A stretch of DNA of 64,000 bases from Caulobacter sp. (GTDB lineage: Bacteria; Pseudomonadota; Alphaproteobacteria; Caulobacterales; Caulobacteraceae). A model generated the notes under the pieces. It saw only the letters and a program-made list of their open reading frames with translations. It ran no database searches and was not told the DNA's origin. Both the position numbers and the translations under genes were made by a program. Below, one piece after another: positions 1-64,000 of this stretch. The stretch's first letter is position 1, and the number at the start of each line of letters is the position of its first letter. The stretch lies in the NCBI GenBank assembly GCA_026225565.1, contig JAMFTA010000110.1, positions 1 through 64,000 of the forward strand, given 5' to 3'.

Positions 1-554
1 CTGCGCACCCCTTCGAACGGATTGCCGCCCGCCTGGATCTGCCCTTTGAGATTGCCGGCCTTGCCGGAAATGCCGCACAGCTTCTCGAACCGGTCATAAT
101 GCGCCTCGAGCTGGTCATAGGTGACGCCCCAATCGGCGACCAGCATGTCCGCGGGAATGGCATTCTTGCCGTAGCGCCGGGTCAGATGGCTCAGGAGTTC
201 ATGGTCGCTCGGCAGGAAACGATAGGTCTGGCCATTCCAATGCGTGCCCATGCCGCCGACGCCGTCGCCCGGCAGGAAGGCGCCGAAGCGGCGAATCGGC
301 AGCGCCTCGCCGGCGGGATCATGGCGAAAGCTGACGGTCTCCAGCGACGGATCCTGCATCAGCTCCTGGCGCACGGCATAGCGCAGCTCGTCGCGGATGC
401 CGGGCAGGGTGAAATCCTCGGCCGGGGATCGCATCCCCCCTCGCTCCAGTCCCACCACCTGCAGGCCGGCGCGCGTCAGCTCCCGCGCGATGATCGTCCC
501 ACTCCAGCCCATGCCGACGACCACGGCGTCCACCGGCTTCAACTTGATCGTCAT
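1..554 (-). CDS. GMC-type / gluconate dehydrogenase flavoprotein subunit (partial, C-terminus outside window)
   Basis: The first 184 residues are in the window, read leftward from an ATG at 554. The N-terminus has an FAD-binding Rossmann motif (VVVGMGWSGT, residues 11-20), followed about residue 98 by the Gly-rich GVGGMGTHWNG stretch typical of the large subunit of membrane-linked gluconate/sorbitol/alcohol dehydrogenases of the GMC family. These oxidise a sugar or sugar acid in the periplasm and pass electrons to a cytochrome c subunit. It lies 10 bases after the gluconate dehydrogenase subunit 3 gene, which supports the assignment and indicates one operon. The substrate cannot be told; a cytochrome subunit would be expected just outside the window. 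Confidence 0.85.
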   Translation of the reverse strand, partial: MTIKLKPVDAVVVGMGWSGTIIARELTRAGLQVVGLERGGMRSPAEDFTLPGIRDELRYAVRQELMQDPSLETVSFRHDPAGEALPIRRFGAFLPGDGVGGMGTHWNGQTYRFLPSDHELLSHLTRRYGKNAIPADMLVADWGVTYDQLEAHYDRFEKLCGISGKAGNLKGQIQAGGNPFEGVR

Positions 555-564
555 CGCGGCGCGC

Positions 565-1257
565 TCAGGAAAAATCGGCGATGGACTGGGGCGGCGCCTC
601 GTAGCGTCGTCCCCGGTACGCCGCGATGGCCTCGGCATAGGTCGCCGGCAACCCCGGGTAGCCGACCATCTTCCATCCTGCCTTGTCCCGGTTGCCTCCA
701 TAGATTGGGTCGGCGAAAAAGCCCTCCTGCGCGATCGCCAAGAGGGCGTCGAAGAAGCCCTTGCTGGAGAGGTCGGGAAACGCCGCTTCGCCCGACTCCA
801 GCGCCTTCAGGACGGCGATCTGGTCGGCTTCGGCCAGGCGGTCGAACGTCGCGCCATGGCGGGCCGTGGCGAAGGCGTTAGATGCAGCGATGCCGGCGGC
901 GAAATAGTCCCGCGGAGTCAAAGGCAGCTGATAGCCGTGCTCGGGTTTGCCCTTGAGAAACGGTCCGCTGCGATAGAGCCGCGCGCCAGAGCCCCAGGCG
1001 CCGGCCAGTTGGCGGTCGATGAATACGGCGACGCCGCAAGCGCTGCCGGAGGGCGAGAGACGGTCGGCCGGGATCAACCGGTCGACCGCCGCCTCGATGA
1101 AGGCCATCTCCGTGGCATTCAGCGTCAGCGCCGGCTCCGGGGCGGCCGGGGCGGCCGGGGCCGCGGGCGCCGCCTCCGCTTCGCTATTGGCGACGACCGC
1201 CGACAAGCCGGCGGCGCCCGTGAGCAGCCTTCGTCGATCCAAATTGGTCTTGGTCAT
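565..1257 (-). CDS. Gluconate 2-dehydrogenase subunit 3 family protein
   Basis: This 230-aa protein starts with a Tat-type leader: three arginines at residues 8-10 (DRRRLL), then a hydrophobic stretch and an Ala/Pro-rich spacer to about residue 45. The mature part matches the small subunit of membrane-bound gluconate 2-dehydrogenases (FIEAAVDRLIPAD early, then GFFDALLAIAQEGFFADPIYGGN). The small subunit is needed for export and folding of the flavoprotein, which carries no leader of its own and is encoded directly downstream. Upstream lies a TonB-dependent receptor on the same strand, suggesting that outer-membrane uptake and periplasmic oxidation of one substrate are encoded together. Confidence 0.85.
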   Translation of the reverse strand: MTKTNLDRRRLLTGAAGLSAVVANSEAEAAPAAPAAPAAPEPALTLNATEMAFIEAAVDRLIPADRLSPSGSACGVAVFIDRQLAGAWGSGARLYRSGPFLKGKPEHGYQLPLTPRDYFAAGIAASNAFATARHGATFDRLAEADQIAVLKALESGEAAFPDLSSKGFFDALLAIAQEGFFADPIYGGNRDKAGWKMVGYPGLPATYAEAIAAYRGRRYEAPPQSIADFS

Positions 1258-1292
1258 GGGCTCTCCTCGATCAGCTTTCGCTGGCTCAATGC

Positions 1293-3848
1293 TCAGAAGT
1301 CGAAAGAAATCTTCCCGTAGTAGAAGCCGCCATCGATGGAGAAGGGCGCCGGGCCGTAGATCGATGGCGAGGCGCCGGTCCCGGCGCTGGGAATGCCATG
1401 CTTGTCTGGATAGACGCTAAATAGATTCGCCGCGCCGATGCTGAGCTTCACATGCCGGTTCACCGCATAGTCCACGCTGGCGTCGGTAATCCATTTCGCG
1501 CCGAAATTCCGGTCCTGAGAGGCGAGCTGGCTGATCACATAGGTGTAGCCGCCGTACCGGGTCAACTGACCGTTCAAGGTGATCGGGCCGCGCGTCCACG
1601 AGCCGCTGAAGATCAGCTTGTCGTGGGGCTGGGTGGTCGTCAGGTCCGCCTGCACCGTGCGGCTGAAGAAGACCGTGCTGCCGCCGGTGTTGGTCGGCGT
1701 CAGGGCCGCCAACTGGGCGGGCGTGGCCGCGACCTTGAGCACGGCGGTGGTGTTGTAATTGTAGGCGACGCTGAAATTGGCCCGTCCCCAGCCCGGCGGA
1801 AGCGGACGGGAGGTGTCCAGGACGATGTCGACGCCCCGCGAGCGGGTGTCCGCCATGTTGGCGAAATAGGTCACCCATTCCGCGCCGCTATAGCCGTTGG
1901 CGATCAGCACCTTGCCCACCGCAGGGCCCAGGAAGGTGCCGGTGCGCTCGATGCGGTCGCGCACCGTCACCTCATATCCATCGACGGTGATATTGACCCG
2001 CTCCAGCGGCCGCAGGACGAAGCCCAAGCCGTAGTTGTATGACTTCTCGGGCTTCAGCGGCTCGGCCCCCAGGGCCTTTCCGAGCGCCGAGGTGGTGGGG
2101 ACGAGGAGGGTAAGCGCCGGGCCGAAGGCGCCAGTGACCGGATTGGTGCTGGTGCGGCTGTCGGTCTGGGCATAGCCGATCTGGGTCAGGGAGGGCGCGC
2201 GAAAGCCCGAACCCACCGTGCCGCGCAGGGCGAACCAGGAATTGAAGTCATAGCGCGAGTTGAACTTGCCGCCGACGGTGGAGCCGGAGCTGTCGTCATA
2301 GTGCTCGACTCGGGCGGCCGCGCCAACGTACCACGCCTTCAAGGGGTAGACGTCGACGTCGGCATAGCCCGCGACGCTGGTGCGCGTCAGGTCCACCTGA
2401 TCGGAGGGCCTAAGGATCACGCCGCCCTGGGCGCCAATGGCGGAGGGCAGGCCGAGGTTGGGATTTCCCGACTGATCGCCAGCCTTATAGATATAGCCGC
2501 CATTCTCCCAGCCGAGGGTTTCGCCGGCGAAGGTGTGGAAATTGTCGACCCGCACCTCCGCGCCGCCCGAGACGGTGACCGGTTCGGGCACAATGGTCTT
2601 GAAATCGCGGGTGAGGTCGAGATTGGTCACCCACTGGTCAAACTGGTAGGTCGCCAGATCGTCGAAACTGGTCGGCCCGGTTGGGCCCAGCGAAGGATTG
2701 ATGGTGGAATCGCTGTATTGGCGGACGTGATTTCGGCCATAGGCGGTGCTGAGATCCCACTTCAGCGCGTTGACCTCGCCCTTGGCCCCGAACAGCACCT
2801 GGAAGTCGTATTCCGAGGTGTTGTTCAGCGGATAGTAGCCCGCGGAAAACAGAGAATCGAAGCTGGCGTTGCTGTCTGGACGCCGATAGTTGTTGCCGAT
2901 CACCGTCTGTCGTTCGCCAAAGGTGGAATAAGAGTAGAGACGGGTGGTGTCGTTGATCGGTAGTTCGGCATTGTAGAAAAAGCTGTACTCGACGATGCCC
3001 GGATCGCCGTTGTGGGCGCCGTCGCCCTTCCAGAGCGCGTTGCGCGGATCGCTGGCCGGCGCATAGGGCAGTTGGGTGGCGAAGAAGTTGTTCCAGGTCT
3101 GGCCGCGACGCTCGGTATTGGCGCCGAAGTGGAAGAAGCCGCCCTGACCCAGAGGGACGCCCGCATCCACCTCGCCCTTGTAGGTCGAAAGATCGTTCTT
3201 GCCCTCGTAGAGCGCGCCGCCCAACCCGCTGAAATGTATGCCGTGGTCTTGGGATTTGAGCACGATATTGATCACGCCCGCGACGGCGTCGGACCCGTAC
3301 TGGGCCGCCGCGCTGTCCTTCAACACCTCCACATAGGCGATGGCGCTGGACGGAATCATGTCGAGATCGACGGGGTTCACCCCGCTGGTGTCGCCGCCGC
3401 CATTGGTCAAAAGCGAACTGTTGTGGCGGCGCTTCCCGTCGATCATGACGAGGGTGTAGGCCGGGCCCATCCCCCGGTTGTTGATCGGCCGCACGATCGA
3501 ATTGATCCCAGCTTCCGTCTGGCCGAAATTGAGCGACGGCAGCAGTTTAGAAAGCGATTCCGCCAGGTCCGCCCGACCGGTGGCGGCGATCTGATTGGCT
3601 TGGATGATGTCGATCGGCGCCGGGCTCTGGGCGACGGTGCGCGGCCTGCCGCCCCGGACCCCGGTAACAATGACCGTGTCTCCGCTTGCGGCCTCAGCGG
3701 CTGCATCGGCTGTGGTCACAGACGGCGGCGCTTCAGCGGCCTGGGCCGGCGCTCGCCAGGCCCCAACACCGGCAATGGCGCTCGTGGCCAGTAGTAAAAC
3801 GCGGACAGCTCGCCGCCTATATTCGATGTTTGATTTTGAACCGCCCAT
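1293..3848 (-). CDS. TonB-dependent outer-membrane receptor
   Basis: An 851-aa protein with a signal peptide (hydrophobic core about 17-30, cleavage near AQA/AEA at 36-40), a TonB-box-like DTVIVTG at 57-63, a plug domain up to about residue 200 (ending AGVINIVLK) and a long beta-barrel with aromatic-ended strands. It finishes in GKISFDF, the C-terminal Phe expected of outer-membrane barrels. No STN domain is present, so this one probably only transports. It is followed by the two dehydrogenase subunits with a 35-base gap, so the ligand may be the sugar or sugar acid they oxidise. The start has a purine-rich GGGGGCGAT just before the ATG. Confidence 0.9.
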   Translation of the reverse strand: MGGSKSNIEYRRRAVRVLLLATSAIAGVGAWRAPAQAAEAPPSVTTADAAAEAASGDTVIVTGVRGGRPRTVAQSPAPIDIIQANQIAATGRADLAESLSKLLPSLNFGQTEAGINSIVRPINNRGMGPAYTLVMIDGKRRHNSSLLTNGGGDTSGVNPVDLDMIPSSAIAYVEVLKDSAAAQYGSDAVAGVINIVLKSQDHGIHFSGLGGALYEGKNDLSTYKGEVDAGVPLGQGGFFHFGANTERRGQTWNNFFATQLPYAPASDPRNALWKGDGAHNGDPGIVEYSFFYNAELPINDTTRLYSYSTFGERQTVIGNNYRRPDSNASFDSLFSAGYYPLNNTSEYDFQVLFGAKGEVNALKWDLSTAYGRNHVRQYSDSTINPSLGPTGPTSFDDLATYQFDQWVTNLDLTRDFKTIVPEPVTVSGGAEVRVDNFHTFAGETLGWENGGYIYKAGDQSGNPNLGLPSAIGAQGGVILRPSDQVDLTRTSVAGYADVDVYPLKAWYVGAAARVEHYDDSSGSTVGGKFNSRYDFNSWFALRGTVGSGFRAPSLTQIGYAQTDSRTSTNPVTGAFGPALTLLVPTTSALGKALGAEPLKPEKSYNYGLGFVLRPLERVNITVDGYEVTVRDRIERTGTFLGPAVGKVLIANGYSGAEWVTYFANMADTRSRGVDIVLDTSRPLPPGWGRANFSVAYNYNTTAVLKVAATPAQLAALTPTNTGGSTVFFSRTVQADLTTTQPHDKLIFSGSWTRGPITLNGQLTRYGGYTYVISQLASQDRNFGAKWITDASVDYAVNRHVKLSIGAANLFSVYPDKHGIPSAGTGASPSIYGPAPFSIDGGFYYGKISFDF

Positions 3849-4261
3849 ATCGCCCCCAACACTTCCAATGCGTCGAGGTATATTTCACAGAAAATAACTA
3901 TAAAGCGATTATATATAATACATTTTATGATCATTTAAAATGTATTCCGTACAATTTACGGCATCAACGCAGCATTACGTTTCTCAAAATCAGAATAATT
4001 CATTCTCATCATGATTCATATATGGATATTTTATACCATAAAACATTGTATATCCTTGGGCACGAGGGTTTATCATTATGATCGCTGGAGAAAGCGTATA
4101 ATTCTAACAATATAAACAGAGATTCTGATGACGGAGGATCAGGCGTTCGACCAAGTTAGCTGCCCGCGCACGCCTTCCCCTGCCGGGGACGCGGGGAATG
4201 GCTTCCAAGACAGGGCCGGGCGGGTCTAAAACAGCCTTCCCACCGCTAAGGACCCAGCCCC
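3849..4261. promoter_or_regulatory. AT-rich intergenic region
   Basis: No gene is seen here. From about 3885 to 4130 the DNA is strikingly AT-rich compared with everything around it, with many TATA-like stretches. It must hold the promoter of the leftward TonB-receptor/dehydrogenase operon, and perhaps the rightward promoter of the flavoprotein gene. No convincing single promoter can be picked by eye. Confidence 0.5.
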
Positions 4262-5518
4262 TTGCCTCCCAGGTTCGGCGACGCCTCCCCCGAACCCGCC
4301 GCTGCGCCCATCCTCGCCGTCTTCGGCGGCGGCCCCGCCGGGCTGATGGCCGCCGAGGTCGCGGCCGCCGGGGGTGCTGTGGTGACGGTCTATGACCGGA
4401 TGCCGAGCTTCGGCCGCAAGTTCCTGATGGCCGGCCGGGGCGGGCTGAACCTCACCCATTCCGAACCGTTCGAGGCGCTGGTTTCCCGCTATGGCGGCGC
4501 GGCGGGGCTGCTGCGGCCGATGCTGGAGGCCTTCTCCCCGACCGCCCTGGCGGCGTGGGCGGAGGGGCTGGGCCAGCCGACCTTCACAGGCTCCAGCGGG
4601 CGGGTGTTTCCCAAGGCGATGAAGGCCTCGCCCCTGCTGCGCGCCTGGCTGGGGCGGCTGACGGCGGCGGGTGTCATCCTGCGCCCCGGCCATGAGTGGC
4701 GGGGATGGGACGCGGAAGGCGCGTCGATCTTCCAGCGCCCGGACGCAACCCAGGAAGCGGTGCGGGCGGACGCGACCATCCTGGCGCTCGGCGGGGCCAG
4801 CTGGGCGCGGCTCGGCTCCAACGGCGCCTGGGCGCAGCCGTTGACGGCGGCGGGCGTTCCCATCGTCCCCTTCCGCCCGGCCAATGGCGGCTTCCTGGCC
4901 GCCTGGAGCGAGCCTTTCCGCGCCCGCTTCGCCGGCTCGCCCTTAAAGACGGCGGTCTTCACCTTCGACGGCATGAGCGTGCGCGGCGAGGCGACGATCA
5001 CCGCCGGCGGCATCGAGGGCGGGGCCGTCTACGCCCTCGGCGCACGCCTGCGCGACGCCATCGCGGTGGACGGCTCAGCCACCCTCCTCGTCGACATTCG
5101 GCCGGACCTCTCGGACGCCGCCCTCGTCGGGCGGCTAGCCAGACCCCGCGGCGGCGGCTCCTTGTCCAACCACCTGCGCAAGGCCGGGCTGACGCCCCTG
5201 GCCATCAACCTCTTGCGCGAGGCGCACGGGCGCGAGCTCCCCCCCGATCCCGCCATCCTCGCCCGCCTGATCAAGGCGGCGCCCATCCGCCTTATCGGCG
5301 CGGCGCCGCTAGACCGGGCCATCTCCACCGCCGGCGGGATCGCCTTCTCTGGCCTCGATAGCAGCCTGATGCTGCGGGCGCGGCCGGGCGTGTTCGCCGC
5401 CGGCGAGATGCTGGACTGGGAAGCGCCCACCGGCGGCTATCTGCTGCAGGCGTCCTTAGCCACCGGCGTGGCGGCGGCGCGGGGCGCCCTGGCCTGGCTG
5501 GCGAACCCACGCCGATGA
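4262..5518 (+). CDS. BaiN/HI0933-like FAD-dependent oxidoreductase (TIGR03862-type)
   Basis: A 418-aa flavoprotein. It has the FAD dinucleotide-binding motif FGGGPAGLMAAE at 21-32, the family-specific stretch GRKFLMAGRGGLNLTHSE at 51-68, and the C-terminal GVFAAGEMLDW...GGYLLQ, where the isoalloxazine is bound in the HI0933/BaiN family. The physiological substrate of this group is mostly unknown; the gut homologue BaiN reduces bile-acid intermediates, but that should not be transferred here. The start is a TTG at 4262; no in-frame ATG precedes the FAD motif, so a few N-terminal residues are uncertain. It stands alone between convergent and divergent neighbours. Confidence 0.85.
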   Translation: MPPRFGDASPEPAAAPILAVFGGGPAGLMAAEVAAAGGAVVTVYDRMPSFGRKFLMAGRGGLNLTHSEPFEALVSRYGGAAGLLRPMLEAFSPTALAAWAEGLGQPTFTGSSGRVFPKAMKASPLLRAWLGRLTAAGVILRPGHEWRGWDAEGASIFQRPDATQEAVRADATILALGGASWARLGSNGAWAQPLTAAGVPIVPFRPANGGFLAAWSEPFRARFAGSPLKTAVFTFDGMSVRGEATITAGGIEGGAVYALGARLRDAIAVDGSATLLVDIRPDLSDAALVGRLARPRGGGSLSNHLRKAGLTPLAINLLREAHGRELPPDPAILARLIKAAPIRLIGAAPLDRAISTAGGIAFSGLDSSLMLRARPGVFAAGEMLDWEAPTGGYLLQASLATGVAAARGALAWLANPRR

Positions 5519-5546
5519 GCAATGCCGGCTCAGCGGCGGCGAGCGT

Positions 5547-5930
5547 CTACCAGTGTCGCCATTCCACCGCGATCTTGCCGGCCCTGTCCCTCATGATCAT
5601 GATCGTGCAGTCGGTGACGCCCTTTGAGGCGTTGACGGGATGTTCGGTGGAGAAGCCGTCGAAGTCCGACCAGTAGAACAGCCGGTCATCCTGATCGTTC
5701 ACCCAGAAGGTGACCAGCCAGGCCCCGTTCTTCGCCGCCACCTTGATATGGTGGTCCTTCCAATAGCCGGAATCCGAGCAGTCCGGGAGGAAGATCCAAT
5801 TGCCGTCCTTGCCTCCCGTATGGGTGACCCCGAGACCGGCGATCGCGCCGTCGTCGCCAGGGTGCTCCTTGCTGGTCAAGGAGGCTTCGTCGCCGGTCGC
5901 ATTCGCCACCGCGTAAAGGATATGGGCCAT
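5547..5930 (-). CDS. Conserved hypothetical protein
   Basis: The start at 5930 is chosen because a GGAGAG ribosome-binding site sits 5 bases upstream of this ATG, rather than the further upstream start at 5948. The 127-aa protein (MAHILYAVANATG...) has no signal peptide or membrane segment, and is rich in Asp, Trp and Gly with a predominantly beta-strand pattern (KVAAKNGAWLVTFWVND). I do not recognise a family. It is convergent with the flavoprotein gene, 28 bases away. Confidence 0.7.
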   Translation of the reverse strand: MAHILYAVANATGDEASLTSKEHPGDDGAIAGLGVTHTGGKDGNWIFLPDCSDSGYWKDHHIKVAAKNGAWLVTFWVNDQDDRLFYWSDFDGFSTEHPVNASKGVTDCTIMIMRDRAGKIAVEWRHW

Positions 5931-6050
5931 GTTTCTCTCCGGTTGCACTTATGATTATGCAATTCGAAGAGGTAATCATCGATCTTTCGCCCATGCAACC
6001 ATAGGCGTGGACACGGCCGAAATACGCCTGGGACGGCCCGCCGGGATCGC

Positions 6051-6527
6051 TCAATCCAGCGCCACGATCTCCACCTCCCCGCCCGCCACCATGGCGGTGT
6101 TGCCCAGGGTCTTGCCCATCAGGGCGCGGGCCAGAGGCGAGAGGTAGGAGATCGATCCCTTTGCGGGATCGGCCTCGTCCTCGCCGACGATGCGATAGCT
6201 TCGCCGCCGGCCGTCTTCCCGCTCAATACCGACGCGGCGGCCGAACGCCACTTTGTCGCCCGCCGCCGGCTCGACCAGCTGGGCGCTGGCCCGACGGGCG
6301 GCGTAGTAGCGAAGGTCGCGGGTTGCGCGGGCCATGGCGGTGCGGTCGGCCTGCACGTCGCCCTTGGACTGGGCGGCGGCATAGGCGGCGCGGGCCTCCC
6401 CATAGGCCAGTTCCAGCGCCGCCAGACCCTCGCGGGTAACCAGGTTGGGATGGGGCGAGATCGGGCGGTCGGTCAGATCGGCGGCCACCGATTCGCTGTC
6501 GCCCTCCTTGGTGAATGCTACGCTCAT
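6051..6527 (-). CDS. GreA/GreB-family transcription elongation factor-like protein
   Basis: A 158-aa protein, the usual Gre length. The N-terminal half is a helical hairpin (LVTREGLAALELAYGEARAAYAAA...ATRDLRYYAARRASA). The C-terminal half is the FKBP-like Gre domain (VAFGRRVGIEREDG...YRIVGEDEADPAKGSISYLSPLARALMGKTLGNTAMV). Gre factors stimulate RNA cleavage in backtracked RNA polymerase, but shorter-coil paralogs in alphaproteobacteria may act as anti-Gre or Rnk-like proteins. The start at 6527 is preceded by AAGGATC. It is probably a second Gre-type protein rather than the housekeeping greA. Confidence 0.8.
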   Translation of the reverse strand: MSVAFTKEGDSESVAADLTDRPISPHPNLVTREGLAALELAYGEARAAYAAAQSKGDVQADRTAMARATRDLRYYAARRASAQLVEPAAGDKVAFGRRVGIEREDGRRRSYRIVGEDEADPAKGSISYLSPLARALMGKTLGNTAMVAGGEVEIVALD

Positions 6528-6689
6528 GCCGATCCTTATGGACGATCCTTTGGCGGACGATCCGCATGGGTTCAATGCACCATGGGCCAGGGTGTTCAAC
6601 CCCCGTTAACCCTACCGGCTAAACAGCCCTTAAGGCGAACGGGCTATTAGGGATCGACGCCGTAGAAGCGTCCGCCCGGGAGGCGCCCC

Positions 6690-7082
6690 ATGTCGATCGT
6701 CAGCACGTCCACCGCCTTTCGTGGCGCTCTGGACCATTTTGAGCCTGAAAACACCCTCGATCCGGTCGCCCAGCGGCGGCTTCGCGGACATCTGGAACAG
6801 ATCGACTTCACCACCTACGCCGCCAACCAGGCGGTCTTGAAGCAATCGCCGGGCGCCCTCGATCTGGCGGCGTTCCAGCGCCTGGCGATCGCGGCCGCTC
6901 AGGCGCGCGCCCTTTGGGTCAAGGTCGCCCTGGAGATGGCCGACGCCGGCGGAACGCCCACGCGCCAGCAGGTCGCCGCCCTCGCCGACCATCGCGCCGC
7001 CTTCGAGGAGATGCGCGAAGCCTATGAGGCCCTGCGCCGCATGGTCGAACGGGGCTACCTGCCCTACCGTCCCGGCGGCTGA
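6690..7082 (+). CDS. Conserved hypothetical protein, all-helical
   Basis: A 130-aa soluble protein with a GGGAGG ribosome-binding site 5-6 bases before the ATG. It is rich in Ala, Arg and Glu and almost entirely helical by pattern, with a likely amphipathic helix near FEEMREAYEALRRMVERG at the end. I do not recognise a family. It runs toward nrdB, whose stop lies 20 bases further on the other strand. Confidence 0.65.
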   Translation: MSIVSTSTAFRGALDHFEPENTLDPVAQRRLRGHLEQIDFTTYAANQAVLKQSPGALDLAAFQRLAIAAAQARALWVKVALEMADAGGTPTRQQVAALADHRAAFEEMREAYEALRRMVERGYLPYRPGG

Positions 7083-7101
7083 ACCGCGGGGCGGCGCAGC
7101 C

Positions 7102-8139
7102 CTACTCCGCCAGGAAGGCGGCCGGCTGGGCCCGCTTGGCCATCAGGCTGTCGAAGTTCGACCACACCCCGTCCGCCCCCTGCCACTGCCCGGTGGTGGC
7201 GGCCTTGGAAGATTCCGTGGAGCGCGCCTCGAAGAAGTTGGCGTGCTCGACCCCCGACAACAGCGACTGCAGCCAGGGCAGCGGGTTTTCCTTCACCCCG
7301 CCGTAGAGTTCGGGCAGGTGCAGCTGGCGCAGGCGCCAGTCGGCGATGAAGCGGATATATTGCTTGATGTCGTCAGGCGTCATCCCCTTCACCTCGCCGG
7401 CCTCGAAGGCCAGGTCGATGAACTTGTCCTCCAGGCTGACCACCGTGCGGCAATTCTCGACGATGTCGTCCTGCACGCTCTTGGTCACCGCCCCGGTCTC
7501 GTGGGCGAAGGCGTGGTAGAGCTTGACCATCCCCTCGCAGTGCAGGCTCTCGTCGCGCACCGACCAGCTGACGATCTGGCCCATGCCCTTCATCTTGTTG
7601 TAGCGGGGAAAGTTCATCAGCATGGCGAAGGAGGCGAACAGCTGCAGCCCTTCGGTGAAGGCGCCGAACATGGCCAGGGTGCGGGCGATATCGGCGTTGG
7701 TCTCCACGCCGAAGGTCTGCATATAGTCGTGCTTATCCTTCATCGCCTGGTAGTCGAGGAAAGCGGAAAACTCGCTCTCAGGCATACCGATGGTCTCCAA
7801 CAGGAGCGCATAGGCCTCGATATGGATGGTCTCCATGTTCGAGAAGGCCGAGAGCATCATCTTGATCTCGATCGGTTTGAACACCCGAGCGTAGCGCTCC
7901 ATGTAGTTGTCGTTCACCTCGATGTCGGACTGGGTGAAGAAGCGGAAGATCTGCGTCAGCAGATTGCGCTCGCCGTCATTGAGCCGGGTCGCCCAATCCT
8001 TGCAGTCCTCGCCCAGGGGAACCTCTTCGGGCATCCAGTGGACCTGCTGCTGCTTCTTCCAGAACTCGTGCGCCCAGGGATAGCGGAAGGGCTTGTAGCC
8101 CTTGGAGGGGACGAGGAGGCCGGGGGTGATGATCGCCAT
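7102..8139 (-). CDS. nrdB: Ribonucleoside-diphosphate reductase beta subunit (class I)
   Basis: A 345-aa R2 protein that forms the diferric-tyrosyl radical for reduction of ribonucleotides to deoxyribonucleotides. The metal ligands and radical site are visible: Glu103, His106 and Tyr110 in NMETIHIEAYA, with the same spacing as E. coli Glu115-His118-Tyr122, and the later RDESLHCEGM motif. The protein therefore looks like a Tyr-radical class Ia enzyme. The alpha subunit (nrdA) is not adjacent. Upstream are two NrdR-like boxes 31 bases apart and a perfect DnaA box (separate entry), consistent with repression by NrdR-dATP and cell-cycle control. Confidence 0.95.
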   Translation of the reverse strand: MAIITPGLLVPSKGYKPFRYPWAHEFWKKQQQVHWMPEEVPLGEDCKDWATRLNDGERNLLTQIFRFFTQSDIEVNDNYMERYARVFKPIEIKMMLSAFSNMETIHIEAYALLLETIGMPESEFSAFLDYQAMKDKHDYMQTFGVETNADIARTLAMFGAFTEGLQLFASFAMLMNFPRYNKMKGMGQIVSWSVRDESLHCEGMVKLYHAFAHETGAVTKSVQDDIVENCRTVVSLEDKFIDLAFEAGEVKGMTPDDIKQYIRFIADWRLRQLHLPELYGGVKENPLPWLQSLLSGVEHANFFEARSTESSKAATTGQWQGADGVWSNFDSLMAKRAQPAAFLAE

Positions 8140-8196
8140 GACGCAATTCGCCTGATCGAGGATTCGCTGTTCGCCGTCTAAAAGAAGCCTAATGAG

Positions 8197-8254
8197 CCAC
8201 TAAGTCTAGCCGTCATGTTGTCGCTACCCACAACATATAGGGCTTTGTGGATAA
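8197..8254 (-). promoter_or_regulatory. Paired NrdR-like boxes and DnaA box upstream of nrdB
   Basis: Position 8228-8243 matches the 16-bp NrdR consensus (aCaCwAtATATwGtGt) at 12 places. A weaker 9-of-16 match lies at 8197-8212, exactly 31 bases away, the spacing known for tandem NrdR boxes. A perfect DnaA box TTATCCACA (minus strand) lies at 8246-8254. The sites are 58-115 bases before the nrdB start. The match counts were done by eye. Confidence 0.6.
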
Positions 8255-8259
8255 TCCCG

Positions 8260-8661
8260 TCAGTTTTCCAGAATGGTGCCGAGGAGCACCTGGGCGCCGG
8301 GCCGGCCCAGGGTCCGGTCGGTGGCGCGCTGCAGTTCGTCGGCGATCAGGTCGGGCTTGGGCGGCGCCCCCGCCGCCACCGAAGGGGCATAGATGGACAG
8401 CGACTGGGTGAAGGCGTCGCGCAGTATGGGAATGGAGATGCTCGCCCGCTGGCGCAGGGTCGCGTCGGGGATGTCCAGCCCCACGTCCACGGTCAAGACG
8501 CCGCGGCGACCGTTGCCGCGCACGATCGTGGCGGTGAGGGTGGGCAGCTGGATAAAGCTATCCCCGCCGCCCTTCTTCTTCTCCGTCGGCGCGGCGCTGG
8601 CCAGGGAGGCGGCGAGGAGGAGCGGCAGGGCGAGGGCGAGAGGGCCGGCAATCTTCTTCAT
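8260..8661 (-). CDS. Exported FliL-like small protein
   Basis: A 133-aa protein with a clear signal peptide (hydrophobic 7-22, Ala-X-Ala near 21-23) but no retained membrane anchor. The remainder (IQLPTLTATIVRGNG...LTVDVGLDIPD...LRDAFTQSLSIYA...VLLGTILEN) follows the strand-helix pattern of the FliL/stomatin-like C-terminal domain, which in flagellar FliL lies in the periplasm around the stator. This similarity is by pattern only. The start chosen is the second ATG (8661), which gives MKKIAGPLALALP, a normal Sec leader. No flagellar genes are adjacent. Confidence 0.6.
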   Translation of the reverse strand: MKKIAGPLALALPLLLAASLASAAPTEKKKGGGDSFIQLPTLTATIVRGNGRRGVLTVDVGLDIPDATLRQRASISIPILRDAFTQSLSIYAPSVAAGAPPKPDLIADELQRATDRTLGRPGAQVLLGTILEN

Positions 8662-8884
8662 CGTCACCCTCCGGTCTGCTTCAGGCCGATCCGAGGACCC
8701 AAGCGGGGCCGGGAATCGTCTGCGCGGGCCATCCTAGCACAGCTCGCGTGGGCCGCCCGAACCCGTTTCGCGCTGGCATGGGCAGTTAGCGCTCGTCGGA
8801 AGTCGCAGTTCCAAACGGCGGTGGAGGGCGTCGAGCGACCGACGATACGGGCGGACATCGGTCAGGGATGCCCTATTCCCACAA

Positions 8885-9472
8885 ATGAAAAACAACTATT
8901 TTTTACCCATGCCCTCCACTCTGGCCAACGCCGACGCGCTCCTATTTCGTCAGCTTGCGAAGCTGGGGGCGGGTGATTTTGAGCACTTGAATGGCACCTT
9001 GGAGCAGCACTTTGTCAGTGTGCGAGCAACTCTTGTAGAGTGGGGCGCCGATCAGACGCTTTGTCGTGCCGGCTTATTCCACGCCGCTTACGGTACGGCA
9101 GGGTTTACTCCCATGATGATATCCCTCGACCGCCGCAGAGAGATCGGTGCGCTTATTGGGCTGAGCGCTGAGAGAAGTGTTTATACTTACTGCGCCTGCG
9201 ACCGCAGGCACGTCTGGCCGCAGATCGGCACGTCAGAGATGGTTGTTTACCGTGATCGGTTTACGGGAGAAGAGCGACCGATATTCAGGGACGAACTTCT
9301 GACTTTTTGTGAGTTAACTTGCGCCAACGAGATTGAAATCGCTCTCCGCGACGCGGATTTTCTGAGCCGACACGGTTCTACCTTAGGTGCATTATTTGGC
9401 CGGTGGAATGATTTGCTTAGTGCGCCCGCATCGGAGGCCGTTCAGAAAGTTTTTGGCGCCCCTCGACGCTGA
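8885..9472 (+). CDS. DUF6817-like hypothetical protein
   Basis: A 195-aa soluble protein whose DNA is visibly less GC-rich than its neighbours. The core has a conserved-looking segment LNGTLEQHFVSVRATLVEWGADQTLCRAGLFHAAYGT, then GLSAERSVYTYCACDR. The HLxGTLxxH and HAAYGT pattern recalls the DUF6817 family, sometimes found in biosynthetic clusters; its activity is unknown. It may act on a small-molecule substrate (inference). The gene sits alone between the FliL-like gene and a 270-base gap, which together with base composition suggests acquisition by transfer. Confidence 0.65.
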   Translation: MKNNYFLPMPSTLANADALLFRQLAKLGAGDFEHLNGTLEQHFVSVRATLVEWGADQTLCRAGLFHAAYGTAGFTPMMISLDRRREIGALIGLSAERSVYTYCACDRRHVWPQIGTSEMVVYRDRFTGEERPIFRDELLTFCELTCANEIEIALRDADFLSRHGSTLGALFGRWNDLLSAPASEAVQKVFGAPRR

Positions 9473-9742
9473 TGTGATCGCGATCTGAGGCCCGATACGA
9501 CTTGAACCGGAACGACAAGGTTTCCCTGGCTTATGAATGGTCTCCTAAGGATCGCCTTCACCCGTGAACAACTACGCCAAAAACCGCCGCCATATCCCCT
9601 CGCCCACCATGTCTCCGTAGACGTATAATCACGCTACAAAGCGAGATACGAAGTCGACTGTCGCTATAAATCCATCCCCGCTTTCTCCCTGCGTCGCGCT
9701 TGAAAAAGGTCTCGCCCATCGAGGTGAGGCATTTCCCCCGCC

Positions 9743-11605
9743 TCAGGCCCGCTTAGCCTTGATATAGGCCTCGATGGCGGTCTCCAGCACCGCCAGGGGC
9801 ATGGCCCCGGCCAGGAGGCCCGCGTCGTGGAAGTCGCGGATGTCGTAGCGGGCGCCGAGCTCCTTTTGCGCCCGCCCCCGCAGGCGCAGCCAGGTGATCT
9901 TGCCCACCATGTAGCTGCAGGCCTGGCCCGGCCAGACGCAATAGCGGTCGATCTCGCCTTGGGCGGAGCTGACCGGATCGCCCATCAGCTCGACGAAATA
10001 CTGGGTGGCGCGCTCGCGGGTCCAGCCCATGGCGTGCAGGCCCGTGTCGGCCACCATGCGCCCGGCGCGGAACAGGGCGTCGTGCAGATAGCCGATGCGG
10101 CCCAGGGGATCTGAGGCATACATGCCGATCTCGTCGGCCAGCTGTTCGGCGTAGAGGGCCCAGCCCTCCAGATAGGCGTTGAAGCTCGGCAGGTTGTAAT
10201 CGACCCCGAGGATCTGCTGCACCAAAGGCAGCTCGGTGGATTCGTTCTCCAGCGCCCCTTGCAGATAGTGGCCGGGAATGCCCTCGTGGTGGGTGAGGGT
10301 CGGCAGGGTCCAGCTGGGGACCTCCGAGGTGTCGCGCAGGTTGATGTAGTAGGAGCCGGGGCGCGAGCCCCCCACGCCGGGGGGCCAGGCGTAGGCGCCC
10401 GGCGCGCCGCTTTCCAGATAGGGCGGCACCCGGCGGATGACCATCTCGGCTTTCGGCAGGGTGGCGAACACCTGGGGCAGCTTGGCGCGCACCCGGTCCA
10501 CCTGGCCGTGCAGGTCGGCCAATAGCTTATCTTTGCCAGCCTCGGTGTTGGGATAGCGGTACTTGGGGTCGTCGTAGAGGGCGCGCAGGCGCGGGCCCAC
10601 CCCGCCCTCGGTCAGGCCCTGGACGCGCAGCGCCGCGTCGAGCTCGGCGGACAGGGTCTTAGCCATATCCTCGCCCATCTGGTGGATTTGCGCGGCGGTG
10701 AGGTCGGTGGTGATATTCTGGCGCAGGGCTTCTGCGTAGAAGGCCTCGCCGTCGGGCAGGCGAAAGACGCTGGGCTGATGGCCGGCATGGGGCTGGGCGG
10801 CCTTCAGGGCGTCGATCTGGCGGTCGAGCGCCGGGGCGATCTGGGTCTCCAGGATGCGCGCGGCCTGGGCGGCGTAGTCGCCGGGGATGGCGTGCTCCTT
10901 GGTGCGGCGGGCGATGGAGGTCGCCAGGGTCGAAGCGGCGGGGGCGGTGGCCCGAAGCTCCGCGATCTGCTTGAGGGTCTTGTCCATCAGGTAGTCGGGC
11001 GGGATCACGCCGAGGGCCGCGGCCTGGCGGAAACGGTCGGTCTCCTGATCCAGGCAGGCGGCGAAGGCGTGCAGGCGGGCGATATAGGCGTCCGCGTCGT
11101 CCTTGCTCTCCACCACATGCTGGCTGTCCATGAAGTCGGGGACCGACTGATAGGCGCCGGTGATCTGGCTCAGCACATAGGGGGAGATCTGGCCGGCCAT
11201 CTGGTCCCAATAGGGGAAGCGGGCTTGGGCGGCGTTCTCGGCGAACCAATAGCTGAGGGTGTCGTAGACGGCCTTGGAGCGCCCCGTGGCCGTGCGCCGG
11301 TCGATGGCCTGCAGCCGCTCCAGCCGCCGGGCCGAGACGCTGGTGAACCGATGGCGCTCGCGCTCCGAGCGGTCGTTCAGGCGAAACTTGGTCTCGGCAT
11401 ACTTGCCCCGGTCCAGGCCCATCAGGGTGGCGGTCTCGGGCAGGGTCTGCAAGAGGTCCTGGGCGGTCTCGTCGAATAGGACCTGCAGGGCGAAGGCCGG
11501 CGTCGGGGCGGAGCGCGCGGCCAGCGGTGCCGCCAGGCCCACGCCCAGGGCAGTGGTGGAGATGAGAAGATCGCGGCGGGTCTGGGGGCGGCGGGTCTGG
11601 GGCAT
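9743..11605 (-). CDS. DUF885 family (metallopeptidase-like) exported protein
   Basis: A 620-aa protein with a Tat-like leader (RRPQTRRDLLISTTALGVGLA). It contains the DUF885 hallmark LTHHEGIPGHYLQ near residue 438, a zinc-binding HExxH-like arrangement, followed by NAYLEGWALYAEQLADEIGMY with a likely third ligand Glu. The family is thought to be peptidase-like and periplasmic. Length is typical. The start is uncertain: an ATG 36 bases upstream is in frame, but the chosen one gives a compact leader. Two such genes are common in Caulobacterales; only one is here. Confidence 0.85.
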   Translation of the reverse strand: MPQTRRPQTRRDLLISTTALGVGLAAPLAARSAPTPAFALQVLFDETAQDLLQTLPETATLMGLDRGKYAETKFRLNDRSERERHRFTSVSARRLERLQAIDRRTATGRSKAVYDTLSYWFAENAAQARFPYWDQMAGQISPYVLSQITGAYQSVPDFMDSQHVVESKDDADAYIARLHAFAACLDQETDRFRQAAALGVIPPDYLMDKTLKQIAELRATAPAASTLATSIARRTKEHAIPGDYAAQAARILETQIAPALDRQIDALKAAQPHAGHQPSVFRLPDGEAFYAEALRQNITTDLTAAQIHQMGEDMAKTLSAELDAALRVQGLTEGGVGPRLRALYDDPKYRYPNTEAGKDKLLADLHGQVDRVRAKLPQVFATLPKAEMVIRRVPPYLESGAPGAYAWPPGVGGSRPGSYYINLRDTSEVPSWTLPTLTHHEGIPGHYLQGALENESTELPLVQQILGVDYNLPSFNAYLEGWALYAEQLADEIGMYASDPLGRIGYLHDALFRAGRMVADTGLHAMGWTRERATQYFVELMGDPVSSAQGEIDRYCVWPGQACSYMVGKITWLRLRGRAQKELGARYDIRDFHDAGLLAGAMPLAVLETAIEAYIKAKRA

Positions 11606-11706
11606 GTGCGGTCCATGGAAGCCTAGCTTGCGCAACCGCATAAGCCGCTAGCTTTCCAGCGGCAAGGCGGGCGGGACCCGCTGGCGCCTATCCGCCGGGC
11701 CGAGGC

Positions 11707-12228
11707 CTAAACCCCACCCGCGTGCTCGGCGACGTAGGTCTTGGGGTCCTTGTCCACGGCCTGCACGCCCGTGATGTTGGAGGCCTCAAACGCGGCGAAG
11801 TCCACCGCCAGGTCGTGGCGCAGCTGCAGACCGACGTGGCGGCGAAAGTCGGTCAGGCCCTCGCGCTCCTCTTCGGCCATGTGGTCGCCATTGGCCTTGT
11901 TGGCCGCGGCGACGGCGGCGAACCAGCCGTCGGTCCCTACCTGATGGCGGGCGGCGGCGGCCACCGCGTCGCGGATCTCATTGTGGTCCTTGATGGCGTC
12001 CAGAGTCTCGTCGGCGGCTGAGTTCTTGCCGCCGGCGCCGTCGCCCAGGCGCAAGAGCTGGGGATAGAAGAAGCGCTCCTCGCCCTCGGCGTGCACCTCC
12101 AGAAACGCCGCCAGCCGCCGCCACAGGACGCCGAGGACGCGGGCGTCAGACGGGCTGAGCTGGTCGATCATGGCGAACAGCCGCCGCTGCTCGTGGTGGT
12201 CGTCGAGGATAAGCTGGGTGATGTCCAT
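11707..12228 (-). CDS. Hemerythrin HHE-domain protein
   Basis: A 173-aa helical protein with the di-iron hemerythrin pattern. His residues occur in LILDDHHEQRRLF, in FLEVHAEGEERFFYP (H..E..F), in IKDHNEI and near KANGDHMAEEE. Such bacterial cytoplasmic HHE proteins bind oxygen, nitric oxide or serve in iron or oxidative-stress responses; the exact role is unknown. I chose the ATG at 12228 because the longer reading frame overlaps the upstream pdeM gene and starts with low-complexity sequence. The gene follows pdeM on the same strand. Confidence 0.85.
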   Translation of the reverse strand: MDITQLILDDHHEQRRLFAMIDQLSPSDARVLGVLWRRLAAFLEVHAEGEERFFYPQLLRLGDGAGGKNSAADETLDAIKDHNEIRDAVAAAARHQVGTDGWFAAVAAANKANGDHMAEEEREGLTDFRRHVGLQLRHDLAVDFAAFEASNITGVQAVDKDPKTYVAEHAGGV

Positions 12229-12304
12229 GGGCGCCCCGACGGACGAAGCGTCCGCGCTACTAAAGCCATTGGCGGGCGCCGAAGTTCCGCCGCCGCCCTT
12301 GAGG

Positions 12305-13081
12305 TCAGTCGCCGCAGAGGGCCGCATGGGCGATGGGATGCACCGCGCCGTCGCCCGGGACGCCGGCCCCTAAAACCCCGGCCAGAGGCGGGCGGTCGAA
12401 CAGGCCGTCGAAGGCCGAATCGCAGGCGTTCAGCCCCCCTGCATAGGCCCCGAACGCCGGCAGGATCAGCCGCGACCCGTCGGTGAGGAAGCACCGCCGC
12501 CGCACCCCCCGTCCCCGCGCCACGATCTTGGCGCAGGGATGCAGGTGGCCCGACACCTCTCCGGGCTGGAGGTTCGCGCGGGGCTCGTGGCGCAGGGTCA
12601 GGCCGGCGACGGCGATCTCGCCGGCCACCACCCCCGGCAGGGCGGGGCCGAAGGCCGCCAGCCCCTCATCGTCATGATTGCCCACCGCCCAGACCAGATC
12701 CCTCCCCCGGCCCAGCGCCCCGATGCGCAAGAGGTCGTCGGGCGCCAGGCGCGAAATGGCGCGGGCGTCGTGAAAGCTATCGCCGAGCAGCACCACGGTT
12801 TGCGGATTAAGGGCGGCGATCTCGGCCTGAAGCTTCATCAGGGTGGCGCGGGTGTCGTAGGGTGGCAGGAGCTGGCCCCGCGCGGCGTAGCTCGATCCCT
12901 TCTCCAGATGCAGGTCGCCGGCGACCAGCATCCCGGCCCCCTCGATCCACAGGGCGCCCGACGGCCGCAGACATACCGGCTCGCCCAGGAGCTCGATCCA
13001 CAGGGCCCCGCAATCGGAGCGGGCCAGCACGATGGGCGCGGGCTGAGGCTCGATGCCGGCGGAGATGCGGACCCACTTCAT
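12305..13081 (-). CDS. pdeM: Ligase-associated DNA damage response endonuclease PdeM
   Basis: A 258-aa calcineurin-like metallophosphoesterase with all expected metal motifs: GDLHL (55-59), GDSFHD (100-105), GNHD (134-137) and GHLHP (178-182). PdeM proteins are nucleases coded beside an Lhr-type helicase and often an ATP-dependent ligase. Here the helicase is upstream on the same strand, but a 765-base methyltransferase gene lies between them, which is unusual. The N-terminal 20 residues before GALWIELLGEPV are not typical, so the true start may be further downstream. No ligase gene is in the window. Confidence 0.85.
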   Translation of the reverse strand: MKWVRISAGIEPQPAPIVLARSDCGALWIELLGEPVCLRPSGALWIEGAGMLVAGDLHLEKGSSYAARGQLLPPYDTRATLMKLQAEIAALNPQTVVLLGDSFHDARAISRLAPDDLLRIGALGRGRDLVWAVGNHDDEGLAAFGPALPGVVAGEIAVAGLTLRHEPRANLQPGEVSGHLHPCAKIVARGRGVRRRCFLTDGSRLILPAFGAYAGGLNACDSAFDGLFDRPPLAGVLGAGVPGDGAVHPIAHAALCGD

Positions 13082-13127
13082 CGACGCCTATTATCGCCTC
13101 CGCCCCGGGCCCGCCAGATCGAGACGC

Positions 13128-13892
13128 CTATTTCCAAGTGGCCAAGGAAAAGGATGGGCCGCCGAGGGTGTTCTGGACATCGTCGATGACTTCGACACGG
13201 CTGTGGCCGAAGTGTTTGAAGGCGGCGACGATGTCATCTTTTCCGAGCCAGCGCACGCCCTCGGCCAGTCCACCCCAGAACCTTCCCGCGGAACGATCCC
13301 GGTAGCCTTTGGCGTAATGGAGCGCCTCATACCCTTCGAACGTTATAGAGCGCTGTTTGTAGCCTTTGCACAAAGCGGGATCGTAGTAATGCGACCAGAG
13401 GAATGACTTGTCGGCCGCATCGCAAATAAGCTTGATCAGCTTAAGCGGGTCCATCATGTGATAGAGCACGCCAGATGCAAAAACCAAGTCGAACCTTTCG
13501 CCCCCCATCTCAAGAAATTCGACAAAATTCCCCAGCATGAATTTTGAATTGAGCGCGAATATCTCTTTGACGACGAGGCACTTGAGAAACGCCTCGGCAT
13601 TGCCTTCGATCGCCGTAACCTGAGCGCCCAGCTTTTCCAGCTGAAACGTATGCGCCGCTTCCAGAGGCCCCAACTCTAAAATCCGCATTCCACTCAAACT
13701 TCCAAACGCCTTGGCGGCATATTCCGGCCTGGGATCATGGGTAAACAGGTGCGCGTCGCCAGACTGAAGGTCGCCGGGGAGGCTGCTAGCCCAATGGCCT
13801 TTGAAGATATCGACCGCATTTTGGGGCGCTGGGAATTCGTCGCAAAATTTTCGAAATTCCACGCCTGTCGCCCCCGTGGAACGCAACTGCAA
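13128..13892 (-). CDS. Class I SAM-dependent methyltransferase
   Basis: A 254-aa protein with SAM-binding motif I at 71-80 (ILELGPLEAA), an acidic end of strand 2 at Glu96 (VTAIEGN), and motif IV-like FDLVFASGVLYHMMDP, which matches the type-11/type-12 small-molecule methyltransferase pattern. The substrate is unknown; a sugar or lipid carrier target is possible. The start is a TTG (13892) or an internal GTG ten codons on. Its DNA is lower in GC than the surrounding genes and it separates lhr from pdeM, so it was probably inserted there. Confidence 0.75.
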   Translation of the reverse strand: MQLRSTGATGVEFRKFCDEFPAPQNAVDIFKGHWASSLPGDLQSGDAHLFTHDPRPEYAAKAFGSLSGMRILELGPLEAAHTFQLEKLGAQVTAIEGNAEAFLKCLVVKEIFALNSKFMLGNFVEFLEMGGERFDLVFASGVLYHMMDPLKLIKLICDAADKSFLWSHYYDPALCKGYKQRSITFEGYEALHYAKGYRDRSAGRFWGGLAEGVRWLGKDDIVAAFKHFGHSRVEVIDDVQNTLGGPSFSLATWK

Positions 13893-14000
13893 GACAGGGG
13901 CTCCATCGCAATTTTGGTAAATTGGTGCGTTATCTGGCCGACCCGGATGGGGGATGCAAGGATAGAAGCGCCTGCAAAGCCAAGGATGTCTGCGGCTCCC

Positions 14001-16580
14001 TCACGCCAAGTCCATGGCTTCGGCTATGAGTTCGTCGGCGTTTTCCTGCAGGAGCGCTTCGGCGCCCGCGCCGGCGATGGTCTCGCGGCCGATTTCCAGC
14101 AGCACCGGCACGGCGAAGGGCGACACGCGCGTCAGCCGCACCGGGGCGATCCGCCCCTTGATCCGCTGTAACAGCCGCCCCAGCCGCGCCACGTCCAACG
14201 TCGCAGTGGCCGCATCGGCGCGGGCGCAGCGCAACAACAGGTGATCCGGCTGGTGGCGACGCAAGACGTCGTAGATCAGATCCGAGGAGAAGGTCACCTG
14301 TCGGCCGGACTTCTCCTGGCCCGGAAAGCGGCGCTGGATCAGGCCCGACAGGGTGGCGCACTGGCGAAAGGTGCGCTTCATCATGAAGCTTTCGTCCAGC
14401 CAGGCCTCCAGATCGTCCCCCAACATGTCCTCTTGAAAGAGGGTCCCCATATCGAGGTCGTCCATGGACTTTAGCCCCCAGACGGCCAGGGCGTAGTCGT
14501 TGGCGACAAAGCCGAGCGGCTGCATCCCTCCCCGCTCCAGCCGCCGAGCCAGGAGCTGGCAGAGCGTGCCGTGGCTGATCCGCCCATCGAACGGGTAGGC
14601 GACCAGGAAGTGGCGCTCGCCGCGAGAGAAGGTCTCCACCAGCATCTCGTCCTCAGACGGGATGCGGGAGCGCAGGGCCTGGATCTGCAGCCACTCCTGC
14701 ACATCGTCGGGCAGGCGCGGCCAACCCGCCCGGTCGGCGATCATCCGGCGCACCCGGCGGGCGAGGTAGGTGGAGAGGGCGAACTTGGAGCCGCCCCAGC
14801 TGGGGTTTTTCGCTTCCGCGCCGGGGGCTGGGGTGACCAGACAGTCCATGCCGGAGATGGTCTCGAAGCGCCACACCTGACCGCCGAACAGGAAGGTGTC
14901 GCCCGGCGTCAACTGCTCGAGAAACCCCTCCTCCATCTCGCCGATCTTGCGCCCGCCGATGCGCTTGCCGCTGCGGCTGGAGGCGACGCGGATGCTCAGC
15001 ACCGGGATGTCGACGATGGCGCCCACGTTCATGCGGTGGCGCTGGGCGGTGTCGAGGTTCCTCACCCGCCAGCGGCCGTCCTTGCCCGGCACGATGCGGC
15101 GAAAGCGGTCGTAGGTCTGAAGGGCGTAGCCGCCGGTGGAAACGAAATCCAGCACCCGGTCGAAGTCCTCCCGCGTCAGGTCGGCGTAGGGGCCTGAGGT
15201 GACGATCTCCGCATAGAGGTCGCCTGAGTGGAAGGGCTCGCCGCAGGCGCAGCCCATGATGTGCTGGGCCAATATGTCTTGCGCGCCGATGCGGAGGGGA
15301 TCGCCGTCCAGATCGTTGGCGGCCACCGCCTCCACCGCCGCCTGGCATTCCAGGACCTCGAAACGGTGGGCGGGGACCAGCAAGGCCCGCGACGGCTCGT
15401 CGAGCCTGTGGTTGGCGCGGCCGATCCGTTGCACCAGGCGAGAGGATCCCTTGGGCGCGGCCAGCTGGATCACCAGATCCACCGCCCCCCAGTCGATGCC
15501 GAGATCGAGGGTCGAGGTGCAGACCACGGCCCGTAGTTCGCTCCGCGCCATCGCCGCCTCGACCTTTCTGCGCTGCTCAGCGGCGAGCGAGCCGTGGTGC
15601 AGGGCGATGGGCAGATTATCCTCGTTCAGCTCCCACAGGGTCTGGAAGGCGAGCTCGGCCTGGAAGCGGGTGTTGACAAACACCAGCGCCGTCTTGGCGG
15701 TCTTGATGGCGGCGTAGACCTCGGGCATGGCGTGGCGCGCGGTCCAGCCCGACCAGGGCACGTGGTTTTCGGAGAGGAGCACGTCGATGATCGGCGGCGC
15801 GCCGGGATCGCCGAGGACGATATCTGCGCTTCCCTCCCCCCTGGAGGGGGAGGGACCGAGGGTGGGGGGGACGGGCGCGACCTCCACCGTCTTGCCGCTC
15901 GCCCCCCCATCCCCAACCCTTCCCCCTCCAGGGGGGAAGGGAGAGAGCCATCTTCGCAGCATCTCCGGATCGTTCACCGTGGCCGACAACCCCACCCGCC
16001 GCATCCCCGGCGCGAACTGTTGCAGCCGCGCCAAGGCCAGGTTCAGCAAATCCCCGCGCTTTGAGGCGTGCAGGGCGTGGATCTCATCCAGGATCACGCA
16101 TTGCAGATCCTCGAAATAGGCCCGCGATCCCTCCCAGGCGCAGAACAGGGCCAGTTGCTCGGGGGTGGTGAGAAGGATGTCGGGCGGATACAGCCTTTGC
16201 CGCTGCTTCTTGGCGACGGAGGTGTCGCCGGTGCGGCTCTCGACGCTGATCTTCAGCCCCATCTCGCCGATCGGGGCCATCAGGTTGCGCTGCACATCCA
16301 CCGCCAAGGCCTTCAGCGGCGAGATGTAGAGGGTGTGGACGCCCGGTTTGGTGTTGCGCGGCGCCCGTTCGGAGAGTTCGATCAGGCTGGGCAGGAACCC
16401 GGCCAAGGTCTTGCCGCCGCCGGTGGGAGCGATCAGCAAGACGTCGCGCCCTTCGCGGGCCTTTTGCACCATCTCCAGCTGATGGCGGCGCGGCCGCCAG
16501 CCCCGCCCGTCGAACCAGGCATCGAACCGCTCGGGCAGGCCGCTTTCAGTCAGACGCAGTTGGGCGGCGGCGGCGGGCAT
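14001..16580 (-). CDS. lhr: Ligase-associated DNA damage response DEXH-box helicase (Lhr family)
   Basis: An 859-aa superfamily 2 DNA helicase. Walker A APTGGGKT is at 51-58, the DEIH box at 165-168, motif III LSAT at 198-201, and motif VI QRIGRANHR in the second RecA domain, followed by the winged-helix and beta-barrel Lhr core. It is expected to unwind or remodel DNA in repair with PdeM. Residues about 215-251 are an extra Gly/Pro-rich segment coded by a palindromic repeat (separate entry); the reading frame is kept open through it. Otherwise the protein looks intact. Confidence 0.9.
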   Translation of the reverse strand: MPAAAAQLRLTESGLPERFDAWFDGRGWRPRRHQLEMVQKAREGRDVLLIAPTGGGKTLAGFLPSLIELSERAPRNTKPGVHTLYISPLKALAVDVQRNLMAPIGEMGLKISVESRTGDTSVAKKQRQRLYPPDILLTTPEQLALFCAWEGSRAYFEDLQCVILDEIHALHASKRGDLLNLALARLQQFAPGMRRVGLSATVNDPEMLRRWLSPFPPGGGRVGDGGASGKTVEVAPVPPTLGPSPSRGEGSADIVLGDPGAPPIIDVLLSENHVPWSGWTARHAMPEVYAAIKTAKTALVFVNTRFQAELAFQTLWELNEDNLPIALHHGSLAAEQRRKVEAAMARSELRAVVCTSTLDLGIDWGAVDLVIQLAAPKGSSRLVQRIGRANHRLDEPSRALLVPAHRFEVLECQAAVEAVAANDLDGDPLRIGAQDILAQHIMGCACGEPFHSGDLYAEIVTSGPYADLTREDFDRVLDFVSTGGYALQTYDRFRRIVPGKDGRWRVRNLDTAQRHRMNVGAIVDIPVLSIRVASSRSGKRIGGRKIGEMEEGFLEQLTPGDTFLFGGQVWRFETISGMDCLVTPAPGAEAKNPSWGGSKFALSTYLARRVRRMIADRAGWPRLPDDVQEWLQIQALRSRIPSEDEMLVETFSRGERHFLVAYPFDGRISHGTLCQLLARRLERGGMQPLGFVANDYALAVWGLKSMDDLDMGTLFQEDMLGDDLEAWLDESFMMKRTFRQCATLSGLIQRRFPGQEKSGRQVTFSSDLIYDVLRRHQPDHLLLRCARADAATATLDVARLGRLLQRIKGRIAPVRLTRVSPFAVPVLLEIGRETIAGAGAEALLQENADELIAEAMDLA
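15828..15938. repeat. Palindromic repeat inserted in frame within lhr
   Basis: Two inverted arms of about 35-38 bases, rich in runs of C and G around a CCTGGAGG-type core, flank a centre of roughly 40 bases. The arms pair almost completely. They encode an extra low-complexity stretch (residues about 215-251) between RRWLSP and ADIVLG, where Lhr proteins normally have only a short link. The size and coding position recall palindromic elements known in Rickettsia genes. Confidence 0.7.
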
Positions 16581-16629
16581 CCGTTACCTATATCATGTTC
16601 CCCGTTCGTTTCGGCTAGGGGCGCGCCTC

Positions 16630-17031
16630 TCAATCCACCGCGCTGAGGCGAGACCGAATGTCTTGGTAGGCCCCCTCTATGAGCGCACCCAGCGCCCCTT
16701 CGTTCACCGCCTGCCCCCAGCGGAGCTTGACGTGCCGCATACGCTTGCCGGCGCCATCCAAAAGCCCGGCCGGGTCCTCAAGCATCGCCCCATAGAAGAA
16801 GCCGACATTCGCATGGGCGCTGAACGCGTCGACATAGGCGAACGGCGCCTCACCGACGCAGGCCGTAGGATGGCCGTCCTGCAGAAGCTCGGTGACGTCC
16901 GGTCCCAAGACGCGCATCCTTTCAAACCACGGCTGCACGATCCGCCGCAACTCGCGATCCGGAGCGGAGAACCAGGCGTCGATGCCTGGGTCTCGCCGCA
17001 CGGCGCTCGGGAAGAGGAGGAGCTTTTCCAC
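16630..17031 (-). CDS. DUF1801 domain protein
   Basis: A 133-aa protein with a GTG start (17031). It matches the DUF1801/YdhG-like pattern: helical start (ELRRIVQPWFERMRVLGPDVTELLQDGHPTAC), then FAYVDAFSAHANVGFFYGAML and a C-terminal VKLRWGQAVNEGALGALIEGAY. The family is small, cytoplasmic and of uncertain function. It lies 50 bases before the lhr start, on the same strand. Confidence 0.75.
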   Translation of the reverse strand: MEKLLLFPSAVRRDPGIDAWFSAPDRELRRIVQPWFERMRVLGPDVTELLQDGHPTACVGEAPFAYVDAFSAHANVGFFYGAMLEDPAGLLDGAGKRMRHVKLRWGQAVNEGALGALIEGAYQDIRSRLSAVD

Positions 17032-17116
17032 AAGTCCAGATTGCCAGCTTGGTTGACGATGTCGAGGGTCTCCCGCGCCGTAGCAGTCGGGCGGCGGCGG
17101 CGCCTCTAGCCGGGGT

Positions 17117-17521
17117 TCAGTTCACCACCCGGCGCGCATCCGGTAGATCCAAGGAGAACGGCGGTACGGCGATGTCGAAGGCTTGGCCGAAGTCTGTGAC
17201 CATCCGGTAGCTGCCGACCATGCTGCCTGACGGCGTCGTCAGGGGACAGCCCGAGGCGTAGGTGTAGGCGTCGCCGGGCCGCAGGGTCGGCTGATCGCCC
17301 ACCACGCCCGGCCCTTGCACCTCCTCCACCTTGCCCAGGCCATCGGTGATGGTCCAGTGGCGGGAGATCAGCTGCACCGTCTCAGCTGAAGCATTGACGA
17401 TCTCGATGGCGTAGGCCCAGACCCAGCGGTGGGCCTCGGGATCGGACTGCTCGGCCAGGTATTGCGGCCGCACGCGCACGATCAGGCCGCGGGTCTCGGC
17501 TTCATAGGGATAGTCGCTCAT
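17117..17521 (-). CDS. apaG: Co2+/Mg2+ efflux protein ApaG
   Basis: A 134-aa FN3-like beta-sandwich protein with the ApaG signature: YAIEIVNASAETVQLISRHWTITDG, then GVVGDQPTLRPGDAYTYASGCPL and SMVGSYRMVTDFG. Length is standard. The family has been linked to cobalt resistance and may bind pyrophosphate; the name is historic. I chose the ATG at 17521 (MSDYPYEAETRG); the longer frame to 17596 runs into element DNA. In this genome the mobile element begins within about 60 bases of the start, so the original promoter has probably been replaced. Confidence 0.9.
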   Translation of the reverse strand: MSDYPYEAETRGLIVRVRPQYLAEQSDPEAHRWVWAYAIEIVNASAETVQLISRHWTITDGLGKVEEVQGPGVVGDQPTLRPGDAYTYASGCPLTTPSGSMVGSYRMVTDFGQAFDIAVPPFSLDLPDARRVVN

Positions 17522-17798
17522 CGATACCTTATAGCTGTCATCCCGGCCGAAGGAGTGTGAAATTATAGGCAATTGAATTAATTGACATAATTTCAATTCC
17601 TTTTGCCTGTGTAGGAGTTGTGTAGACTATTTTTACCTGCACAGGGGTTTTAGGCTAGTTTTTCAATCCTCTGGCTAGCAGATGGAAGCGGGTTTTGCAC
17701 CCGGGGCCGCGATATTATCCACATCGTCCGCGCGTCGGACGGTCCGGCGGGCTTCTTCACAGCCGCCGCGCATGATGGCGTCATCGCGGCCGCCGCAC
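17522..17798. other. Left junction of the mobile element, no gene
   Basis: Composition falls sharply here: the stretch 17560-17640 is AT-rich beside the GC-rich apaG. A TCATCCCGGCCG remnant at 17538-17549 matches the end of a palindromic repeat whose complete copy lies at 42425-42516, beyond the right end. A perfect DnaA-box sequence TTATCCACA is at 17715-17723. No coding region is seen. Confidence 0.5.
17573..17582 (+). repeat. Candidate left attachment repeat
   Basis: The 10-bp sequence TTGAATTAAT occurs here, 51 bases upstream of apaG, and again at 42393-42402, between the integrase and metZ. The two copies bracket the foreign DNA in direct orientation. Ten AT-rich bases could match by chance, so this is only a candidate att core. 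Confidence 0.35.
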
Positions 17799-18134
17799 TC
17801 AAAAGAGCGATGGCTGCCGCAAGCCTTCCTCGATTTGGCTTCTCAGGGCGGCGAGTTCAGATCGCACGCTTTGCGGATCGCCAAAGCCGCGCGGAAAACC
17901 GTCCAACAGCGCCGCCGCACCTGCTTCCTTTGCGGCAAGCATCGTGGCGAAGCCTTCGCCATCATCGGTGATCGGCCCGCACCGCCCCCCATAGCTGTAA
18001 GACAGGTCGATGGCGAAACGATAGAGCCCGTCCCGGCATTGCGCGACGCGCACGCTTGCATAGGAGCGTTCCTTGCGGGCGAGTTCATAGGTAGTTTCAG
18101 CGGTGTAGGCGCCATAATCGTTGGGCTGTTGCAT
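17799..18134 (-). CDS. Hypothetical protein of mobile-element type
   Basis: A 111-aa soluble protein (MQQPNDYGAYTAETTYELARKERSY...). The ATG at 18134 is preceded by GGAG at a good distance, inside a longer open frame. The middle (YRFAIDLSYSYGGRCGPITDDGEGFATMLAAKEAGAAALL) looks like a small alpha/beta fold. I do not recognise a family name, though similar short proteins accompany plasmid genes in alphaproteobacteria. It is the first gene inside the element. Confidence 0.65.
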   Translation of the reverse strand: MQQPNDYGAYTAETTYELARKERSYASVRVAQCRDGLYRFAIDLSYSYGGRCGPITDDGEGFATMLAAKEAGAAALLDGFPRGFGDPQSVRSELAALRSQIEEGLRQPSLF

Positions 18135-18202
18135 GAGGTTCTCCATTGGGATGGGGTTGCGTGATGCAACCCTGCCTCGTGGCGAACAGCGGGTGTGCAA
18201 GC

Positions 18203-18299
18203 GGAGTGGGCGCCTTCGCAGGGACCCGGCTGCAGGGAGCGCAGCGACTGAAGCTGGGCGGAAGGCGATCCGAAGCGCGCCGAGGGCGGAGCCCTACGC
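18203..18299 (+). repeat. Dispersed repeat, copy A
   Basis: A GC-rich stretch of about 97 bases beginning GAGTGGGCG and containing GGGCGGAAGGCGATCCG. A second, diverged copy in the same orientation is at 22638-22731. The copies bracket the block from the MBL gene to the serine hydrolase gene. It carries no gene; the 306-base gap it lies in (18135-18440) also holds the promoter region of the MBL gene. Confidence 0.6.
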
Positions 18300-18440
18300 C
18301 TAGCTCCTCATGTGCGAGCTATTCAGGGGATGCTACCCCTACATTTTGTGGTGGGGAAAAGGTTTCGTCTACATCTTGAAATGAGTAAATGCGGCCCTAC
18401 GTCCTTAACGATCATTGCGCGACGCAGTCGGGGAACGGGG

Positions 18441-19346
18441 ATGAAGATTGAAATTCACGATGTCGATCATGGAGCCTGCGTAGTCGTCACAGGGCCGCGG
18501 GGGCATCGGCTCATGCTTGATTGCGGCCAGAGCGGCACGCGAGAATGGTGGCCCTCCATTCATTACTACGGCGAGACCATCCATACGCTCCTACTGATGA
18601 ACCTCGACGAGGACCATGTTGAGGATCTCGAAAACCTTTGGAGAACGACGGTTATCAAAGCCATCGGGAGCAATCCGACAATTTCTGCGGCGGCTTTGAA
18701 GTTCATGAAGCCGAGCGGTATGCGTCGCGGTGTCACTGCCGCCCACAACATCCTCACTTCGCTTGGGCCGGGATTTCACGGCCAATGGAGTGATGACCTC
18801 GGCGGAGTGCGTTGGCAGGCGTTCTGGAACCGATATGCTGTAGATTTCACAGAGACCAACGACCTAAGCCTAGCGGTATTTGTGTCATATGGCGGCTTCA
18901 CCGCGCTGTTTGGCGGCGACCTTGAAACAGCTGGCTGGCGTAGGCTGCTTCAAAATCCAGGTTTCCGGGCGCGTCTGCCTGAAGTGAAATTATTTGTAGC
19001 GTCGCACCATGGCCGGGAAAGCGGGAAATGCGATGAGCTGTTCACTTATTGCTCGCCCGATCTGATCGTCTTTTCTGATGGACCGAAGGAATTCGAGACG
19101 CAGGAAACGACGCAATGGTACGCCCGCCGCGCCAATGGGATTCCTGATTATTCCCGGCCCCCGACAATCCTGGGCGATCAACCGCGTCGCCGGGTGATGA
19201 CCACGCGCAGCGATGGCACGATCTGTATAGACGTTGCTGACACTGGGAAGTGGCTCGTGACGCCTTCACCACGGCCAAATCAACTTTACAACGCTCTACA
19301 AGCGCTGGGGCTTTCACAGCCGATGACGAGGCCGCTGCTTGGCTGA
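18441..19346 (+). CDS. ComEC-like metallo-beta-lactamase fold protein
   Basis: A 301-aa protein. Metal-site motifs of the ComEC/Rec2 branch can be traced: N54-L-D-E-D58-H59 in place of the usual HxHxDH, GGD at 158-160, SHHG at 188-191 and a C-terminal RSDGTICIDV that matches the ComEC TDRDGxxxV ending. The first His of the motif is replaced by Asn, as in part of this branch. It has no membrane segment, unlike ComEC, so it is a stand-alone hydrolase, possibly a nuclease or phosphodiesterase (inference). The start at 18441 follows GGGGAACGGGG. It overlaps the next gene by 8 bases, giving a tight operon. Confidence 0.75.
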   Translation: MKIEIHDVDHGACVVVTGPRGHRLMLDCGQSGTREWWPSIHYYGETIHTLLLMNLDEDHVEDLENLWRTTVIKAIGSNPTISAAALKFMKPSGMRRGVTAAHNILTSLGPGFHGQWSDDLGGVRWQAFWNRYAVDFTETNDLSLAVFVSYGGFTALFGGDLETAGWRRLLQNPGFRARLPEVKLFVASHHGRESGKCDELFTYCSPDLIVFSDGPKEFETQETTQWYARRANGIPDYSRPPTILGDQPRRRVMTTRSDGTICIDVADTGKWLVTPSPRPNQLYNALQALGLSQPMTRPLLG

Positions 19347-19995
19347 TAAGTTCCAGGAAGCCGTCAGGTCATTTGATGCCTACGAGGTCATTGGGGTTGT
19401 CACGCCCGGAGTGGTTGTCGCGCTGATGCTGGCGATAGAATGGCCCCCATTCAAATCCTTGATGGGACCGCAAGGCCTGAGTATCGGTGACTTTGGCCTC
19501 TTCATCCTTGTAGCCTTCGTCCTCGGTCATTTAATCCAAGCTGCGGGCAACATTGTCGAGCTCTTCGTTTGGCTTCCCTTCGGCTTACCGACGAACTGGG
19601 TGCGGCTCCCCGGCCAATCGCTTGTAACCGCCGCCCAAAGAAAGGCGTTGGAAACGATGGTATCTGAAATGGAGGGAGAGGTGATTGATCTCTCAGGTGT
19701 CAGCCGCACCCATTGGCGAGCGATCACTGCTCGTGCCTATGGACGCCTTAAATCCAGCGGCCGGTCTGGCAGAGCGGACATCTCCAATCGCACCTATGGC
19801 CTATGCCGTGGCCTGTCGGCGGCGGTGCTCATCTGCTTCGGCTGGTCTCTTTATGAGCATCCCAGAGCATGGACGGAGATTGGACTCATCGGACTGGCAG
19901 CTGCTGCCGCACTTTGGCGCATGCGCCGCGCTGGCGTTCACTACGCCAGAGCCCTTGTGTTAGATTTTATCGATTTGTCGAACGGCGCATCATAG
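19339..19995 (+). CDS. Membrane protein encoded with the MBL-fold protein
   Basis: A 218-aa protein starting at a TTG that overlaps the end of the MBL gene. Four hydrophobic segments are visible: about 22-37 (VTPGVVVALMLAIEW), 48-76 (FGLFILVAFVLGHLIQAAGNIVELFVW region), 157-170 and 180-193. A soluble loop of roughly 80 residues lies between the second and third segments. I do not recognise a family. A membrane anchor coupled to a nuclease-like enzyme is a common layout in phage-defence modules, but no specific known system matches. Confidence 0.65.
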   Translation: MADKFQEAVRSFDAYEVIGVVTPGVVVALMLAIEWPPFKSLMGPQGLSIGDFGLFILVAFVLGHLIQAAGNIVELFVWLPFGLPTNWVRLPGQSLVTAAQRKALETMVSEMEGEVIDLSGVSRTHWRAITARAYGRLKSSGRSGRADISNRTYGLCRGLSAAVLICFGWSLYEHPRAWTEIGLIGLAAAAALWRMRRAGVHYARALVLDFIDLSNGAS

Positions 19996-20012
19996 CGCCC
20001 GGCATTCAATGA

Positions 20013-20678
20013 ATGGCTCGCCTAGCCCGCTCAACAAAATCCGGTGAACTTGGAGCCAACGTGATTGACGAGGTCGCAAGAGACAGAGCGCTAAATCGGT
20101 ACGGAATTCCACTGTGCCTGCACGTGCCGATCGCGGCTGTCGATGAGGAAGCAATCACCACCTATGTCGGAGATATTGTTCGGCCGCTGACGCAAGGGCA
20201 GACCCGGCGAGCGTTCCTGGTGGAGACGCGCGAACAGCCCGCGATTGATCCATGCTACCCAATTTCCGATAAGCCCAGCTCCGTGATATTCCATACGCGG
20301 CAACAGGTCTGGGTCCACCACGCCTACAACAGCTATCGGTCGGCGTATCGGCGGGCATTCCCGGGCACCGACATTTCTGGTCTGGTGCTGAGCCATGCGA
20401 TGAATAGGCGCGTGGCGGCCCTCAAAGGGTTTAACTTTATCCGGCTTACGCCGACCTTGCGCCGCGCGAATTCCAGCAGTGCGTTCTCCGAGAATTGGGG
20501 TGTCGCGCTTCACAGCGACACCCACCAAATGGCCGCAAACAAACGTAATGGCGCCTTCATCCAGTACGCCGACCTCACCGAACTCATGCTCATGATGGAC
20601 ATGCCCCTAGGAGGTGGAGTCATGGCCGCAGTGAATGAGGGGCAAAGGCTCATCCGACCGCGGGCCAACGAAGGCTAG
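20013..20678 (+). CDS. Orphan protein, third gene of the MBL module
   Basis: A 221-aa soluble protein 17 bases after the membrane gene on the same strand. The middle carries HHAYNSYRSAYRRAFPGTD and LSHAMNRRVAALKGFNFIRL, a His/Asn/Arg-rich segment that could hold an active site, then a conserved-looking RANSSSAFSENWGV. No family is recognised. A GTG at 20060 with GGAG before it is an alternative start. Its position in the operon suggests it works with the MBL and membrane proteins. Confidence 0.6.
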   Translation: MARLARSTKSGELGANVIDEVARDRALNRYGIPLCLHVPIAAVDEEAITTYVGDIVRPLTQGQTRRAFLVETREQPAIDPCYPISDKPSSVIFHTRQQVWVHHAYNSYRSAYRRAFPGTDISGLVLSHAMNRRVAALKGFNFIRLTPTLRRANSSSAFSENWGVALHSDTHQMAANKRNGAFIQYADLTELMLMMDMPLGGGVMAAVNEGQRLIRPRANEG

Positions 20679-20908
20679 GAGAACGCCTGCGAAGAGCGCG
20701 ATTGTCTACGACTTTAACGCTCCGGTGCGAACGTGAACGTAAGCGTCCGGCTAGCTAACGATGGGACACGCAGGATCGGGCGCGTCAAATGGCAGGCGAC
20801 CGGCAATGGCGTCGCGTGACTTGAAGATCACGATTTATTGCGCGGGGCCACAAGGGGAAGTTGTGGTACATTCAGCTGGTCGGCGGATCACATTTCAAGG
20901 AGCCCACG

Positions 20909-21085
20909 ATGGGCAAAGGTGATTACGAAAAAGGCCAGAAAGACGGCTCGGAAGGCCACCACGATAAACCGTTTGATCTGTTGGATGGTCTTCTCGGCAC
21001 GGGCGACTACGCTCGCGACAGTGCCCAACGAAATGCGAATTATGAAAAGGGTTACACCAATGGACGAGACAACCCTAAGAAGTAG
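20909..21085 (+). CDS. Small repeat-containing hydrophilic protein
   Basis: A 58-aa protein with an AAGGAG ribosome-binding site 6 bases before its ATG. It contains two related units, GDYEKGQKDGSEG and NYEKGYTNGRDN, plus GDYARDSAQRNA, so it is built of a GxYxxGxxDG-type repeat. Highly charged, no signal peptide or membrane segment. Similar tiny proteins occur in proteobacteria without known function. It lies downstream of the MBL module but 230 bases away, so it may be transcribed separately. Confidence 0.65.
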   Translation: MGKGDYEKGQKDGSEGHHDKPFDLLDGLLGTGDYARDSAQRNANYEKGYTNGRDNPKK

Positions 21086-21187
21086 GTTCGCCTACGGCAG
21101 TCCCAGCACCTGATGGCGTTTGGCGCAGCCATCCATACGAACGATGCACTTACCTGCCAAAGGCGCGATGGCCCATCGCGCTTGAAG

Positions 21188-22498
21188 TCATTTGAGCGCC
21201 TTAGCTCCATCGATCATGACGTCAATCACCTTGTCATTGCTGTGATGACCAACATGGGCGGTGAGCGGATCAGCGGCGATGTGGAGGAAGTCAAAGCCGT
21301 TGCGATCCATAATGTTCGTGACCTTCACCTTATCAATCCCTGGCACCAGGAAGGTGAGCGCATCGGTCGGATCGCTGAACGCGATAATCTGCTTTGGGTT
21401 GGGACGTGCCGAAAGGGGATACGTGCCCGACAACCCTGGCATCGAATGCTCCGCTGAATCCTGACCTTCAGCCCACGCCGAAAGAGCATCAAGGGGTGAC
21501 TGGCCGACGCCAGTGACGGGTGGGTTCACGAGACCGTGGCTCGGCACATAGCCGTTATCTTGTCCGAGACGACCAAGTTCCAAAAGCGCGAATTGGTTGG
21601 CGAACAAATAGATGTAAGCCGTCCGCTGGAGTAGGTCATGTGTGGCTCCGCCGGTGTGCCATGCATCGAGGGTGATAAAGCTTCCGAGGCTTTCGGCGAT
21701 CAAGACGTATTCATCATCGGCAGCACCACCTGTCCTACTGTCGGTCGCCGCGTATTCGAATGCTTTATCGATAGTCGCTCGGAAATAGGTCTGCATCGGA
21801 CCGAGGGCGATAACAGCGTCGGACAGGCCCCAATTCATGAGGCCACGTTTGACCGCGCCGTTGGCCCAGGCCGCGCCGCCAATAGGTCGCTTGGCTTTCA
21901 AAGCGTCGTTGATTTCCTTCTCGTTTAGCCATGACTGGTAGGGCGCGCCAAGCTTGGTCGTTCCGTCATCTGCCAAGCCCGCACATAGATAAAGATGGTG
22001 GGTGTCGAGTCCGCCCAGGCGAGCTTCGGGGGCAACGAGTGCCCGGCATTTGAGGGGAACGGCCAGTGGCCACCAATTCACCTCGTCGACGATGAGAAGC
22101 GGATGGCCGCCCACGTTGTAGGTATAGCGGTTCACGAAGGGCGCACCCGTCGCCCACGTTTCATCGGTCCAGATGGGATCAGTCATAAACTTGAAATCGG
22201 GTTTGGGGCTGATCGCAAGGCGATGATTGCGCTCGACAACCGGCTCGCCCGCCGCCTTCAGCTCGGGCATTTTGGCACGCAGCTTCTTTTGAAATATCTC
22301 CGACAGGCCAGCACTGTCGGAGGCGATGCCATGCACGTAGACGATGTGGACGGGTTTGCCGTGGGCACCCGCGAGTATCTCGCGGAACGACTTCGTATCT
22401 TTGAGCGCCTCCGGGCCAACTTCGGCCATCGGCGCAGCGAACGCTGCGCCGAGACCGACCACGGAGAATAGGCCCGCCAACATTTCCCGCAACGCCAT
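21188..22498 (-). CDS. Exported alpha/beta-hydrolase (serine esterase-like)
   Basis: A 436-aa protein with a Sec signal peptide (MALREMLAGLFSVVGLGAAFAAP, split here from the rest) and a strong AGGGGGAA ribosome-binding site before the ATG at 22498. The hydrolase features are the strand-turn YVHGIAS near residue 50, an elbow AESLGS holding the likely nucleophile Ser near residue 275, a late SDPTDALTF with a candidate acid Asp and a C-terminal GHHSN with the likely catalytic His. Substrate unknown; esterase or lipase activity is plausible. It is convergent with the small repeat protein gene and lies just inside repeat copy B. Confidence 0.7.
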   Translation of the reverse strand: MALREMLAGLFSVVGLGAAFAAPMAEVGPEALKDTKSFREILAGAHGKPVHIVYVHGIASDSAGLSEIFQKKLRAKMPELKAAGEPVVERNHRLAISPKPDFKFMTDPIWTDETWATGAPFVNRYTYNVGGHPLLIVDEVNWWPLAVPLKCRALVAPEARLGGLDTHHLYLCAGLADDGTTKLGAPYQSWLNEKEINDALKAKRPIGGAAWANGAVKRGLMNWGLSDAVIALGPMQTYFRATIDKAFEYAATDSRTGGAADDEYVLIAESLGSFITLDAWHTGGATHDLLQRTAYIYLFANQFALLELGRLGQDNGYVPSHGLVNPPVTGVGQSPLDALSAWAEGQDSAEHSMPGLSGTYPLSARPNPKQIIAFSDPTDALTFLVPGIDKVKVTNIMDRNGFDFLHIAADPLTAHVGHHSNDKVIDVMIDGAKALK

Positions 22499-22637
22499 CG
22501 TTTCCCCCTTTGCGTGTACGCCGGGGGTCAATAAGACGCTACAATCAAAGATTGTCCATGGGCCTCTGGCACGCGTTGTAACTCTGGTTAGTTCTCAAGC
22601 ACCAACTCTGCTTTGGGTGAACCGTGGGCGGGCAGTA

Positions 22638-22731
22638 GAGTGGGCGTCTTTGTGGATACCGGCTGCCAGGGCATTGGCGGCTGAAGCCGGGCGGAAGGCG
22701 ATCCGCCGCGCCCCGAGGGCTGAGCTCTTCC
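22638..22731 (+). repeat. Dispersed repeat, copy B
   Basis: This copy starts GAGTGGGCG and carries GGGCGGAAGGCGATCCG in common with copy A at 18203-18299, in the same orientation. Identity by eye is roughly three quarters with one or two small gaps. It lies 140 bases upstream of the serine hydrolase gene. The rest of the gap 22499-23008 has no convincing gene apart from the terminator-like hairpin below. Confidence 0.6.
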
Positions 22732-22975
22732 ATGAGCTTTTGCAAGTGTTTAAAGAATAGAAATTTACCACCGTGCGAAGCGCGGTGTCCATTTGAGTAT
22801 GTAGTTCTGTTGGGTCGGGAGCCAGGCAGCGTTGGCGACAGTCGATCAAACTTTCATACGCGGATTGGATACCGCACGAACGTGTTTCGTCACAGGCTTA
22901 TCTCGGACTAAGCACGGGCGTCGGAACTATTCCGGCCAGATAGGGCTCTCGAGAATTACCTTGGCTGTCTGCCTG

Positions 22976-23006
22976 ACTCCCGGCCCAACAGACCGGGAGT
23001 ATTTTT
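22976..23006 (+). terminator. Hairpin with T-run next to the IS110 remnant
   Basis: Perfect 8-bp stem ACTCCCGG/CCGGGAGT (22976-22983 and 22993-23000) followed by ATTTTT. It is oriented as a terminator for rightward transcripts, although no rightward gene precedes it. It sits 9 bases beyond the transposase remnant's stop codon and could be part of the insertion sequence's end. Confidence 0.5.
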
Positions 23007-23009
23007 ATG

Positions 23010-23132
23010 CCGTGGCGCGGACCTCCTGGCCAATTGCCCAAACGAAGCCCGACAATTCCCGGGCGATGGCCGCCGTGACCACGGTCGGTTGCCACGCGCG
23101 CGCATCTTGCGGAACCGTTGGCAAGGGCGCGT
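23010..23132 (-). pseudogene. IS110-family transposase remnant (C-terminus only)
   Basis: One leftward frame reads WQPTVVTAAIARELSGFV then WAIGQEVRATA and a stop near 23008. This matches the conserved C-terminal helix of IS110/IS1111 transposases (VVTAIARELAGFxWAI). Only about 40 residues are recognisable; the DEDD and Ser catalytic domains are missing. The fragment directly follows the lipoprotein gene, so the insertion sequence has mostly been lost. Confidence 0.55.
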
Positions 23133-23460
23133 CTAGGCCTTCCACGCGATGTCGCGCACCGGCTTTGGCAACCGCACCAGCACCTCCGCCTTTTCCTGGG
23201 CGATGCGCGCGGGATACTGATAATTCGGGGGAAGATCAGTGGCGTATCTGATCAGGTGATGCGCGATCGTAGTTGTCGCCGCTTCCAGTGTCAGCGCCTT
23301 TGACAGTGCCAAGTACTTCGTTGCACCTGGATACGCAGGGAGGACCTTGATCGATCTCCAACCCATCAGTGTTGGTCTTCGCGTCATAGGCTTGAGTGCT
23401 GTCCGGGGCGTCACAACCGACCAGAGCAAACACTAAGCTGAAGAATATCGCCGTCCTCAT
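23133..23460 (-). pseudogene. Lipoprotein gene with apparent frameshift
   Basis: The first frame (from the ATG at 23460) gives MRTAIFFSLVFALVGCDAPD, a clear lipoprotein signal with lipobox LVGC, and continues normally to GLEIDQ. Near 23345 the second frame takes over with VLPAYPGATKYLALSKALTLEA and ends in KPVRDIAWKA at 23133. Skipping one G joins the two into one protein of about 108 residues. The start overlaps the stop of the upstream membrane-protein gene (ATGA), so the two form an operon. The shift may be a real mutation or a sequence error. Confidence 0.6.
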
Positions 23461-24134
23461 GGGGCCTCTTTAGCGATGCTGTGTTCAAATTTTTCAAGGA
23501 AACAAGCCTGTAGTTGTGCTGGGTGATCGACCTTGCATTGCTGGTAGTAAGCTAGCGCTATACGGTCCTGCGAGGTCGTATAGACGTAGGTTGGTATCGG
23601 TACCGTCTTGTAGTCATTGCGCAAAAGTCCGCCGGCGGCCGCCATCCCGGCACCAGCAAGGAAGATCACGACGCCTGTGGACCCGGTCTTGAAGTTAAAT
23701 TTGACGCTTTCGATCTCACCGGCACCATTCACCCCCCCATCGTTAATTCCAAGGATGACGAGCATCAAGCCCAGACTGATGACCGAGAAGCCCACCTGTA
23801 TAGTCGAGATCTTCATGATCTGCTTGTTAGTCATCATTGTCTCGTTGGCATGTTCCGCCGACAGCAGCGAAAAGAGCCCATAGTCATTAGCGTTGGCTAG
23901 GCGCGGCTTGATGGTGGCAAAGCGCGCTTCAGGCGTGGCGGAAACATCGGCAACCACGAACTGCCGGAGTGTCCGCAATCCGTCATAGGCCTGCACGAGC
24001 AGAATGATCGGAAAGACGATCCCCAGCAGTACAACAGCAACGCCGTGGACGACCCCTTGAAACCGATTGAGCCGAAGAGCTTGCGCGGACCGCTTTGGGG
24101 ATACCGCTTGGTGGGCAAAGTCCGATTCAGTCAA
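23457..24134 (-). CDS. Membrane protein of unknown function
   Basis: A 225-aa protein if translation starts at the TTG at 24134, which has GGGAGTGG upstream; a longer frame to 24251 begins with Arg-rich sequence and is less likely. Three hydrophobic segments are seen at about 28-50 (GVAVVLLGIVFPIILLVQAY), 117-135 (VGFSVISLGLMLVILGI) and 157-175 (GVVIFLAGAGMAAAGGLL). The last third is a soluble tail with three Cys. No family recognised. It is coupled to the lipoprotein gene. Confidence 0.65.
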   Translation of the reverse strand: MTESDFAHQAVSPKRSAQALRLNRFQGVVHGVAVVLLGIVFPIILLVQAYDGLRTLRQFVVADVSATPEARFATIKPRLANANDYGLFSLLSAEHANETMMTNKQIMKISTIQVGFSVISLGLMLVILGINDGGVNGAGEIESVKFNFKTGSTGVVIFLAGAGMAAAGGLLRNDYKTVPIPTYVYTTSQDRIALAYYQQCKVDHPAQLQACFLEKFEHSIAKEAP

Positions 24135-24354
24135 GGGTCCACTCCCATGGCACCGCCACCGCAGGATGCCTACCCCAAATTGTGGTCTAAGAAAATGACG
24201 GAATAGGCCCCGGCACCTTGCTCGCGCCCGAGGTGACCAGAATAGTCTCAAATTTAAATACTTGTCGAAATTTATTATATTGGAAATGTGATGGCAGAAT
24301 TCATTCGACTTTATTCATTAAATGAAATATAGTCAATAAAAAAGGAGGCTTGTA

Positions 24355-24708
24355 ATGGTAGATGAAAGAGAACGGGGAAGCCTAAAAGTAAATGATAATT
24401 CGATAAAGATTTCTGATTCTGAAGAGTTTGTTCTCGATGTAAAGGGTAGCGGCTTCAATATCGACATGGTGCTATCGAAAAACGGTAAAAATGTCTGCAA
24501 TCCATCTCCAACATTTGAGAATTTAGTTTTTTTGAATAGTTTATTGATGAGAAAAGTCGGTTCTGCGATGGTTGATCCCAAACACCCTAGACGGAACGAT
24601 CCGATTAACGACCTAAAAAAGGTCATAGATGGGCAAGATGTCTCAATTGATATTAAGCCGGGCGAGCTTCCGAGGCTCTGTAATTCAAATATTGGTCGCC
24701 ACAAATAA
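24355..24708 (+). CDS. Low-GC hypothetical protein
   Basis: A 117-aa soluble protein with a strong AAGGAGG site 6 bases before its ATG. Its DNA and the 90 bases upstream are far more AT-rich than the chromosome, which points to recent transfer from a low-GC donor. The protein begins with a beta-rich part (SLKVNDNSIKISDSEEFVLDVKG) and is otherwise featureless. No family recognised. The upstream AT-rich stretch likely holds its promoter. Confidence 0.7.
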   Translation: MVDERERGSLKVNDNSIKISDSEEFVLDVKGSGFNIDMVLSKNGKNVCNPSPTFENLVFLNSLLMRKVGSAMVDPKHPRRNDPINDLKKVIDGQDVSIDIKPGELPRLCNSNIGRHK

Positions 24709-24711
24709 ATC

Positions 24712-24981
24712 TTAAGTCGCGCTGTCAAAGAAGTGAGCTAGTAGCGCGACAGTACCCCATAGGGAAAGTGGCCTTACAAATATAGCAGATACGAAGTCCG
24801 CCACCAGCAAGTTCTTCGGCAGCCCTATAGCGACATTCAAAATCCCAGCGGTCCATTGAGTAAATGATAGGGCTGCCGCTATTGAAATACCTGGAATATG
24901 ACGGGCAATTTGAAACACAATGGCTCCAGCCACCAAACTAATTGGAAGGGCAATCGGAACAATCGAAGAGTGGAGCTGCAT
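24712..24981 (-). CDS. Small membrane protein
   Basis: An 89-aa protein with three hydrophobic stretches (IVPIALPISLVAGAIVFQI, then ISIAAALSF, and PLSLWGTVALLAHFF). The ATG at 24981 is preferred to a TTG 45 bases upstream because it removes a charged leader. The 3' end touches the end of the low-GC gene on the other strand. No family recognised; moderate support only, since there is no good ribosome-binding site. Confidence 0.45.
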   Translation of the reverse strand: MQLHSSIVPIALPISLVAGAIVFQIARHIPGISIAAALSFTQWTAGILNVAIGLPKNLLVADFVSAIFVRPLSLWGTVALLAHFFDSAT

Positions 24982-25390
24982 GTCCGTAATCCGTTGGTTT
25001 TCCCGCGAAATCCATGAAAAGAACAACTGAAGTCATGTGGAAGATGATACACACTCTCACAAACATCAAGAGGCAATCTGCATGGAGTTGGCTTGGGTGC
25101 AGTAGCGTCCAATGTTCTTGAGATCGGTGCGGCCATTCGCGATGAGGCGATGTCAATGGTGGGGATGGCCTCCATGACCTGGGCGATGCCCGCCTCAACG
25201 GGTTTGGTACGATGGCTGTGCGGCCCCCCTCGGCACCGCCGGAAAGCAGCTTCGACATCCTGTGTATCGGATGTGGGCTTCATCCGTTGTTGGGAGCCTG
25301 CCTAAGCAGTGGATCGCCGGGTGAAATGGGGCGGCGTTAACCCCTGCCGTCCGACCGGACTGTTGCCGACAAGTCGCAATGGTTGAGTAG
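24982..25390. other. Region upstream of the relaxase, possible oriT
   Basis: No convincing gene is seen in about 400 bases. Several frames are open on the minus strand, but each yields Arg/Pro/Ser-rich sequence. Transfer origins of MobA/MobL-type relaxases usually lie just upstream of the relaxase gene, so this is where an oriT would be expected; I could not identify a nic site. Confidence 0.3.
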
Positions 25391-26479
25391 TTGCCCTCGC
25401 CAAATCAACTAAAACGGGAATCCCTTTCTGCACACGTTGCGCAGCAATGTATAAGTGCACCTTACGTACTTTCTTCGCTTTTCGCGCAGGGTGATCTCGG
25501 CATTTCAGGGGAGGACTGTCTGGCCATCTACCATTTGAGACTTAAACTTGTCTCTCGCGGGACGACGCGTAGTTCGGTGGTGGCCGCTGCCGCCTACCGT
25601 TCCGGCGAACGTCTCTACGACACTACACAGGACAGGTTCTGGGACTACAAAAAGCCGGATGTTGTCCACACCGAAATTCTGGCGCCTGCGGGAGGGCCGG
25701 AGTGGGTGTACAGCCGCGAGGCCCTATGGAACCGGGTCGAGAGCGCGGAGAAACGACGCGACGCGCAGTTGGCGCGGGAGATCGAACTGACCCTGCCTCG
25801 CGAGCTTAGTCGGCAGGCCCAGATCGATTTGGTACGTGCGTATGTCCGTGACACCTTTGTCGCCAAGGGCATGGTGGCCGACATTGGCATTCATGTGCCC
25901 GACGCCGCCGATGGCGGTGAGCAGCCACACGCACATTGCCTCCTTTCTCTCCGTGAACTGGACGCCACCACGCCAGCGGGTTTCGCCGCCACCAAGAACC
26001 GCGATTGGAATGAGCCCCCCGACATCGCCCGCGCGGCGGCGGAGGCGCGTAAGCGCTTCAACGACACCGGCCTTGAGGTGGATCGCGAGGCGCTGGAAGC
26101 GATAGAGGCCCAGCGCAATGTCAATGTCTGGCGGGCGGCCTGGGAGGTCTACGCCAACCGGGCGCTGGCGGACGCCGGATCGACGGCGCGCATCGATCAC
26201 CGGACTTTGGAGAAGCAGGGGATCTTCCGTGCGCCGCTGCCCTATCTTGGCGTCGCCCGGCATATCGAGGCGGCTTACGACTATCTCAAGGAGCGTGTGA
26301 CCCAATGGGTAGCCGTCAAAAAGCGCGCCGCCCTTTATGCCGACGTGGAGCATTACCAGCGGCGCGACCCGGTCAAGCTGGCGGAGTTCGTGCTGCGCCT
26401 GGCTGACATGGCGGAAGGGTTCGCCGCATCGTTCCGCAAATCGCCACCGACGATTCCGGAGGTGCCGCTTGAGCGATGA
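25391..26479 (+). CDS. MobA/MobL-type relaxase (TraA N-terminal-like)
   Basis: A relaxase domain protein of 362 aa that would nick the transfer origin and stay bound to the DNA 5' end. It has the family's start LAIYHLRLKLVSRG at residues 44-57, the AAAAYRSGE motif at 65-73, and the metal-binding His cluster IHVP (167-170) and PHAHCLL (179-185). Homologues begin near residue 44, so the real start may be a CTG at 25520 behind GGGGAGGA; the TTG at 25391 is the open-frame start. There is no fused helicase, unlike full-length TraA. It overlaps the next gene by 11 bases. Confidence 0.8.
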   Translation: MPSPNQLKRESLSAHVAQQCISAPYVLSSLFAQGDLGISGEDCLAIYHLRLKLVSRGTTRSSVVAAAAYRSGERLYDTTQDRFWDYKKPDVVHTEILAPAGGPEWVYSREALWNRVESAEKRRDAQLAREIELTLPRELSRQAQIDLVRAYVRDTFVAKGMVADIGIHVPDAADGGEQPHAHCLLSLRELDATTPAGFAATKNRDWNEPPDIARAAAEARKRFNDTGLEVDREALEAIEAQRNVNVWRAAWEVYANRALADAGSTARIDHRTLEKQGIFRAPLPYLGVARHIEAAYDYLKERVTQWVAVKKRAALYADVEHYQRRDPVKLAEFVLRLADMAEGFAASFRKSPPTIPEVPLER

Positions 26480-26984
26480 TGATTTCGACCGGATGTTCGG
26501 CAGTGTGCCGACGCCGCGCCCGACGCAGGGCGGCTTTGCCGACCGGCTCATGGGGGAGGCGCAGAGCAAGGGCTATCTGCGATCCCCAACGAACCAGACG
26601 CCGGACGAGCCGAACGAGGCGGCAGTCGGCGATGGCCCCTACAAACCCTATGGCTATATGCCTGCCGCCAATCTTGGTGAGACCTGCGATGTGCGGCGCT
26701 GGATCGACGGAACCGAGGCGGCGGAAGGCATCGAGTTCCAGTACCGATTCCTGATGCAGATCGGCTATGTCGGGGATGAGCAAATCAAGCTCTTTCTGCC
26801 CGACTGCATCGTCGTGATTGAAGGCCACAAGCTGCGCGATCTACGCAAAAAACTGGCACGCCGACAGGTGACATTCATTCAGCAATTTTCCGCCTTGGTC
26901 TGGCCGCGCCCGGATGCGGGCGAGCCGATCATCGACGCGATAGCGGTCATGAGGCCTGAGGCAGTACGTGGCGCGGGTGGTTAG
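26469..26984 (+). CDS. Mobilization-associated hypothetical protein
   Basis: A 171-aa protein from a TTG start overlapping the relaxase end by 11 bases, which implies translational coupling. The C-terminal half (FLPDCIVVIEGHKLRDLRKKLARRQVTFIQQFSALVW) is a compact alpha/beta segment; the N-terminal part is disordered-looking (Thr/Pro/Asn-rich). I do not recognise a family, but a gene of this size often follows MobA/MobL relaxases and may help bind DNA or recruit the coupling protein (inference). Confidence 0.7.
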   Translation: MSDDDFDRMFGSVPTPRPTQGGFADRLMGEAQSKGYLRSPTNQTPDEPNEAAVGDGPYKPYGYMPAANLGETCDVRRWIDGTEAAEGIEFQYRFLMQIGYVGDEQIKLFLPDCIVVIEGHKLRDLRKKLARRQVTFIQQFSALVWPRPDAGEPIIDAIAVMRPEAVRGAGG

Positions 26985-27253
26985 ACCGATCCCTGGAACG
27001 GCGCGCCCGCAGACTGGCTGAGGTTACTTCTACTTTCTACGACCGCGTAAGGCCACCGCGAACCAGCGGTTCCGAACATTAAGGCTGGTCGGCGGTGGGT
27101 GAGAGACAAACTTTGTCCCGTCATCTCGATGATGGTATGAGTCATTAAGCTAAGTTCAACCGCTGGCATCCCTCGATGACCACTCGGTTTGATCTGGACG
27201 AAGGTCCCCGCCACTGATGTGATCAACCACACTTGCGATCTTAAGAAGGCACG

Positions 27254-28033
27254 ATGAACTCGCTGCTATGGTTCGTTCTAACTCACCTCGGTCAGTGGGC
27301 ATTTACTGTCGCCAGCGCCTGCCTTGCCGCTTGGACGTTATTTCGATTTCTTGGCACCAAGTGGATAGATGCGCACTTTCAGAAGGATCTCGCGGAGTTC
27401 AATGCGAAGAAGAATGCCGAGCTTGAGGCGATTAAGAGTTCTCAGGCGATCGAGCTCGAACACCTTAGGGGTAGAATCCAGAGGCTCTTTGACCGAACAG
27501 CGAAGCTCCATCAAAACGAGTTCGAGGTGCTCCCCAAAATCTGGGACCTCATGACGAAGGCGGTGTCCGAAACGATCACGTTCACCGCGAGGATGCAGTC
27601 CTATCCCAAAATCAGCCACATGGGGTCGGGTGAGCTTGATGAGTTCTTCAAAGCTTCAGAACTGGTAGTTTGGCAGCAGGGAGAGCTGCGCAGCCTCAAA
27701 GGAAAGGCTATGGACGACAAACTCCACGAGATGGTCTTCTGGATTCGCCTCCGGCGGGTTGAGAAGCGTCACTGGGATTTTCAAAACTATCTAATTTCGC
27801 ACGGAATCTTCATCGAGCCAGGCCTCAGGGAGAAATTTCGCGACCTCAGTAATTTGAACTACGACGCCATGACCGAGCGGGGCATCGACCAAGAGCTCGG
27901 CGGGTTGCTTGGTCCAGACCGCTTTCCAAAGGGTGATCTGATGCAGCGCGAGGGTGTGGAGCGGATGAACGCCATCCAGGAACTGGTGCAATCCCGATTG
28001 TGGGATGCGGAAAAGCTTGGAGCGCGCGCATAG
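27254..28033 (+). CDS. Membrane-anchored coiled-coil protein
   Basis: A 259-aa protein with AAGAAGGCACG before the ATG. One hydrophobic segment (about 5-32, WFVLTHLGQWAFTVASACL and on) anchors it. It is followed by a long charged helix with heptads (FQKDLAEFNAKKNAELEAIK region, 42-80), and a soluble helical C-terminus of roughly 180 residues rich in Trp and Arg. No enzymatic motif is seen. The layout resembles orphan proteins found in defence islands, but no known family is recognised. The DNA composition is lower in GC than the conjugation genes. Confidence 0.65.
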   Translation: MNSLLWFVLTHLGQWAFTVASACLAAWTLFRFLGTKWIDAHFQKDLAEFNAKKNAELEAIKSSQAIELEHLRGRIQRLFDRTAKLHQNEFEVLPKIWDLMTKAVSETITFTARMQSYPKISHMGSGELDEFFKASELVVWQQGELRSLKGKAMDDKLHEMVFWIRLRRVEKRHWDFQNYLISHGIFIEPGLREKFRDLSNLNYDAMTERGIDQELGGLLGPDRFPKGDLMQREGVERMNAIQELVQSRLWDAEKLGARA

Positions 28034-28084
28034 CAGAGCCTGTTCAGTCGTCGGGATGATTGCTCTCTCGCGAAGTACGCGTAC

Positions 28085-28333
28085 CTACCGATCAAAATCC
28101 CGTCCGTGATCGGGACCGGCTGGTTGCTCGGCCTCGACGCCGTTCTTCACCCACCCCAATTCCTCCGCGACGCTCTCGGTGGAAGTACTTGGGCTATGGC
28201 TCGCCGCCCGGCCAAACCATGGCTCCAAAACAACCTGGTCGCGAAACTCCGTCACGGCGCGGCCGATCTCGCCGAACAGCGCGTCCCAAAGGCCGTTGCC
28301 CTGCTCTGGCCCCTTCGCGGCATCCTTGGCCAT
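28085..28333 (-). CDS. Conjugation-associated hypothetical protein
   Basis: An 82-aa soluble, acidic protein (MAKDAAKGPEQGNGLWDALF...). The ATG at 28333 has GGAG 5 bases upstream, better than the ATG 45 bases further out. The middle reads FGEIGRAVTEFRDQVVLEPWFGR. It lies divergent to the coupling-protein gene, 144 bases away, a position where small accessory conjugation genes are often found. No family recognised. Confidence 0.6.
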   Translation of the reverse strand: MAKDAAKGPEQGNGLWDALFGEIGRAVTEFRDQVVLEPWFGRAASHSPSTSTESVAEELGWVKNGVEAEQPAGPDHGRDFDR

Positions 28334-28476
28334 CTCGCTCCGATCCCTGATCGCTTCATCGAAAAAATATGCCCGCAAAGAGAATAAGCTAAAGAATAGA
28401 CTCCCATAGGTTGAGTTTGCTCGCGGCTGCGCGCAGTACTGCTACGCTTGCCTCCTCGGGCAGCGCGGGGGCGCGC

Positions 28477-30045
28477 ATGAACTATGTCAGCCATCTCGAT
28501 ACGCCGCTCTTGCGGTTGTCGGCACAGGACCGCTTCGACCTGCGCGCGGCCACGCAAGGCGTGCATATTTTCGGCGGGATCGGCAGCGGTAAGACGACCG
28601 GCAGCGGCGCGGCCCTAGCCGCCGCCTATCTACGCGCCGGGATGGGCGGGCTGGTCCTCACCGCCAAGCCGGATGAGGTGGAGCGCTGGCTGGATTACGC
28701 CAAGGCCCATGGCCGCGCCAACTCCGTCATCCTGTTTGGTGAGCGCGGCGGCGGGTTCAATTTTCTTGATTATGAGCTGGCGCGCCAAGGCGAAGATGGC
28801 GTGGGAAGCGTCATCGAATGTTTGATGCGGGTGCTGGAAGCGGCGCGCAACGCCAGCACCAATTCCCGACCCGGCGAATCCTTCTGGGAAGACACCACAC
28901 GCCAGTTGCTGCGCAACACCATTCCGGTGCTGCACGCGGCGACGGGGACGGTGCGTATCCCGGATATCATCCGCTATGTCGGCGCAGCGCCGACGACCCA
29001 AGCGCAACTGCGCGAGCCGGATTGGCAATCGCGGTCGTTCCTGTTCCAAAGCCTCGTGGCGGCGCGCACCCATCCGCTGCGCCCCATCAGCCAAGCGGAC
29101 CTGACCAAGACCGCCGCCTATTGGCATGACGAGTACAGCCAGCTCGATCCCAAGACGCGCGGCAACATCGCCATCTCACTCTCCACCGCGCTCGACCGCT
29201 TCAATCGCGGGCGGCTGCACCGCGCTTTCGCGGATACCACAAGCCTTGTGCCGGAGCTGACGTTTCACGGGGCCTTGGTGATTATGGATATGCCCGCGTT
29301 GAGCTGGAACGATGATGGAATCATTGGCCAACAGCTCTTCAAATATATGTGGCAGCGCGCCGTGCTGGCGCGCAACGGCCTGGCGCAGAAGCACCGCGAC
29401 CGGCCGGTGTTCTTATGGGCCGACGAGGCGCAGTATTTTCAGAACAGCTACGATGCGGATTATCAATCCACCTGCCGCTCGGCGCGCGCCTGCACCGTCT
29501 ATCTGACCCAATCGCTGCCAAGCTATTACGCGCGAATGGGCGGCGAAAATGCGAAGGCGCGCGCCGACATGCTGCTCGCCAATTTCGTGACCAAGGTGTT
29601 CCACAACAACGCCGATCCCGAGACCAACCGCTGGGCGGCCGACACCATCGGCCGCTCGCTCCAGCGCCGCGCCAATTACAGCGAGGGGCGAAGCTCCGGC
29701 GTCTCGCTGGGTATGAACTCGGGCGAGAGCAGCAATTGGGGTTCCAACTCCGGCTACGGCTCCTCGGTCGATGGACAAGGCCGCCACACCTACAGCTCCA
29801 ATTCAGGCAGCAGCTCCGGCTCCGGCGCGAACTACGGCCGCAATCTCGGGCGCAACAACGGCGAATCCTTAAGTGCCGGATTTAGCGAAACGATGGACTA
29901 CGAAATCGAGCCCGCCACGTTCAGCCGCCATCTTCGCACCGGCGGCCCGGCCAATGGCGGGGCGGTCACCGGCGTCTGGTTTTCTGCGGGGAAAACCTTC
30001 GCCGGCAGCGGACGCAACTATTTGCACGCGACGTTTAAGCAATGA
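28477..30045 (+). CDS. Type IV coupling protein (TraD/TraG/VirD4-like ATPase)
   Basis: A 522-aa ATPase that would bring the relaxase-DNA complex to a secretion channel. The Walker A GGIGSGKT is at 33-40, Walker B VFLWADEAQ near 311-319, and the RecA-like core TVYLTQSLPSYYARMG follows. No N-terminal transmembrane pair is present, so it is a soluble-type coupling protein; membrane proteins coded just downstream may anchor it. Residues about 405-468 are a Ser/Gly/Asn-rich repeat tract unusual for the family. The ATG at 28477 was preferred to a TTG at 28411. It overlaps the next gene by 4 bases. Confidence 0.8.
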   Translation: MNYVSHLDTPLLRLSAQDRFDLRAATQGVHIFGGIGSGKTTGSGAALAAAYLRAGMGGLVLTAKPDEVERWLDYAKAHGRANSVILFGERGGGFNFLDYELARQGEDGVGSVIECLMRVLEAARNASTNSRPGESFWEDTTRQLLRNTIPVLHAATGTVRIPDIIRYVGAAPTTQAQLREPDWQSRSFLFQSLVAARTHPLRPISQADLTKTAAYWHDEYSQLDPKTRGNIAISLSTALDRFNRGRLHRAFADTTSLVPELTFHGALVIMDMPALSWNDDGIIGQQLFKYMWQRAVLARNGLAQKHRDRPVFLWADEAQYFQNSYDADYQSTCRSARACTVYLTQSLPSYYARMGGENAKARADMLLANFVTKVFHNNADPETNRWAADTIGRSLQRRANYSEGRSSGVSLGMNSGESSNWGSNSGYGSSVDGQGRHTYSSNSGSSSGSGANYGRNLGRNNGESLSAGFSETMDYEIEPATFSRHLRTGGPANGGAVTGVWFSAGKTFAGSGRNYLHATFKQ

Positions 30046-30617
30046 ACCGCCCGTCGATCCGCACCTATCTGCTGGGCAATCCGCTGAGCGTTTGCGCCGC
30101 CATCGGCACGACGGCTTACTTCGCCTATCGCTGCTGGACGGGCGTCATCAATCCCGTCCTGCCCGGCATCATGGTGATGGTGACCCTGTCGGCATTCAAC
30201 GCGGCGGGGCGCATCGGCAAGTTTCATCGCTGGCGGCGGGAATGGAACGCCATGAATGGCGGCGAGGTTCGGCAGGGCTTCCGCCTGCCGCGCATCCCCG
30301 CTGGCCTGCGCATTGGGATCGGCTCGATCATCTGGGTGGCGCTCGCCATCTACGTCGCCCAGCACGGCGACGAACCCGCGCTGCGACTTCCAACCCTGCT
30401 GTTCTGGCTAACGACGGCGCTTCTGATCGCATGGGGCCTCGTCGGCGGGCTCGCGCGCCTGCGGCGGCGCGGCGCTACGCGCGCCGTGGTGGTGAAAATC
30501 TGCCAAGGGCGGCCGTGGGCGTCGCCCACCGTCGCGGAGGCCTTCGCCGCGTTGCCTGCCTATTGCTCCATCCTGCTCGTGCCGCCCGGCCAGATACAGG
30601 AACACCCCCATGGCTGA
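30042..30617 (+). CDS. Membrane protein next to the coupling protein
   Basis: A 191-aa protein overlapping the coupling-protein gene (ATGA). Four hydrophobic segments are visible: about 17-30, 36-52, 88-104 (GIGSIIWVALAIYVA) and 117-137 (LPTLLFWLTTALLIAWGLVGG). A short soluble end follows. Since the coupling protein lacks its own membrane anchor, this protein may provide it (inference). It overlaps the following gene by 8 bases, making a four-gene unit. Confidence 0.7.
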   Translation: MNRPSIRTYLLGNPLSVCAAIGTTAYFAYRCWTGVINPVLPGIMVMVTLSAFNAAGRIGKFHRWRREWNAMNGGEVRQGFRLPRIPAGLRIGIGSIIWVALAIYVAQHGDEPALRLPTLLFWLTTALLIAWGLVGGLARLRRRGATRAVVVKICQGRPWASPTVAEAFAALPAYCSILLVPPGQIQEHPHG

Positions 30618-31074
30618 GCTGCGCACCGAACTGGTGATGAGCGCGCTGGGAGCGGCTGCGCAATTGGCGATGAGCCATCACGGGCAGAAGCATGAGCAGG
30701 CGATGTTATCGCTACGCTCCGGCGCGTTGATGCAGATCACCGACGCCTTGGTGACGCGCCGCGTGTCGGCGGTGCAGGAGGGCTTTCGCGAGGTGCTCGG
30801 CCAGTATGCCGAGGATGCGCGAGCCTTACGCGCCCAGCAGGCGGAATTCGGCACGGCGCAGATCCATGCCAGCGATCCGCTGATGCGGGTGGAGCTGAGC
30901 AAGCGAGTCCGCGACATCGATGCCGAACTCGGCCGCATCCGCGCCGATGCGATGCTGCTCTACGGTCGGATGACCGAAGTGATCCTGCTGCTTGGCGGCG
31001 CGGCGCTCGATCTTGGGCCGGAGCTATCGGGCCAACTGGCGCTGCCCATGCATACGGTGGGCGCGCACGGATGA
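30610..31074 (+). CDS. Helical protein of the mobilization operon
   Basis: A 154-aa protein with a strongly helical, Ala/Glu/Arg-rich character (QEGFREVLGQYAEDARALRAQQAEF; RVELSKRVRDIDAELGRIRADAM), likely coiled coil. It has no signal peptide. No family recognised. It is translationally coupled at both ends to the two membrane-protein genes, which suggests a complex. Confidence 0.65.
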   Translation: MAELRTELVMSALGAAAQLAMSHHGQKHEQAMLSLRSGALMQITDALVTRRVSAVQEGFREVLGQYAEDARALRAQQAEFGTAQIHASDPLMRVELSKRVRDIDAELGRIRADAMLLYGRMTEVILLLGGAALDLGPELSGQLALPMHTVGAHG

Positions 31075-31781
31075 TCGGCACCGCCAAAACCCGCTACCGC
31101 AGCATCCGCAACGGCTGGGGCGTGGTGCTCGGGCTGGGATGGATCACCTACTGGTGGCTGAACCTTGCGGCCCGCCACAAGGCCGCCATCGCCGCCTTCG
31201 ACCATTGCTCAGGGTTTTTGCACAGCATCAGTTGCTCCATGAGCAAGGGGGCCGCTGATGGAAGCTACGCCGGGGGCGTCACCCTCGCGGTGATCACCGC
31301 GCCGCTGGCCCTGATCGCCAGCCATTACTTCGCCCGCTGGCGGATGGAGGAAGAGGAGAAAACCGCTGTCCTTGAGGGCGCCAAGCGCGAAGCCGAGCGG
31401 GTGGCGACGCAGCGCCAGGAAAGCGATGCGCGATTGGCAGTCGTCGAGCAGGATGCGCAGCGCGCGCGTCAGACGGTCGAGCGCAGCGATTTCATTCATA
31501 AGCTGGGCGCGGTCAGCGATTTCCTCGACCTCCTCGCGGGTGAAATCGATCCCATCCGCATCGCCAATATCCGACTGGGTGCGGCGCAGGCTCTGCGCGA
31601 CCTGATCGCCAAGCACACCATCGACCAACTCGCTGCCCTGATCCGCGCCGACCATGCGGTGCAGGTCAGCGTCACCACGATTCTTCCGCGCCTCAGTGCC
31701 GCATCCTTCGATGAAGCGGCGGAGGTGCACGTCCTTCGCGCCGCCCTCGGCGGGGCCGCTGTTCGCCTTTCTGGCGGTTGA
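31071..31781 (+). CDS. Membrane protein with coiled coil
   Basis: A 236-aa protein, ATG overlapping the previous stop. Two hydrophobic segments at about 11-27 (GWGVVLGLGWITYWWLN) and 65-86 (AGGVTLAVITAPLALIASHYF) precede a long charged helix (EEEEKTAVLEGAKREAERVATQ onward to about 145) and an end domain. It resembles a membrane-anchored scaffold. No family recognised. Last gene of the coupling-protein operon; the next gene starts 124 bases on. Confidence 0.65.
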   Translation: MIGTAKTRYRSIRNGWGVVLGLGWITYWWLNLAARHKAAIAAFDHCSGFLHSISCSMSKGAADGSYAGGVTLAVITAPLALIASHYFARWRMEEEEKTAVLEGAKREAERVATQRQESDARLAVVEQDAQRARQTVERSDFIHKLGAVSDFLDLLAGEIDPIRIANIRLGAAQALRDLIAKHTIDQLAALIRADHAVQVSVTTILPRLSAASFDEAAEVHVLRAALGGAAVRLSGG

Positions 31782-31904
31782 AAAGCGCCCGAAGCGGACT
31801 TTGGCATCGCTCCGGAAGCCGCCCGGAGTCGCAATTTAGTTATTCAAACCTTGCGATCGCTACTTTTGCGCGTATCCTCTCGCAACGAGGCCGGGGGGCA
31901 GAAC

Positions 31905-32981
31905 GTGACTGAGAATCGCGTGGACGAGATCGCGATCGGCACTACGGACGCGGCCGGGGCCAAGGTCGTAGAGGTCTACGCCCGCAATCCTCCCCTCTAT
32001 GCTGTCTACCGGACCGACCAACGGGTAATGGTTCAGTTCGCCGACAAGCCGGCGCTTGCGACCGACCAGCGCAGCAAACTCATCGCTCTCAATCCGGTGC
32101 GGAGCGAAATCAACGGCCTTATCGACGGCTGGCGTGGGAGTGCGGACCCTACGAAAAAGGGCAAGGCTCGCCGCTTCGACCACCGCGTCGCCGACGCGCT
32201 CGTGCTCGCACTGGAAGGAGATCCTGCCAGCGCAGTGACGGCACTGGAGGGCGTTAAGTCCGACATTCTAAACGAGCGAACGTCTTGGGCGCGGTTCCTC
32301 TATTTGATTGCCGCTTCGGCCGCCGCGGCATTGCTGATCTCGATTTTCCTAGCCGTGGCGACGCCTTGGATCACGAAATTCATTCCCGGCTGGCCTGGCG
32401 AAAGCACCAATCTCTGGCTTGCCGGCGGCGCAGGAGCGGTTGGCGCGTTCTTTTCAATCGCGATCACCGTGTCAAAGCGCACGATCCTGACTGACCTTCA
32501 GATGCGGGACAACGTAGCCGATGCGATCTTGCGGGTGATCATCGGTGTGATCTCTGGAGCGGTCTTTGAATGTTTGCTGCAGTCGAAGGCCGTCTCGCTC
32601 AACCTCGGCTCAGTGAATGTTGGCGATGAGACCTGGACGCTCGTCGCTCTGGCTGGGTTCATTGCTGGGTTTTCGCAACAGCTGGTCCCAGATTTGCTCG
32701 CTAGCTCGACGGCAAAGCCTCTCACCTCGCCGCCTCCAGCATCGAACCCGCCAACCAACCCAGTCACGCCGTCCATAGAAAATGTCGTGGCCCCAAAGGG
32801 ACCAACGCCCGCTCCAGCGCTAGGCCCAGTACCTACCCCTGCGCAAGGTTCTGCACCCATTCCAACGGCCGAGCCGGACGCGGACGAGGACGGCTGCCTC
32901 GGTGGCGATGATTTGCCGACTGACGATGTCACGCCAGACGCAGACCTACCGGCTGCGACCGGCGGCGTGGCTGCTGGTTAG
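31905..32981 (+). CDS. Membrane protein of the amidase module
   Basis: A 358-aa protein from a GTG with GGGGGG upstream (an open frame begins earlier at 31851). A soluble N-terminal half of about 135 residues precedes four hydrophobic segments: WARFLYLIAASAAAALLIS, LWLAGGAGAVGAFFSIAIT, ADAILRVIIGVISGAVF and TLVALAGFIAGFSQQ. The end is a Pro/Thr-rich tail with an acidic finish. No family recognised. The following amidase gene starts 25 bases downstream, so the two are likely co-transcribed. Confidence 0.65.
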   Translation: MTENRVDEIAIGTTDAAGAKVVEVYARNPPLYAVYRTDQRVMVQFADKPALATDQRSKLIALNPVRSEINGLIDGWRGSADPTKKGKARRFDHRVADALVLALEGDPASAVTALEGVKSDILNERTSWARFLYLIAASAAAALLISIFLAVATPWITKFIPGWPGESTNLWLAGGAGAVGAFFSIAITVSKRTILTDLQMRDNVADAILRVIIGVISGAVFECLLQSKAVSLNLGSVNVGDETWTLVALAGFIAGFSQQLVPDLLASSTAKPLTSPPPASNPPTNPVTPSIENVVAPKGPTPAPALGPVPTPAQGSAPIPTAEPDADEDGCLGGDDLPTDDVTPDADLPAATGGVAAG

Positions 32982-33006
32982 ACATGAAATATCTCGGAGA
33001 ACTTGG

Positions 33007-33777
33007 ATGCGGCTAAATTGGCTTCCCCAGGTCCTGCTGGATGCTGGGTTGAAAGTTGCGACACAGGATGGATGGGAGACCCGAGGGCTTGACGTGCCAT
33101 TCGGCCCCATCGTGGGCGTCATGTGCCATCATACAGCGACCGTGCGCGACGGGAATATGCCCTCCCTCGCAACCATCACTGATGGCCGTGCTGATCCACC
33201 ACTTTCAGGCCCTCTGTCTCAGCTCGGGTTAGGTCGGGACGGTACCTTCTATGTGGTGGCGTCAGGTCGCGCCAACCACGCTGGGCGAGGTGCTTGGAAA
33301 GGCGTCCAATCCGGCAACACGAGCTTCATCGGAATAGAGGCTGAAAATCGAGGCGTCCCGGCGGACCCATGGCCGCAAATCCAGATGGACGCTTATCAAC
33401 ACGGCGTCGCCGCGATCTTGACAAAGATAGGCGCGACGGAGGTGATGTGCTGCGGCCACAAGGAGTATGCGCTTCCTGCCGGCCGCAAGACTGATCCAGA
33501 CTTCGACATGGATGCGTTCCGCGCCGGTGTCGCGAACATCCTCGCCGGCGCCACGCCGCCGCCAGCCCCTATTCCAGCAACAGACGGAACACGGGTCACG
33601 CTTCGACGGGGCGCGAACTCTGACTTGGTCAAGGAAGTTCAGCAGGCCGTTGGTGTGACCCCAGACGGGGACTTTGGCGGAGAGACTGAAGCCGCCGTCC
33701 GCGTCTTCCAGCGGCGGCACAATCTAGTGCCGGACGGGATTGTCGGCCCGAACACCTGGGCTTTGATCCCAGCCTAG
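33007..33777 (+). CDS. N-acetylmuramoyl-L-alanine amidase with peptidoglycan-binding domain
   Basis: A 256-aa endolysin-like protein. The amidase_2/PGRP domain shows MCHHTAT with the first zinc His near 38, FIGIEAEN, and CCGHKEYALPAGRKTDP with the second zinc His and catalytic Lys region. A C-terminal PG_binding_1 repeat (LRRGANSDLVKEVQQAVG...DGDFGGETEAAVRVFQRRHNL...GIVGPNTWA) follows after a Pro-rich linker. There is no signal peptide, typical of phage endolysins that need a holin for release. Two flanking membrane proteins could do that job or bind it. The start has CGGAGAACTTGG upstream. Confidence 0.85.
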   Translation: MRLNWLPQVLLDAGLKVATQDGWETRGLDVPFGPIVGVMCHHTATVRDGNMPSLATITDGRADPPLSGPLSQLGLGRDGTFYVVASGRANHAGRGAWKGVQSGNTSFIGIEAENRGVPADPWPQIQMDAYQHGVAAILTKIGATEVMCCGHKEYALPAGRKTDPDFDMDAFRAGVANILAGATPPPAPIPATDGTRVTLRRGANSDLVKEVQQAVGVTPDGDFGGETEAAVRVFQRRHNLVPDGIVGPNTWALIPA

Positions 33778-33824
33778 AGATCGCCATCACTTGGCAAACG
33801 GTTCAGGCTTCTGGGGGTGCCTTT

Positions 33825-34703
33825 ATGTGGGATCAATCTGTGATCAATGTGCGACTAGGTTTGGGCATAGCCGGCGCGGTTCTCAGCGCGGGCCTCGGGT
33901 GTCTTGCGGTCCTTTCACCATCCAAGTGGGATATAAAAAATATCAAACGCGACGGAATCGCCACGATTTCCGGGATTGTTTTATCGTTCTTTGTTGGCGC
34001 CGGCGCTTTGGTAGTCGATGCGATTGAGAGGGGTGAAGCTAGTCGCGCGGACGAAGTGCGCACACTTAAACTCCTGAGTTCAATCTCTCGGTCCCTGTCA
34101 CCGCTTCAACACGTCAGCGTTGACTTTGAAACATTAATAAAAACGAAAGGGGACTTCAAAGGTATAGTGGACGAGGTCAATCGGGATAATAGCGGCATGG
34201 ATATGCTAGGCGATCAGTCCATAATCATAGACCTTGCTAGGACACCTATTCCCGCTAGAAAATTTCTTGCTCATGACGGCGCTTCGGATTTGACTATAGC
34301 ACTTGGTGGTATGATGGGGGCAAAATCCAAAGAAAAGCCACAATATAGAGCCGACGTATTCGCGGGGGTAGTAAGGTACAACGCATCATTTGCAGATGTG
34401 GAGAACGATCTCAATGAGTCCGGTGGAAGTGGAAGAATCGTATCAATCGAAGATATTCCTTGCAGCCAAATGTTTGTTACAACCGCGATCCTGCCGAGTT
34501 TAGATGACGACGCCCACTTTAATGCTTCGCCTCAATTAGTATCATTCTCGATGAGGGTGGCGAACCGTGAGACTTGGTATTTCGATCCAGACAAAATGAC
34601 CAAGATAAGTGAAGGCCCGATAAGCGCGACCTATGAATACATGATCCCGGCCACACTGCCTGGAGCAAACGGGCCGAAAGAGTGTCCGAAGGTTCCACGC
34701 TAG
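33825..34703 (+). CDS. Membrane-anchored protein of the amidase module
   Basis: A 292-aa protein with a pair of hydrophobic segments at about 10-30 (RLGLGIAGAVLSAGLGCLAVL) and 45-65 (TISGIVLSFFVGAGALVVDAI). The soluble remainder of about 220 residues has no recognisable motif and contains two Cys. The 47-base gap to the amidase gene and matching strand suggest one operon. GC content is lower than in the preceding gene. No family recognised. Confidence 0.65.
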   Translation: MWDQSVINVRLGLGIAGAVLSAGLGCLAVLSPSKWDIKNIKRDGIATISGIVLSFFVGAGALVVDAIERGEASRADEVRTLKLLSSISRSLSPLQHVSVDFETLIKTKGDFKGIVDEVNRDNSGMDMLGDQSIIIDLARTPIPARKFLAHDGASDLTIALGGMMGAKSKEKPQYRADVFAGVVRYNASFADVENDLNESGGSGRIVSIEDIPCSQMFVTTAILPSLDDDAHFNASPQLVSFSMRVANRETWYFDPDKMTKISEGPISATYEYMIPATLPGANGPKECPKVPR

Positions 34704-34790
34704 GGGCGATTTGCAATAGCCATCGTTCTTCGTCGTATCCACGTCCGCCGTGCTTTATCAACGTCTTGACCAAGTTTTTCACCGTCTTGC

Positions 34791-35390
34791 TCAGTGGACG
34801 CGGGGCAGCCGCCGCCAGATGCGCTTGGCGAAGGCGCGCTCCTCCTGACCTACGGCGTGCTGGTAAATGGCGGTGGTTTCCAGCCGTGCATGGCCCATCC
34901 AGCGCCGAGTGATCCCGGCAGGAATATTTTCCTCGGCATTGGCGATCCCGAACCCGTGGCGCAGCCCCTTCGCCGTGGCCTGTGCCCCTGTGATGCCCGC
35001 CGCAGCCATTGCGGTTTTGACACGCCGCCAGCCGGTCTGCCTGCTCCAACTCCACAGCCTTGCGTCCGGTGCTGCGCCCCGCGCTAGCTTGCGTAACGCG
35101 ACCATCAGTTCCGGCGGGATAGGCACCGCGCGGAAAACGCGCGCGCGGCGTTTGAGCGTGAGGAAGATGACGCAGCCCGTCTCGGGATCAAGCCGTTGGG
35201 GTGTGAGCGCCAACGCCTCGCTGATGCGACAACCGGTGTAGGCAAGCAGATCGCAAAATGTCCGGCTGGGCGCGGCCATGTGTGCGGCGGCGTCAAGGAA
35301 GCGCCGCCATTCTCCGCCGCAGACGTACTTGCGCGCGCCGTGGTTGTCGAAGAGTTGGGTCAACCCGTCTGAACCAAACACCATGGTCAT
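34791..35390 (-). CDS. Small tyrosine recombinase (phage-integrase family)
   Basis: A 199-aa protein consisting almost only of the catalytic domain. The catalytic residues are visible: Arg in TGCRISEAL, the RHG of GLRHGFGIA, GHARLETTAIYQH with the His/Tyr end. The N-terminal SAM-like DNA-binding domain is missing, so it is shorter than XerC/D. The start at 35390 follows CGGAG. Small recombinases of this type are common in mobile elements of sphingomonads and relatives. A 25-bp site lies directly upstream (separate entry). Confidence 0.8.
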   Translation of the reverse strand: MTMVFGSDGLTQLFDNHGARKYVCGGEWRRFLDAAAHMAAPSRTFCDLLAYTGCRISEALALTPQRLDPETGCVIFLTLKRRARVFRAVPIPPELMVALRKLARGAAPDARLWSWSRQTGWRRVKTAMAAAGITGAQATAKGLRHGFGIANAEENIPAGITRRWMGHARLETTAIYQHAVGQEERAFAKRIWRRLPRVH

Positions 35391-35414
35391 GGCCGCCGCT
35401 CCGGCCGCCGCGCT

Positions 35415-35439
35415 GAAACATTTTGCGTGATATTGTTGC
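35415..35439 (-). promoter_or_regulatory. Operator-like site, recombinase side
   Basis: The central 15 bases (GCAACAATATCACGC read on the minus strand, 35425-35439) are identical to the site at 35563-35577 on the plus strand. With the flanks, 22 of 25 bases agree. Each copy sits about 25-50 bases before its own gene start and points in the same direction relative to that gene, so both genes probably bind one regulator, or the pair is a recombination site. Confidence 0.6.
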
Positions 35440-35562
35440 AAGGCGGTCGTCGTAAAAAACCCCCGCTGCGGTTGAAAAAATCAGCGCTGCGCAGGGGTAA
35501 GCATCGGCACTTTGTCGGCATGTAAAACACGCCTATAACGGTGCATAGCCAAGGCGTTGAGC

Positions 35563-35587
35563 GCAACAATATCACGCATAATGTAAC
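35563..35587 (+). promoter_or_regulatory. Operator-like site, divergent gene side
   Basis: This copy ends in TAATGT, close to the expected position of a promoter -10 element for the small gene at 35626. It is the inverted partner of 35415-35439, with 123 bases between the two copies. The space between contains a GC-rich imperfect hairpin (about 35460-35505) and no gene. Confidence 0.6.
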
Positions 35588-35625
35588 AATCTCTCATCGA
35601 TATTTTTGGGATGGGGGGCGATTAC

Positions 35626-35808
35626 GTGGCCAATCTGTACCACGCCAAGATGAGTGATGGACAAGCCTACAACGTCACCACCGACAAGCATCACGATGAC
35701 CATGATGAGGCGACGTTCAAGCGGCACCTTCTCGACATTATCAAGAGCAGCGTGAGCGGCGTCATATCCGGCACTGTCGTGCATTTCATGCACAAAGGCA
35801 GGAAATAG
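35626..35808 (+). CDS. Small hypothetical protein
   Basis: A 60-aa protein; the GTG at 35626 has a GGGGGG stretch 7 bases before it, though an ATG at 35611 is also in frame. It starts with a His/Asp-rich segment (TTDKHHDDHDEATFKRHL) and ends with a short hydrophobic helix (VSGVISGTVVHFM). No family recognised. It is followed 3 bases later by the exported protein gene, so they form a transcription unit divergent from the recombinase. Confidence 0.55.
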   Translation: MANLYHAKMSDGQAYNVTTDKHHDDHDEATFKRHLLDIIKSSVSGVISGTVVHFMHKGRK

Positions 35809-35811
35809 CCG

Positions 35812-36198
35812 ATGGCCGACCTCAAGGCGGTATTGGCCGCGATGGTCGCCGCCTCCGCGCTTAGCGCGGGGGCGGCATTGGCGCAGACCGACGATAGCGC
35901 GGTCGCCAGCGCCAATCGCAGCGCTTATGGATGGGCGTTGAAATGCTTCATCGCGGATGGTCATGCCGAGGGCATTCGATCCCGTGCGGGGGATGCAACC
36001 CAGGCCAAGTATTATGAAAGCAAGGCGCATCAGTCATTCGATGCCGGGACCAAACTTGGCGCGGTGCTTGGTTTGTCGGGTAGCCAGATCGACGAGGATT
36101 TCGGGCGCACGCAGGCGAGCGAACTGCCGCCGATGGTGACGGACCGGCAGTATTTTGCGAAGGCGGTCGCCACGTGCAAGGCGCTGGGGTTGATGTAG
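35812..36198 (+). CDS. Exported hypothetical protein
   Basis: A 128-aa protein with a signal peptide (hydrophobic 6-22, ALA before QTDD at about 24). The mature protein is small, with two Cys (KCFIAD, ATCKALG) that could form a disulphide in the periplasm. It is helical by pattern. It is encoded 3 bases after the previous gene and converges on the next. No family recognised. Confidence 0.7.
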   Translation: MADLKAVLAAMVAASALSAGAALAQTDDSAVASANRSAYGWALKCFIADGHAEGIRSRAGDATQAKYYESKAHQSFDAGTKLGAVLGLSGSQIDEDFGRTQASELPPMVTDRQYFAKAVATCKALGLM

Positions 36199-36202
36199 GC
36201 GG

Positions 36203-36907
36203 CTAAGACCGCTGCACGCCATTCGAGACAGTCACGTCTGCGGTGACGCCGTGGCCCTTTTGGGATTGATCGGCGACCACCACGCCAGCCGACTTTAAGC
36301 TGGCGATAATGGCAGGGTCCACTGCTGCAGACGGCGACGCGTCGAGCAGATCGGCTTCTGGTTTCGCAACGGGGGTGTTGGCAGAACGATTAGAGCTGGC
36401 AATTGCGGTCGATAGTGCGGTCTCGCTCTGCGACAAGATGTGGCGTGTTTGACTGAACTGAGGGCTGCGATCCGCCCCGTGCGCGCCAGCATCGTCCAAT
36501 TGGGCGATCGACAGCCGCGTTGCCTGTAGATCGCCCTCCGGCGTGTTTTTCGCCTTCGCCGCGTCGATGGCGCGATGCCGTTCTTCCTCGCGTTCGCGAT
36601 AGGCCTTTTTGTCGTCGTCCGACGTGAATTTCAGGCAGTCATCGAAGATCTTCCGCTTGTAGAAATCCTCCTCGAACGAGGTGACGGCTTCGCGCGCTGC
36701 CTTGCTGGCAGTGGCGAGCTGCTGGGCCGCGACGGCGGCCTGCACGGTGGCCGCCACTTCACTCGCCTGTTGCGCCAAGGTGGCGGCATTGGCGACGGTC
36801 GCGGTGATCCGCGCGGTCATCATCGCAAGCGCTAGCGGGTTTGCTGTATCGATCTGCGATTGAAGTATGGCGAGTGCGCCGAGCTGTGCGTCGGCTTTGC
36901 CGATCAA
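36203..36907 (-). CDS. Helical protein with unclear start
   Basis: A 234-aa, Ala/Gln-rich helical protein (SQIDTANPLALAMMTARITATV and AATVQAAVAAQQLATASKAARE) with a Lys/Glu-rich middle and no signal peptide. The frame stays open and coding-like for another 170 bases upstream (LREQLRAQIDGARAQLSAKL), but no ATG, GTG or TTG exists there before a stop at 37088. An ATG with a short reading frame lies out of phase by one base. The gene may therefore carry a 5' frameshift, or use the TTG at 36907. Confidence 0.55.
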   Translation of the reverse strand: MIGKADAQLGALAILQSQIDTANPLALAMMTARITATVANAATLAQQASEVAATVQAAVAAQQLATASKAAREAVTSFEEDFYKRKIFDDCLKFTSDDDKKAYREREEERHRAIDAAKAKNTPEGDLQATRLSIAQLDDAGAHGADRSPQFSQTRHILSQSETALSTAIASSNRSANTPVAKPEADLLDASPSAAVDPAIIASLKSAGVVVADQSQKGHGVTADVTVSNGVQRS

Positions 36908-37149
36908 CCCGCTATCGGCGTTGGCGGTGTTGCGCAGCTCGGCGAGTTTTGCGGATAGCTGCGCTCGCGCACCGTCGATTTGGGCGCGAAGCTGTTCGCG
37001 GAGGCTAGCCTCCGTCTCGGCAGTCTGCCGAGACGATGAAGCATCAACTGCGTTTTGGCGAGCTATAGGTTACCTGCATCGTTGCGATTATATCGTCAGT
37101 ATACAGAATAATATTTAAGAATTCGTTAATCATTGCCTCGCGCGTGCGA

Positions 37150-37767
37150 TCACCGAAATTCCGCCGTGGACAGCCACCAAAAGCTGGGACGTCCCATATG
37201 GCCAGCTTTCCAGATTACCCAGCAATAGCGGTGCTGGGCGGTTTGGGTAGTGGCCTCCTGTGGATTGCCGTTGGGATAGCAGACCAGTGCGTCGAGGCCG
37301 TAGATCGCGGCGGGCGGCGTGTGAATGAACTTGGGATGACGGCTCGGGTGGCATAGGGAAGCCAGATTGAGCAACATTGCGACCGAACCGCCGGTCGTGC
37401 GGGTCAGCCGCAACGCCTGGCCGACGAAGCGATCCGCCAGGCCGCGCCCATAGGGCGGGTTGGTGACGATGTGCCTGGCGCGCATCGTTGGCTCGCAGAG
37501 GAAGTCGATGCCCGGTACGCCAAAGCCGTAGTCAGCGATGTCGGTGGCGATGACATCATATCCGCCAGCGGTCAGTGCGCGAGCGATAGCGCCGTCGCCA
37601 CAAGCAGGCTCCCAGATCGGGCCGTCGAACTGTTCGACAGAGAGCAAAGCGCGGACGGCCTCGGGTGGCGTTGGATAAAACTCGAACGGCGCGCGGTTCG
37701 GGTGGAGCCGGTCGCTCGCCCCGAAGGGCGAGCGATGGTTTGCATGGTCGACAGATGGAGCGCTCAT
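37150..37767 (-). CDS. Orphan DNA adenine methyltransferase-like protein
   Basis: A 205-aa protein with methyltransferase motif I EPACGDGAIARAL near residue 52 and the catalytic motif IV NPPY (VTNPPYGRG) near 99. The absence of a target recognition domain and its small size resemble plasmid or phage orphan N6-adenine methylases, which protect DNA or regulate replication. The ATG at 37767 has GGAGACG upstream and overlaps the stop of the preceding small gene (ATGA). It has no restriction partner in sight. Confidence 0.7.
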   Translation of the reverse strand: MSAPSVDHANHRSPFGASDRLHPNRAPFEFYPTPPEAVRALLSVEQFDGPIWEPACGDGAIARALTAGGYDVIATDIADYGFGVPGIDFLCEPTMRARHIVTNPPYGRGLADRFVGQALRLTRTTGGSVAMLLNLASLCHPSRHPKFIHTPPAAIYGLDALVCYPNGNPQEATTQTAQHRYCWVIWKAGHMGRPSFWWLSTAEFR

Positions 37768-37991
37768 GCGGCGTCTCCTTCGAAGGTGGTGGCGTTGTCC
37801 CGCGCGGTGATGCGGCGCATGACGATGCGGCCTTGAAGCGGGACGGCGTCGCAAATGATGGTGAAGCCGTTGCCGTCCTGATGCAGCCACGCGGCGCCAA
37901 TGGGCGTCCAGTTTGCTTTGTCGCCATCGCCCTGGACGCGATAGAGGCGGTGATCGGGCTTGCGGGCTTCGGTGGCGGTTTGCTTTTTCAT
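37764..37991 (-). CDS. Small hypothetical protein coupled to the methyltransferase
   Basis: A 75-aa protein (MKKQTATEARKPDHRLYRVQGD...) with a GAAGGAGACAGACC leader. It reads as a small beta-barrel-like domain (WTPIGAAWLHQDGNGFTIICDAVPL). It is translationally coupled to the methyltransferase gene by a 4-base overlap. Small proteins of this style often occur next to anti-restriction or methylase genes on plasmids. No firm family assigned. Confidence 0.65.
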   Translation of the reverse strand: MKKQTATEARKPDHRLYRVQGDGDKANWTPIGAAWLHQDGNGFTIICDAVPLQGRIVMRRITARDNATTFEGDAA

Positions 37992-38566
37992 GGTCTGTCT
38001 CCTTCATGTTGGCCGCAGGACCATCCCGCGGCTTGATGGGGAGAAAGGAGGCGACGGCCTACGAGGCGGCGGTCACACCCCGCGCAGCGCCCGCAGGGAG
38101 CGGAGCCACGCGCAGACCGCAGGTCGAGCATGGCGAGCTGGGTTTACCGATGCCGGGACGGCGCCAGAACGCTCACCTGAAAAGCCGTGATGGTCCTGCC
38201 CTTGCCGTGAAGGTCAGACCAAGAGCAAACCGCGATCTTCCAAGCCTGTGGGCCACGCTCCGCTGTTGCTGAGATCGGCGAATGTAAACGCCAGACGCAA
38301 CGGCCAGTGATGGCTGAACGGCCAGGCTCTTGATGCATGGCGCACCAATCCCGCTGTCTGCGCGCCCACGATGCACGAACGGGATGAGGGAGTGTCGCCG
38401 ACCTCTCGGCGTCTGCAAGGCGGCTCGTTTCCGCAGTACTCTACGAGGCTTTGTGCAACTCCGCCCCGCTGCGCGGCGTGACCGGCCTGTGCCGACGACG
38501 AATCTAGGATCGGCAGGAAGTCCTCATCCGTCGCGCATCCCGCGCGCGGCCAACAGAGGAGGGTTT
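37992..38566. other. Gene-free region of the element
   Basis: About 575 bases with no ORF that looks real; all frames give Arg/Pro-rich sequence. The first part (38041-38120) is a GC-rich stretch with GCAGGGAGCGGAGCC, distantly like the dispersed repeat at 18203. The region must contain the promoter of the leftward methyltransferase operon. It could hold iterons or a transfer origin, but I see no clear repeat array. Confidence 0.3.
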
Positions 38567-38710
38567 ATGACATACACCGACATCGCGGCACTCATTACAG
38601 CAACCGCTGGTCTGGTCAGCGCCATCGCCCAACTCGTCGCAGCGATAAGGCGGCGGACGCGAGGAATTCCCCATCAGGAGGCGCTCAATGAAAACTTAAC
38701 ACAATTGTAA
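38567..38710 (+). CDS. Small membrane peptide
   Basis: A 47-aa peptide with a strong GAGGAGG site before the ATG. One hydrophobic helix (IAALITATAGLVSAIAQLVAAI, written here in part: IAALITATAGLVSAIAQLV) spans about residues 6-27, followed by a Arg-rich cytoplasmic end. Type I toxins and small holins share this form, but no antitoxin RNA is evident. It is followed by AT-rich DNA. Confidence 0.5.
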   Translation: MTYTDIAALITATAGLVSAIAQLVAAIRRRTRGIPHQEALNENLTQL

Positions 38711-38776
38711 CACAATTTATATTTGCAAAGTGTACATTTATAAAATTAATATTTGTATTAAATAATGGAGATGGCC

Positions 38777-39022
38777 ATGACGCTTACATTAAAAGAATAT
38801 CAATGTCTCGCAAAGGCACTTGAATTTAATAATGCAATAATTGCTACTACCGGCTTTGGAAAATCAAAATCGGTCACTAACGAGTCGAGCGCAGTTTTGC
38901 TGGGAACGCTTATGTCTAATCTAATTACTACCAGTTACTTCCGATGCGTGGACGAAAAGACGACGCCCGATGCGCCTCCCAGCACACCAAAAATAAAGCA
39001 CACGGAACGTTCCCGGCATTGA
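38777..39022 (+). CDS. Low-GC small hypothetical protein
   Basis: An 81-aa protein (MTLTLKEYQCLAKALEFNN...) on very AT-rich DNA. GGAGATGG lies before the ATG at 38777. It has no signal peptide; the end is Pro/Thr/Lys-rich. No family recognised. It lies directly before the large membrane-anchored protein gene on the same strand. Confidence 0.55.
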   Translation: MTLTLKEYQCLAKALEFNNAIIATTGFGKSKSVTNESSAVLLGTLMSNLITTSYFRCVDEKTTPDAPPSTPKIKHTERSRH

Positions 39023-39073
39023 TTGAGGTGACAACGTCGAACTATTCTCCCTAAAGTCGAGGGCGGGGGAGAT

Positions 39074-40090
39074 ATGGGGGAAGCGCTAAAGACGGCCGAG
39101 GCGGGTGCCTCGCCGGCACCTCTGGTTTTGGTCAAATCCAAACCTTACACCGATGCAGGGAAAGCCGTGCCTTCCCTACGGGGTGATGAGAGCAGTGTAA
39201 CACTCAGAATTATCCAATCCGCACTGAATCAGTCGGAAGCAGCCGCAGCAAACGCTGCAGCTACCACCCGTAGTGCTGAAGAGAGAACCGCCGAAGCCAC
39301 AGAGGGTCTCGAATGGTGTACATGGGCCCTCGTGCTTGCTGCGGTCATCGCATCAATCATTTCGATTTGGTCGATCACGATGAGTCGGAAATCAGCAAGA
39401 GAGAGCGCAATCTTAACGAGGCAAGCTTCAGAAATCGCGGTGAAGAATCAAATTTCGAACGTTATTCTACATTGCAACGTCCGATATGACGAGTTGTATG
39501 AATTCAGATCATCGATCGAAAGTGAATTTAAGACGCTTCCATTTTTGACAGGTGACGAATCGCGTACTCAGAGGGCTTCCATTGAAGCTGCGAATAAAGT
39601 GAAAGTGAATAATTTCTTTTCACGTTATTGGGGGTTGAAGAGTGATCAGTTCGACTACTGGCTCGCTGGGAATGTCGATCCAGAAACCCTTACAAGTTGG
39701 CTGGTTTCGGTTCCAAAATATTTGGATAAGGGAGAAGTCGGCGGCGTGCATTTTCGCACTGGTTGGTTTGGCGAAGGAGGCGACGTCGGTGTGGCTAACT
39801 TCCATAAGGCCGTAAACCCAACACTTTACGCGTTTGTGAATGCGATGTTTGATGTTGTAAATAGAAAAGATACCAGCACTAGTTATATCGTTGCTTACGT
39901 AATAGCTTTCCTGTTGGCGGCCGAAGAAAATAAAGGAAATATTATTGGAAAGTTATCTGTATCAACTGCAAGATTTACAGTTAAGGAATTCTTAGATTCT
40001 AGAGGTGACGTCAATTTAAATAATAGAGTTAAATATATTCGGCCAACCATTGATATGCGAGACCTAATGTATAGATCATCTGAATTGTAA
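39074..40090 (+). CDS. Membrane-anchored protein of unknown function
   Basis: A 338-aa protein. An Ala-rich N-terminal helix (about 47-75) leads into one hydrophobic segment (ALVLAAVIASIISIWSITM region, 84-104), then a helical soluble domain of about 230 residues (ILHCNVRYDELYEFRSSIESE...FFSRYWGLKSDQFDYWLAG). This arrangement resembles orphan membrane-tethered proteins common in defence islands of integrative elements. The C-terminal third of the gene is low in GC. No catalytic motif seen. It sits beside the attachment-like region. Confidence 0.65.
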   Translation: MGEALKTAEAGASPAPLVLVKSKPYTDAGKAVPSLRGDESSVTLRIIQSALNQSEAAAANAAATTRSAEERTAEATEGLEWCTWALVLAAVIASIISIWSITMSRKSARESAILTRQASEIAVKNQISNVILHCNVRYDELYEFRSSIESEFKTLPFLTGDESRTQRASIEAANKVKVNNFFSRYWGLKSDQFDYWLAGNVDPETLTSWLVSVPKYLDKGEVGGVHFRTGWFGEGGDVGVANFHKAVNPTLYAFVNAMFDVVNRKDTSTSYIVAYVIAFLLAAEENKGNIIGKLSVSTARFTVKEFLDSRGDVNLNNRVKYIRPTIDMRDLMYRSSEL

Positions 40091-40653
40091 ATCTTGTCCG
40101 GATATCGCCGCCACAGCTAAATTTGCGCACGGCGCGCCGACCTCTAATCTAGAGCTTTACCTGGTATAAAACCGGCCTCAAGCGCTTTAATTGGTGCAGA
40201 CGGCCGGAATCGAACCGGCATGGGTAAAATCCGACGGATTTTCTACTGAGTCGGATTTCGCCGCCGCTGATGTTCGTGGGCGGGATTATCCCTTTACCAC
40301 AACCCGAATGCCTTAGCTCTTGCCCGTCTAGGACCCCAGACGGGGGCTCCTCGGCTTGCTGCATTGCTTCGTTCTCAAGGAGAGCGAAAGCCAAAACCAA
40401 GGTAGAAATGAAGGGAAGACCTCACCCCCCCCCATCCCAGAGGGCCAGCGGCCCGATGGGTGGGGCTGAGGAAGACGCCAGCAGGTGGGTCGCGCCGTGC
40501 ACGTTGCGCCCTGTTTCACCTGCAGGCTTTGCCGGTCGGTCGATCAAGCTGCACCAGCGGCGCATCGTCCGAACGGCGGGAAAGAGTAACGGCGCGTTGC
40601 GGGGCGGCGCATCGATCTCGATGCTGTTTCCCGGCCCGCCGCGCGCCGTTGCG
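40091..40653. other. Region between cargo and integrase
   Basis: No gene. It contains the tRNA-3'-end-like sequence at 40192-40260 and a 50-base palindrome at 40421-40470 with C-run and G-run arms (CCCATC/GATGGG) just downstream of the integrase stop. The palindrome could end the integrase transcript, though no T-run follows on that strand. Confidence 0.45.
40192..40260 (-). other. tRNA 3'-end-like sequence (possible attachment remnant)
   Basis: Read on the minus strand it ends in a perfect T arm (GCCGG-TTCGATT-CCGGC), an acceptor strand CGTCTGC, a discriminator A and CCA. The anticodon-arm side is present only as GTAGAAAATCCGTCGG, and no matching 5' acceptor strand (GCAGACG) was found at the proper distance. 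It is therefore not a working tRNA but looks like a displaced tRNA 3' end, as left by integrases. Confidence 0.5.
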
Positions 40654-42312
40654 TTAGGGTTTGGTGCGCTTGGGCTTCGGCATGACCTTCGCCTTCGCGG
40701 CGACAGTATGGGCGGCTTTGGTCGTGTCGGTGGTCGGCGCGGCCAACTCCGGCAACGACTCCCAGCCGACGATGTTGTGCAACACGCGGTCGGCGTGGCG
40801 CAGGGCGGTCGCATGGCCGTAATGGTCCTCGATCATCTTGACCGAAGTCCCCATCTGCTGGGCCAGGAAATACACGTCGATGCCCTCTTCGAGGCGGAAG
40901 GTGGCGTAGGTGTGCCGGAAACAATAGGTCGAGCGTGGGATGCCGTTGCTGCCCGCGCGCAGCCCGGCATTCTCGAACATGCTCTCGATCAGCGCCTGAT
41001 AAAGGCTTCCGGCGCGTTTGCCGTTGTGGGTGGTGAACACGAAATCGTCGAAGGCGGGATTGCCGACGATGATTTTGGGGTCGCCATCGTCATCCTTCTC
41101 GGTCTTGGATTGGGTGCGCGCGATCTCGCGGATGCGGTTCAGGTAGGTGAGCACGGAGGGCGGCGCGACCAGTTGGCGCGACTTGCCTTTGCCCTGCACG
41201 AACAGCACCCCATAGTCGCGCCCGTGCTTGTCTGTTGTCGGGGTGATGTCGCCCCATCGCAGGTTCTTCGCCTCCGAGGGCCGCATCCCCGTATTGCACA
41301 TGATGAGCATGAAATTATGCGCCACGGTGCGATACCAGCGGCTGGCGGACCTCTGCGCCTTGGGCGGCAGCTTGCTACCGTCCGCGTCGCGTTCTTTCCC
41401 GTTCGCCCAATCGCGCGAGGTCTCGTAGAGATGGCGGTATTCTTCGCGGCTAAACGCGTCGCGCCGCATGACCTTGAGCTTGGGACGATCATCGAAGCGC
41501 TGCGAAGCGGGCGCGTATTTCTTCTTGATGGCGTAGTTCATCACCGCGCCGAAGATCGACATCTCAAAGCGGATAGTGCTGTCGCTGACGAATGGCACGC
41601 TCGACGCGTCTATCACCGGCTCGCGCTCGCCCTCGTCGCCCGCGCGCTTCGTCGGATGCAGCCCGCGCGCCACGCGCGCCCGTTGCCGCGCCGCCTTCTC
41701 CTGAGCGATCAGCGTGGCCGCAAGCTCCGGCGATACAGCCCGCACGCCATTGCGCACGTTGCGCCCCCTTCCATTGGCGCGCCGCCATGCCGGGTAGTCG
41801 TCCCAGGTCACCTGACCGATCTTGCTGACTTGCGTGGAGCCGACATAGCCGTTCAGCACCACCTCGATAATGGAGCGCATCTTCTCGACGCGCCCTTCGC
41901 TGATCCGGTGGCGGTCGGCGCGCTCCTCCTGCGTCGCCAGATACTCCCGCGCCACCGAGAGGAACGGTCGGTCGAAAATCGGAATACCGTCCTCCAGCCG
42001 CGCCTGAATTTTCATGTCCTGCTTCATGGCAAGCTGCCGCGCCGTGGCGGCGTCGGCGGTCTTGAGCGCCACCGTCTTGTAGCGCTCCGCCTTCGGCAGC
42101 TTGATGCGGCAATACCAGTTGTGGTGCGCCACATCGGCGCGCCGGAAGATGATGAGGCCGGGATAGATCGTTTCCTTGTCCACGATAAACCCGCCCGCCG
42201 TGCGCGTCCCCGCCTTGCGTGGTCGCCCCCGCCGCGCGGCTGTTCCGCGTGCCTGCGCCAAGGCGGGATTTTCGCTATCGATGCTGGCCATATCTCCCCC
42301 CGATCTGTGCAA
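40654..42312 (-). CDS. Tyrosine-type site-specific integrase
   Basis: A 552-aa integrase whose catalytic domain is in the last 230 residues: Arg in NTGMRPSEA, HTYAT following FR, and a final HYGH that holds the probable nucleophile Tyr. The N-terminal 250 residues form the arm-binding and core-binding domains with an extended leader (EKAAAA-like Arg-rich start). It lies at the right end of the foreign DNA and faces inward, a standard place for the element's integrase. The enzyme looks intact. The short C-terminal tail is Lys-rich. Confidence 0.85.
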   Translation of the reverse strand: MHRSGGDMASIDSENPALAQARGTAARRGRPRKAGTRTAGGFIVDKETIYPGLIIFRRADVAHHNWYCRIKLPKAERYKTVALKTADAATARQLAMKQDMKIQARLEDGIPIFDRPFLSVAREYLATQEERADRHRISEGRVEKMRSIIEVVLNGYVGSTQVSKIGQVTWDDYPAWRRANGRGRNVRNGVRAVSPELAATLIAQEKAARQRARVARGLHPTKRAGDEGEREPVIDASSVPFVSDSTIRFEMSIFGAVMNYAIKKKYAPASQRFDDRPKLKVMRRDAFSREEYRHLYETSRDWANGKERDADGSKLPPKAQRSASRWYRTVAHNFMLIMCNTGMRPSEAKNLRWGDITPTTDKHGRDYGVLFVQGKGKSRQLVAPPSVLTYLNRIREIARTQSKTEKDDDGDPKIIVGNPAFDDFVFTTHNGKRAGSLYQALIESMFENAGLRAGSNGIPRSTYCFRHTYATFRLEEGIDVYFLAQQMGTSVKMIEDHYGHATALRHADRVLHNIVGWESLPELAAPTTDTTKAAHTVAAKAKVMPKPKRTKP

Positions 42313-42392
42313 GTTCTGTGTAACTCGCGCCGCTAATGCATTGATTTTACGTCGCAGTGCATAGTTCGTGCAGAAAAATATAGCAAAAATAG

Positions 42393-42402
42393 TTGAATTA
42401 AT
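42393..42402 (+). repeat. Candidate right attachment repeat
   Basis: TTGAATTAAT, identical and in the same orientation to 17573-17582. It is 80 bases upstream of the integrase start and 123 bases from the end of metZ, the first chromosomal gene on the right. Confidence 0.35.
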
Positions 42403-42424
42403 CTAATGGTTTGTTAGATAGTGT

Positions 42425-42516
42425 TCATCCCGGCCGGAGCGAAGCAGAGAGCCGGGACCCGGATGCGGTAGATGAACGCTGGGTCCTGGATCAGCCCTGC
42501 GGGCTGTCCGGGATGA
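42425..42516. repeat. Interspersed palindromic repeat near the right junction
   Basis: Outer arms TCATCCCGG and CCGGGATGA frame about 92 bases that also contain GGGACC/GGGTCC-type internal pairs. This type of intergenic element is scattered widely in alphaproteobacterial genomes. A truncated copy of one arm (TCATCCCGGCCG) lies at the left junction (17538-17549). Confidence 0.65.
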
Positions 42517-42525
42517 CACCGCAGT

Positions 42526-43728
42526 TTAAGCGGCGTCCAGCGCCCGCGAGATATCCCGCGACAGGTCTCCCAGCCCCTCCAGCCCCACCGACAGGCGCAC
42601 GCACCCGGGGGTGACGCCGACGGAGAGGCGTTCCTCCTCGCTCATGGAGCGGTGGGTGGTGGTGGTGGGATGGGTGGCGAGCGACTTGGAATCTCCAAGG
42701 TTGTTGGAGATGTCGACGATCTGCAGGGCGTTCAGAAAGTTGAACGCCGCCGCCTGCGTGCCGAGATCGAAGGCCAGGAGGGTGGAGCCGGCGCTCATCT
42801 GCTTCTTGGCCACGGCGTACTGGGGGTGGTCTTTGCGGTGGGGATAGAAGACGCGCCGGGTCGCCTTGTGATCGGCGACAAGGTCCGCCAGGGCGGCGGC
42901 GGAACGTGTGGCCCGGTCGACCCGCAGCTCCAGCGTCTCCATACCCTTCAGCATCACCCAGGCGTTGAACGGCGACAGGGCCGGGCCGGTATGGCGCAGC
43001 AGATCCTTATAGGCCTCGTCCATCAGCGTCTGCTTGCCGAGGATGGCCCCGCCCAGCACCCGGCCGCCGCCGTCGATATGTTTGGTGGCGGAATAGACCA
43101 CGATGTCGGCGCCGAGCTTTAGGGGCTGTTGATAGAGGGCGGTGGCGAAGACGTTGTCGACCACCACTTTCGCCCCGACCTCATGGGCGATCTTGGCCAC
43201 CTCCGCGATGTCGGTGATTTCCAGCAAGGGATTGGCCGGGGTCTCGATGAAGACCACCTTGGTGTTGGGGCGGATGGCGGCGCGCCAGGCGTCCAGATCC
43301 GGCCCGTCGACCGAGGAGCTCTCCACCCCAAAACGCGGCAGGTGCTTATCCAGGATCCAGCGGCAGGAGCCGAACAGGGCCCGGCCCGAGAGGATATGGT
43401 CGCCGGCCTGCACCAGCCCCGTCAGCGCCGAGGAGATGGCCGCCATGCCCGACGCGGTGGAGCGGCAAAGCTCGGCGCCCTCCAACAGGGCGAGTTTCTC
43501 CTCGAACATCTGGTTGGTGGGATTGCCGTAACGGGAATAGACGAACTGCGGCCCGTTGGACGTGCCGGCGAAACGGGCGTCCGCCTCCTCCGCCGACTCG
43601 TAGACGAAGCTCTGGGTGAGGAAGAGGGCCTCAGAGGTCTCGCCATAAAGCGAGCGGGTGAGGCCGCCCCGGATCAGCTGGGTGGCCGGCTCCCAGGCTT
43701 CGGGCGTTTCGATTGGCGGCGTGCTCAT
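42526..43728 (-). CDS. metZ: O-succinylhomoserine sulfhydrylase
   Basis: A 400-aa PLP enzyme of the Cys/Met metabolism family that makes homocysteine from O-succinylhomoserine and sulfide in methionine synthesis. The PLP lysine is Lys216 in VYSATKHIDGGG, the PLP-binding Asp191 is in VVVDNVFATALYQ, and FVYSRYGNPTNQMFEEKLA (64-81) is the substrate-phosphate region. It is intact. In related bacteria it lies next to apaG; here the mobile element separates them. Confidence 0.9.
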   Translation of the reverse strand: MSTPPIETPEAWEPATQLIRGGLTRSLYGETSEALFLTQSFVYESAEEADARFAGTSNGPQFVYSRYGNPTNQMFEEKLALLEGAELCRSTASGMAAISSALTGLVQAGDHILSGRALFGSCRWILDKHLPRFGVESSSVDGPDLDAWRAAIRPNTKVVFIETPANPLLEITDIAEVAKIAHEVGAKVVVDNVFATALYQQPLKLGADIVVYSATKHIDGGGRVLGGAILGKQTLMDEAYKDLLRHTGPALSPFNAWVMLKGMETLELRVDRATRSAAALADLVADHKATRRVFYPHRKDHPQYAVAKKQMSAGSTLLAFDLGTQAAAFNFLNALQIVDISNNLGDSKSLATHPTTTTHRSMSEEERLSVGVTPGCVRLSVGLEGLGDLSRDISRALDAA

Positions 43729-43855
43729 GGCGGGTCTCGGGCGGCTCAGGACTGGCCGCGCAGAAACGACCGGGGAGCCGCGAGGTCAAGGGCAGGAATT
43801 CTGGCGGGGTGGTGAGGCGGGCCACAAGGGCGGCGGATGATCAAGAGGGCAAGCT

Positions 43856-44254
43856 TCACCCCAGCCAGTCCTCGCACCGCAATCCCTCCACCCGCCGAAA
43901 TTCCGCATCGCCGGTGACGACGATCAGCCCAAGCGCCCGCGCGTGGCCGGCGATCAGCAAATCATAGCCGCCGATGTTCTGGCCGGCGCGCTCCAGGGCG
44001 GCGCGGATGTCGGCGGCGTGGTCGGCCGCCGATACGTCGAAGGGCAGCACCGTCAGGCGGGCGGCGAAGCGCTCGACCTCCTGGCGGTTATGGGCCGGCT
44101 TGGCTGATTTGGCGGCGCCGTGCAGCAATTCGGCAAGGACGATGGTGGAAATGCAGAGGCCGTCAGCCTCCTGATTGAAACGTTCCTGCAGCGCTTTCGG
44201 CCGATCCCTCAGCACCCGGATGCAGAGGTTCGTATCCAGCATATAGCGCAGCAC
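43856..44254 (-). CDS. vapC: VapC-type PIN-domain toxin
   Basis: A 132-aa PIN ribonuclease. Acidic residues of the active site are present: Asp in MLDTNLCIRV, Glu in LAELLHGAAKS, Asp in GGYDLLIAGHA and Asp in VTGDAEF. VapC toxins cut initiator tRNA or rRNA. The GTG start overlaps the antitoxin stop by one base, so translation is coupled. The gene pair stands in chromosomal DNA near metZ. Confidence 0.85.
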   Translation of the reverse strand: MLRYMLDTNLCIRVLRDRPKALQERFNQEADGLCISTIVLAELLHGAAKSAKPAHNRQEVERFAARLTVLPFDVSAADHAADIRAALERAGQNIGGYDLLIAGHARALGLIVVTGDAEFRRVEGLRCEDWLG

Positions 44255-44490
44255 TAGAGGTCTTCGCGGGCCAAGGCGTCACGGATCTGGGCCGCAGGTT
44301 GCGCGCGCGGGCCGAGATCGACGCCGGGAGCTTCGAAGAAGTCGTCCCACTGGGCGTCGGCGGGGGTGATGATGCGACGGCGGCCGTCGCGCACGATGGT
44401 CACTGCATTCACACCCTCCGGAAAAGCCACCTCCTTGGCCAGGCGCACCGCCTGGGAGCGGTTGGATTGAAACAGGGTGGTGTTGGCCAT
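44254..44490 (-). CDS. vapB: VapB-type antitoxin (AbrB/SpoVT fold)
   Basis: A 78-aa antitoxin with the swapped-hairpin start TTLFQSNRSQAVRLAKEVAFP and a C-terminal toxin-binding tail with acidic Asp/Glu and a Trp-Asp pair. It is expected to neutralise VapC and to repress its own promoter. AGGGGTGACCC lies before the ATG. The promoter carries two GTATATCC copies 13 bases apart (separate entry). Confidence 0.8.
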   Translation of the reverse strand: MANTTLFQSNRSQAVRLAKEVAFPEGVNAVTIVRDGRRRIITPADAQWDDFFEAPGVDLGPRAQPAAQIRDALAREDL

Positions 44491-44505
44491 GGGTCACCCC
44501 TCTTT

Positions 44506-44527
44506 AGTATATCCCAATTGTATATCC
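44506..44527 (-). promoter_or_regulatory. vapBC promoter with repeated operator
   Basis: GTATATCC occurs at 44507-44514 and 44520-44527, 13 bases apart. On the minus strand the first copy overlaps a TATACT that is a good -10 candidate. Such tandem sites next to the -10 suit autoregulation by the VapBC complex. Confidence 0.45.
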
Positions 44528-44632
44528 ACAATCGGACTGACGTCAAGCCTGCCCCCTCGCCCATTCGCCAAGCTAGCCCCTTGCCAATCGCCGCCGCCTC
44601 GGCAAAGTGCCCGGCCTTGCGTGATGGGCTCC

Positions 44633-45667
44633 ATGACAGACACATCTTCCCCCGGCATCCTGCCCTATCAGGCGATCCAGGCCCTGATCGAGACTGGCGC
44701 CATCGCCGCCGAAACCCCCTTCATCGACATCCAGGTGCAGCCGGCGAGTCTCGACTTGCGGCTGGGGACGCGGGTGTGGCGGGTGCGAGCGTCCTTCCTG
44801 CCCGGCATGGGGCGCACGGTCGCCGAGCGGCTGGCCGACGTGGCCATGCACCAGCTGGACCTGACCCACGGGGCTGTGTTGGAGCGGGGCTGCGTCTATA
44901 TCGCCGAGGTGCAGGAGCGGCTCCGGCTGCCGGCTGGCGTACAGGCCCGAGCCAATCCGAAAAGCTCCACCGGGCGGGTGGACGTGTTCGTGCGCCTGCT
45001 CACCGACCATTCCGCCGCCTTCGATGACGTGGCCGAGGGCTACGCCGGGCCATGCTTTCTGGAGATCGCGCCCCAGACCTTCTCGGTCTTGGTGCGGACC
45101 GGCACGCGGCTGAACCAGCTCAGGCTGAAGCGCGGCGATCCGCCAAAGCTCCAGATCCGCAGCGTCGGCGTCGACCTCACAGGGGAGATCGCCGGTTTTC
45201 GCGCGCGGCGGCACGCGGGCGTAGTCGACCTCGACAAGGAGGACGGCCACGATCCGAAGGACTTCTGGCAGGCACTGGAGCCCAGACCCAATCGAGAGGG
45301 GCGCGGGGAGCTTTTGCTCGATCCCGGCGAATTCTACATCCTGGCCTCCAAGGAGGCGATCGAGATTCCCGCCGACCAGGCGGCGGAAATGACCCCGATC
45401 GATCCCTCGGTGGGGGAGTTTCGCGTCCACTACGCCGGCTTCTTCGACCCCGGCTTCGGCACCGAGGAGGCGGGCGCCACCGGCTCGAAGGGCGTCTTGG
45501 AAGTGCGCAGCCACGAGACCCCCTTCCTGTTGGAAGACGGGCAGACGGTGGCGCGCCTGGTCTATGAGCCCCTCACCGAGCGGCCGACGCGCCTATACGG
45601 CTTTGACGGCTCCCACTATCAGCGCCAGGGGCTGAAGCTGTCCAAGCATTTCAAAGCCTGGCGCTGA
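44633..45667 (+). CDS. dcd: 2'-deoxycytidine 5'-triphosphate deaminase
   Basis: A 344-aa two-domain dCTP deaminase, a fused form found in alphaproteobacteria that is about twice the usual size. The N-terminal domain has the substrate-loop QPASLDLRLGTRVWRV and ANPKSSTGRVDVFVR with the conserved Ser-Ser-x-Gly-Arg; the C-terminal domain repeats the fold (LDPGEFYILASKEAIEIP; SKGVLEVRSHETPFLLEDGQ). It makes dUTP for thymidylate synthesis. The start ATG at 44633 gives MTDTSSPGILPYQ; an ATG 9 bases upstream is also possible. Confidence 0.9.
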   Translation: MTDTSSPGILPYQAIQALIETGAIAAETPFIDIQVQPASLDLRLGTRVWRVRASFLPGMGRTVAERLADVAMHQLDLTHGAVLERGCVYIAEVQERLRLPAGVQARANPKSSTGRVDVFVRLLTDHSAAFDDVAEGYAGPCFLEIAPQTFSVLVRTGTRLNQLRLKRGDPPKLQIRSVGVDLTGEIAGFRARRHAGVVDLDKEDGHDPKDFWQALEPRPNREGRGELLLDPGEFYILASKEAIEIPADQAAEMTPIDPSVGEFRVHYAGFFDPGFGTEEAGATGSKGVLEVRSHETPFLLEDGQTVARLVYEPLTERPTRLYGFDGSHYQRQGLKLSKHFKAWR

Positions 45668-45719
45668 CCCCTAGCCCTGGCGCACCGCGGGCGCGCCAGG
45701 GATGAATGAAAGGACCGGC

Positions 45720-46022
45720 CTAGCGGGAGCCGAGCTGGGTGGCTTCGGCGACGGCCATGCGGGGGGCGGAGAGGCTGCGCAGATCGGCGTCGGCCTTGGC
45801 GATGGTGTCGTTCACGCAGCTCGCTTCGGACGCGACGGCGTAGCCGCCGTAGTTGAAATTGCTGAAGCGGCAAACCCTGTAGGCGGCGTGGACGATCTCG
45901 GCCTGGACGGTCTTGGCGTCTTTTCCCACGACGCTGATTTTCACATCTTCAGCCTGGGCGACGCCAGCGAAGGCGAAGACGGCGGAGAAGGCGACGAGGG
46001 CGGTCTTGATGGAGTTGGTCAT
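45720..46022 (-). CDS. UrcA family protein
   Basis: A 100-aa exported protein: signal peptide (KTALVAFSAVFAFAGVAQA) followed by the UrcA-family pattern VKISVVGKDAKTVQAEIVHAAYRVCRF...CVNDTIAKADADL with two conserved Cys. The family is abundant in Caulobacterales and Sphingomonadales and has no known activity. A longer open frame to 46196 is not used because the ATG at 46022 begins the leader. It converges on the dCTP deaminase gene. Confidence 0.85.
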   Translation of the reverse strand: MTNSIKTALVAFSAVFAFAGVAQAEDVKISVVGKDAKTVQAEIVHAAYRVCRFSNFNYGGYAVASEASCVNDTIAKADADLRSLSAPRMAVAEATQLGSR

Positions 46023-46290
46023 GATAAGGAGTTCCCAATGAATGTGGAAAACTCCTCCCCGGAAAGCGACTCTGTAGATTGGCCGCCTGAGGACAGGATC
46101 GCACAGGTCGGGCCGTCGCGATACAAAAAATTGGGCGCCGTTGTCAAAAATATGGCGCGGCGCATCATATGATGACGAATCGGGCAGGCTGGTCAAATAA
46201 CGGTCACCCCCGGTCGGGGGCCTCCCGACCGGAAAAGCTCATATTAACGTCGATAACCCCTTCCCCTCTGCTGCGGCGCAGCATATATAG

Positions 46291-46357
46291 CCCTTGCCCC
46301 TTTTGGGGCGTTTCCTCCCTGAACTTGGCCGCGTCCTCGGGCGCGGCCACTTTTTTT
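46291..46357 (+). ncRNA. Putative small RNA with two hairpins and C-rich linker
   Basis: Between the divergent UrcA promoter and the S10 peptidase stop, the plus strand has a hairpin GCCCC-TTTT-GGGGC (about 46295-46308), a linker GTTTCCTCCCTGAACTT and a strong terminator stem TGGCCGCG/CGCGGCCA (46326-46349) followed by seven T. No gene reads into it, so it must end its own transcript. The CCTCCCT linker could pair with ribosome-binding sites. CATATATAG just upstream is a possible -10 region. Confidence 0.55.
46326..46357 (+). terminator. Rho-independent terminator
   Basis: An 8-bp perfect GC-rich stem with 8-base loop and a run of seven T from 46351. It faces rightward, and no protein gene ends before it. 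Confidence 0.75.
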
Positions 46358-46406
46358 GCCTGGATATCGGGCGATCGCGCATGGCGCCGCCCGACGGTCG
46401 CCTTGC

Positions 46407-48053
46407 CTAGTTGAGATTGTCGGTCCGGTGGATGAAGGCGGCCACGTTGTCGTGCAGCGCCTTCAGCGAAGCCTCGTGGGCGTAGACCATGTGGCCGGAC
46501 TGATAGTAGCGATACTCGATATTGCCCTGCAGGCTCTGTGGAATCGGCAGGTGGCGCATCTCGACGATCCCCTCGTAATAGGGGGTGGCCAGATCGAAAT
46601 AGCCGCCGTTGAGCATCACCTTCAAGGTCGGATTGTATTTCATCGCCGAGGCCAGGTCGGGCATGACGTTCAGGATGCCCGGTTGCGGCGAAGTCGCCCC
46701 CGGCGGCTGGTGATCTGAGGTCCAATCCTTGCCGACGTCGATTTCCGGCTTGAAGATCCGCCCCTCGCCGTAGCCCAGGGTCTTGCGCACATAGTCGTTG
46801 AAGGCTGAGACATAGGCCGATCCGATCGACGCCGATTGGGGATCGTAGTCCGCCTCGCGGCTCAGCGGGTCCATGCTGGGGCCGGAAAAGCGGGTGTCGA
46901 GCCGGCCGGTGGTCAGATCTTCGGCGTCCTGCAGGTTCTTCTCGAACTGGCCGACGTTGATGCGCAGATCCGACTTCAAGACATAGGCCACGGGCAGACC
47001 GGTATATTGGCCGATCTTTTCGGCGATGGCTTGGCGGCGGGCGGGGTCCAGCGACGATCCGGCCTGCAGAGCCATGGCGTAGTCGGTGTCGGCGAACTGC
47101 TCCACCTGATGCAGGAAGGCGACGAGGTCGGCCGGACGCTGCCCGGGCAGGCGGTTGTGATACCAGGCGGTGGCTGCGTAGGTGGGCAGGGTGACGATAT
47201 AGGGCCCGTCCGTCCCCGGGTTGAACTGCGGCGTGTCGCCGTTGAAGTCGAAATTGAGAATCTGCGAGAGCAGGATCACGCCGTTGAAATCCACCGCCCC
47301 GCCGGTCTCCAGCGCGTTCACCACCACCGCCGAGCGGGGCGTGCCATAGCTTTCCCCGAACAGGTACTTGGGCGAGTTCCAGCGCCCGTACTTGGAGAGG
47401 AAGCCGGTGATGAACTCCCCAAAGGCGTAGGCGTCCTGGTCGATGCCGTAGAAGGCCTTTTCCTTGTCCTTGCCGGCGATGCGGGAAAAGCCGGTGCCCG
47501 GCGCGTCGATGAAGACCAGGTCGCTGGCGTCCAGTAGGCTATAGGCGTTGTCGATCAGGTTGTAGGGCGCGGCCGGGGTGTGGCTGTCGTCCTTGGTCAC
47601 CACCCGCTTGGGACCGAACGCCCCCATGTGCAGCCAGACGGTGGAGGAGCCCGGACCGCCGTTATAGAGAAAGGTGATCGGCCGGCCGGCGGCCGGGGCG
47701 CCCTTCTTGAAATAGGCGACGTAGAACATCGAAGCTTCGGCCTTGGGATTGGCGTCGTCGCCAAGGTCCTTGGCGGATTTGTTCTCCTTGTCCTCGCGCG
47801 TCGTCGCGTCGTCCCAGCCCTTGGGATGCACCACAATGGTCCCGGCCACGGCGCGGTAGTCGACCCTTTGACCCTCGATGGTCACAGCGCCCTCGCTGTT
47901 AGAGCTTTCGGAGGCGAACAGGACCCCGTGATCGGGCGCCGCGCTCGCCCCCGCGTCGGCCTTGTCGGAGAGGGACGGCTTGGGAGGCGTTGGGGCCGCT
48001 ACGGCGCAAACCGCGGCAAAGGAGATCGCCGCAGCGAACAACAAGGTTTTCAT
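46407..48053 (-). CDS. S10-family serine carboxypeptidase-like protein
   Basis: A 548-aa exported peptidase with a signal peptide. It shows the family's NGGPGSSTVWLHMGAFGP, the nucleophile elbow FGESYGTPRSAV with Ser near residue 235, LKVMLNGGYFDLATPYYEG with the catalytic Asp, and SGHMVYAHE with the catalytic His. Serine carboxypeptidases remove C-terminal residues from peptides; the bacterial forms act in the periplasm. Length and motifs are complete. The C-terminus lies 50 bases from the putative sRNA terminator. Confidence 0.9.
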   Translation of the reverse strand: MKTLLFAAAISFAAVCAVAAPTPPKPSLSDKADAGASAAPDHGVLFASESSNSEGAVTIEGQRVDYRAVAGTIVVHPKGWDDATTREDKENKSAKDLGDDANPKAEASMFYVAYFKKGAPAAGRPITFLYNGGPGSSTVWLHMGAFGPKRVVTKDDSHTPAAPYNLIDNAYSLLDASDLVFIDAPGTGFSRIAGKDKEKAFYGIDQDAYAFGEFITGFLSKYGRWNSPKYLFGESYGTPRSAVVVNALETGGAVDFNGVILLSQILNFDFNGDTPQFNPGTDGPYIVTLPTYAATAWYHNRLPGQRPADLVAFLHQVEQFADTDYAMALQAGSSLDPARRQAIAEKIGQYTGLPVAYVLKSDLRINVGQFEKNLQDAEDLTTGRLDTRFSGPSMDPLSREADYDPQSASIGSAYVSAFNDYVRKTLGYGEGRIFKPEIDVGKDWTSDHQPPGATSPQPGILNVMPDLASAMKYNPTLKVMLNGGYFDLATPYYEGIVEMRHLPIPQSLQGNIEYRYYQSGHMVYAHEASLKALHDNVAAFIHRTDNLN

Positions 48054-48165
48054 CAGCCCACCCCAGCATTAATCGCGAGGCCTTGATCTAGGGCAAAGCT
48101 CAAGGCTACGCCAAGCCGCAATCGAAGCTGAGCCTGGGGAATGGCGCCGGGTGACGCTTGACGCG

Positions 48166-48372
48166 TCAGACCTTGATGTCGAGCAACGAGCCCAGCATCT
48201 TGTCCGCCGTCTTGAACACCGAGGCGGAGGCCTGAAACGCCTGTTTGGACAGCATCTGATCGACCGCCGCAGCGACGGGATCGGCGATTTCCCGCACCTG
48301 CCGCACGGCGCTGGCGTCGAGCCTTTGACTGGCGGCCATCATCCCGGCCGCGCCGATGTTGAGTAGGTCCAT
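48166..48372 (-). CDS. Flagellar basal-body/hook C-terminal-like short protein
   Basis: A 68-aa helical protein whose end QAFQASASVFKTADKMLGSLLDI copies the C-terminal helix motif of flagellar rod and hook proteins (NAFQANAxVIKTADEMLGxLLDI). The rest of a rod protein is absent. Such stand-alone genes are found in Caulobacterales and may be exported with flagellar components. It follows the peptidase gene (same strand) with a 112-base gap. Confidence 0.65.
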   Translation of the reverse strand: MDLLNIGAAGMMAASQRLDASAVRQVREIADPVAAAVDQMLSKQAFQASASVFKTADKMLGSLLDIKV

Positions 48373-48789
48373 GCCCCGGCCTTAGGGCCGCGCTGGTTAA
48401 AGGCGCACGCACCGAAGTGGTTACTGGCGTGGTTTTTTGGCCGATCCTCGGCGCGGGCGCGAAGGGCGTCGCCTAACGGGCGCCAGGGTCACGGACGTCG
48501 GTAAGGGGTGGTGTAGAGGACCGCGACGGTCAAGGAGACGGCCAGGCCAACAAGGTCGAACATGGGGATTGCGCCGATCGCGAAACGTCCGCTTTTGCGT
48601 TCGCTGCACGTTGCAGTCTCGGTTTGCGAGGCCAAACCCAACGCTACATCCCGCTTGCAAGCTTGACCATAGGGATTTTCAGGCCGAGGGCCCGCCATGG
48701 CGACGCAGGATGCTTGACGCAAAACTGAAATCTAACGCCCCACGAAAGCCAAGCTGATCGTCCATCGTCTGCGGTCGGTAAAGCCTATC
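48373..48789. other. Intergenic region with possible micro-ORF
   Basis: No ordinary gene is found in about 420 bases. On the minus strand, an ATG at about 48563 opens MFDLVGLAVSLTVAVLYTTP, a 24-aa hydrophobic peptide ending in RRP, which could be a tiny membrane protein; its ribosome-binding site is poor. The remainder shows only spurious frames. Confidence 0.3.
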
Positions 48790-49080
48790 ATGCGGGGAAA
48801 GCCATTGGCGGGTCTGAGTACGGAAGAAGATCAGGCCTTGACGCAAGCCAGGGCGCGAGGCGGAATGAGCGTCGCCCTCTATCGTCAGGGCGTCTTTTCC
48901 GAGCCGGACTTCATCCGATTCGGCGTCCTGGAGCGGCTCGTGATCCGGGGCTTTTTGACCTATCTGGGCATCCAGGGCGATCAGATGAACGCCTCCTATC
49001 ACTATGGCCTGGCCCGGCGAACCACCGGGCGCGCGCCGGCCCAGGCTCAGGGGCTGGAACGTCGGCGAAGCGCCGCCTGA
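48790..49080 (+). CDS. Conserved hypothetical protein
   Basis: A 96-aa basic protein (MRGKPLAGLSTEEDQALTQ...) with a helix-rich middle (YRQGVFSEPDFIRFGVLERLVIRGFLTYLGIQGDQ) and an Arg/Ala-rich tail. There is no signal peptide and no family is recognised. The ribosome-binding site is weak, so the start is uncertain. It precedes the TrhA gene by about 100 bases. Confidence 0.5.
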   Translation: MRGKPLAGLSTEEDQALTQARARGGMSVALYRQGVFSEPDFIRFGVLERLVIRGFLTYLGIQGDQMNASYHYGLARRTTGRAPAQAQGLERRRSAA

Positions 49081-49176
49081 TCCCTGGCGTCCGCCTTCGG
49101 GGTGACGTAGCATCGCATTTGCGGGGCGGGGCAACGCGCCGCGCCACGCTTGGGTCTAGACGGAACAGGACCGGCC

Positions 49177-49851
49177 ATGGCCACAGTCGAACCAGTGCTG
49201 ACGACGCCCCCGCGCCATTATTCGACGATGGGGGCGATGTGCGCGGACCTGATCGTGCATGTGGTGGGCCTGACCTTGGCCCTGGTCGGCGGCATCGTCC
49301 TCCTGGCGCTGGCCGTGCGCAGCCATTCGGTGAGCATGATCGTCGGGGTCGCCATCTATGCCGCGGGTCTCCTCGCCATGCTGGCCTTTTCCACCGCCTA
49401 TAATTTCGCCGCCCCTCGGTTTCAGCCGGTGCTGCGGCGGCTCGACCACGCCGGCATCTTCCTGATGATCGCCGGCTCCTACACCCCCTTCACCACTCAG
49501 AACCTCTCTGGCGGCTGGGCCTGGGGCATGACCGCCGCCGTTTGGGCGATCGCCGCCTTCGGGGCCCTCGGCAAGCTCTTCCTGCCCACCGTCGGCCGTC
49601 GCCTGTGGGTGGCGGTCTATCTGGCCCTAGGCTGGCTGGCGGTGATCGCCGTCAAGCCGATGCTGGACAGCACCACCTGGCTCGCCCTGCTGTTGCTCGG
49701 CATGGGGGGCCTGCTCTATTCCACCGGCGTGATCTTCTACCTCAACAAGCAGCTGAAGTTCTGCCGCGCCATCTGGCACGGCCATGTGGTGGCCGCCGCC
49801 GGCGCCCATTGGGCCGCCATCCTCGTGGGCGTCGTCCTGGCCAGGAGTTGA
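49177..49851 (+). CDS. trhA: Hemolysin III / TrhA-family membrane protein
   Basis: A 224-aa protein with seven hydrophobic segments and the family's conserved His/Asp/Ser residues: HVVGLTLALVG in TM1, LAFSTAYNF with Ser, RRLDHAGIFLMIAGSYTPF, and HGHVVAAAGAHW near the end. TrhA proteins are related to adiponectin receptors (PAQR), and in E. coli TrhA affects membrane fluidity homeostasis. The ATG at 49177 was chosen over an upstream start. It is monocistronic. Confidence 0.85.
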   Translation: MATVEPVLTTPPRHYSTMGAMCADLIVHVVGLTLALVGGIVLLALAVRSHSVSMIVGVAIYAAGLLAMLAFSTAYNFAAPRFQPVLRRLDHAGIFLMIAGSYTPFTTQNLSGGWAWGMTAAVWAIAAFGALGKLFLPTVGRRLWVAVYLALGWLAVIAVKPMLDSTTWLALLLLGMGGLLYSTGVIFYLNKQLKFCRAIWHGHVVAAAGAHWAAILVGVVLARS

Positions 49852-49875
49852 GCGTCGGGCGGCGCATCGCACCCC

Positions 49876-50499
49876 TCAACCGGGGCGGCGCATCTCGAAC
49901 ATGGCCTCAGGGGTGATCTCGGCGTAGTCGCCCATGCGCCCGGCCCGCAGGATCGGACGGGCGGCGGCGGTGTCGTAGACCCCGTCGACGATCAGCCGTC
50001 GGTCGATATGCACGGCGACCACCTCGCCCAGCACCAGCCAGGTTTGCACCGGCGAGCCGTTGGCCGCCACTAGCTGGATCAGTTGGGTCAGCCGGCATTC
50101 GAAGTTCACCGGGCTTTCCAGCACCCGGTCGGCGGCGACCAGCCGGCTCTGCACCGGGGTGAGGCCCGAATGGGAAAACTCGTCCACATCCGAGCCCACG
50201 GCGGCGGAGGTGGCGTTCATCCCCTCCGCCAGGGGGCGCGTCGCCAGGTTCCAGACGAATTCGCCGGTGGCCTCTATATTCGCCACGCTGTCCTTCCAGC
50301 CGATGCTGGAAAAGCCGACGATGGGCGGCCTATAGTTGAAGGCGTTGAAGAAGCTATAGGGGGCGAGGTTGCGCACGCCGTCGCGGCTCACCGTCGAGAT
50401 CCATCCGATGGGACGAGGGCCGACGATGGCGTTGAACGGGTCGTGGCTGAGGCCGTGGCCGCCGCACGGTTCGTAGATGTGGGCGGTCTCGTCGGCCAT
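49876..50499 (-). CDS. Flavin reductase family protein
   Basis: A 207-aa FMN-binding split-barrel protein with the flavin reductase domain pattern: FNAIVGPRPIGWISTVSRDG, NLAPYSFFNAFNYRPPIVGFSS, WNLATRPLAEGMNATSAAV. Such enzymes supply reduced flavin to monooxygenases or bind FMN as short-chain reductases. No partner oxygenase is adjacent. It converges on trhA. Confidence 0.85.
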   Translation of the reverse strand: MADETAHIYEPCGGHGLSHDPFNAIVGPRPIGWISTVSRDGVRNLAPYSFFNAFNYRPPIVGFSSIGWKDSVANIEATGEFVWNLATRPLAEGMNATSAAVGSDVDEFSHSGLTPVQSRLVAADRVLESPVNFECRLTQLIQLVAANGSPVQTWLVLGEVVAVHIDRRLIVDGVYDTAAARPILRAGRMGDYAEITPEAMFEMRRPG

Positions 50500-50662
50500 G
50501 ATCGTCCATGCGGGTGGGGGCGCTCCATTGAGCGTCGTTGGCTCAACGCTATAGTCGGGGAGGCCGATTTGCGCGGGCTTTTTTAGGCTATGGTGGATCG
50601 CTGGGCGCCAGCAAGCCGTTACGGGTGCGGATGTAGGGTCATTTTAAAGGAGTGGTCGCGGC

Positions 50663-51739
50663 GTGGGTTCATCACTGAAAATCTTGCCTGTCATCATGTC
50701 CGGCGGGTCGGGAACCCGCCTCTGGCCCCTATCGACCGAAGCACGCCCCAAGCAGTTCCATGCCCTGGCCTCCGACCTGACGATGATCCAGGATACGGCC
50801 CTGCGCTTCGGCGCCGATGATCGCGTCGATTTTCTCTCCCCCCTGATCGTCTGCAACCTGCGCCACGGAACGCTGGTGCGAGACCAATTGCGGGCGCTGG
50901 ACGTGAGCCCCGCCGCCATCGTCCTTGAGCCGTTCGGGCGCAACACCGCCTCGGTGGCGGTGATCGCCGCCGCCTGGGCGGCCGAGCACGCGCCGGGCGC
51001 CATCGTCTTGCTGCTGCCCGCCGACCACGTGGTGCTGGACGGCGACGGCTTTCGGGGCGCCGTCGGACACGCCATCGCCGCTGCCGCCGACCACATCGTC
51101 ACCTTCGGCATCGAGCCCACAGGCCCCGAGACCGGCTATGGCTATATCCAGAGCGGAGAGCCCCTTTACGAGGGGGCCTTCGCCGTCGCCCGCTTCGTGG
51201 AAAAGCCCAGCCGAGCCGTAGCCGAGGCCTATCTGCAGGACGGCGGCTATTCCTGGAACGCGGGCATCTTCCTTTACCGGCCCGAAGTCTTCCTCGGCCA
51301 GGCGCGGACCTTCTGCCCCAAGGTCGTCGACGCCGCCTTGCGGGCCCTGAAGGAAGCCGCCCACGACGGCCCCTTCCTCACCCTGGAAGAGACCGCCTTC
51401 GCCGCCTGCCCGTCCGAACCCATCGACACGGCGGTGATGGAGAAGACCGACACGGCCGCCGTGGTGCCGTGCAGCGTTGGCTGGGCGGACGTGGGCTCGT
51501 GGAGCGAGCTTTGGCGCCAGGGGCCCCTGGACGCCCAAGAGAATTTCCTCCGCGGCGACGCCATCTTGCTGGACACCAATAGCTCACTGATCTGGGCCGA
51601 CGGTCCCATCGTTTCGACCATCGGGATCACCGATCTGATCGTCATCGCCACGGGGGATCATGTGCTGGTCCTGCCCAAACATCGCGCTCAGGACGTGAAA
51701 AAGATCGTCGACGAGTTGAAACGAAGAGCCGCCCCATGA
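50663..51739 (+). CDS. manC: Mannose-1-phosphate guanylyltransferase
   Basis: A 358-aa nucleotidyltransferase with signature GGSGTRLWPLSTEARPKQF (14-32) that binds GTP, and FVEKPSR near 178. It lacks the C-terminal phosphomannose isomerase half seen in bifunctional ManC/AlgA. It makes GDP-mannose for polysaccharide synthesis. The start is GTG-type. It overlaps the next gene by 4 bases, an AGE-type isomerase that supplies the missing isomerase step, so together they form the mannose-activation pathway. Confidence 0.9.
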   Translation: MGSSLKILPVIMSGGSGTRLWPLSTEARPKQFHALASDLTMIQDTALRFGADDRVDFLSPLIVCNLRHGTLVRDQLRALDVSPAAIVLEPFGRNTASVAVIAAAWAAEHAPGAIVLLLPADHVVLDGDGFRGAVGHAIAAAADHIVTFGIEPTGPETGYGYIQSGEPLYEGAFAVARFVEKPSRAVAEAYLQDGGYSWNAGIFLYRPEVFLGQARTFCPKVVDAALRALKEAAHDGPFLTLEETAFAACPSEPIDTAVMEKTDTAAVVPCSVGWADVGSWSELWRQGPLDAQENFLRGDAILLDTNSSLIWADGPIVSTIGITDLIVIATGDHVLVLPKHRAQDVKKIVDELKRRAAP

Positions 51740-52875
51740 GCGCGTCACTGCAGACCGCCGCCGACGCCCTGGACCTCTGGCTGAAGAGCGCCGCCCTGCC
51801 CCTTTGGTGGGAAAAGGGGGCCGATCGCCTCCACGGCGGCTTCTTTGAGCTCTTGTCCCAGGACGGCGAGCCCCGGGCGGTCGACCGGCGCGCCCGGGTG
51901 CAGGCCCGCCAGATTTACGTCTACGCCATGGCCGGTCGGCTGGGATGGACCGGTCCCTGGCGCGAAGCCGTGGCCCATGGGTTGGACTATGTCATGACCC
52001 GCTATCGCCGGCCCGATGGCCTGTTCCGCACCCTGGTTCACGCCAACGGGTCGCCGGCGGACGACGCCGTGTGGCTCTACGATCAGGCCTTCGTGCTCCT
52101 GGCGCTGGCCGAGGCGTCCAGGGCGCTGCCGGAGCGCAGAGACCTTCGCCCCATGGCCAAGGCGGTGATCGCGGGGCTTGGCGACCGACAGCTGGCCGGA
52201 GGCGGCTTTTCCGAAGCCTCGCCCGAGCACCCCTTCCAGTCCAATCCGCACATGCACCTGCTTGAAGCCTGCCTGGCCTGGAGCGAGATCGACGACGATC
52301 CCCTCTGGCCCGCCCTGGTCGATGAGATCGCCGGCCTGGCGCTTGCCAAGTTCATCGACGGCGACGGCGCCCTGCACGAATTCTTCGCCGAGGACTGGTC
52401 GCTTGAGCCGGGGATCGACGGCCGCATCGTCGAACCGGGGCATCAGTTCGAATGGGCCTGGCTCTTGGAACGCTGGTCCCGGCTGCGAGGCCGCCCCGAC
52501 GCCCGCAAGGCAGCGCGGCGGCTCTATGAGATCGGCGTGACCCACGGGGTGGATCGCCAGCGCGGCGTGGCGTTCGACCAGATGCTGGACGACTTCTCCA
52601 TCCATCAGCCCAAGGCGCGCCTGTGGCCCCAAACCGAGCGGATCAAGGCGGCGATCATCCTGGCGGGCTCGGCCGAGACCCCGGCGGATAGGGCCGCCTA
52701 CCGGGAGGAGGCGGTGGCCGGCGTCGCCGGTCTGCAACTCTATCTGACGACGCCGATCGAGGGCCTGTGGCGCGACAAGATGCAGCCCGACGGCAGCTTC
52801 ATCGACGAGCCGGCGCCGGCCAGTTCCTTCTACCACATCGTCTGCGCCATCGCCGAGCTGCAGAAGCCGGACTGA
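51736..52875 (+). CDS. AGE-family mannose-6-phosphate isomerase-like enzyme
   Basis: A 379-aa all-helical (alpha/alpha)6-barrel isomerase. Active-site His residues are visible in HEFFAEDWSLEPG and PGHQFEWAWLLERW, and the SNPHMHLLEACLAW motif near 170. The family includes N-acylglucosamine 2-epimerase and mannose-6-phosphate isomerases. The direct coupling to manC favours mannose-6-phosphate isomerase activity (inference). Confidence 0.8.
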   Translation: MSASLQTAADALDLWLKSAALPLWWEKGADRLHGGFFELLSQDGEPRAVDRRARVQARQIYVYAMAGRLGWTGPWREAVAHGLDYVMTRYRRPDGLFRTLVHANGSPADDAVWLYDQAFVLLALAEASRALPERRDLRPMAKAVIAGLGDRQLAGGGFSEASPEHPFQSNPHMHLLEACLAWSEIDDDPLWPALVDEIAGLALAKFIDGDGALHEFFAEDWSLEPGIDGRIVEPGHQFEWAWLLERWSRLRGRPDARKAARRLYEIGVTHGVDRQRGVAFDQMLDDFSIHQPKARLWPQTERIKAAIILAGSAETPADRAAYREEAVAGVAGLQLYLTTPIEGLWRDKMQPDGSFIDEPAPASSFYHIVCAIAELQKPD

Positions 52876-52879
52876 TCGC

Positions 52880-53749
52880 CTAAAGGCCCCGGCGCAAGGG
52901 CAGGAGGTCGGGAAAGTTCGCCTCCCGCTTCTGCTGCTGGGCGGCGAAGGCCTCCTGCATCAGGGCTGGCGAGAACATGCCCACCTGCCAGGTGGCGATG
53001 TAGTCCAAGGCGTCCTTGATCGAGTGGTCGCGGGCATAGTTGATCATCACCTTGGAGCCGGCCACCGCCAGGGGCGCCTTAGCGGCGATCTCGCGAGCGG
53101 TCTCCATCACGTGGGCGAGGAGCGCCTCGTGGGTGTCGAACAGGGCGTTGACCAGGCCGATCTCCAGGGCCTTTTGCGCGGGGAGGCGCCGGCCGGTGTA
53201 GGCGAGTTCCCGCACCCAGCCCTCGGGGATCAGCTTGCACAGGCGCGGGAAGGTGCCCACGTCGGCGGTCATGCCGATGTTGATCTCCTGGATACAGAAG
53301 AAGGCGTCCTTGGTGGCGTAACGGATGTCGCAGGCCGAGGTCATGTCCACCGCCCCGCCGATGCAGCCCCCCTGAACGGCGACCAAGACCGGCATCCGCG
53401 CCTGATCCAGGCACGAGAAGGCGTCCTGCAGGGAATGCACCTGTCGCCGCAGGCTCTCCCCGGCCGTCTGCCGCTCCGCCTCCGTGGCCGCCACGCCGCC
53501 GCCAAGGCCGCCGGCAGCGAACACCGACAGGTCCATGCCGGAGGAAAAGTGCTTGCCGGTGGAGGAGATGACGATGCAGCGGGCGCGGGCGTTGTCGTCG
53601 ATATCCTTCACGATGGCGGGCAGCTCGTTCCAGAACGCCCGCGTCATGGAATTCATGGCCTCCGGGCGCTTCAGCTGGATGTGGGCCACGCCGGCGTCGA
53701 TGGAGACGGTGAAACAGTCGTAGACGCCCTCGGGGGTGTGAGCATTCAT
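52880..53749 (-). CDS. Crotonase-family protein, dienoyl-CoA isomerase-like
   Basis: A 289-aa enoyl-CoA hydratase/isomerase family protein with the oxyanion-hole motifs KHFSSGMDLSVF and GGCIGGAVDMTSACDIRYAT. The following EINIGMTADVGTFPRL is characteristic of delta3,5-delta2,4-dienoyl-CoA isomerases (ECH1 type), which use a Glu and an Asp, both present here. It may act in beta-oxidation of unsaturated fatty acids. Stop lies 5 bases from the isomerase stop, on the other strand. Confidence 0.8.
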   Translation of the reverse strand: MNAHTPEGVYDCFTVSIDAGVAHIQLKRPEAMNSMTRAFWNELPAIVKDIDDNARARCIVISSTGKHFSSGMDLSVFAAGGLGGGVAATEAERQTAGESLRRQVHSLQDAFSCLDQARMPVLVAVQGGCIGGAVDMTSACDIRYATKDAFFCIQEINIGMTADVGTFPRLCKLIPEGWVRELAYTGRRLPAQKALEIGLVNALFDTHEALLAHVMETAREIAAKAPLAVAGSKVMINYARDHSIKDALDYIATWQVGMFSPALMQEAFAAQQQKREANFPDLLPLRRGL

Positions 53750-53927
53750 GGCGATCTCCCTTTTGCGCGGCAGGATAGGCGATTGCGCGCCGCCGGGAAG
53801 CCAAAGATATGTCTGAAATCCGACATATCGATCTTGCTTGAGCGGCGGACGAGGCCCACTCTACCGCGCCGAGGCCTAGGCATACGCCCCTTTGTAGAGA
53901 TGCGATCGACGGCCGGCGGAAGTGACC

Positions 53928-54656
53928 ATGTCCCAGAACAATTCGCTGTTACGGTCCCTGTCGCCCGAGGATTTCGCCGTCCTCGAAAAGCACCTGCACC
54001 CCGTCGCGCTGCATAGCGGCGCGGTGCTCTATGAACCTGAAAGTCCGGTGCAATGGGTGTATTTCCCTGAAGAGGGTCTGATTTCGCTGATCACGGTCAT
54101 GCTTTCAGGCGCCCAGGTGGAATCCGCCGTGGTCGGACGCGAGGGCGGAGTCGGCTTTCTGGAGGCTGCCGGCGCGGGAATCATCTTCTCCCGCGCGATC
54201 GTGCAGATCGATCTGGTGGCGCTGCGCGCGCCCGCCTACGCCTACCTCGCCGCCTGGAACGCCAGCGCCTCTCTTCGGCGCACCATCGCCGCCCATGTGG
54301 AGCTGACCATCGCCGAGGGACGCCAGACCATAGCCTGCATCGCCCACCACCCGGTGGAGCAGCGCCTGGCCTGGTGGCTCTTGGAATGCCAGGACCGCAC
54401 GGGACTGGAGCGCCTGCCCCTGACCCAGGAGTTCCTCAGCGCCATGCTGGCGGTTCAGCGCACCACCGTCACCCAGTTGGCCAGCGCCTTCAAGGCCGAC
54501 GGGCTGATCGACTATTCCCGCGGCGTGATCACCATCCACGATCGGCCGGGGCTCGAGCGACGCACCTGCGAGTGCTACGCCACCAGCCGCCACTTTCGCA
54601 AGCTGATCGAGGGGCGGCTGACGCCCGAGCAGGCCGCCGTCGGCCGGCGCAGTTGA
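53928..54656 (+). CDS. Crp/Fnr-family transcriptional regulator
   Basis: A 242-aa regulator: N-terminal cyclic-nucleotide-binding beta-roll (LHSGAVLYEPESPVQWVYFPEEGLISL...ESAVVGREGGVGFLEAAG) and a C-terminal winged helix (LTQEFLSAMLAVQRTTVTQLASAFKADGLIDYSRG). The key Arg for cAMP contact is not evident, so the ligand is unknown. It is of the group with GGVGFLEA typical of alphaproteobacterial stress regulators. GGAAG precedes the ATG at 53928. Confidence 0.85.
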   Translation: MSQNNSLLRSLSPEDFAVLEKHLHPVALHSGAVLYEPESPVQWVYFPEEGLISLITVMLSGAQVESAVVGREGGVGFLEAAGAGIIFSRAIVQIDLVALRAPAYAYLAAWNASASLRRTIAAHVELTIAEGRQTIACIAHHPVEQRLAWWLLECQDRTGLERLPLTQEFLSAMLAVQRTTVTQLASAFKADGLIDYSRGVITIHDRPGLERRTCECYATSRHFRKLIEGRLTPEQAAVGRRS

Positions 54657-54701
54657 TGGAGCCGGAAACACCCGATACGGTGAACGAAAAAAGGGTGGAG
54701 A

Positions 54702-55841
54702 ATGGACCGCGCCAGGGCGCTCATGGCGCAAGCCCGTCAGCAGACGGGACTCGCCGACTTCGGTGAGGACACCTTCCAAGAGGGTTTAGAGCGCCTCACC
54801 GCCGCACTGGATCGGGAAGCCCGCCTCAACGATCTGGGGCGTGGGGCGATGGACAGCCAGATCGTCGATCTCTTGTCCCAGCGTTTGCAGGTGGAGGACT
54901 GGTATAGCCGCCACCCTGAGATCGACGAGGGCGAAATTCGCGCGCCGCTGATCGGGCTTGGCCTCCCCCGCACCGGGTCGACAGCCCTGGCCCATCTCCT
55001 GGGCGAAGATCCCGCCGTCCGTTCCATCGCCACCTGGGAATCGATGCGCCCCTGCCCGCCGCCGGACGCGGCGACCCTCAAAGGCGATCCCCGCATCGCC
55101 AAGGCGGAGGAGAGCATGGAGCGGCGCGCCCGCCTCTTTCCTCGAATGACCGCCATGCTGCCCAGCACGGCGACCTCTCCCACCGAATGCCAGCTGTTCA
55201 TGGGCTATGACTTCAAGTCGCAGCTGTTTCAGGCCTTCGCCCATATTCCGAGCTATGTCGAATGGCTGAACGTTACGGCCGATCTTGTGCCGACCTACGG
55301 CTATGTGAAGCGGGTGTTGAAGCTGTTGCAATGGCGCTGCCCGCCCGATCGCTGGCGGCTGAAGAACCCGGCCCACAGCCTCTTCATCGGGGCGCTAAAC
55401 AAGGTGTTTCCCGACGCCCGCTTTGTCATGACCCATCGCGATGTGGCCGCCGTCATCCCATCTGTCGCCGATCTCTATATGGAGCTGCGCACGGCCTATA
55501 GCGACGATGTGGACCTGCCGGCGATCGGACAGGAAGCCAGCGATTTCTGCGCCCTCGGCATGGAGCGCATGATCGCCTTTCGCGATGGGGGCCAGGAGGG
55601 CCGCTTCTTCGACATCCAGTTCGCGCCCTTTCAGGAGGACCCCTTGCCGATCATAGGGGACCTCTACGGCTTCCTCGGCGAAGAGCTGACGCCGCAGACG
55701 CGGGCGCGGATGGAAGTCTGGCGACGCTGCACGCCGCGAGACGCCGGCTATCGGCGGACGGACATGGCGCGTTTCGGCCTGGACGCCGACGCTCTACGCC
55801 AGCGGTTCCAATTCTACCTGGACCGCTTCGATGTATCTTAG
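54702..55841 (+). CDS. Sulfotransferase-family protein
   Basis: A 379-aa cytoplasmic protein with the PAPS-binding loop GLGLPRTGSTALAHLL (85-100) and the 3'-phosphate motif VFPDARFVMTHRDVAAVIPS with Arg and Ser near 240. It may transfer sulfate to a small acceptor or lipid. It precedes the DUF7064-like gene by 24 bases and probably forms an operon with it. The start ATG lies 45 bases after the regulator's stop. Confidence 0.8.
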   Translation: MDRARALMAQARQQTGLADFGEDTFQEGLERLTAALDREARLNDLGRGAMDSQIVDLLSQRLQVEDWYSRHPEIDEGEIRAPLIGLGLPRTGSTALAHLLGEDPAVRSIATWESMRPCPPPDAATLKGDPRIAKAEESMERRARLFPRMTAMLPSTATSPTECQLFMGYDFKSQLFQAFAHIPSYVEWLNVTADLVPTYGYVKRVLKLLQWRCPPDRWRLKNPAHSLFIGALNKVFPDARFVMTHRDVAAVIPSVADLYMELRTAYSDDVDLPAIGQEASDFCALGMERMIAFRDGGQEGRFFDIQFAPFQEDPLPIIGDLYGFLGEELTPQTRARMEVWRRCTPRDAGYRRTDMARFGLDADALRQRFQFYLDRFDVS

Positions 55842-55864
55842 CTCGAACCGAACAAGGTGAAGCG

Positions 55865-56941
55865 ATGACAGCGCCCGACGCAATCTGGACTGGCGGATTG
55901 CCGCCCGAGACCGACTACATGCTGCCGGGAAAGCCGGACGATCCGGAGATGCGCGAAAGCGCCTCGATCTGGCTTTTGGAGGAAGGCGGCGCCTTCGCCT
56001 TCCCGCGCAACGGCATCGAGGCCCAGGGCGCGGTTTGGGATCGTCACCGCTTCGATTGCAACTTCGCCTTCGCCGGTGGGCGGGTGCTGCGTGAGAGCAC
56101 GCGGGGAGAGACCCGTCCTTCGGTCGGCCCCGATGGGCGGTCCAACATCCTTGGGGTCGGTCCCTTCACCTTCACCTGCCTGGAGCCCTTCCGCAAATGG
56201 CGCATCGCCTATGACGGCGAGGCCTTCGCCGGCACGGTCCAACAACAGATCGCCCGCGCGTTCAGCATCTATGCCGATCAGGGCCCCTACGATCACCCGC
56301 GTGTTCCGGTGGCCTATGAGGTGGAGATCACCATGGCCGCGCCGGCCTGGATCCAGGACTACCGGCCCGAGAAACTCTCAGGCATGAGCGAGCAGGAACG
56401 CGCCGACGCCGGATCGATGGGCTATGGCTATCGGATCGAGCAGATGTTTCGCGGCGAGGGGACGCTGACCGTCGATGGCGCGACCCGCAGCTTCAAGGCC
56501 ATCGGCTCGCGCATCCATCGCCAGAGCGTTCGGCCCATGGCGGCGTTTCGCGGCCATTGCTGGCAATCGGGCATCTTTCCTGACGGCCGGGCCTTCGGCT
56601 ACATCGCCTATCCCCTGCGCGAAGGGGAGGTCGAAGAGCAGCGTCACAACATCGGCTATGTGGTCCAAGATGGGAAGCTCTACCCGGCCAAGGCGCGGAA
56701 CATCCCCTTCCTGCGCACGATCCGCGCAGGGGGCGACGATGTTTCGGTGGAGCTGGAGTCGGCGTTGGGCGTCACGCGGATCGGCGGGGTGACAGAGCTT
56801 TGCACCTTCCACCTGGGCAACGCCGCCGTGAACGGCTGCAACAATGAGCAAAGCGGCGTGCGATACAGCCTCGATGGACAAGAAACGTTCGGGATGATCG
56901 AACGCTCCTCCCCCGCCGCCCTCTGTATGATCGTCGACTGA
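55865..56941 (+). CDS. Hypothetical protein (DUF7064/7065-type)
   Basis: A 358-aa soluble protein with lipocalin-like repeating strands (AVWDRHRFDCNFAFAGGRVLRE; FTFTCLEPFRKWRIAYDGEAFAG) and a Trp/Arg-rich pattern (HRQSVRPMAAFRGHCWQSGIF). It resembles the DUF7064/DUF7065 family of unclear function in alphaproteobacteria. It follows the sulfotransferase gene closely and could act on the same substrate. No signal peptide or membrane segment. Confidence 0.65.
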   Translation: MTAPDAIWTGGLPPETDYMLPGKPDDPEMRESASIWLLEEGGAFAFPRNGIEAQGAVWDRHRFDCNFAFAGGRVLRESTRGETRPSVGPDGRSNILGVGPFTFTCLEPFRKWRIAYDGEAFAGTVQQQIARAFSIYADQGPYDHPRVPVAYEVEITMAAPAWIQDYRPEKLSGMSEQERADAGSMGYGYRIEQMFRGEGTLTVDGATRSFKAIGSRIHRQSVRPMAAFRGHCWQSGIFPDGRAFGYIAYPLREGEVEEQRHNIGYVVQDGKLYPAKARNIPFLRTIRAGGDDVSVELESALGVTRIGGVTELCTFHLGNAAVNGCNNEQSGVRYSLDGQETFGMIERSSPAALCMIVD

Positions 56942-57069
56942 CGAAGGCGGCGGTTCGCGGGTGCGCCAATCGATGGCGGGTGAACGGCTATGGTTACCGG
57001 CTGTTTACCCAATGCTGCGTTTCTCATCGGGTTCAACGTTTTCAAGCCGAAGCCTTTAAGGAATCCGCC

Positions 57070-57555
57070 ATGTCCTGCGACGCCGCCGCCGCCGGTATGA
57101 TCTGGCTGGCCAGCCTGGGGGGCGGATCGCCCCCGTCCCTGGCGCCCGTCTTCAGCCCGAACTTCGTCCTGGCCAGCACGGCCCCGGTGAGCCACCTGAT
57201 GTCAGAGCCCCTTTATGCCGGCATCGTCGACAAGGCCAAGGGGCTGAAGGCCATGGTGGAGGACTATCGCAAGGCCGCCACCGCCGCGCCCTTGCCGAAG
57301 TTCGAGGACTTCAAGGCCCGCATCGACGCCCTCTCGGCCCTCGACATGAAGGGCCACATCGATCTGGCCGCCCGGGGCACGGACGGCGACCTGAAGTGCA
57401 TCCTCAAGGGCATCAGCCAGGACCTGCCGAGGAAGCTCGCCGAACTGTCCGCCGCCACGACGCCCAAGGACCGCGCCGCGGCCCTGGACGACATGTTCTA
57501 CCTCTTGCGCGACAATGTGGAGGTGATCACCACCCCGGCGTCGGTGACCAGCTGA
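57070..57555 (+). CDS. Conserved hypothetical protein
   Basis: A 161-aa helical protein (MSCDAAAAGMIWLASLGGG...) with a hydrophobic first segment that could be a weak leader. The middle (KAKGLKAMVEDYRKAAT; ARIDALSALDMKGHIDL) suggests a four-helix bundle. An upstream in-frame start at 56980 exists, but the AAGGAATCCGCC leader supports the ATG at 57070. No family recognised. Confidence 0.6.
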   Translation: MSCDAAAAGMIWLASLGGGSPPSLAPVFSPNFVLASTAPVSHLMSEPLYAGIVDKAKGLKAMVEDYRKAATAAPLPKFEDFKARIDALSALDMKGHIDLAARGTDGDLKCILKGISQDLPRKLAELSAATTPKDRAAALDDMFYLLRDNVEVITTPASVTS

Positions 57556-57589
57556 TCGGCCGAAAGGTCTCTCATCCGTAAAAAGCAAA

Positions 57590-57615
57590 ACCGCCGGGGC
57601 CTGGACCCCGGCGGT
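57590..57615 (-). terminator. Rho-independent terminator of the TonB receptor gene
   Basis: A perfect 10-bp stem ACCGCCGGGG/CCCCGGCGGT with 6-base loop. On the minus strand it is followed by TTTTGCTTTTT and lies 22 bases after the receptor's stop codon. It may also act on the rightward gene before it. Confidence 0.8.
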
Positions 57616-57637
57616 GAAGGTGTCGCTGAAGCGTCGA

Positions 57638-60586
57638 TCAGAACCGGTAGGCGGCGCCGAAGGTGAAGGTGCGGCCCGAGGTGGTGTAGACCTCTGGGCG
57701 CTTGACGTGGATGTCCGCCCACTGGGTGATGGCCTGGTTGGTCAGGTTGATACCCTCGACCACAAAGGTGATGTGATTGCCGAGGTTGTAGTGGGCGGCG
57801 AAGTCGACGTTGGTGGTGGCGCCCATGCCCTCGCCGATGTTGCCGTTGCCGCCGGCGTTGATGAGGTAGTCGGACCGGTAGGCGAGAGAGATGCGCGCAT
57901 CCCATTGCTTGGTGGCGTAGTAGAGGGTCGAGTTCACCGAATATTTCGACAGATTGTACAGCGGCACGGAGATGATGCTGGTGGCGCCGTTCGCGGTGTA
58001 GGTGTTGTCCTGATAGCCGTCAGCATAGGTCATGTTGACGTTGGCGCCGAACTTGTCGAAGGGCGCGGGCAGGAAGTCGAAGTCGTGCTGGGCCGCCAGC
58101 TCCACGCCGGCGATGTCCGCCCCCTTGCTATTGATAGGTCGGGTGTAGCCGTAGAGGATCGAGCCCGTCTGTCCGGGCAGAAGATAGGACAGGGGGTAGC
58201 CGGTGGAGCCGTAGGTGACGGTGCTGGACTGGCTGACGACGAAGGATTCCATGTCCTTGTAGAAGACGCCGGCCGAGAGGTAGCCGCTCTTGCCGAAATA
58301 GTATTCCACCGATGCTTCGGCTGAGTTGGCGGTCATTGGCTTCAGGTCGGGATTGCCCGCTGAAATGGTGCCGCCGATAGCCGAGTTGTTGACCGTGGCG
58401 GCCGCAGCCAGGTCCGACAGGGCTGGACGGCTGACGTTGCGGTCGGCGCTCAGCCGCACCAGGAAGTTGTCGGTGATATTGATGGCGATGTTCGCCGCCG
58501 GCAGGAAGTCATGGTAGGTGTGCTTGGCCGTGATCGGCGCCAGCACCGCGCCGACGGTCTGCGTGCCCGACGAGGTCAGGTCGGTGGAATAGTAGCGCAC
58601 GCCGAAGTTGGCGCGGGTGACATAGCCGAACAGGGTCGTGTCCACGTCGTACTGACCGTAGGCCGACACGGTCTTCTCAGCCACCTGATAGTCCGAACCC
58701 GGCTGATTATAGGCCGCCGTCAGATTGGTCGGCTTGCCGATATAGTTGTAGAGCGAATAGAGGTCGCCGACCACATAGCGGGCGTAGCTATCCTGACTGA
58801 AGAAGCCCTTATAGATATTCGGGATCACCGTATCGACGTTGACCGGCGACAAATTGTAGAACTGCTTGTTGTAACGCTGCCAACCGGAATTGGAAAAATC
58901 CTTGTACATAGCGCCGACCTTCAACGCCGAGCCGTTATCGAACTTATAGATCAGATCGCCCTTGCCGGTCTTGTATTCGCTGGTGATGCCGTTCTGCTGG
59001 GCGTCCGCCCGCATCAGGTTCCAATTGTTGACGTCGGTGATGTTGTCATAGGTATTGCTGGGAGACTCTGAGGTGTCGTTGACGTTGATGCTGTGGTTTT
59101 TCGATTCCAGGTAGGTTTTGGCAAAGATCGGCAGGGAATAGACCGAGCGGGAATAGCCGCCCATGAACTTGGCGGTCAGCTTGTCGGTGATCTTGTAGGC
59201 GCCGTTCAGCACGGTCTGATAGAAGTTGGTGGTGTCGTTTTCGACGTTGTGCTCGCTGCGCAAGTCGACGCCCGTATAATTGCCGGCCACCAAGGTGTTG
59301 CCGCGAATTGTGGCGGACTGGACGATCTGGGCGCCGGTGAGGTTGCCGGTCAGGCTGTTGGTGCCGGAGGCGGCCAGGGCGTAGTCGCTGCGGTCGTTGG
59401 TCAGCTTGCCGTAGAGGCTGTCCAGATCCAGGGTCAGGCGACCGCCGTCCGGATGGTATTGCAAGGAGCTGGTGATCCCTAGGCGCTTGCGGTCGGTGTA
59501 CCAGGTAGAGAGGGTGTCGGCTTGCGGCGCGAAGATCGTGCCAGATTCCAAGAGGGTCGCGTTGGCGGCGCTGACGCCGGGACCGATGTTGGCGGCGTTC
59601 GCCTTGATCTGCGACCAGGCATAGCTGCGATAGCCGTATTCGTTGGACTTGTTCTCGCTATAGGCCACCGACAGCAAAGCGCCGAACGGGCCCCAGCGGT
59701 CGGAAACCAGGCCGACCACCCGCGGGGTGACGCCTGAGGCGTTGGTGTTGTCCTGCCCCTTGGCCGAGAGCACCATTTCCGCACCTGGATAATCGAAGGG
59801 CTTGGCGGTGGACAGCTGCACCGTTCCGCCGATGCCGCCCTCGTCCTGCTCAGCCGCATAGGACTTTTGCACCGTCACCCGGTCGAACAGTTCGGAGGCG
59901 AACATGCTGTAGTCGAACGAGCGCGTGCGGCTGACGTTGCCGCGATTGTCCATGCCCGAGGCGGTGTTGCTGAGCACCTCCATGCCGTTCAGCTGGGTGC
60001 GGGTGAAGTCGGGACCGAGGCCCCGAAGGGCGATCTGGCGGCCTTCGCCGGCGTCGCGGGTGATCACCACGCCGGGGATCCGCTGCAGGGATTCGGCCAG
60101 GTTCAGGTCGGGAAAGCCGGCGATGTCGTCGGCGTTGATCACGTCCTCCACGCCAACGGCCCGGCGCTTGACGTCGCTGGCGTTGGCCAGGCTTTGACGA
60201 TAGCCGCGCACCACCACTTCGCTCGGCGCGGCGTCGGTTGAGATGGGTTCGTCGTTGTTCTCGGCGGCCTTCTTGGTCTTAGGCGCGATCTTCAACACCA
60301 CTGTGGCGCCATCGTCCGAGGCGATGATCAGGGGCGTGCCCTTGAGCAGCATCTTCAGCGCTTGGGTGGGCTCATAGGATCCCTTGATCGCGGGGGTTTT
60401 GACCCCGGTCAATTGGTCGGTAGGGGCCAGGATCTGCACGCCGGCCTGGCGGGCGAACAGCGGCACGGAGGTCACCGCCGACTGAGCCGAAACGTCGAAA
60501 TCACGCGTCTGGGCGTGGGCGGCTTGGCTTATGCAGGCGAGCGCGGCGCCGGCGAACAGCGCCTGTCGCATGGTGTTGTAGTTCAT
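57638..60586 (-). CDS. TonB-dependent transducer/receptor with STN domain
   Basis: A 982-aa outer-membrane receptor. Residues about 27-85 form the STN (secretin and TonB N-terminal) signalling domain (LFARQAGVQILAPTDQL; ALKMLLKGTPL). Then come a TonB-box-like EVVVRGYRQ, the plug with ESLQRIPGVVITRDAGEGRQ and a barrel ending in FTFGAAYRF. With the FecR and sigma-factor genes upstream this is a FecA-FecR-FecI type unit, in which the loaded receptor signals through FecR to the sigma factor. The substrate may be a carbohydrate, but cannot be told. Confidence 0.9.
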   Translation of the reverse strand: MNYNTMRQALFAGAALACISQAAHAQTRDFDVSAQSAVTSVPLFARQAGVQILAPTDQLTGVKTPAIKGSYEPTQALKMLLKGTPLIIASDDGATVVLKIAPKTKKAAENNDEPISTDAAPSEVVVRGYRQSLANASDVKRRAVGVEDVINADDIAGFPDLNLAESLQRIPGVVITRDAGEGRQIALRGLGPDFTRTQLNGMEVLSNTASGMDNRGNVSRTRSFDYSMFASELFDRVTVQKSYAAEQDEGGIGGTVQLSTAKPFDYPGAEMVLSAKGQDNTNASGVTPRVVGLVSDRWGPFGALLSVAYSENKSNEYGYRSYAWSQIKANAANIGPGVSAANATLLESGTIFAPQADTLSTWYTDRKRLGITSSLQYHPDGGRLTLDLDSLYGKLTNDRSDYALAASGTNSLTGNLTGAQIVQSATIRGNTLVAGNYTGVDLRSEHNVENDTTNFYQTVLNGAYKITDKLTAKFMGGYSRSVYSLPIFAKTYLESKNHSINVNDTSESPSNTYDNITDVNNWNLMRADAQQNGITSEYKTGKGDLIYKFDNGSALKVGAMYKDFSNSGWQRYNKQFYNLSPVNVDTVIPNIYKGFFSQDSYARYVVGDLYSLYNYIGKPTNLTAAYNQPGSDYQVAEKTVSAYGQYDVDTTLFGYVTRANFGVRYYSTDLTSSGTQTVGAVLAPITAKHTYHDFLPAANIAINITDNFLVRLSADRNVSRPALSDLAAAATVNNSAIGGTISAGNPDLKPMTANSAEASVEYYFGKSGYLSAGVFYKDMESFVVSQSSTVTYGSTGYPLSYLLPGQTGSILYGYTRPINSKGADIAGVELAAQHDFDFLPAPFDKFGANVNMTYADGYQDNTYTANGATSIISVPLYNLSKYSVNSTLYYATKQWDARISLAYRSDYLINAGGNGNIGEGMGATTNVDFAAHYNLGNHITFVVEGINLTNQAITQWADIHVKRPEVYTTSGRTFTFGAAYRF

Positions 60587-60739
60587 GAAAGATCAGCCCC
60601 CAATGGAATTGCCCGCTCTTGTGCAGAGCCCAGACGCAAACCTATTGTTGCGCCTCATTCCCTAGATGCTTTGGGCGATGGCTCCCGCCATATGTAATAA
60701 AACTTTTACAATATATTGAGGAACGCCGGTCATGCGGCT

Positions 60740-61771
60740 TTATCGGTACAGATAGATGCTCTTGTTTTTCTGCTTCAATTTGGCGCCGAGCGCCAAGGAG
60801 ACGGCGTGAGAGAAGCCTAAGGGGTCGGTGGCGGCGAACAGGCCCGACACATGCTCCCCGGCCAGGCGCCGGTCCTTGATCACGATGCGGCGATCGGAGA
60901 AGCGGGCGAATTCCGCCACGGCCGCCGCCAGGGTCTGCCCCTCGAACGACAGTCGGCCCTCACGCCACAACAGGGCGCGTTCGGCGGCGTCGGCGGGCAC
61001 GGCGGCGATACCGACCAGGACGCGGCCGCTGTCGGCGCCGGCGTCGGCGCCGATCACCCGCACGCTGGCCTCTTCTCCGCCCCGGACATAGACCAGGTTG
61101 TCGATGTTGGCCGCGGGTTCCAGGAAATCTGCAAACGGCCCGCGCGCCCTAGCCTGCGGGCGCTCGATGGAGACCAGGCCCTCGGTGACCAGCACCTTCA
61201 TCTGACCGTCGTCCAGCAGGCGCACGCTATAGGCGGTTCCGACGGCGCGGGCCTGGGCCTTGGGCCCGACCACCACGAAGGGGCGGGCCTTATTTTTGGC
61301 CACCTCGAAATAGGCTTCGCCATGCAGCAGCCGCACCAACCGCTGCTCCGGCCGATAATCCACGGTCACCGCCGAATTGGTGCTGAGGGTGATGCGCGAT
61401 CCGTCCTCCAACGGAATGACCCGCACCTCGCCGATCTCGGAATCGAAGCGGCGCGGCTTGGCCACCGAGCGATGGGTTTGCAACAGCAAGAGCGAGCCGG
61501 CGAGTCCGGCGACGGAAGCCGCCATCAGCCCGCGCCGAGTGGCGGTCGCCGGGCCGCTGCGGGCGCGACGCGGAGGGGTGTCTTGCAGGCCGTCCACCGC
61601 GAACAGGACGGCGCGCGCCCGGGCGAAGGCGCCCTGGCAGCGGATGTCGCTCTTCAGCCAAGCGTCCAAAGCGGCCTGTTCATCGACCGCCAAGGCGCCG
61701 CCATCCAGACGGGCGACCCAGTCGGCCGCTTGTTTATCGATGGTTTTCGCCGCTGGCTTTGGGGAGATCAC
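60740..61771 (-). CDS. FecR-family anti-sigma/transmembrane signal protein
   Basis: A 343-aa protein. An N-terminal cytoplasmic segment of about 85 residues (AADWVARLDGGALAVDEQAALDAWLKSD, the DUF4880 pattern) precedes a transmembrane segment near 90-105 (VAGLAGSLLLLQ). The periplasmic FecR beta-domain follows (IPLEDGSRITLSTNSAVTVDY; VEAYFEVAK-like GEAYFEVAKNKARPFVV) and the C-terminal STN-like part (AVAEFARFSDRRIVI). It links the receptor and the sigma factor. Its start overlaps the sigma gene's end by 38 bases. Confidence 0.9.
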   Translation of the reverse strand: MISPKPAAKTIDKQAADWVARLDGGALAVDEQAALDAWLKSDIRCQGAFARARAVLFAVDGLQDTPPRRARSGPATATRRGLMAASVAGLAGSLLLLQTHRSVAKPRRFDSEIGEVRVIPLEDGSRITLSTNSAVTVDYRPEQRLVRLLHGEAYFEVAKNKARPFVVVGPKAQARAVGTAYSVRLLDDGQMKVLVTEGLVSIERPQARARGPFADFLEPAANIDNLVYVRGGEEASVRVIGADAGADSGRVLVGIAAVPADAAERALLWREGRLSFEGQTLAAAVAEFARFSDRRIVIKDRRLAGEHVSGLFAATDPLGFSHAVSLALGAKLKQKNKSIYLYR

Positions 61772-62336
61772 GCTTTGCTAAACCCTTTTCCAAGCTAGAT
61801 GCGCGGGCTGCCCCATTTCCCCCACGCCCAAACTCCGCCAGCAGTAATTTTATTCCGCGTGCGATATGCTTTTCGATGGTGTGTTCCGACAACCCCATGC
61901 GCCGGGCGATCTCCCGCTGGGACAGTCCATCGATCCGACGCATGACAAAGGCTTGGCGCGTCTGGCGCGGCATGGCCTCGATCGCCCGCCGCACCCGATC
62001 CAACTCCTGGCGATGCAGCACGGTCTCCTCGGGGGAGGGTTCGTCGATCATGGCTTCCAGGGCGTTGATATCGGCGACCGCCCGGATGGGCACCACGGAG
62101 GACCGGCGCAGCTGCTGCAGGATCACCGAGTAGGCGACCTGAAAGGCGTAGGTCTTGATGTTGCGGATCGAGTCGACCTCGCTCTTGGCCGCCAGGATGG
62201 CGTAGGTCTCCTGGACGACGTCATCGACATCGAACCCCAGCGACGCCTTGCCCCGCAGCCACGCCCGCAGGGCGCCTTCATGCGGCAGCACATAAAGCCC
62301 CAGCCATTGCGACCGCTCGTCGCTCACATAACCCAT
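61734..62336 (-). CDS. ECF RNA polymerase sigma factor (FecI-like)
   Basis: A 200-aa sigma-70 family ECF factor. Region 2 carries DVDDVVQETYAILA (36-49) and the region 4 helix-turn-helix is LSQREIARRMGLSEHTIEKHIARG near 160-185. The longer open frame extends to 62618, but the ATG at 62336 starts a normal sigma region 2, so I chose it. It is translationally coupled to the FecR-like gene and lies upstream of the STN receptor, so it likely activates that receptor gene. Confidence 0.9.
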   Translation of the reverse strand: MGYVSDERSQWLGLYVLPHEGALRAWLRGKASLGFDVDDVVQETYAILAAKSEVDSIRNIKTYAFQVAYSVILQQLRRSSVVPIRAVADINALEAMIDEPSPEETVLHRQELDRVRRAIEAMPRQTRQAFVMRRIDGLSQREIARRMGLSEHTIEKHIARGIKLLLAEFGRGGNGAARASSLEKGLAKRDLPKASGENHR

Positions 62337-62433
62337 AAGCCGCGCTTTTTCGTACCCACTCAAAGGCTGAGCCCATGCATTGGATGCGAAATGCGTGTCG
62401 TTCCTCCATGCGTCATAAAAAATTGATCCGGCC

Positions 62434-64000
62434 TCAGGGACGCCATGACGCGATCGCCTCAGCCTCCGCGCGACACTGGGCCGGGTCTGGCTTGGCGCCG
62501 CCGTCGCGAGCGGCCTGCAGTTCGCGCCGCGCGGCGTCGGCATCGCCGCGAAATTCGACCGATCCATGCTCGGCGGCGACCAGGGCGGCGGCGAGCATCG
62601 AGGCCGCCTCCACAGCACTGAGGCTGTGGGAGCCGCAGGCCACTCGGCTCTCCATGAAGGCGCGCCCGCGGATCAGGATCTCGGGCGCGCGCTCGGGCAG
62701 GAGCTCGGCCAGCACCAGGGCCGTGCTCCACCCCGCCGCCGCGTGGCCGGAGGGAAAGTCGGGATTGCCGGCCAAGTGCTCGGTCTTGGCTTCGCAGATA
62801 TCGCCCTTGGCCCGCTGATAGGGACGCTTGGCGCGATAGTGGAACTTGCCGGCGTCGACCAGAGGGCCGCGGTCGGCGCCCAGGCGCTCCAGCAGGCGCT
62901 CCACCGCCGGCGCCTCGCCGGACTTTAACTGCACGCCCAGAGCGCAGGCGAAGGTGGTCAGGGGCGGATCGGTGACGTCGCGCTGGGCCAGCCGCCAACG
63001 TGGGCCGCCCTCAAGCCTGCGGCTTTTGGCGAACACCTCAAGATCGGCCCGCGCCTCTGCGGAGCCCGGCCGGGGCGGCGCTAGCGTCAGGTCCAGGGCG
63101 TGGGGCAGCAAGGCGCCCCCGAGGTAGCCGGTCGCCGCCATGGCTTCCACCGCTGTCCCTGCGCAGCGATCCCCCATGCGCTGAGGATTGCAGAGCGCCG
63201 CCGCTCCCCCGGCCAGGCCGACCCGATAGCCGCCGGCGAAGCGCGGGTCGGGCCGCATATAGTCGGTGGAGACATATTGAGCGCCGCCGGCAAGGGCGGC
63301 GTCGCGGCGGCGGGTGTCGTTGACCCGCGCCTCCTTGGTGTCGCCGTCGGCGCGGGTGCGGACCAGAAAGCCGGCCTTCACGTCCACGGCGATGCGCGCC
63401 GCCTCGCCGACCGGATCGTTGAGGGTCAGATAGGCGGCGGCGGGCGAGGCCTCGTCGGTATTGATGAAGAAGACCCGTCCTTCCAGCGAGCGCCGGTCGC
63501 CGCGATAGACGGCGACCTTGTCCGGCCCCTCGTCCATGGCCAACAGCAGCTTGCCGCGCGCCTCGCCCAGGCGCGGCCAGTTGTCGTGCAGCACCGCCTC
63601 TCTGAGGGTCGGATAGGCGCCCTGCACGTCGTCGGGGGTCACCAGGTCGGCGGAGGCGAAGACGGAGCGGATCTCCGCATCCAGGGCGTCGGCGGCGGCG
63701 GGGGTGAAGGGCAAGGCCTTGACCCCGGCGGGGAACGGCGAGGTGTCGGTCTTGATGTTGAACATCAGCATGATCGGCGCGTGACGCGGATGGGCCTCAG
63801 ACCACCCCCGCACCGCTTCAAGGCAGCTGACCAGGGTCAGGCAGGAGCTGCGGAAATCCACATCGGGAATATGCAGCACCTTGAAGCCGGGCGCCGCCAG
63901 CGCCGCCTGCATCTGCGGCGAGACGCCGGTTCCCGCGAAGGTCGGCCCGAGCGGATGGGCGAAGAGCCCCCCTTGGGGATCGTAATAGACATCGATCTCC
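62434..64000 (-). CDS. Phospholipase C-like and class A acid phosphatase (PAP2) fusion, partial
   Basis: The 5' end is outside the window; 522 codons are present. The first part shows a Ca2+-dependent PI-PLC-C1-like alpha/beta region (EIDVYYDPQGGLFAHPL, LMFNIKTDTSPFP, KLLLAMDEGPDKV). The second part is a class A acid phosphatase/PAP2 domain with all three motifs: KxxxxxxRP in HYRAKRPYQ, PSGH in FPSGHAAAGW, and SRxxxxxH in SRVACGSH. Together they could release and dephosphorylate a phospho-substrate in the periplasm (inference). The stop lies 97 bases upstream of the sigma-factor start, on the same strand. Confidence 0.8.
   Translation of the reverse strand, partial: EIDVYYDPQGGLFAHPLGPTFAGTGVSPQMQAALAAPGFKVLHIPDVDFRSSCLTLVSCLEAVRGWSEAHPRHAPIMLMFNIKTDTSPFPAGVKALPFTPAAADALDAEIRSVFASADLVTPDDVQGAYPTLREAVLHDNWPRLGEARGKLLLAMDEGPDKVAVYRGDRRSLEGRVFFINTDEASPAAAYLTLNDPVGEAARIAVDVKAGFLVRTRADGDTKEARVNDTRRRDAALAGGAQYVSTDYMRPDPRFAGGYRVGLAGGAAALCNPQRMGDRCAGTAVEAMAATGYLGGALLPHALDLTLAPPRPGSAEARADLEVFAKSRRLEGGPRWRLAQRDVTDPPLTTFACALGVQLKSGEAPAVERLLERLGADRGPLVDAGKFHYRAKRPYQRAKGDICEAKTEHLAGNPDFPSGHAAAGWSTALVLAELLPERAPEILIRGRAFMESRVACGSHSLSAVEAASMLAAALVAAEHGSVEFRGDADAARRELQAARDGGAKPDPAQCRAEAEAIASWRP

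Follow-up and report, generated by a model that had tools for sequence, protein, structure and literature searches.

We asked what three adjacent rightward genes in Caulobacter sp. encode, and whether their products work together. The window (the whole stretch of DNA that was analyzed) is 64,000 nucleotides long. An initial annotation of this DNA described the genes as a three-gene module that lies among mobile-element cargo, resembles no known defense system, and could specify a membrane-tethered, metal-dependent effector.

Three genes of foreign composition

The three genes and their products are:

18441-19346 (+), metallo-beta-lactamase (MBL) gene, 301 amino acids, ATG start; open reading frame call with profile matches described below
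19339-19995 (+), membrane protein gene (product P0002), 218 amino acids, TTG start; predicted Csx27-family four-TM protein
20013-20678 (+), third gene, 221 amino acids, ATG start; His/Arg-rich orphan

The coordinates bear out the described arrangement of genes that overlap or lie 17 bases apart. The membrane protein gene overlaps the stop of the MBL gene by 8 nt, and the third gene is 17 nt downstream of the membrane protein gene. Because the TTG start is inside the end of the MBL gene, translation of the two genes is likely coupled. The protein features that had been described were also present. The MBL protein has N54-L-D-E-D-H59, GGD (158-160), SHHG (188-191) and RSDG (256-259) and has no membrane part, and the third product contains both HHAYNSYRSAYRR and SHAMNRRVAALKG.

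GC content by codon position was coding-like in all three frames, and for the MBL gene and the third gene the annotated frame also scored best by codon usage. These reading frames are not due to chance: the MBL and membrane proteins are members of conserved families, and the support for the third gene is its composition. The GC content at third codon positions was 0.61-0.68 in the three genes, compared to ~0.8-0.9 in the flanking chromosomal genes. The three genes therefore differ in composition from the chromosome on either side and were probably imported.

The MBL protein resembles ComEC and has an altered ligand position

Although a Pfam search with the MBL protein found nothing, the PADLOC profile PDC-M48B (PDLC04674) matched almost the entire protein (E 1.9e-57; residues 1-265, profile positions 1-258 of 270). 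The NCBIfam profile ComEC_Rec2 matched with an E-value of 3.6e-4, below the curated cut-off, over profile positions 445-633, which are the C-terminal MBL part. There were also weak profile matches to LmuA and Avs1a. In the PDB, solved ComEC structures (9ic4 and 9vc6) were the only sensible relatives.

The MBL domain of ComEC is a two-Mn DNase. The ligands in its HxDxDH motif are H598, D600, D602 and H603, the H598A mutant is virtually inactive as a nuclease, and the serine of its HHGS motif is a putative DNA contact (PMC12455585). In the window MBL, D56, D58, H59, D160 and H189/H190 match metal and substrate residues of this domain. Unlike ComEC/Rec2, it is a separate protein without a competence channel, OB fold, or TM segments. 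In addition, Asn54 occupies the place of the first ligand His of HxDxDH, and the family has HHGR where ComEC has HHGS. In 26 aligned copies of the MBL, D56, E57, D58, H59, N140, S143, D160, E162, H189, H190, G191, R192, S212, D213, R250 and R256 were all invariant.

Every homologue in the clade of the window MBL has Asn at the first-ligand position. Eight Asn-bearing copies (L003, L016, L028 and L031-L035; L numbers denote the loci that we collected) came from unbiased searches, whereas Asn was part of one of the two patterns used in the genome-contig scans, which biases the Asn count among the loci from those scans. His was kept at this position in the outgroups L036 (Bacteroidota), L037 (halobacterial) and L040 (Methylocystis). 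A change of the first ComEC ligand His to Asn without exception in one clade, as these alignments indicate, goes beyond earlier work known to us. The protein retains the fold and most of the ligands, but given Asn54 and the Arg of HHGR, catalysis cannot be assumed, and the ability to cleave DNA may have changed or disappeared. With Asn54 in place, we consider the chances that the protein cuts DNA to be even. The fixed His-to-Asn change asks whether the Asn-clade MBLs are nucleases at all.

The MBL-trypsin pairs of Hachiman, AVAST, Lamassu and DRT have a ComEC-like MBL fold in common with the window protein, and the MBLs of Hachiman and related systems are activated DNases (PMC12799240). The window MBL differs from these in its HHGR signature, in the Asn in place of the first His, and in having a membrane partner rather than a protease partner. 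There was no trypsin-like protease fusion beside it, and profile searches gave no match to a protease family.

The membrane protein is Csx27-like

RNA-targeting CRISPR systems include Csx27 as an accessory membrane protein. Searches with library profiles (Pfam, PADLOC and NCBIfam, including Csx27 and PDC-M48A) gave no direct match to P0002. P0002 is closest to the membrane proteins that accompany the nearest MBLs, those of L011 (60% identical), L012 (55%) and L032 (54%), and the L012 partner matched the PADLOC Csx27 profile with an E-value of 4.9e-5 (residues 10-184 of 213). Further partners matched this profile too: those of L014 (7.4e-6), L036 (Adhaeribacter; 7.1e-7), L017 (5e-4) and L037 (Halobacterium; 1e-3). 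When compared by hhalign, the P0002 group and two other Csx27-like groups gave probabilities of 89% and 92%, and the P0002 group and PDC-M48A gave 0.5%. As decoys, the reversed P0002 group gave at most 1.4%, and the YER group gave 21% against its own reverse. Based on the match of the 55%-identical sibling and the profile-profile comparison, P0002 is predicted to belong to the Csx27 family.

Residues Y15, G24, G63, R157 and R194 are kept in an 11-row alignment of membrane proteins from Bacteria and Archaea. An AlphaFold2 model of P0002 was all helix (mean pLDDT 80.8) with four long helices (14-34, 49-78, 144-173 and 178-216), in agreement with the approximately four membrane segments first described. 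A Foldseek search of the PDB with this model found no fold relative (best E 0.47).

The view that the locus matches no known defense system therefore does not hold. The MBL is PDC-M48B, from a PADLOC phage defense candidate, and its partner is a predicted member of the Csx27 family, an association that was already predicted. The A protein of PDC-M48 is, like the window neighbor of the MBL, a small multi-TM protein, but the window protein is Csx27-like and not a match to PDC-M48A. Makarova, Gao, Zhang and Koonin (2019, FEMS Microbiol Lett 366:fnz088) are said to have tied the Csx27 family to ComEC-like MBL and ubiquitin-like genes. As in those associations, a ComEC-like MBL in the window is next to a four-TM protein, here one that is predicted to be of the Csx27 family. 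It differs in being minimal, with no ubiquitin-like, WYL or CRISPR gene, in having NxDEDH instead of HxDxDH, and in the additional orphan gene. Judging from sequence, the window very probably contains a minimal pair of this predicted kind, a ComEC-like MBL with a Csx27-like protein. With the words that we tried, we found no mention of PDC-M48 or of the MBL/TM pair in the literature, and no functional test of the MBL/TM family. As a minimal two-gene operon, the pair should be easily cloned and tested.

The pair is conserved without the third gene

We compared 30 distinct MBL loci, including the window. Loci with MBL homologues span Pseudomonadota, Acidobacteriota, Bacteroidota and Halobacteria. 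By inspection, ~28 of the 30 have a gene for a small four-TM protein beside or very near the MBL gene. This count includes L024, for which the assignment is weak, the divergent L016, and L019 and L037, in each of which one gene intervenes. We saw no TM partner in the remaining loci, L026 and L034. A strict automatic test, applied to 27 loci, called for an adjacent gene on the same strand encoding 150-290 amino acids with at least two hydrophobic segments; 16 of 27 MBL genes passed, compared to 8 of the 166 remaining genes in these loci (Fisher p 6e-11). Close homologues were present in only three other genomes among 299 in the order, which is probably the GTDB Caulobacterales. The nearest MBL/TM pairs are in L011 (MBL identity 73-74%), L012 and L032.

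In contrast, the third product was absent from every collected MBL locus other than the window. Downstream of the pairs in L011, L012 and L032 there was other sequence and no third gene. The proposed three-gene module thus loses its third member. The annotation had named an MBL gene found mostly without the other two as evidence against it; the membrane partner is nearly always there, but the third gene never is. No relative of the third product was found in genome scans of the order (299), class (385) and phylum (398; ~1,080 in all, with some genomes shared), or among plasmids, phages, viral contigs and PDB sequences, and a motif pattern scan found nothing. The third gene is most likely an unrelated passenger, and could be an orphan passenger or a strain-specific add-on; that it belongs to the module is very improbable.

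Several weak candidates for the third product were set aside. A match in G638 (E 8.8e-4) was rejected because it overlies other reading frames, matches to Pfam RepB_primase (E 0.091) and Avs3a (E 0.06-0.16) were taken as noise, and a single-sequence fold was uninformative (pLDDT 31).

Related MBLs have divergent membrane partners

Using a maximum-likelihood tree of 30 MBLs, and partner classes assigned from sequence motifs and profile comparisons with shallow alignments, we counted at least 17 changes of partner class with fine classes and 12 with the Csx27-like classes merged. For example, the MBLs of L031 and L032 are 74% identical and their partners 22%. Similarly, the values are 56% and 20% for L016 and L028 (Hyphomonas), and 63% and 24.5% for L018 and L023. 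The partner class of L003, L005/L028, L013, L019 and L035 had no detectable kinship with Csx27 by hhalign. The MBL appears to have swapped membrane partners repeatedly, which goes beyond earlier work known to us. Repeated exchange on one MBL lineage suggests a division into sensor and effector.

A family of four-TM proteins of 222-238 amino acids takes the place of Csx27 as the MBL partner in some loci. Its members share a 'QN..WYR' type region and have no library match:

L003, 2352-3068 (-)
L005, 836-1504
L013, 7315-8010
L019, 6357-7025
L035, 5858-6550

The module is on a mobilizable island

The following features lie around the module:

18226-18295 (+), one copy of an imperfect 70-nt direct repeat, upstream of the module; the other is at 22659-22728 (79%)
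21188-22531 (-), gene for a 447-amino acid protein
25391-26479, MobA/MobL relaxase
28411-30045, TraG/TraD-like coupling protein

The relaxase and the coupling protein are in the same island as the module and support the setting among mobile-element cargo. The island genes that we tested had no match to a defense family. The 70-nt repeats enclose a 4.4-kb segment that contains the module and the gene for the 447-amino acid protein, and could represent either cassette ends or a dispersed repeat. The genome has a third copy of the repeat on contig C54. The 447-amino acid protein has an alpha/beta-hydrolase-like start ('VYVHGIASDS') and no match in Pfam or PADLOC.

There was no Cas13b-size open reading frame in the 17.6-28 kb region of the window, so the neighbor expected of a Type VI-B system is missing, and a repeat search of 17-27.5 kb detected no CRISPR array beside the module. 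The operon in the window has no E2, E1 or JAB gene. Seven relatives have E2-E1 or E2-E1-JAB fusions (L017, L026, L027, L030, L031, L033 and L035; that of L033 is E2-E1), and L027, L030 and L033 have WYL regulators. Type I restriction-modification genes adjoin L025 and L031, an Mrr endonuclease gene adjoins L040, and TIR and DUF499 genes adjoin L019. This is reportedly the same kind of company that Makarova et al. described in 2019 for Csx27-family proteins.

Possible functions of the pair

Our best reading agrees with the predictions for Csx27-ComEC associations (Makarova 2019). We somewhat favor the view that the locus is a two-gene candidate defense module on a mobilizable island, together with an unrelated third gene; that the pair works against foreign DNA, its predicted role, has slightly better than even chances. 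We infer a physical complex, DNA as the substrate, and a role in defense. The membrane protein would assemble into an inner-membrane complex to which the MBL protein docks. This complex would detect incoming foreign DNA or form its entry point, and the MBL protein would then cleave phosphodiester bonds of the DNA close to the membrane and so limit the entry of phages or plasmids. The earlier notion of a membrane-tethered, metal-dependent effector is thus plausible, with a ComEC-type MBL and a four-TM partner, but its metal motif is not intact, as the first His is Asn.

A tentative alternative is a general immune device of modular design. One conserved MBL with an altered, Asn-containing metal site would be paired with four-TM proteins that can replace one another and that fall into at least three sequence classes. 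What is sensed, or how the cell is affected, would depend on the membrane protein, and the chemistry of the MBL would be something other than ComEC-type DNA cutting.

It is also possible, but unlikely, that the pair is an accessory for DNA uptake or processing, the separate halves of a ComEC-like machine: the Csx27-like protein would be a channel for ssDNA and the MBL would degrade the non-transferred strand. This is said to follow the spirit of the 2019 prediction by Makarova et al. The ComEC-like motifs of the MBL and the four-TM partner fit such a role. So does the account in PMC7642515, in which Csx27 is reported in operons with transformation genes and is predicted by Makarova et al. (2019) to be an ssDNA channel. 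However, the module is mobile and as rare as the genome counts above indicate, we noticed no pilus or competence gene beside it, and the host genome already encodes a ComEC-family protein on a different contig. Furthermore, the nuclease ligand His of ComEC is Asn in the MBL, and several neighbors in the relatives are defense genes.

Less probable is a membrane protein that kills the cell, with the MBL as its regulator or sensor, in abortive infection. By analogy, subtype VI-B CRISPR systems have a second accessory membrane protein, Csx28, which forms a pore that depolarizes the membrane (PMC12669027). The exchange of partners between closely related MBLs is as expected of swappable effectors, and the active site of the MBL is altered. 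On the other hand, the strict conservation of the MBL residues besides the first His favors catalysis. Lastly, the strand, 17-nt gap and coding-like composition of the third gene would fit a third protein that is the true effector of a lineage-specific three-part system, but this is highly unlikely, as the protein has no counterpart in L011, L012, L032 or any other locus, and searches of genomes, plasmids, phages and viral contigs found no relative.

Additional genes in related loci

Directly downstream of the MBL gene in L003, the gene at 523-1347 (-) encodes a DUF2971-like protein (Pfam E 0.0017, below the cut-off). Several relatives have a second, distinct MBL gene in the operon with or next to the PDC-M48B-like MBL gene, often with an E2-E1-JAB fusion:

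L018, 2250-3098
L019, 7022-7978
L022, 7140-7982
L030, 4555-5733
L031, 3644-4792
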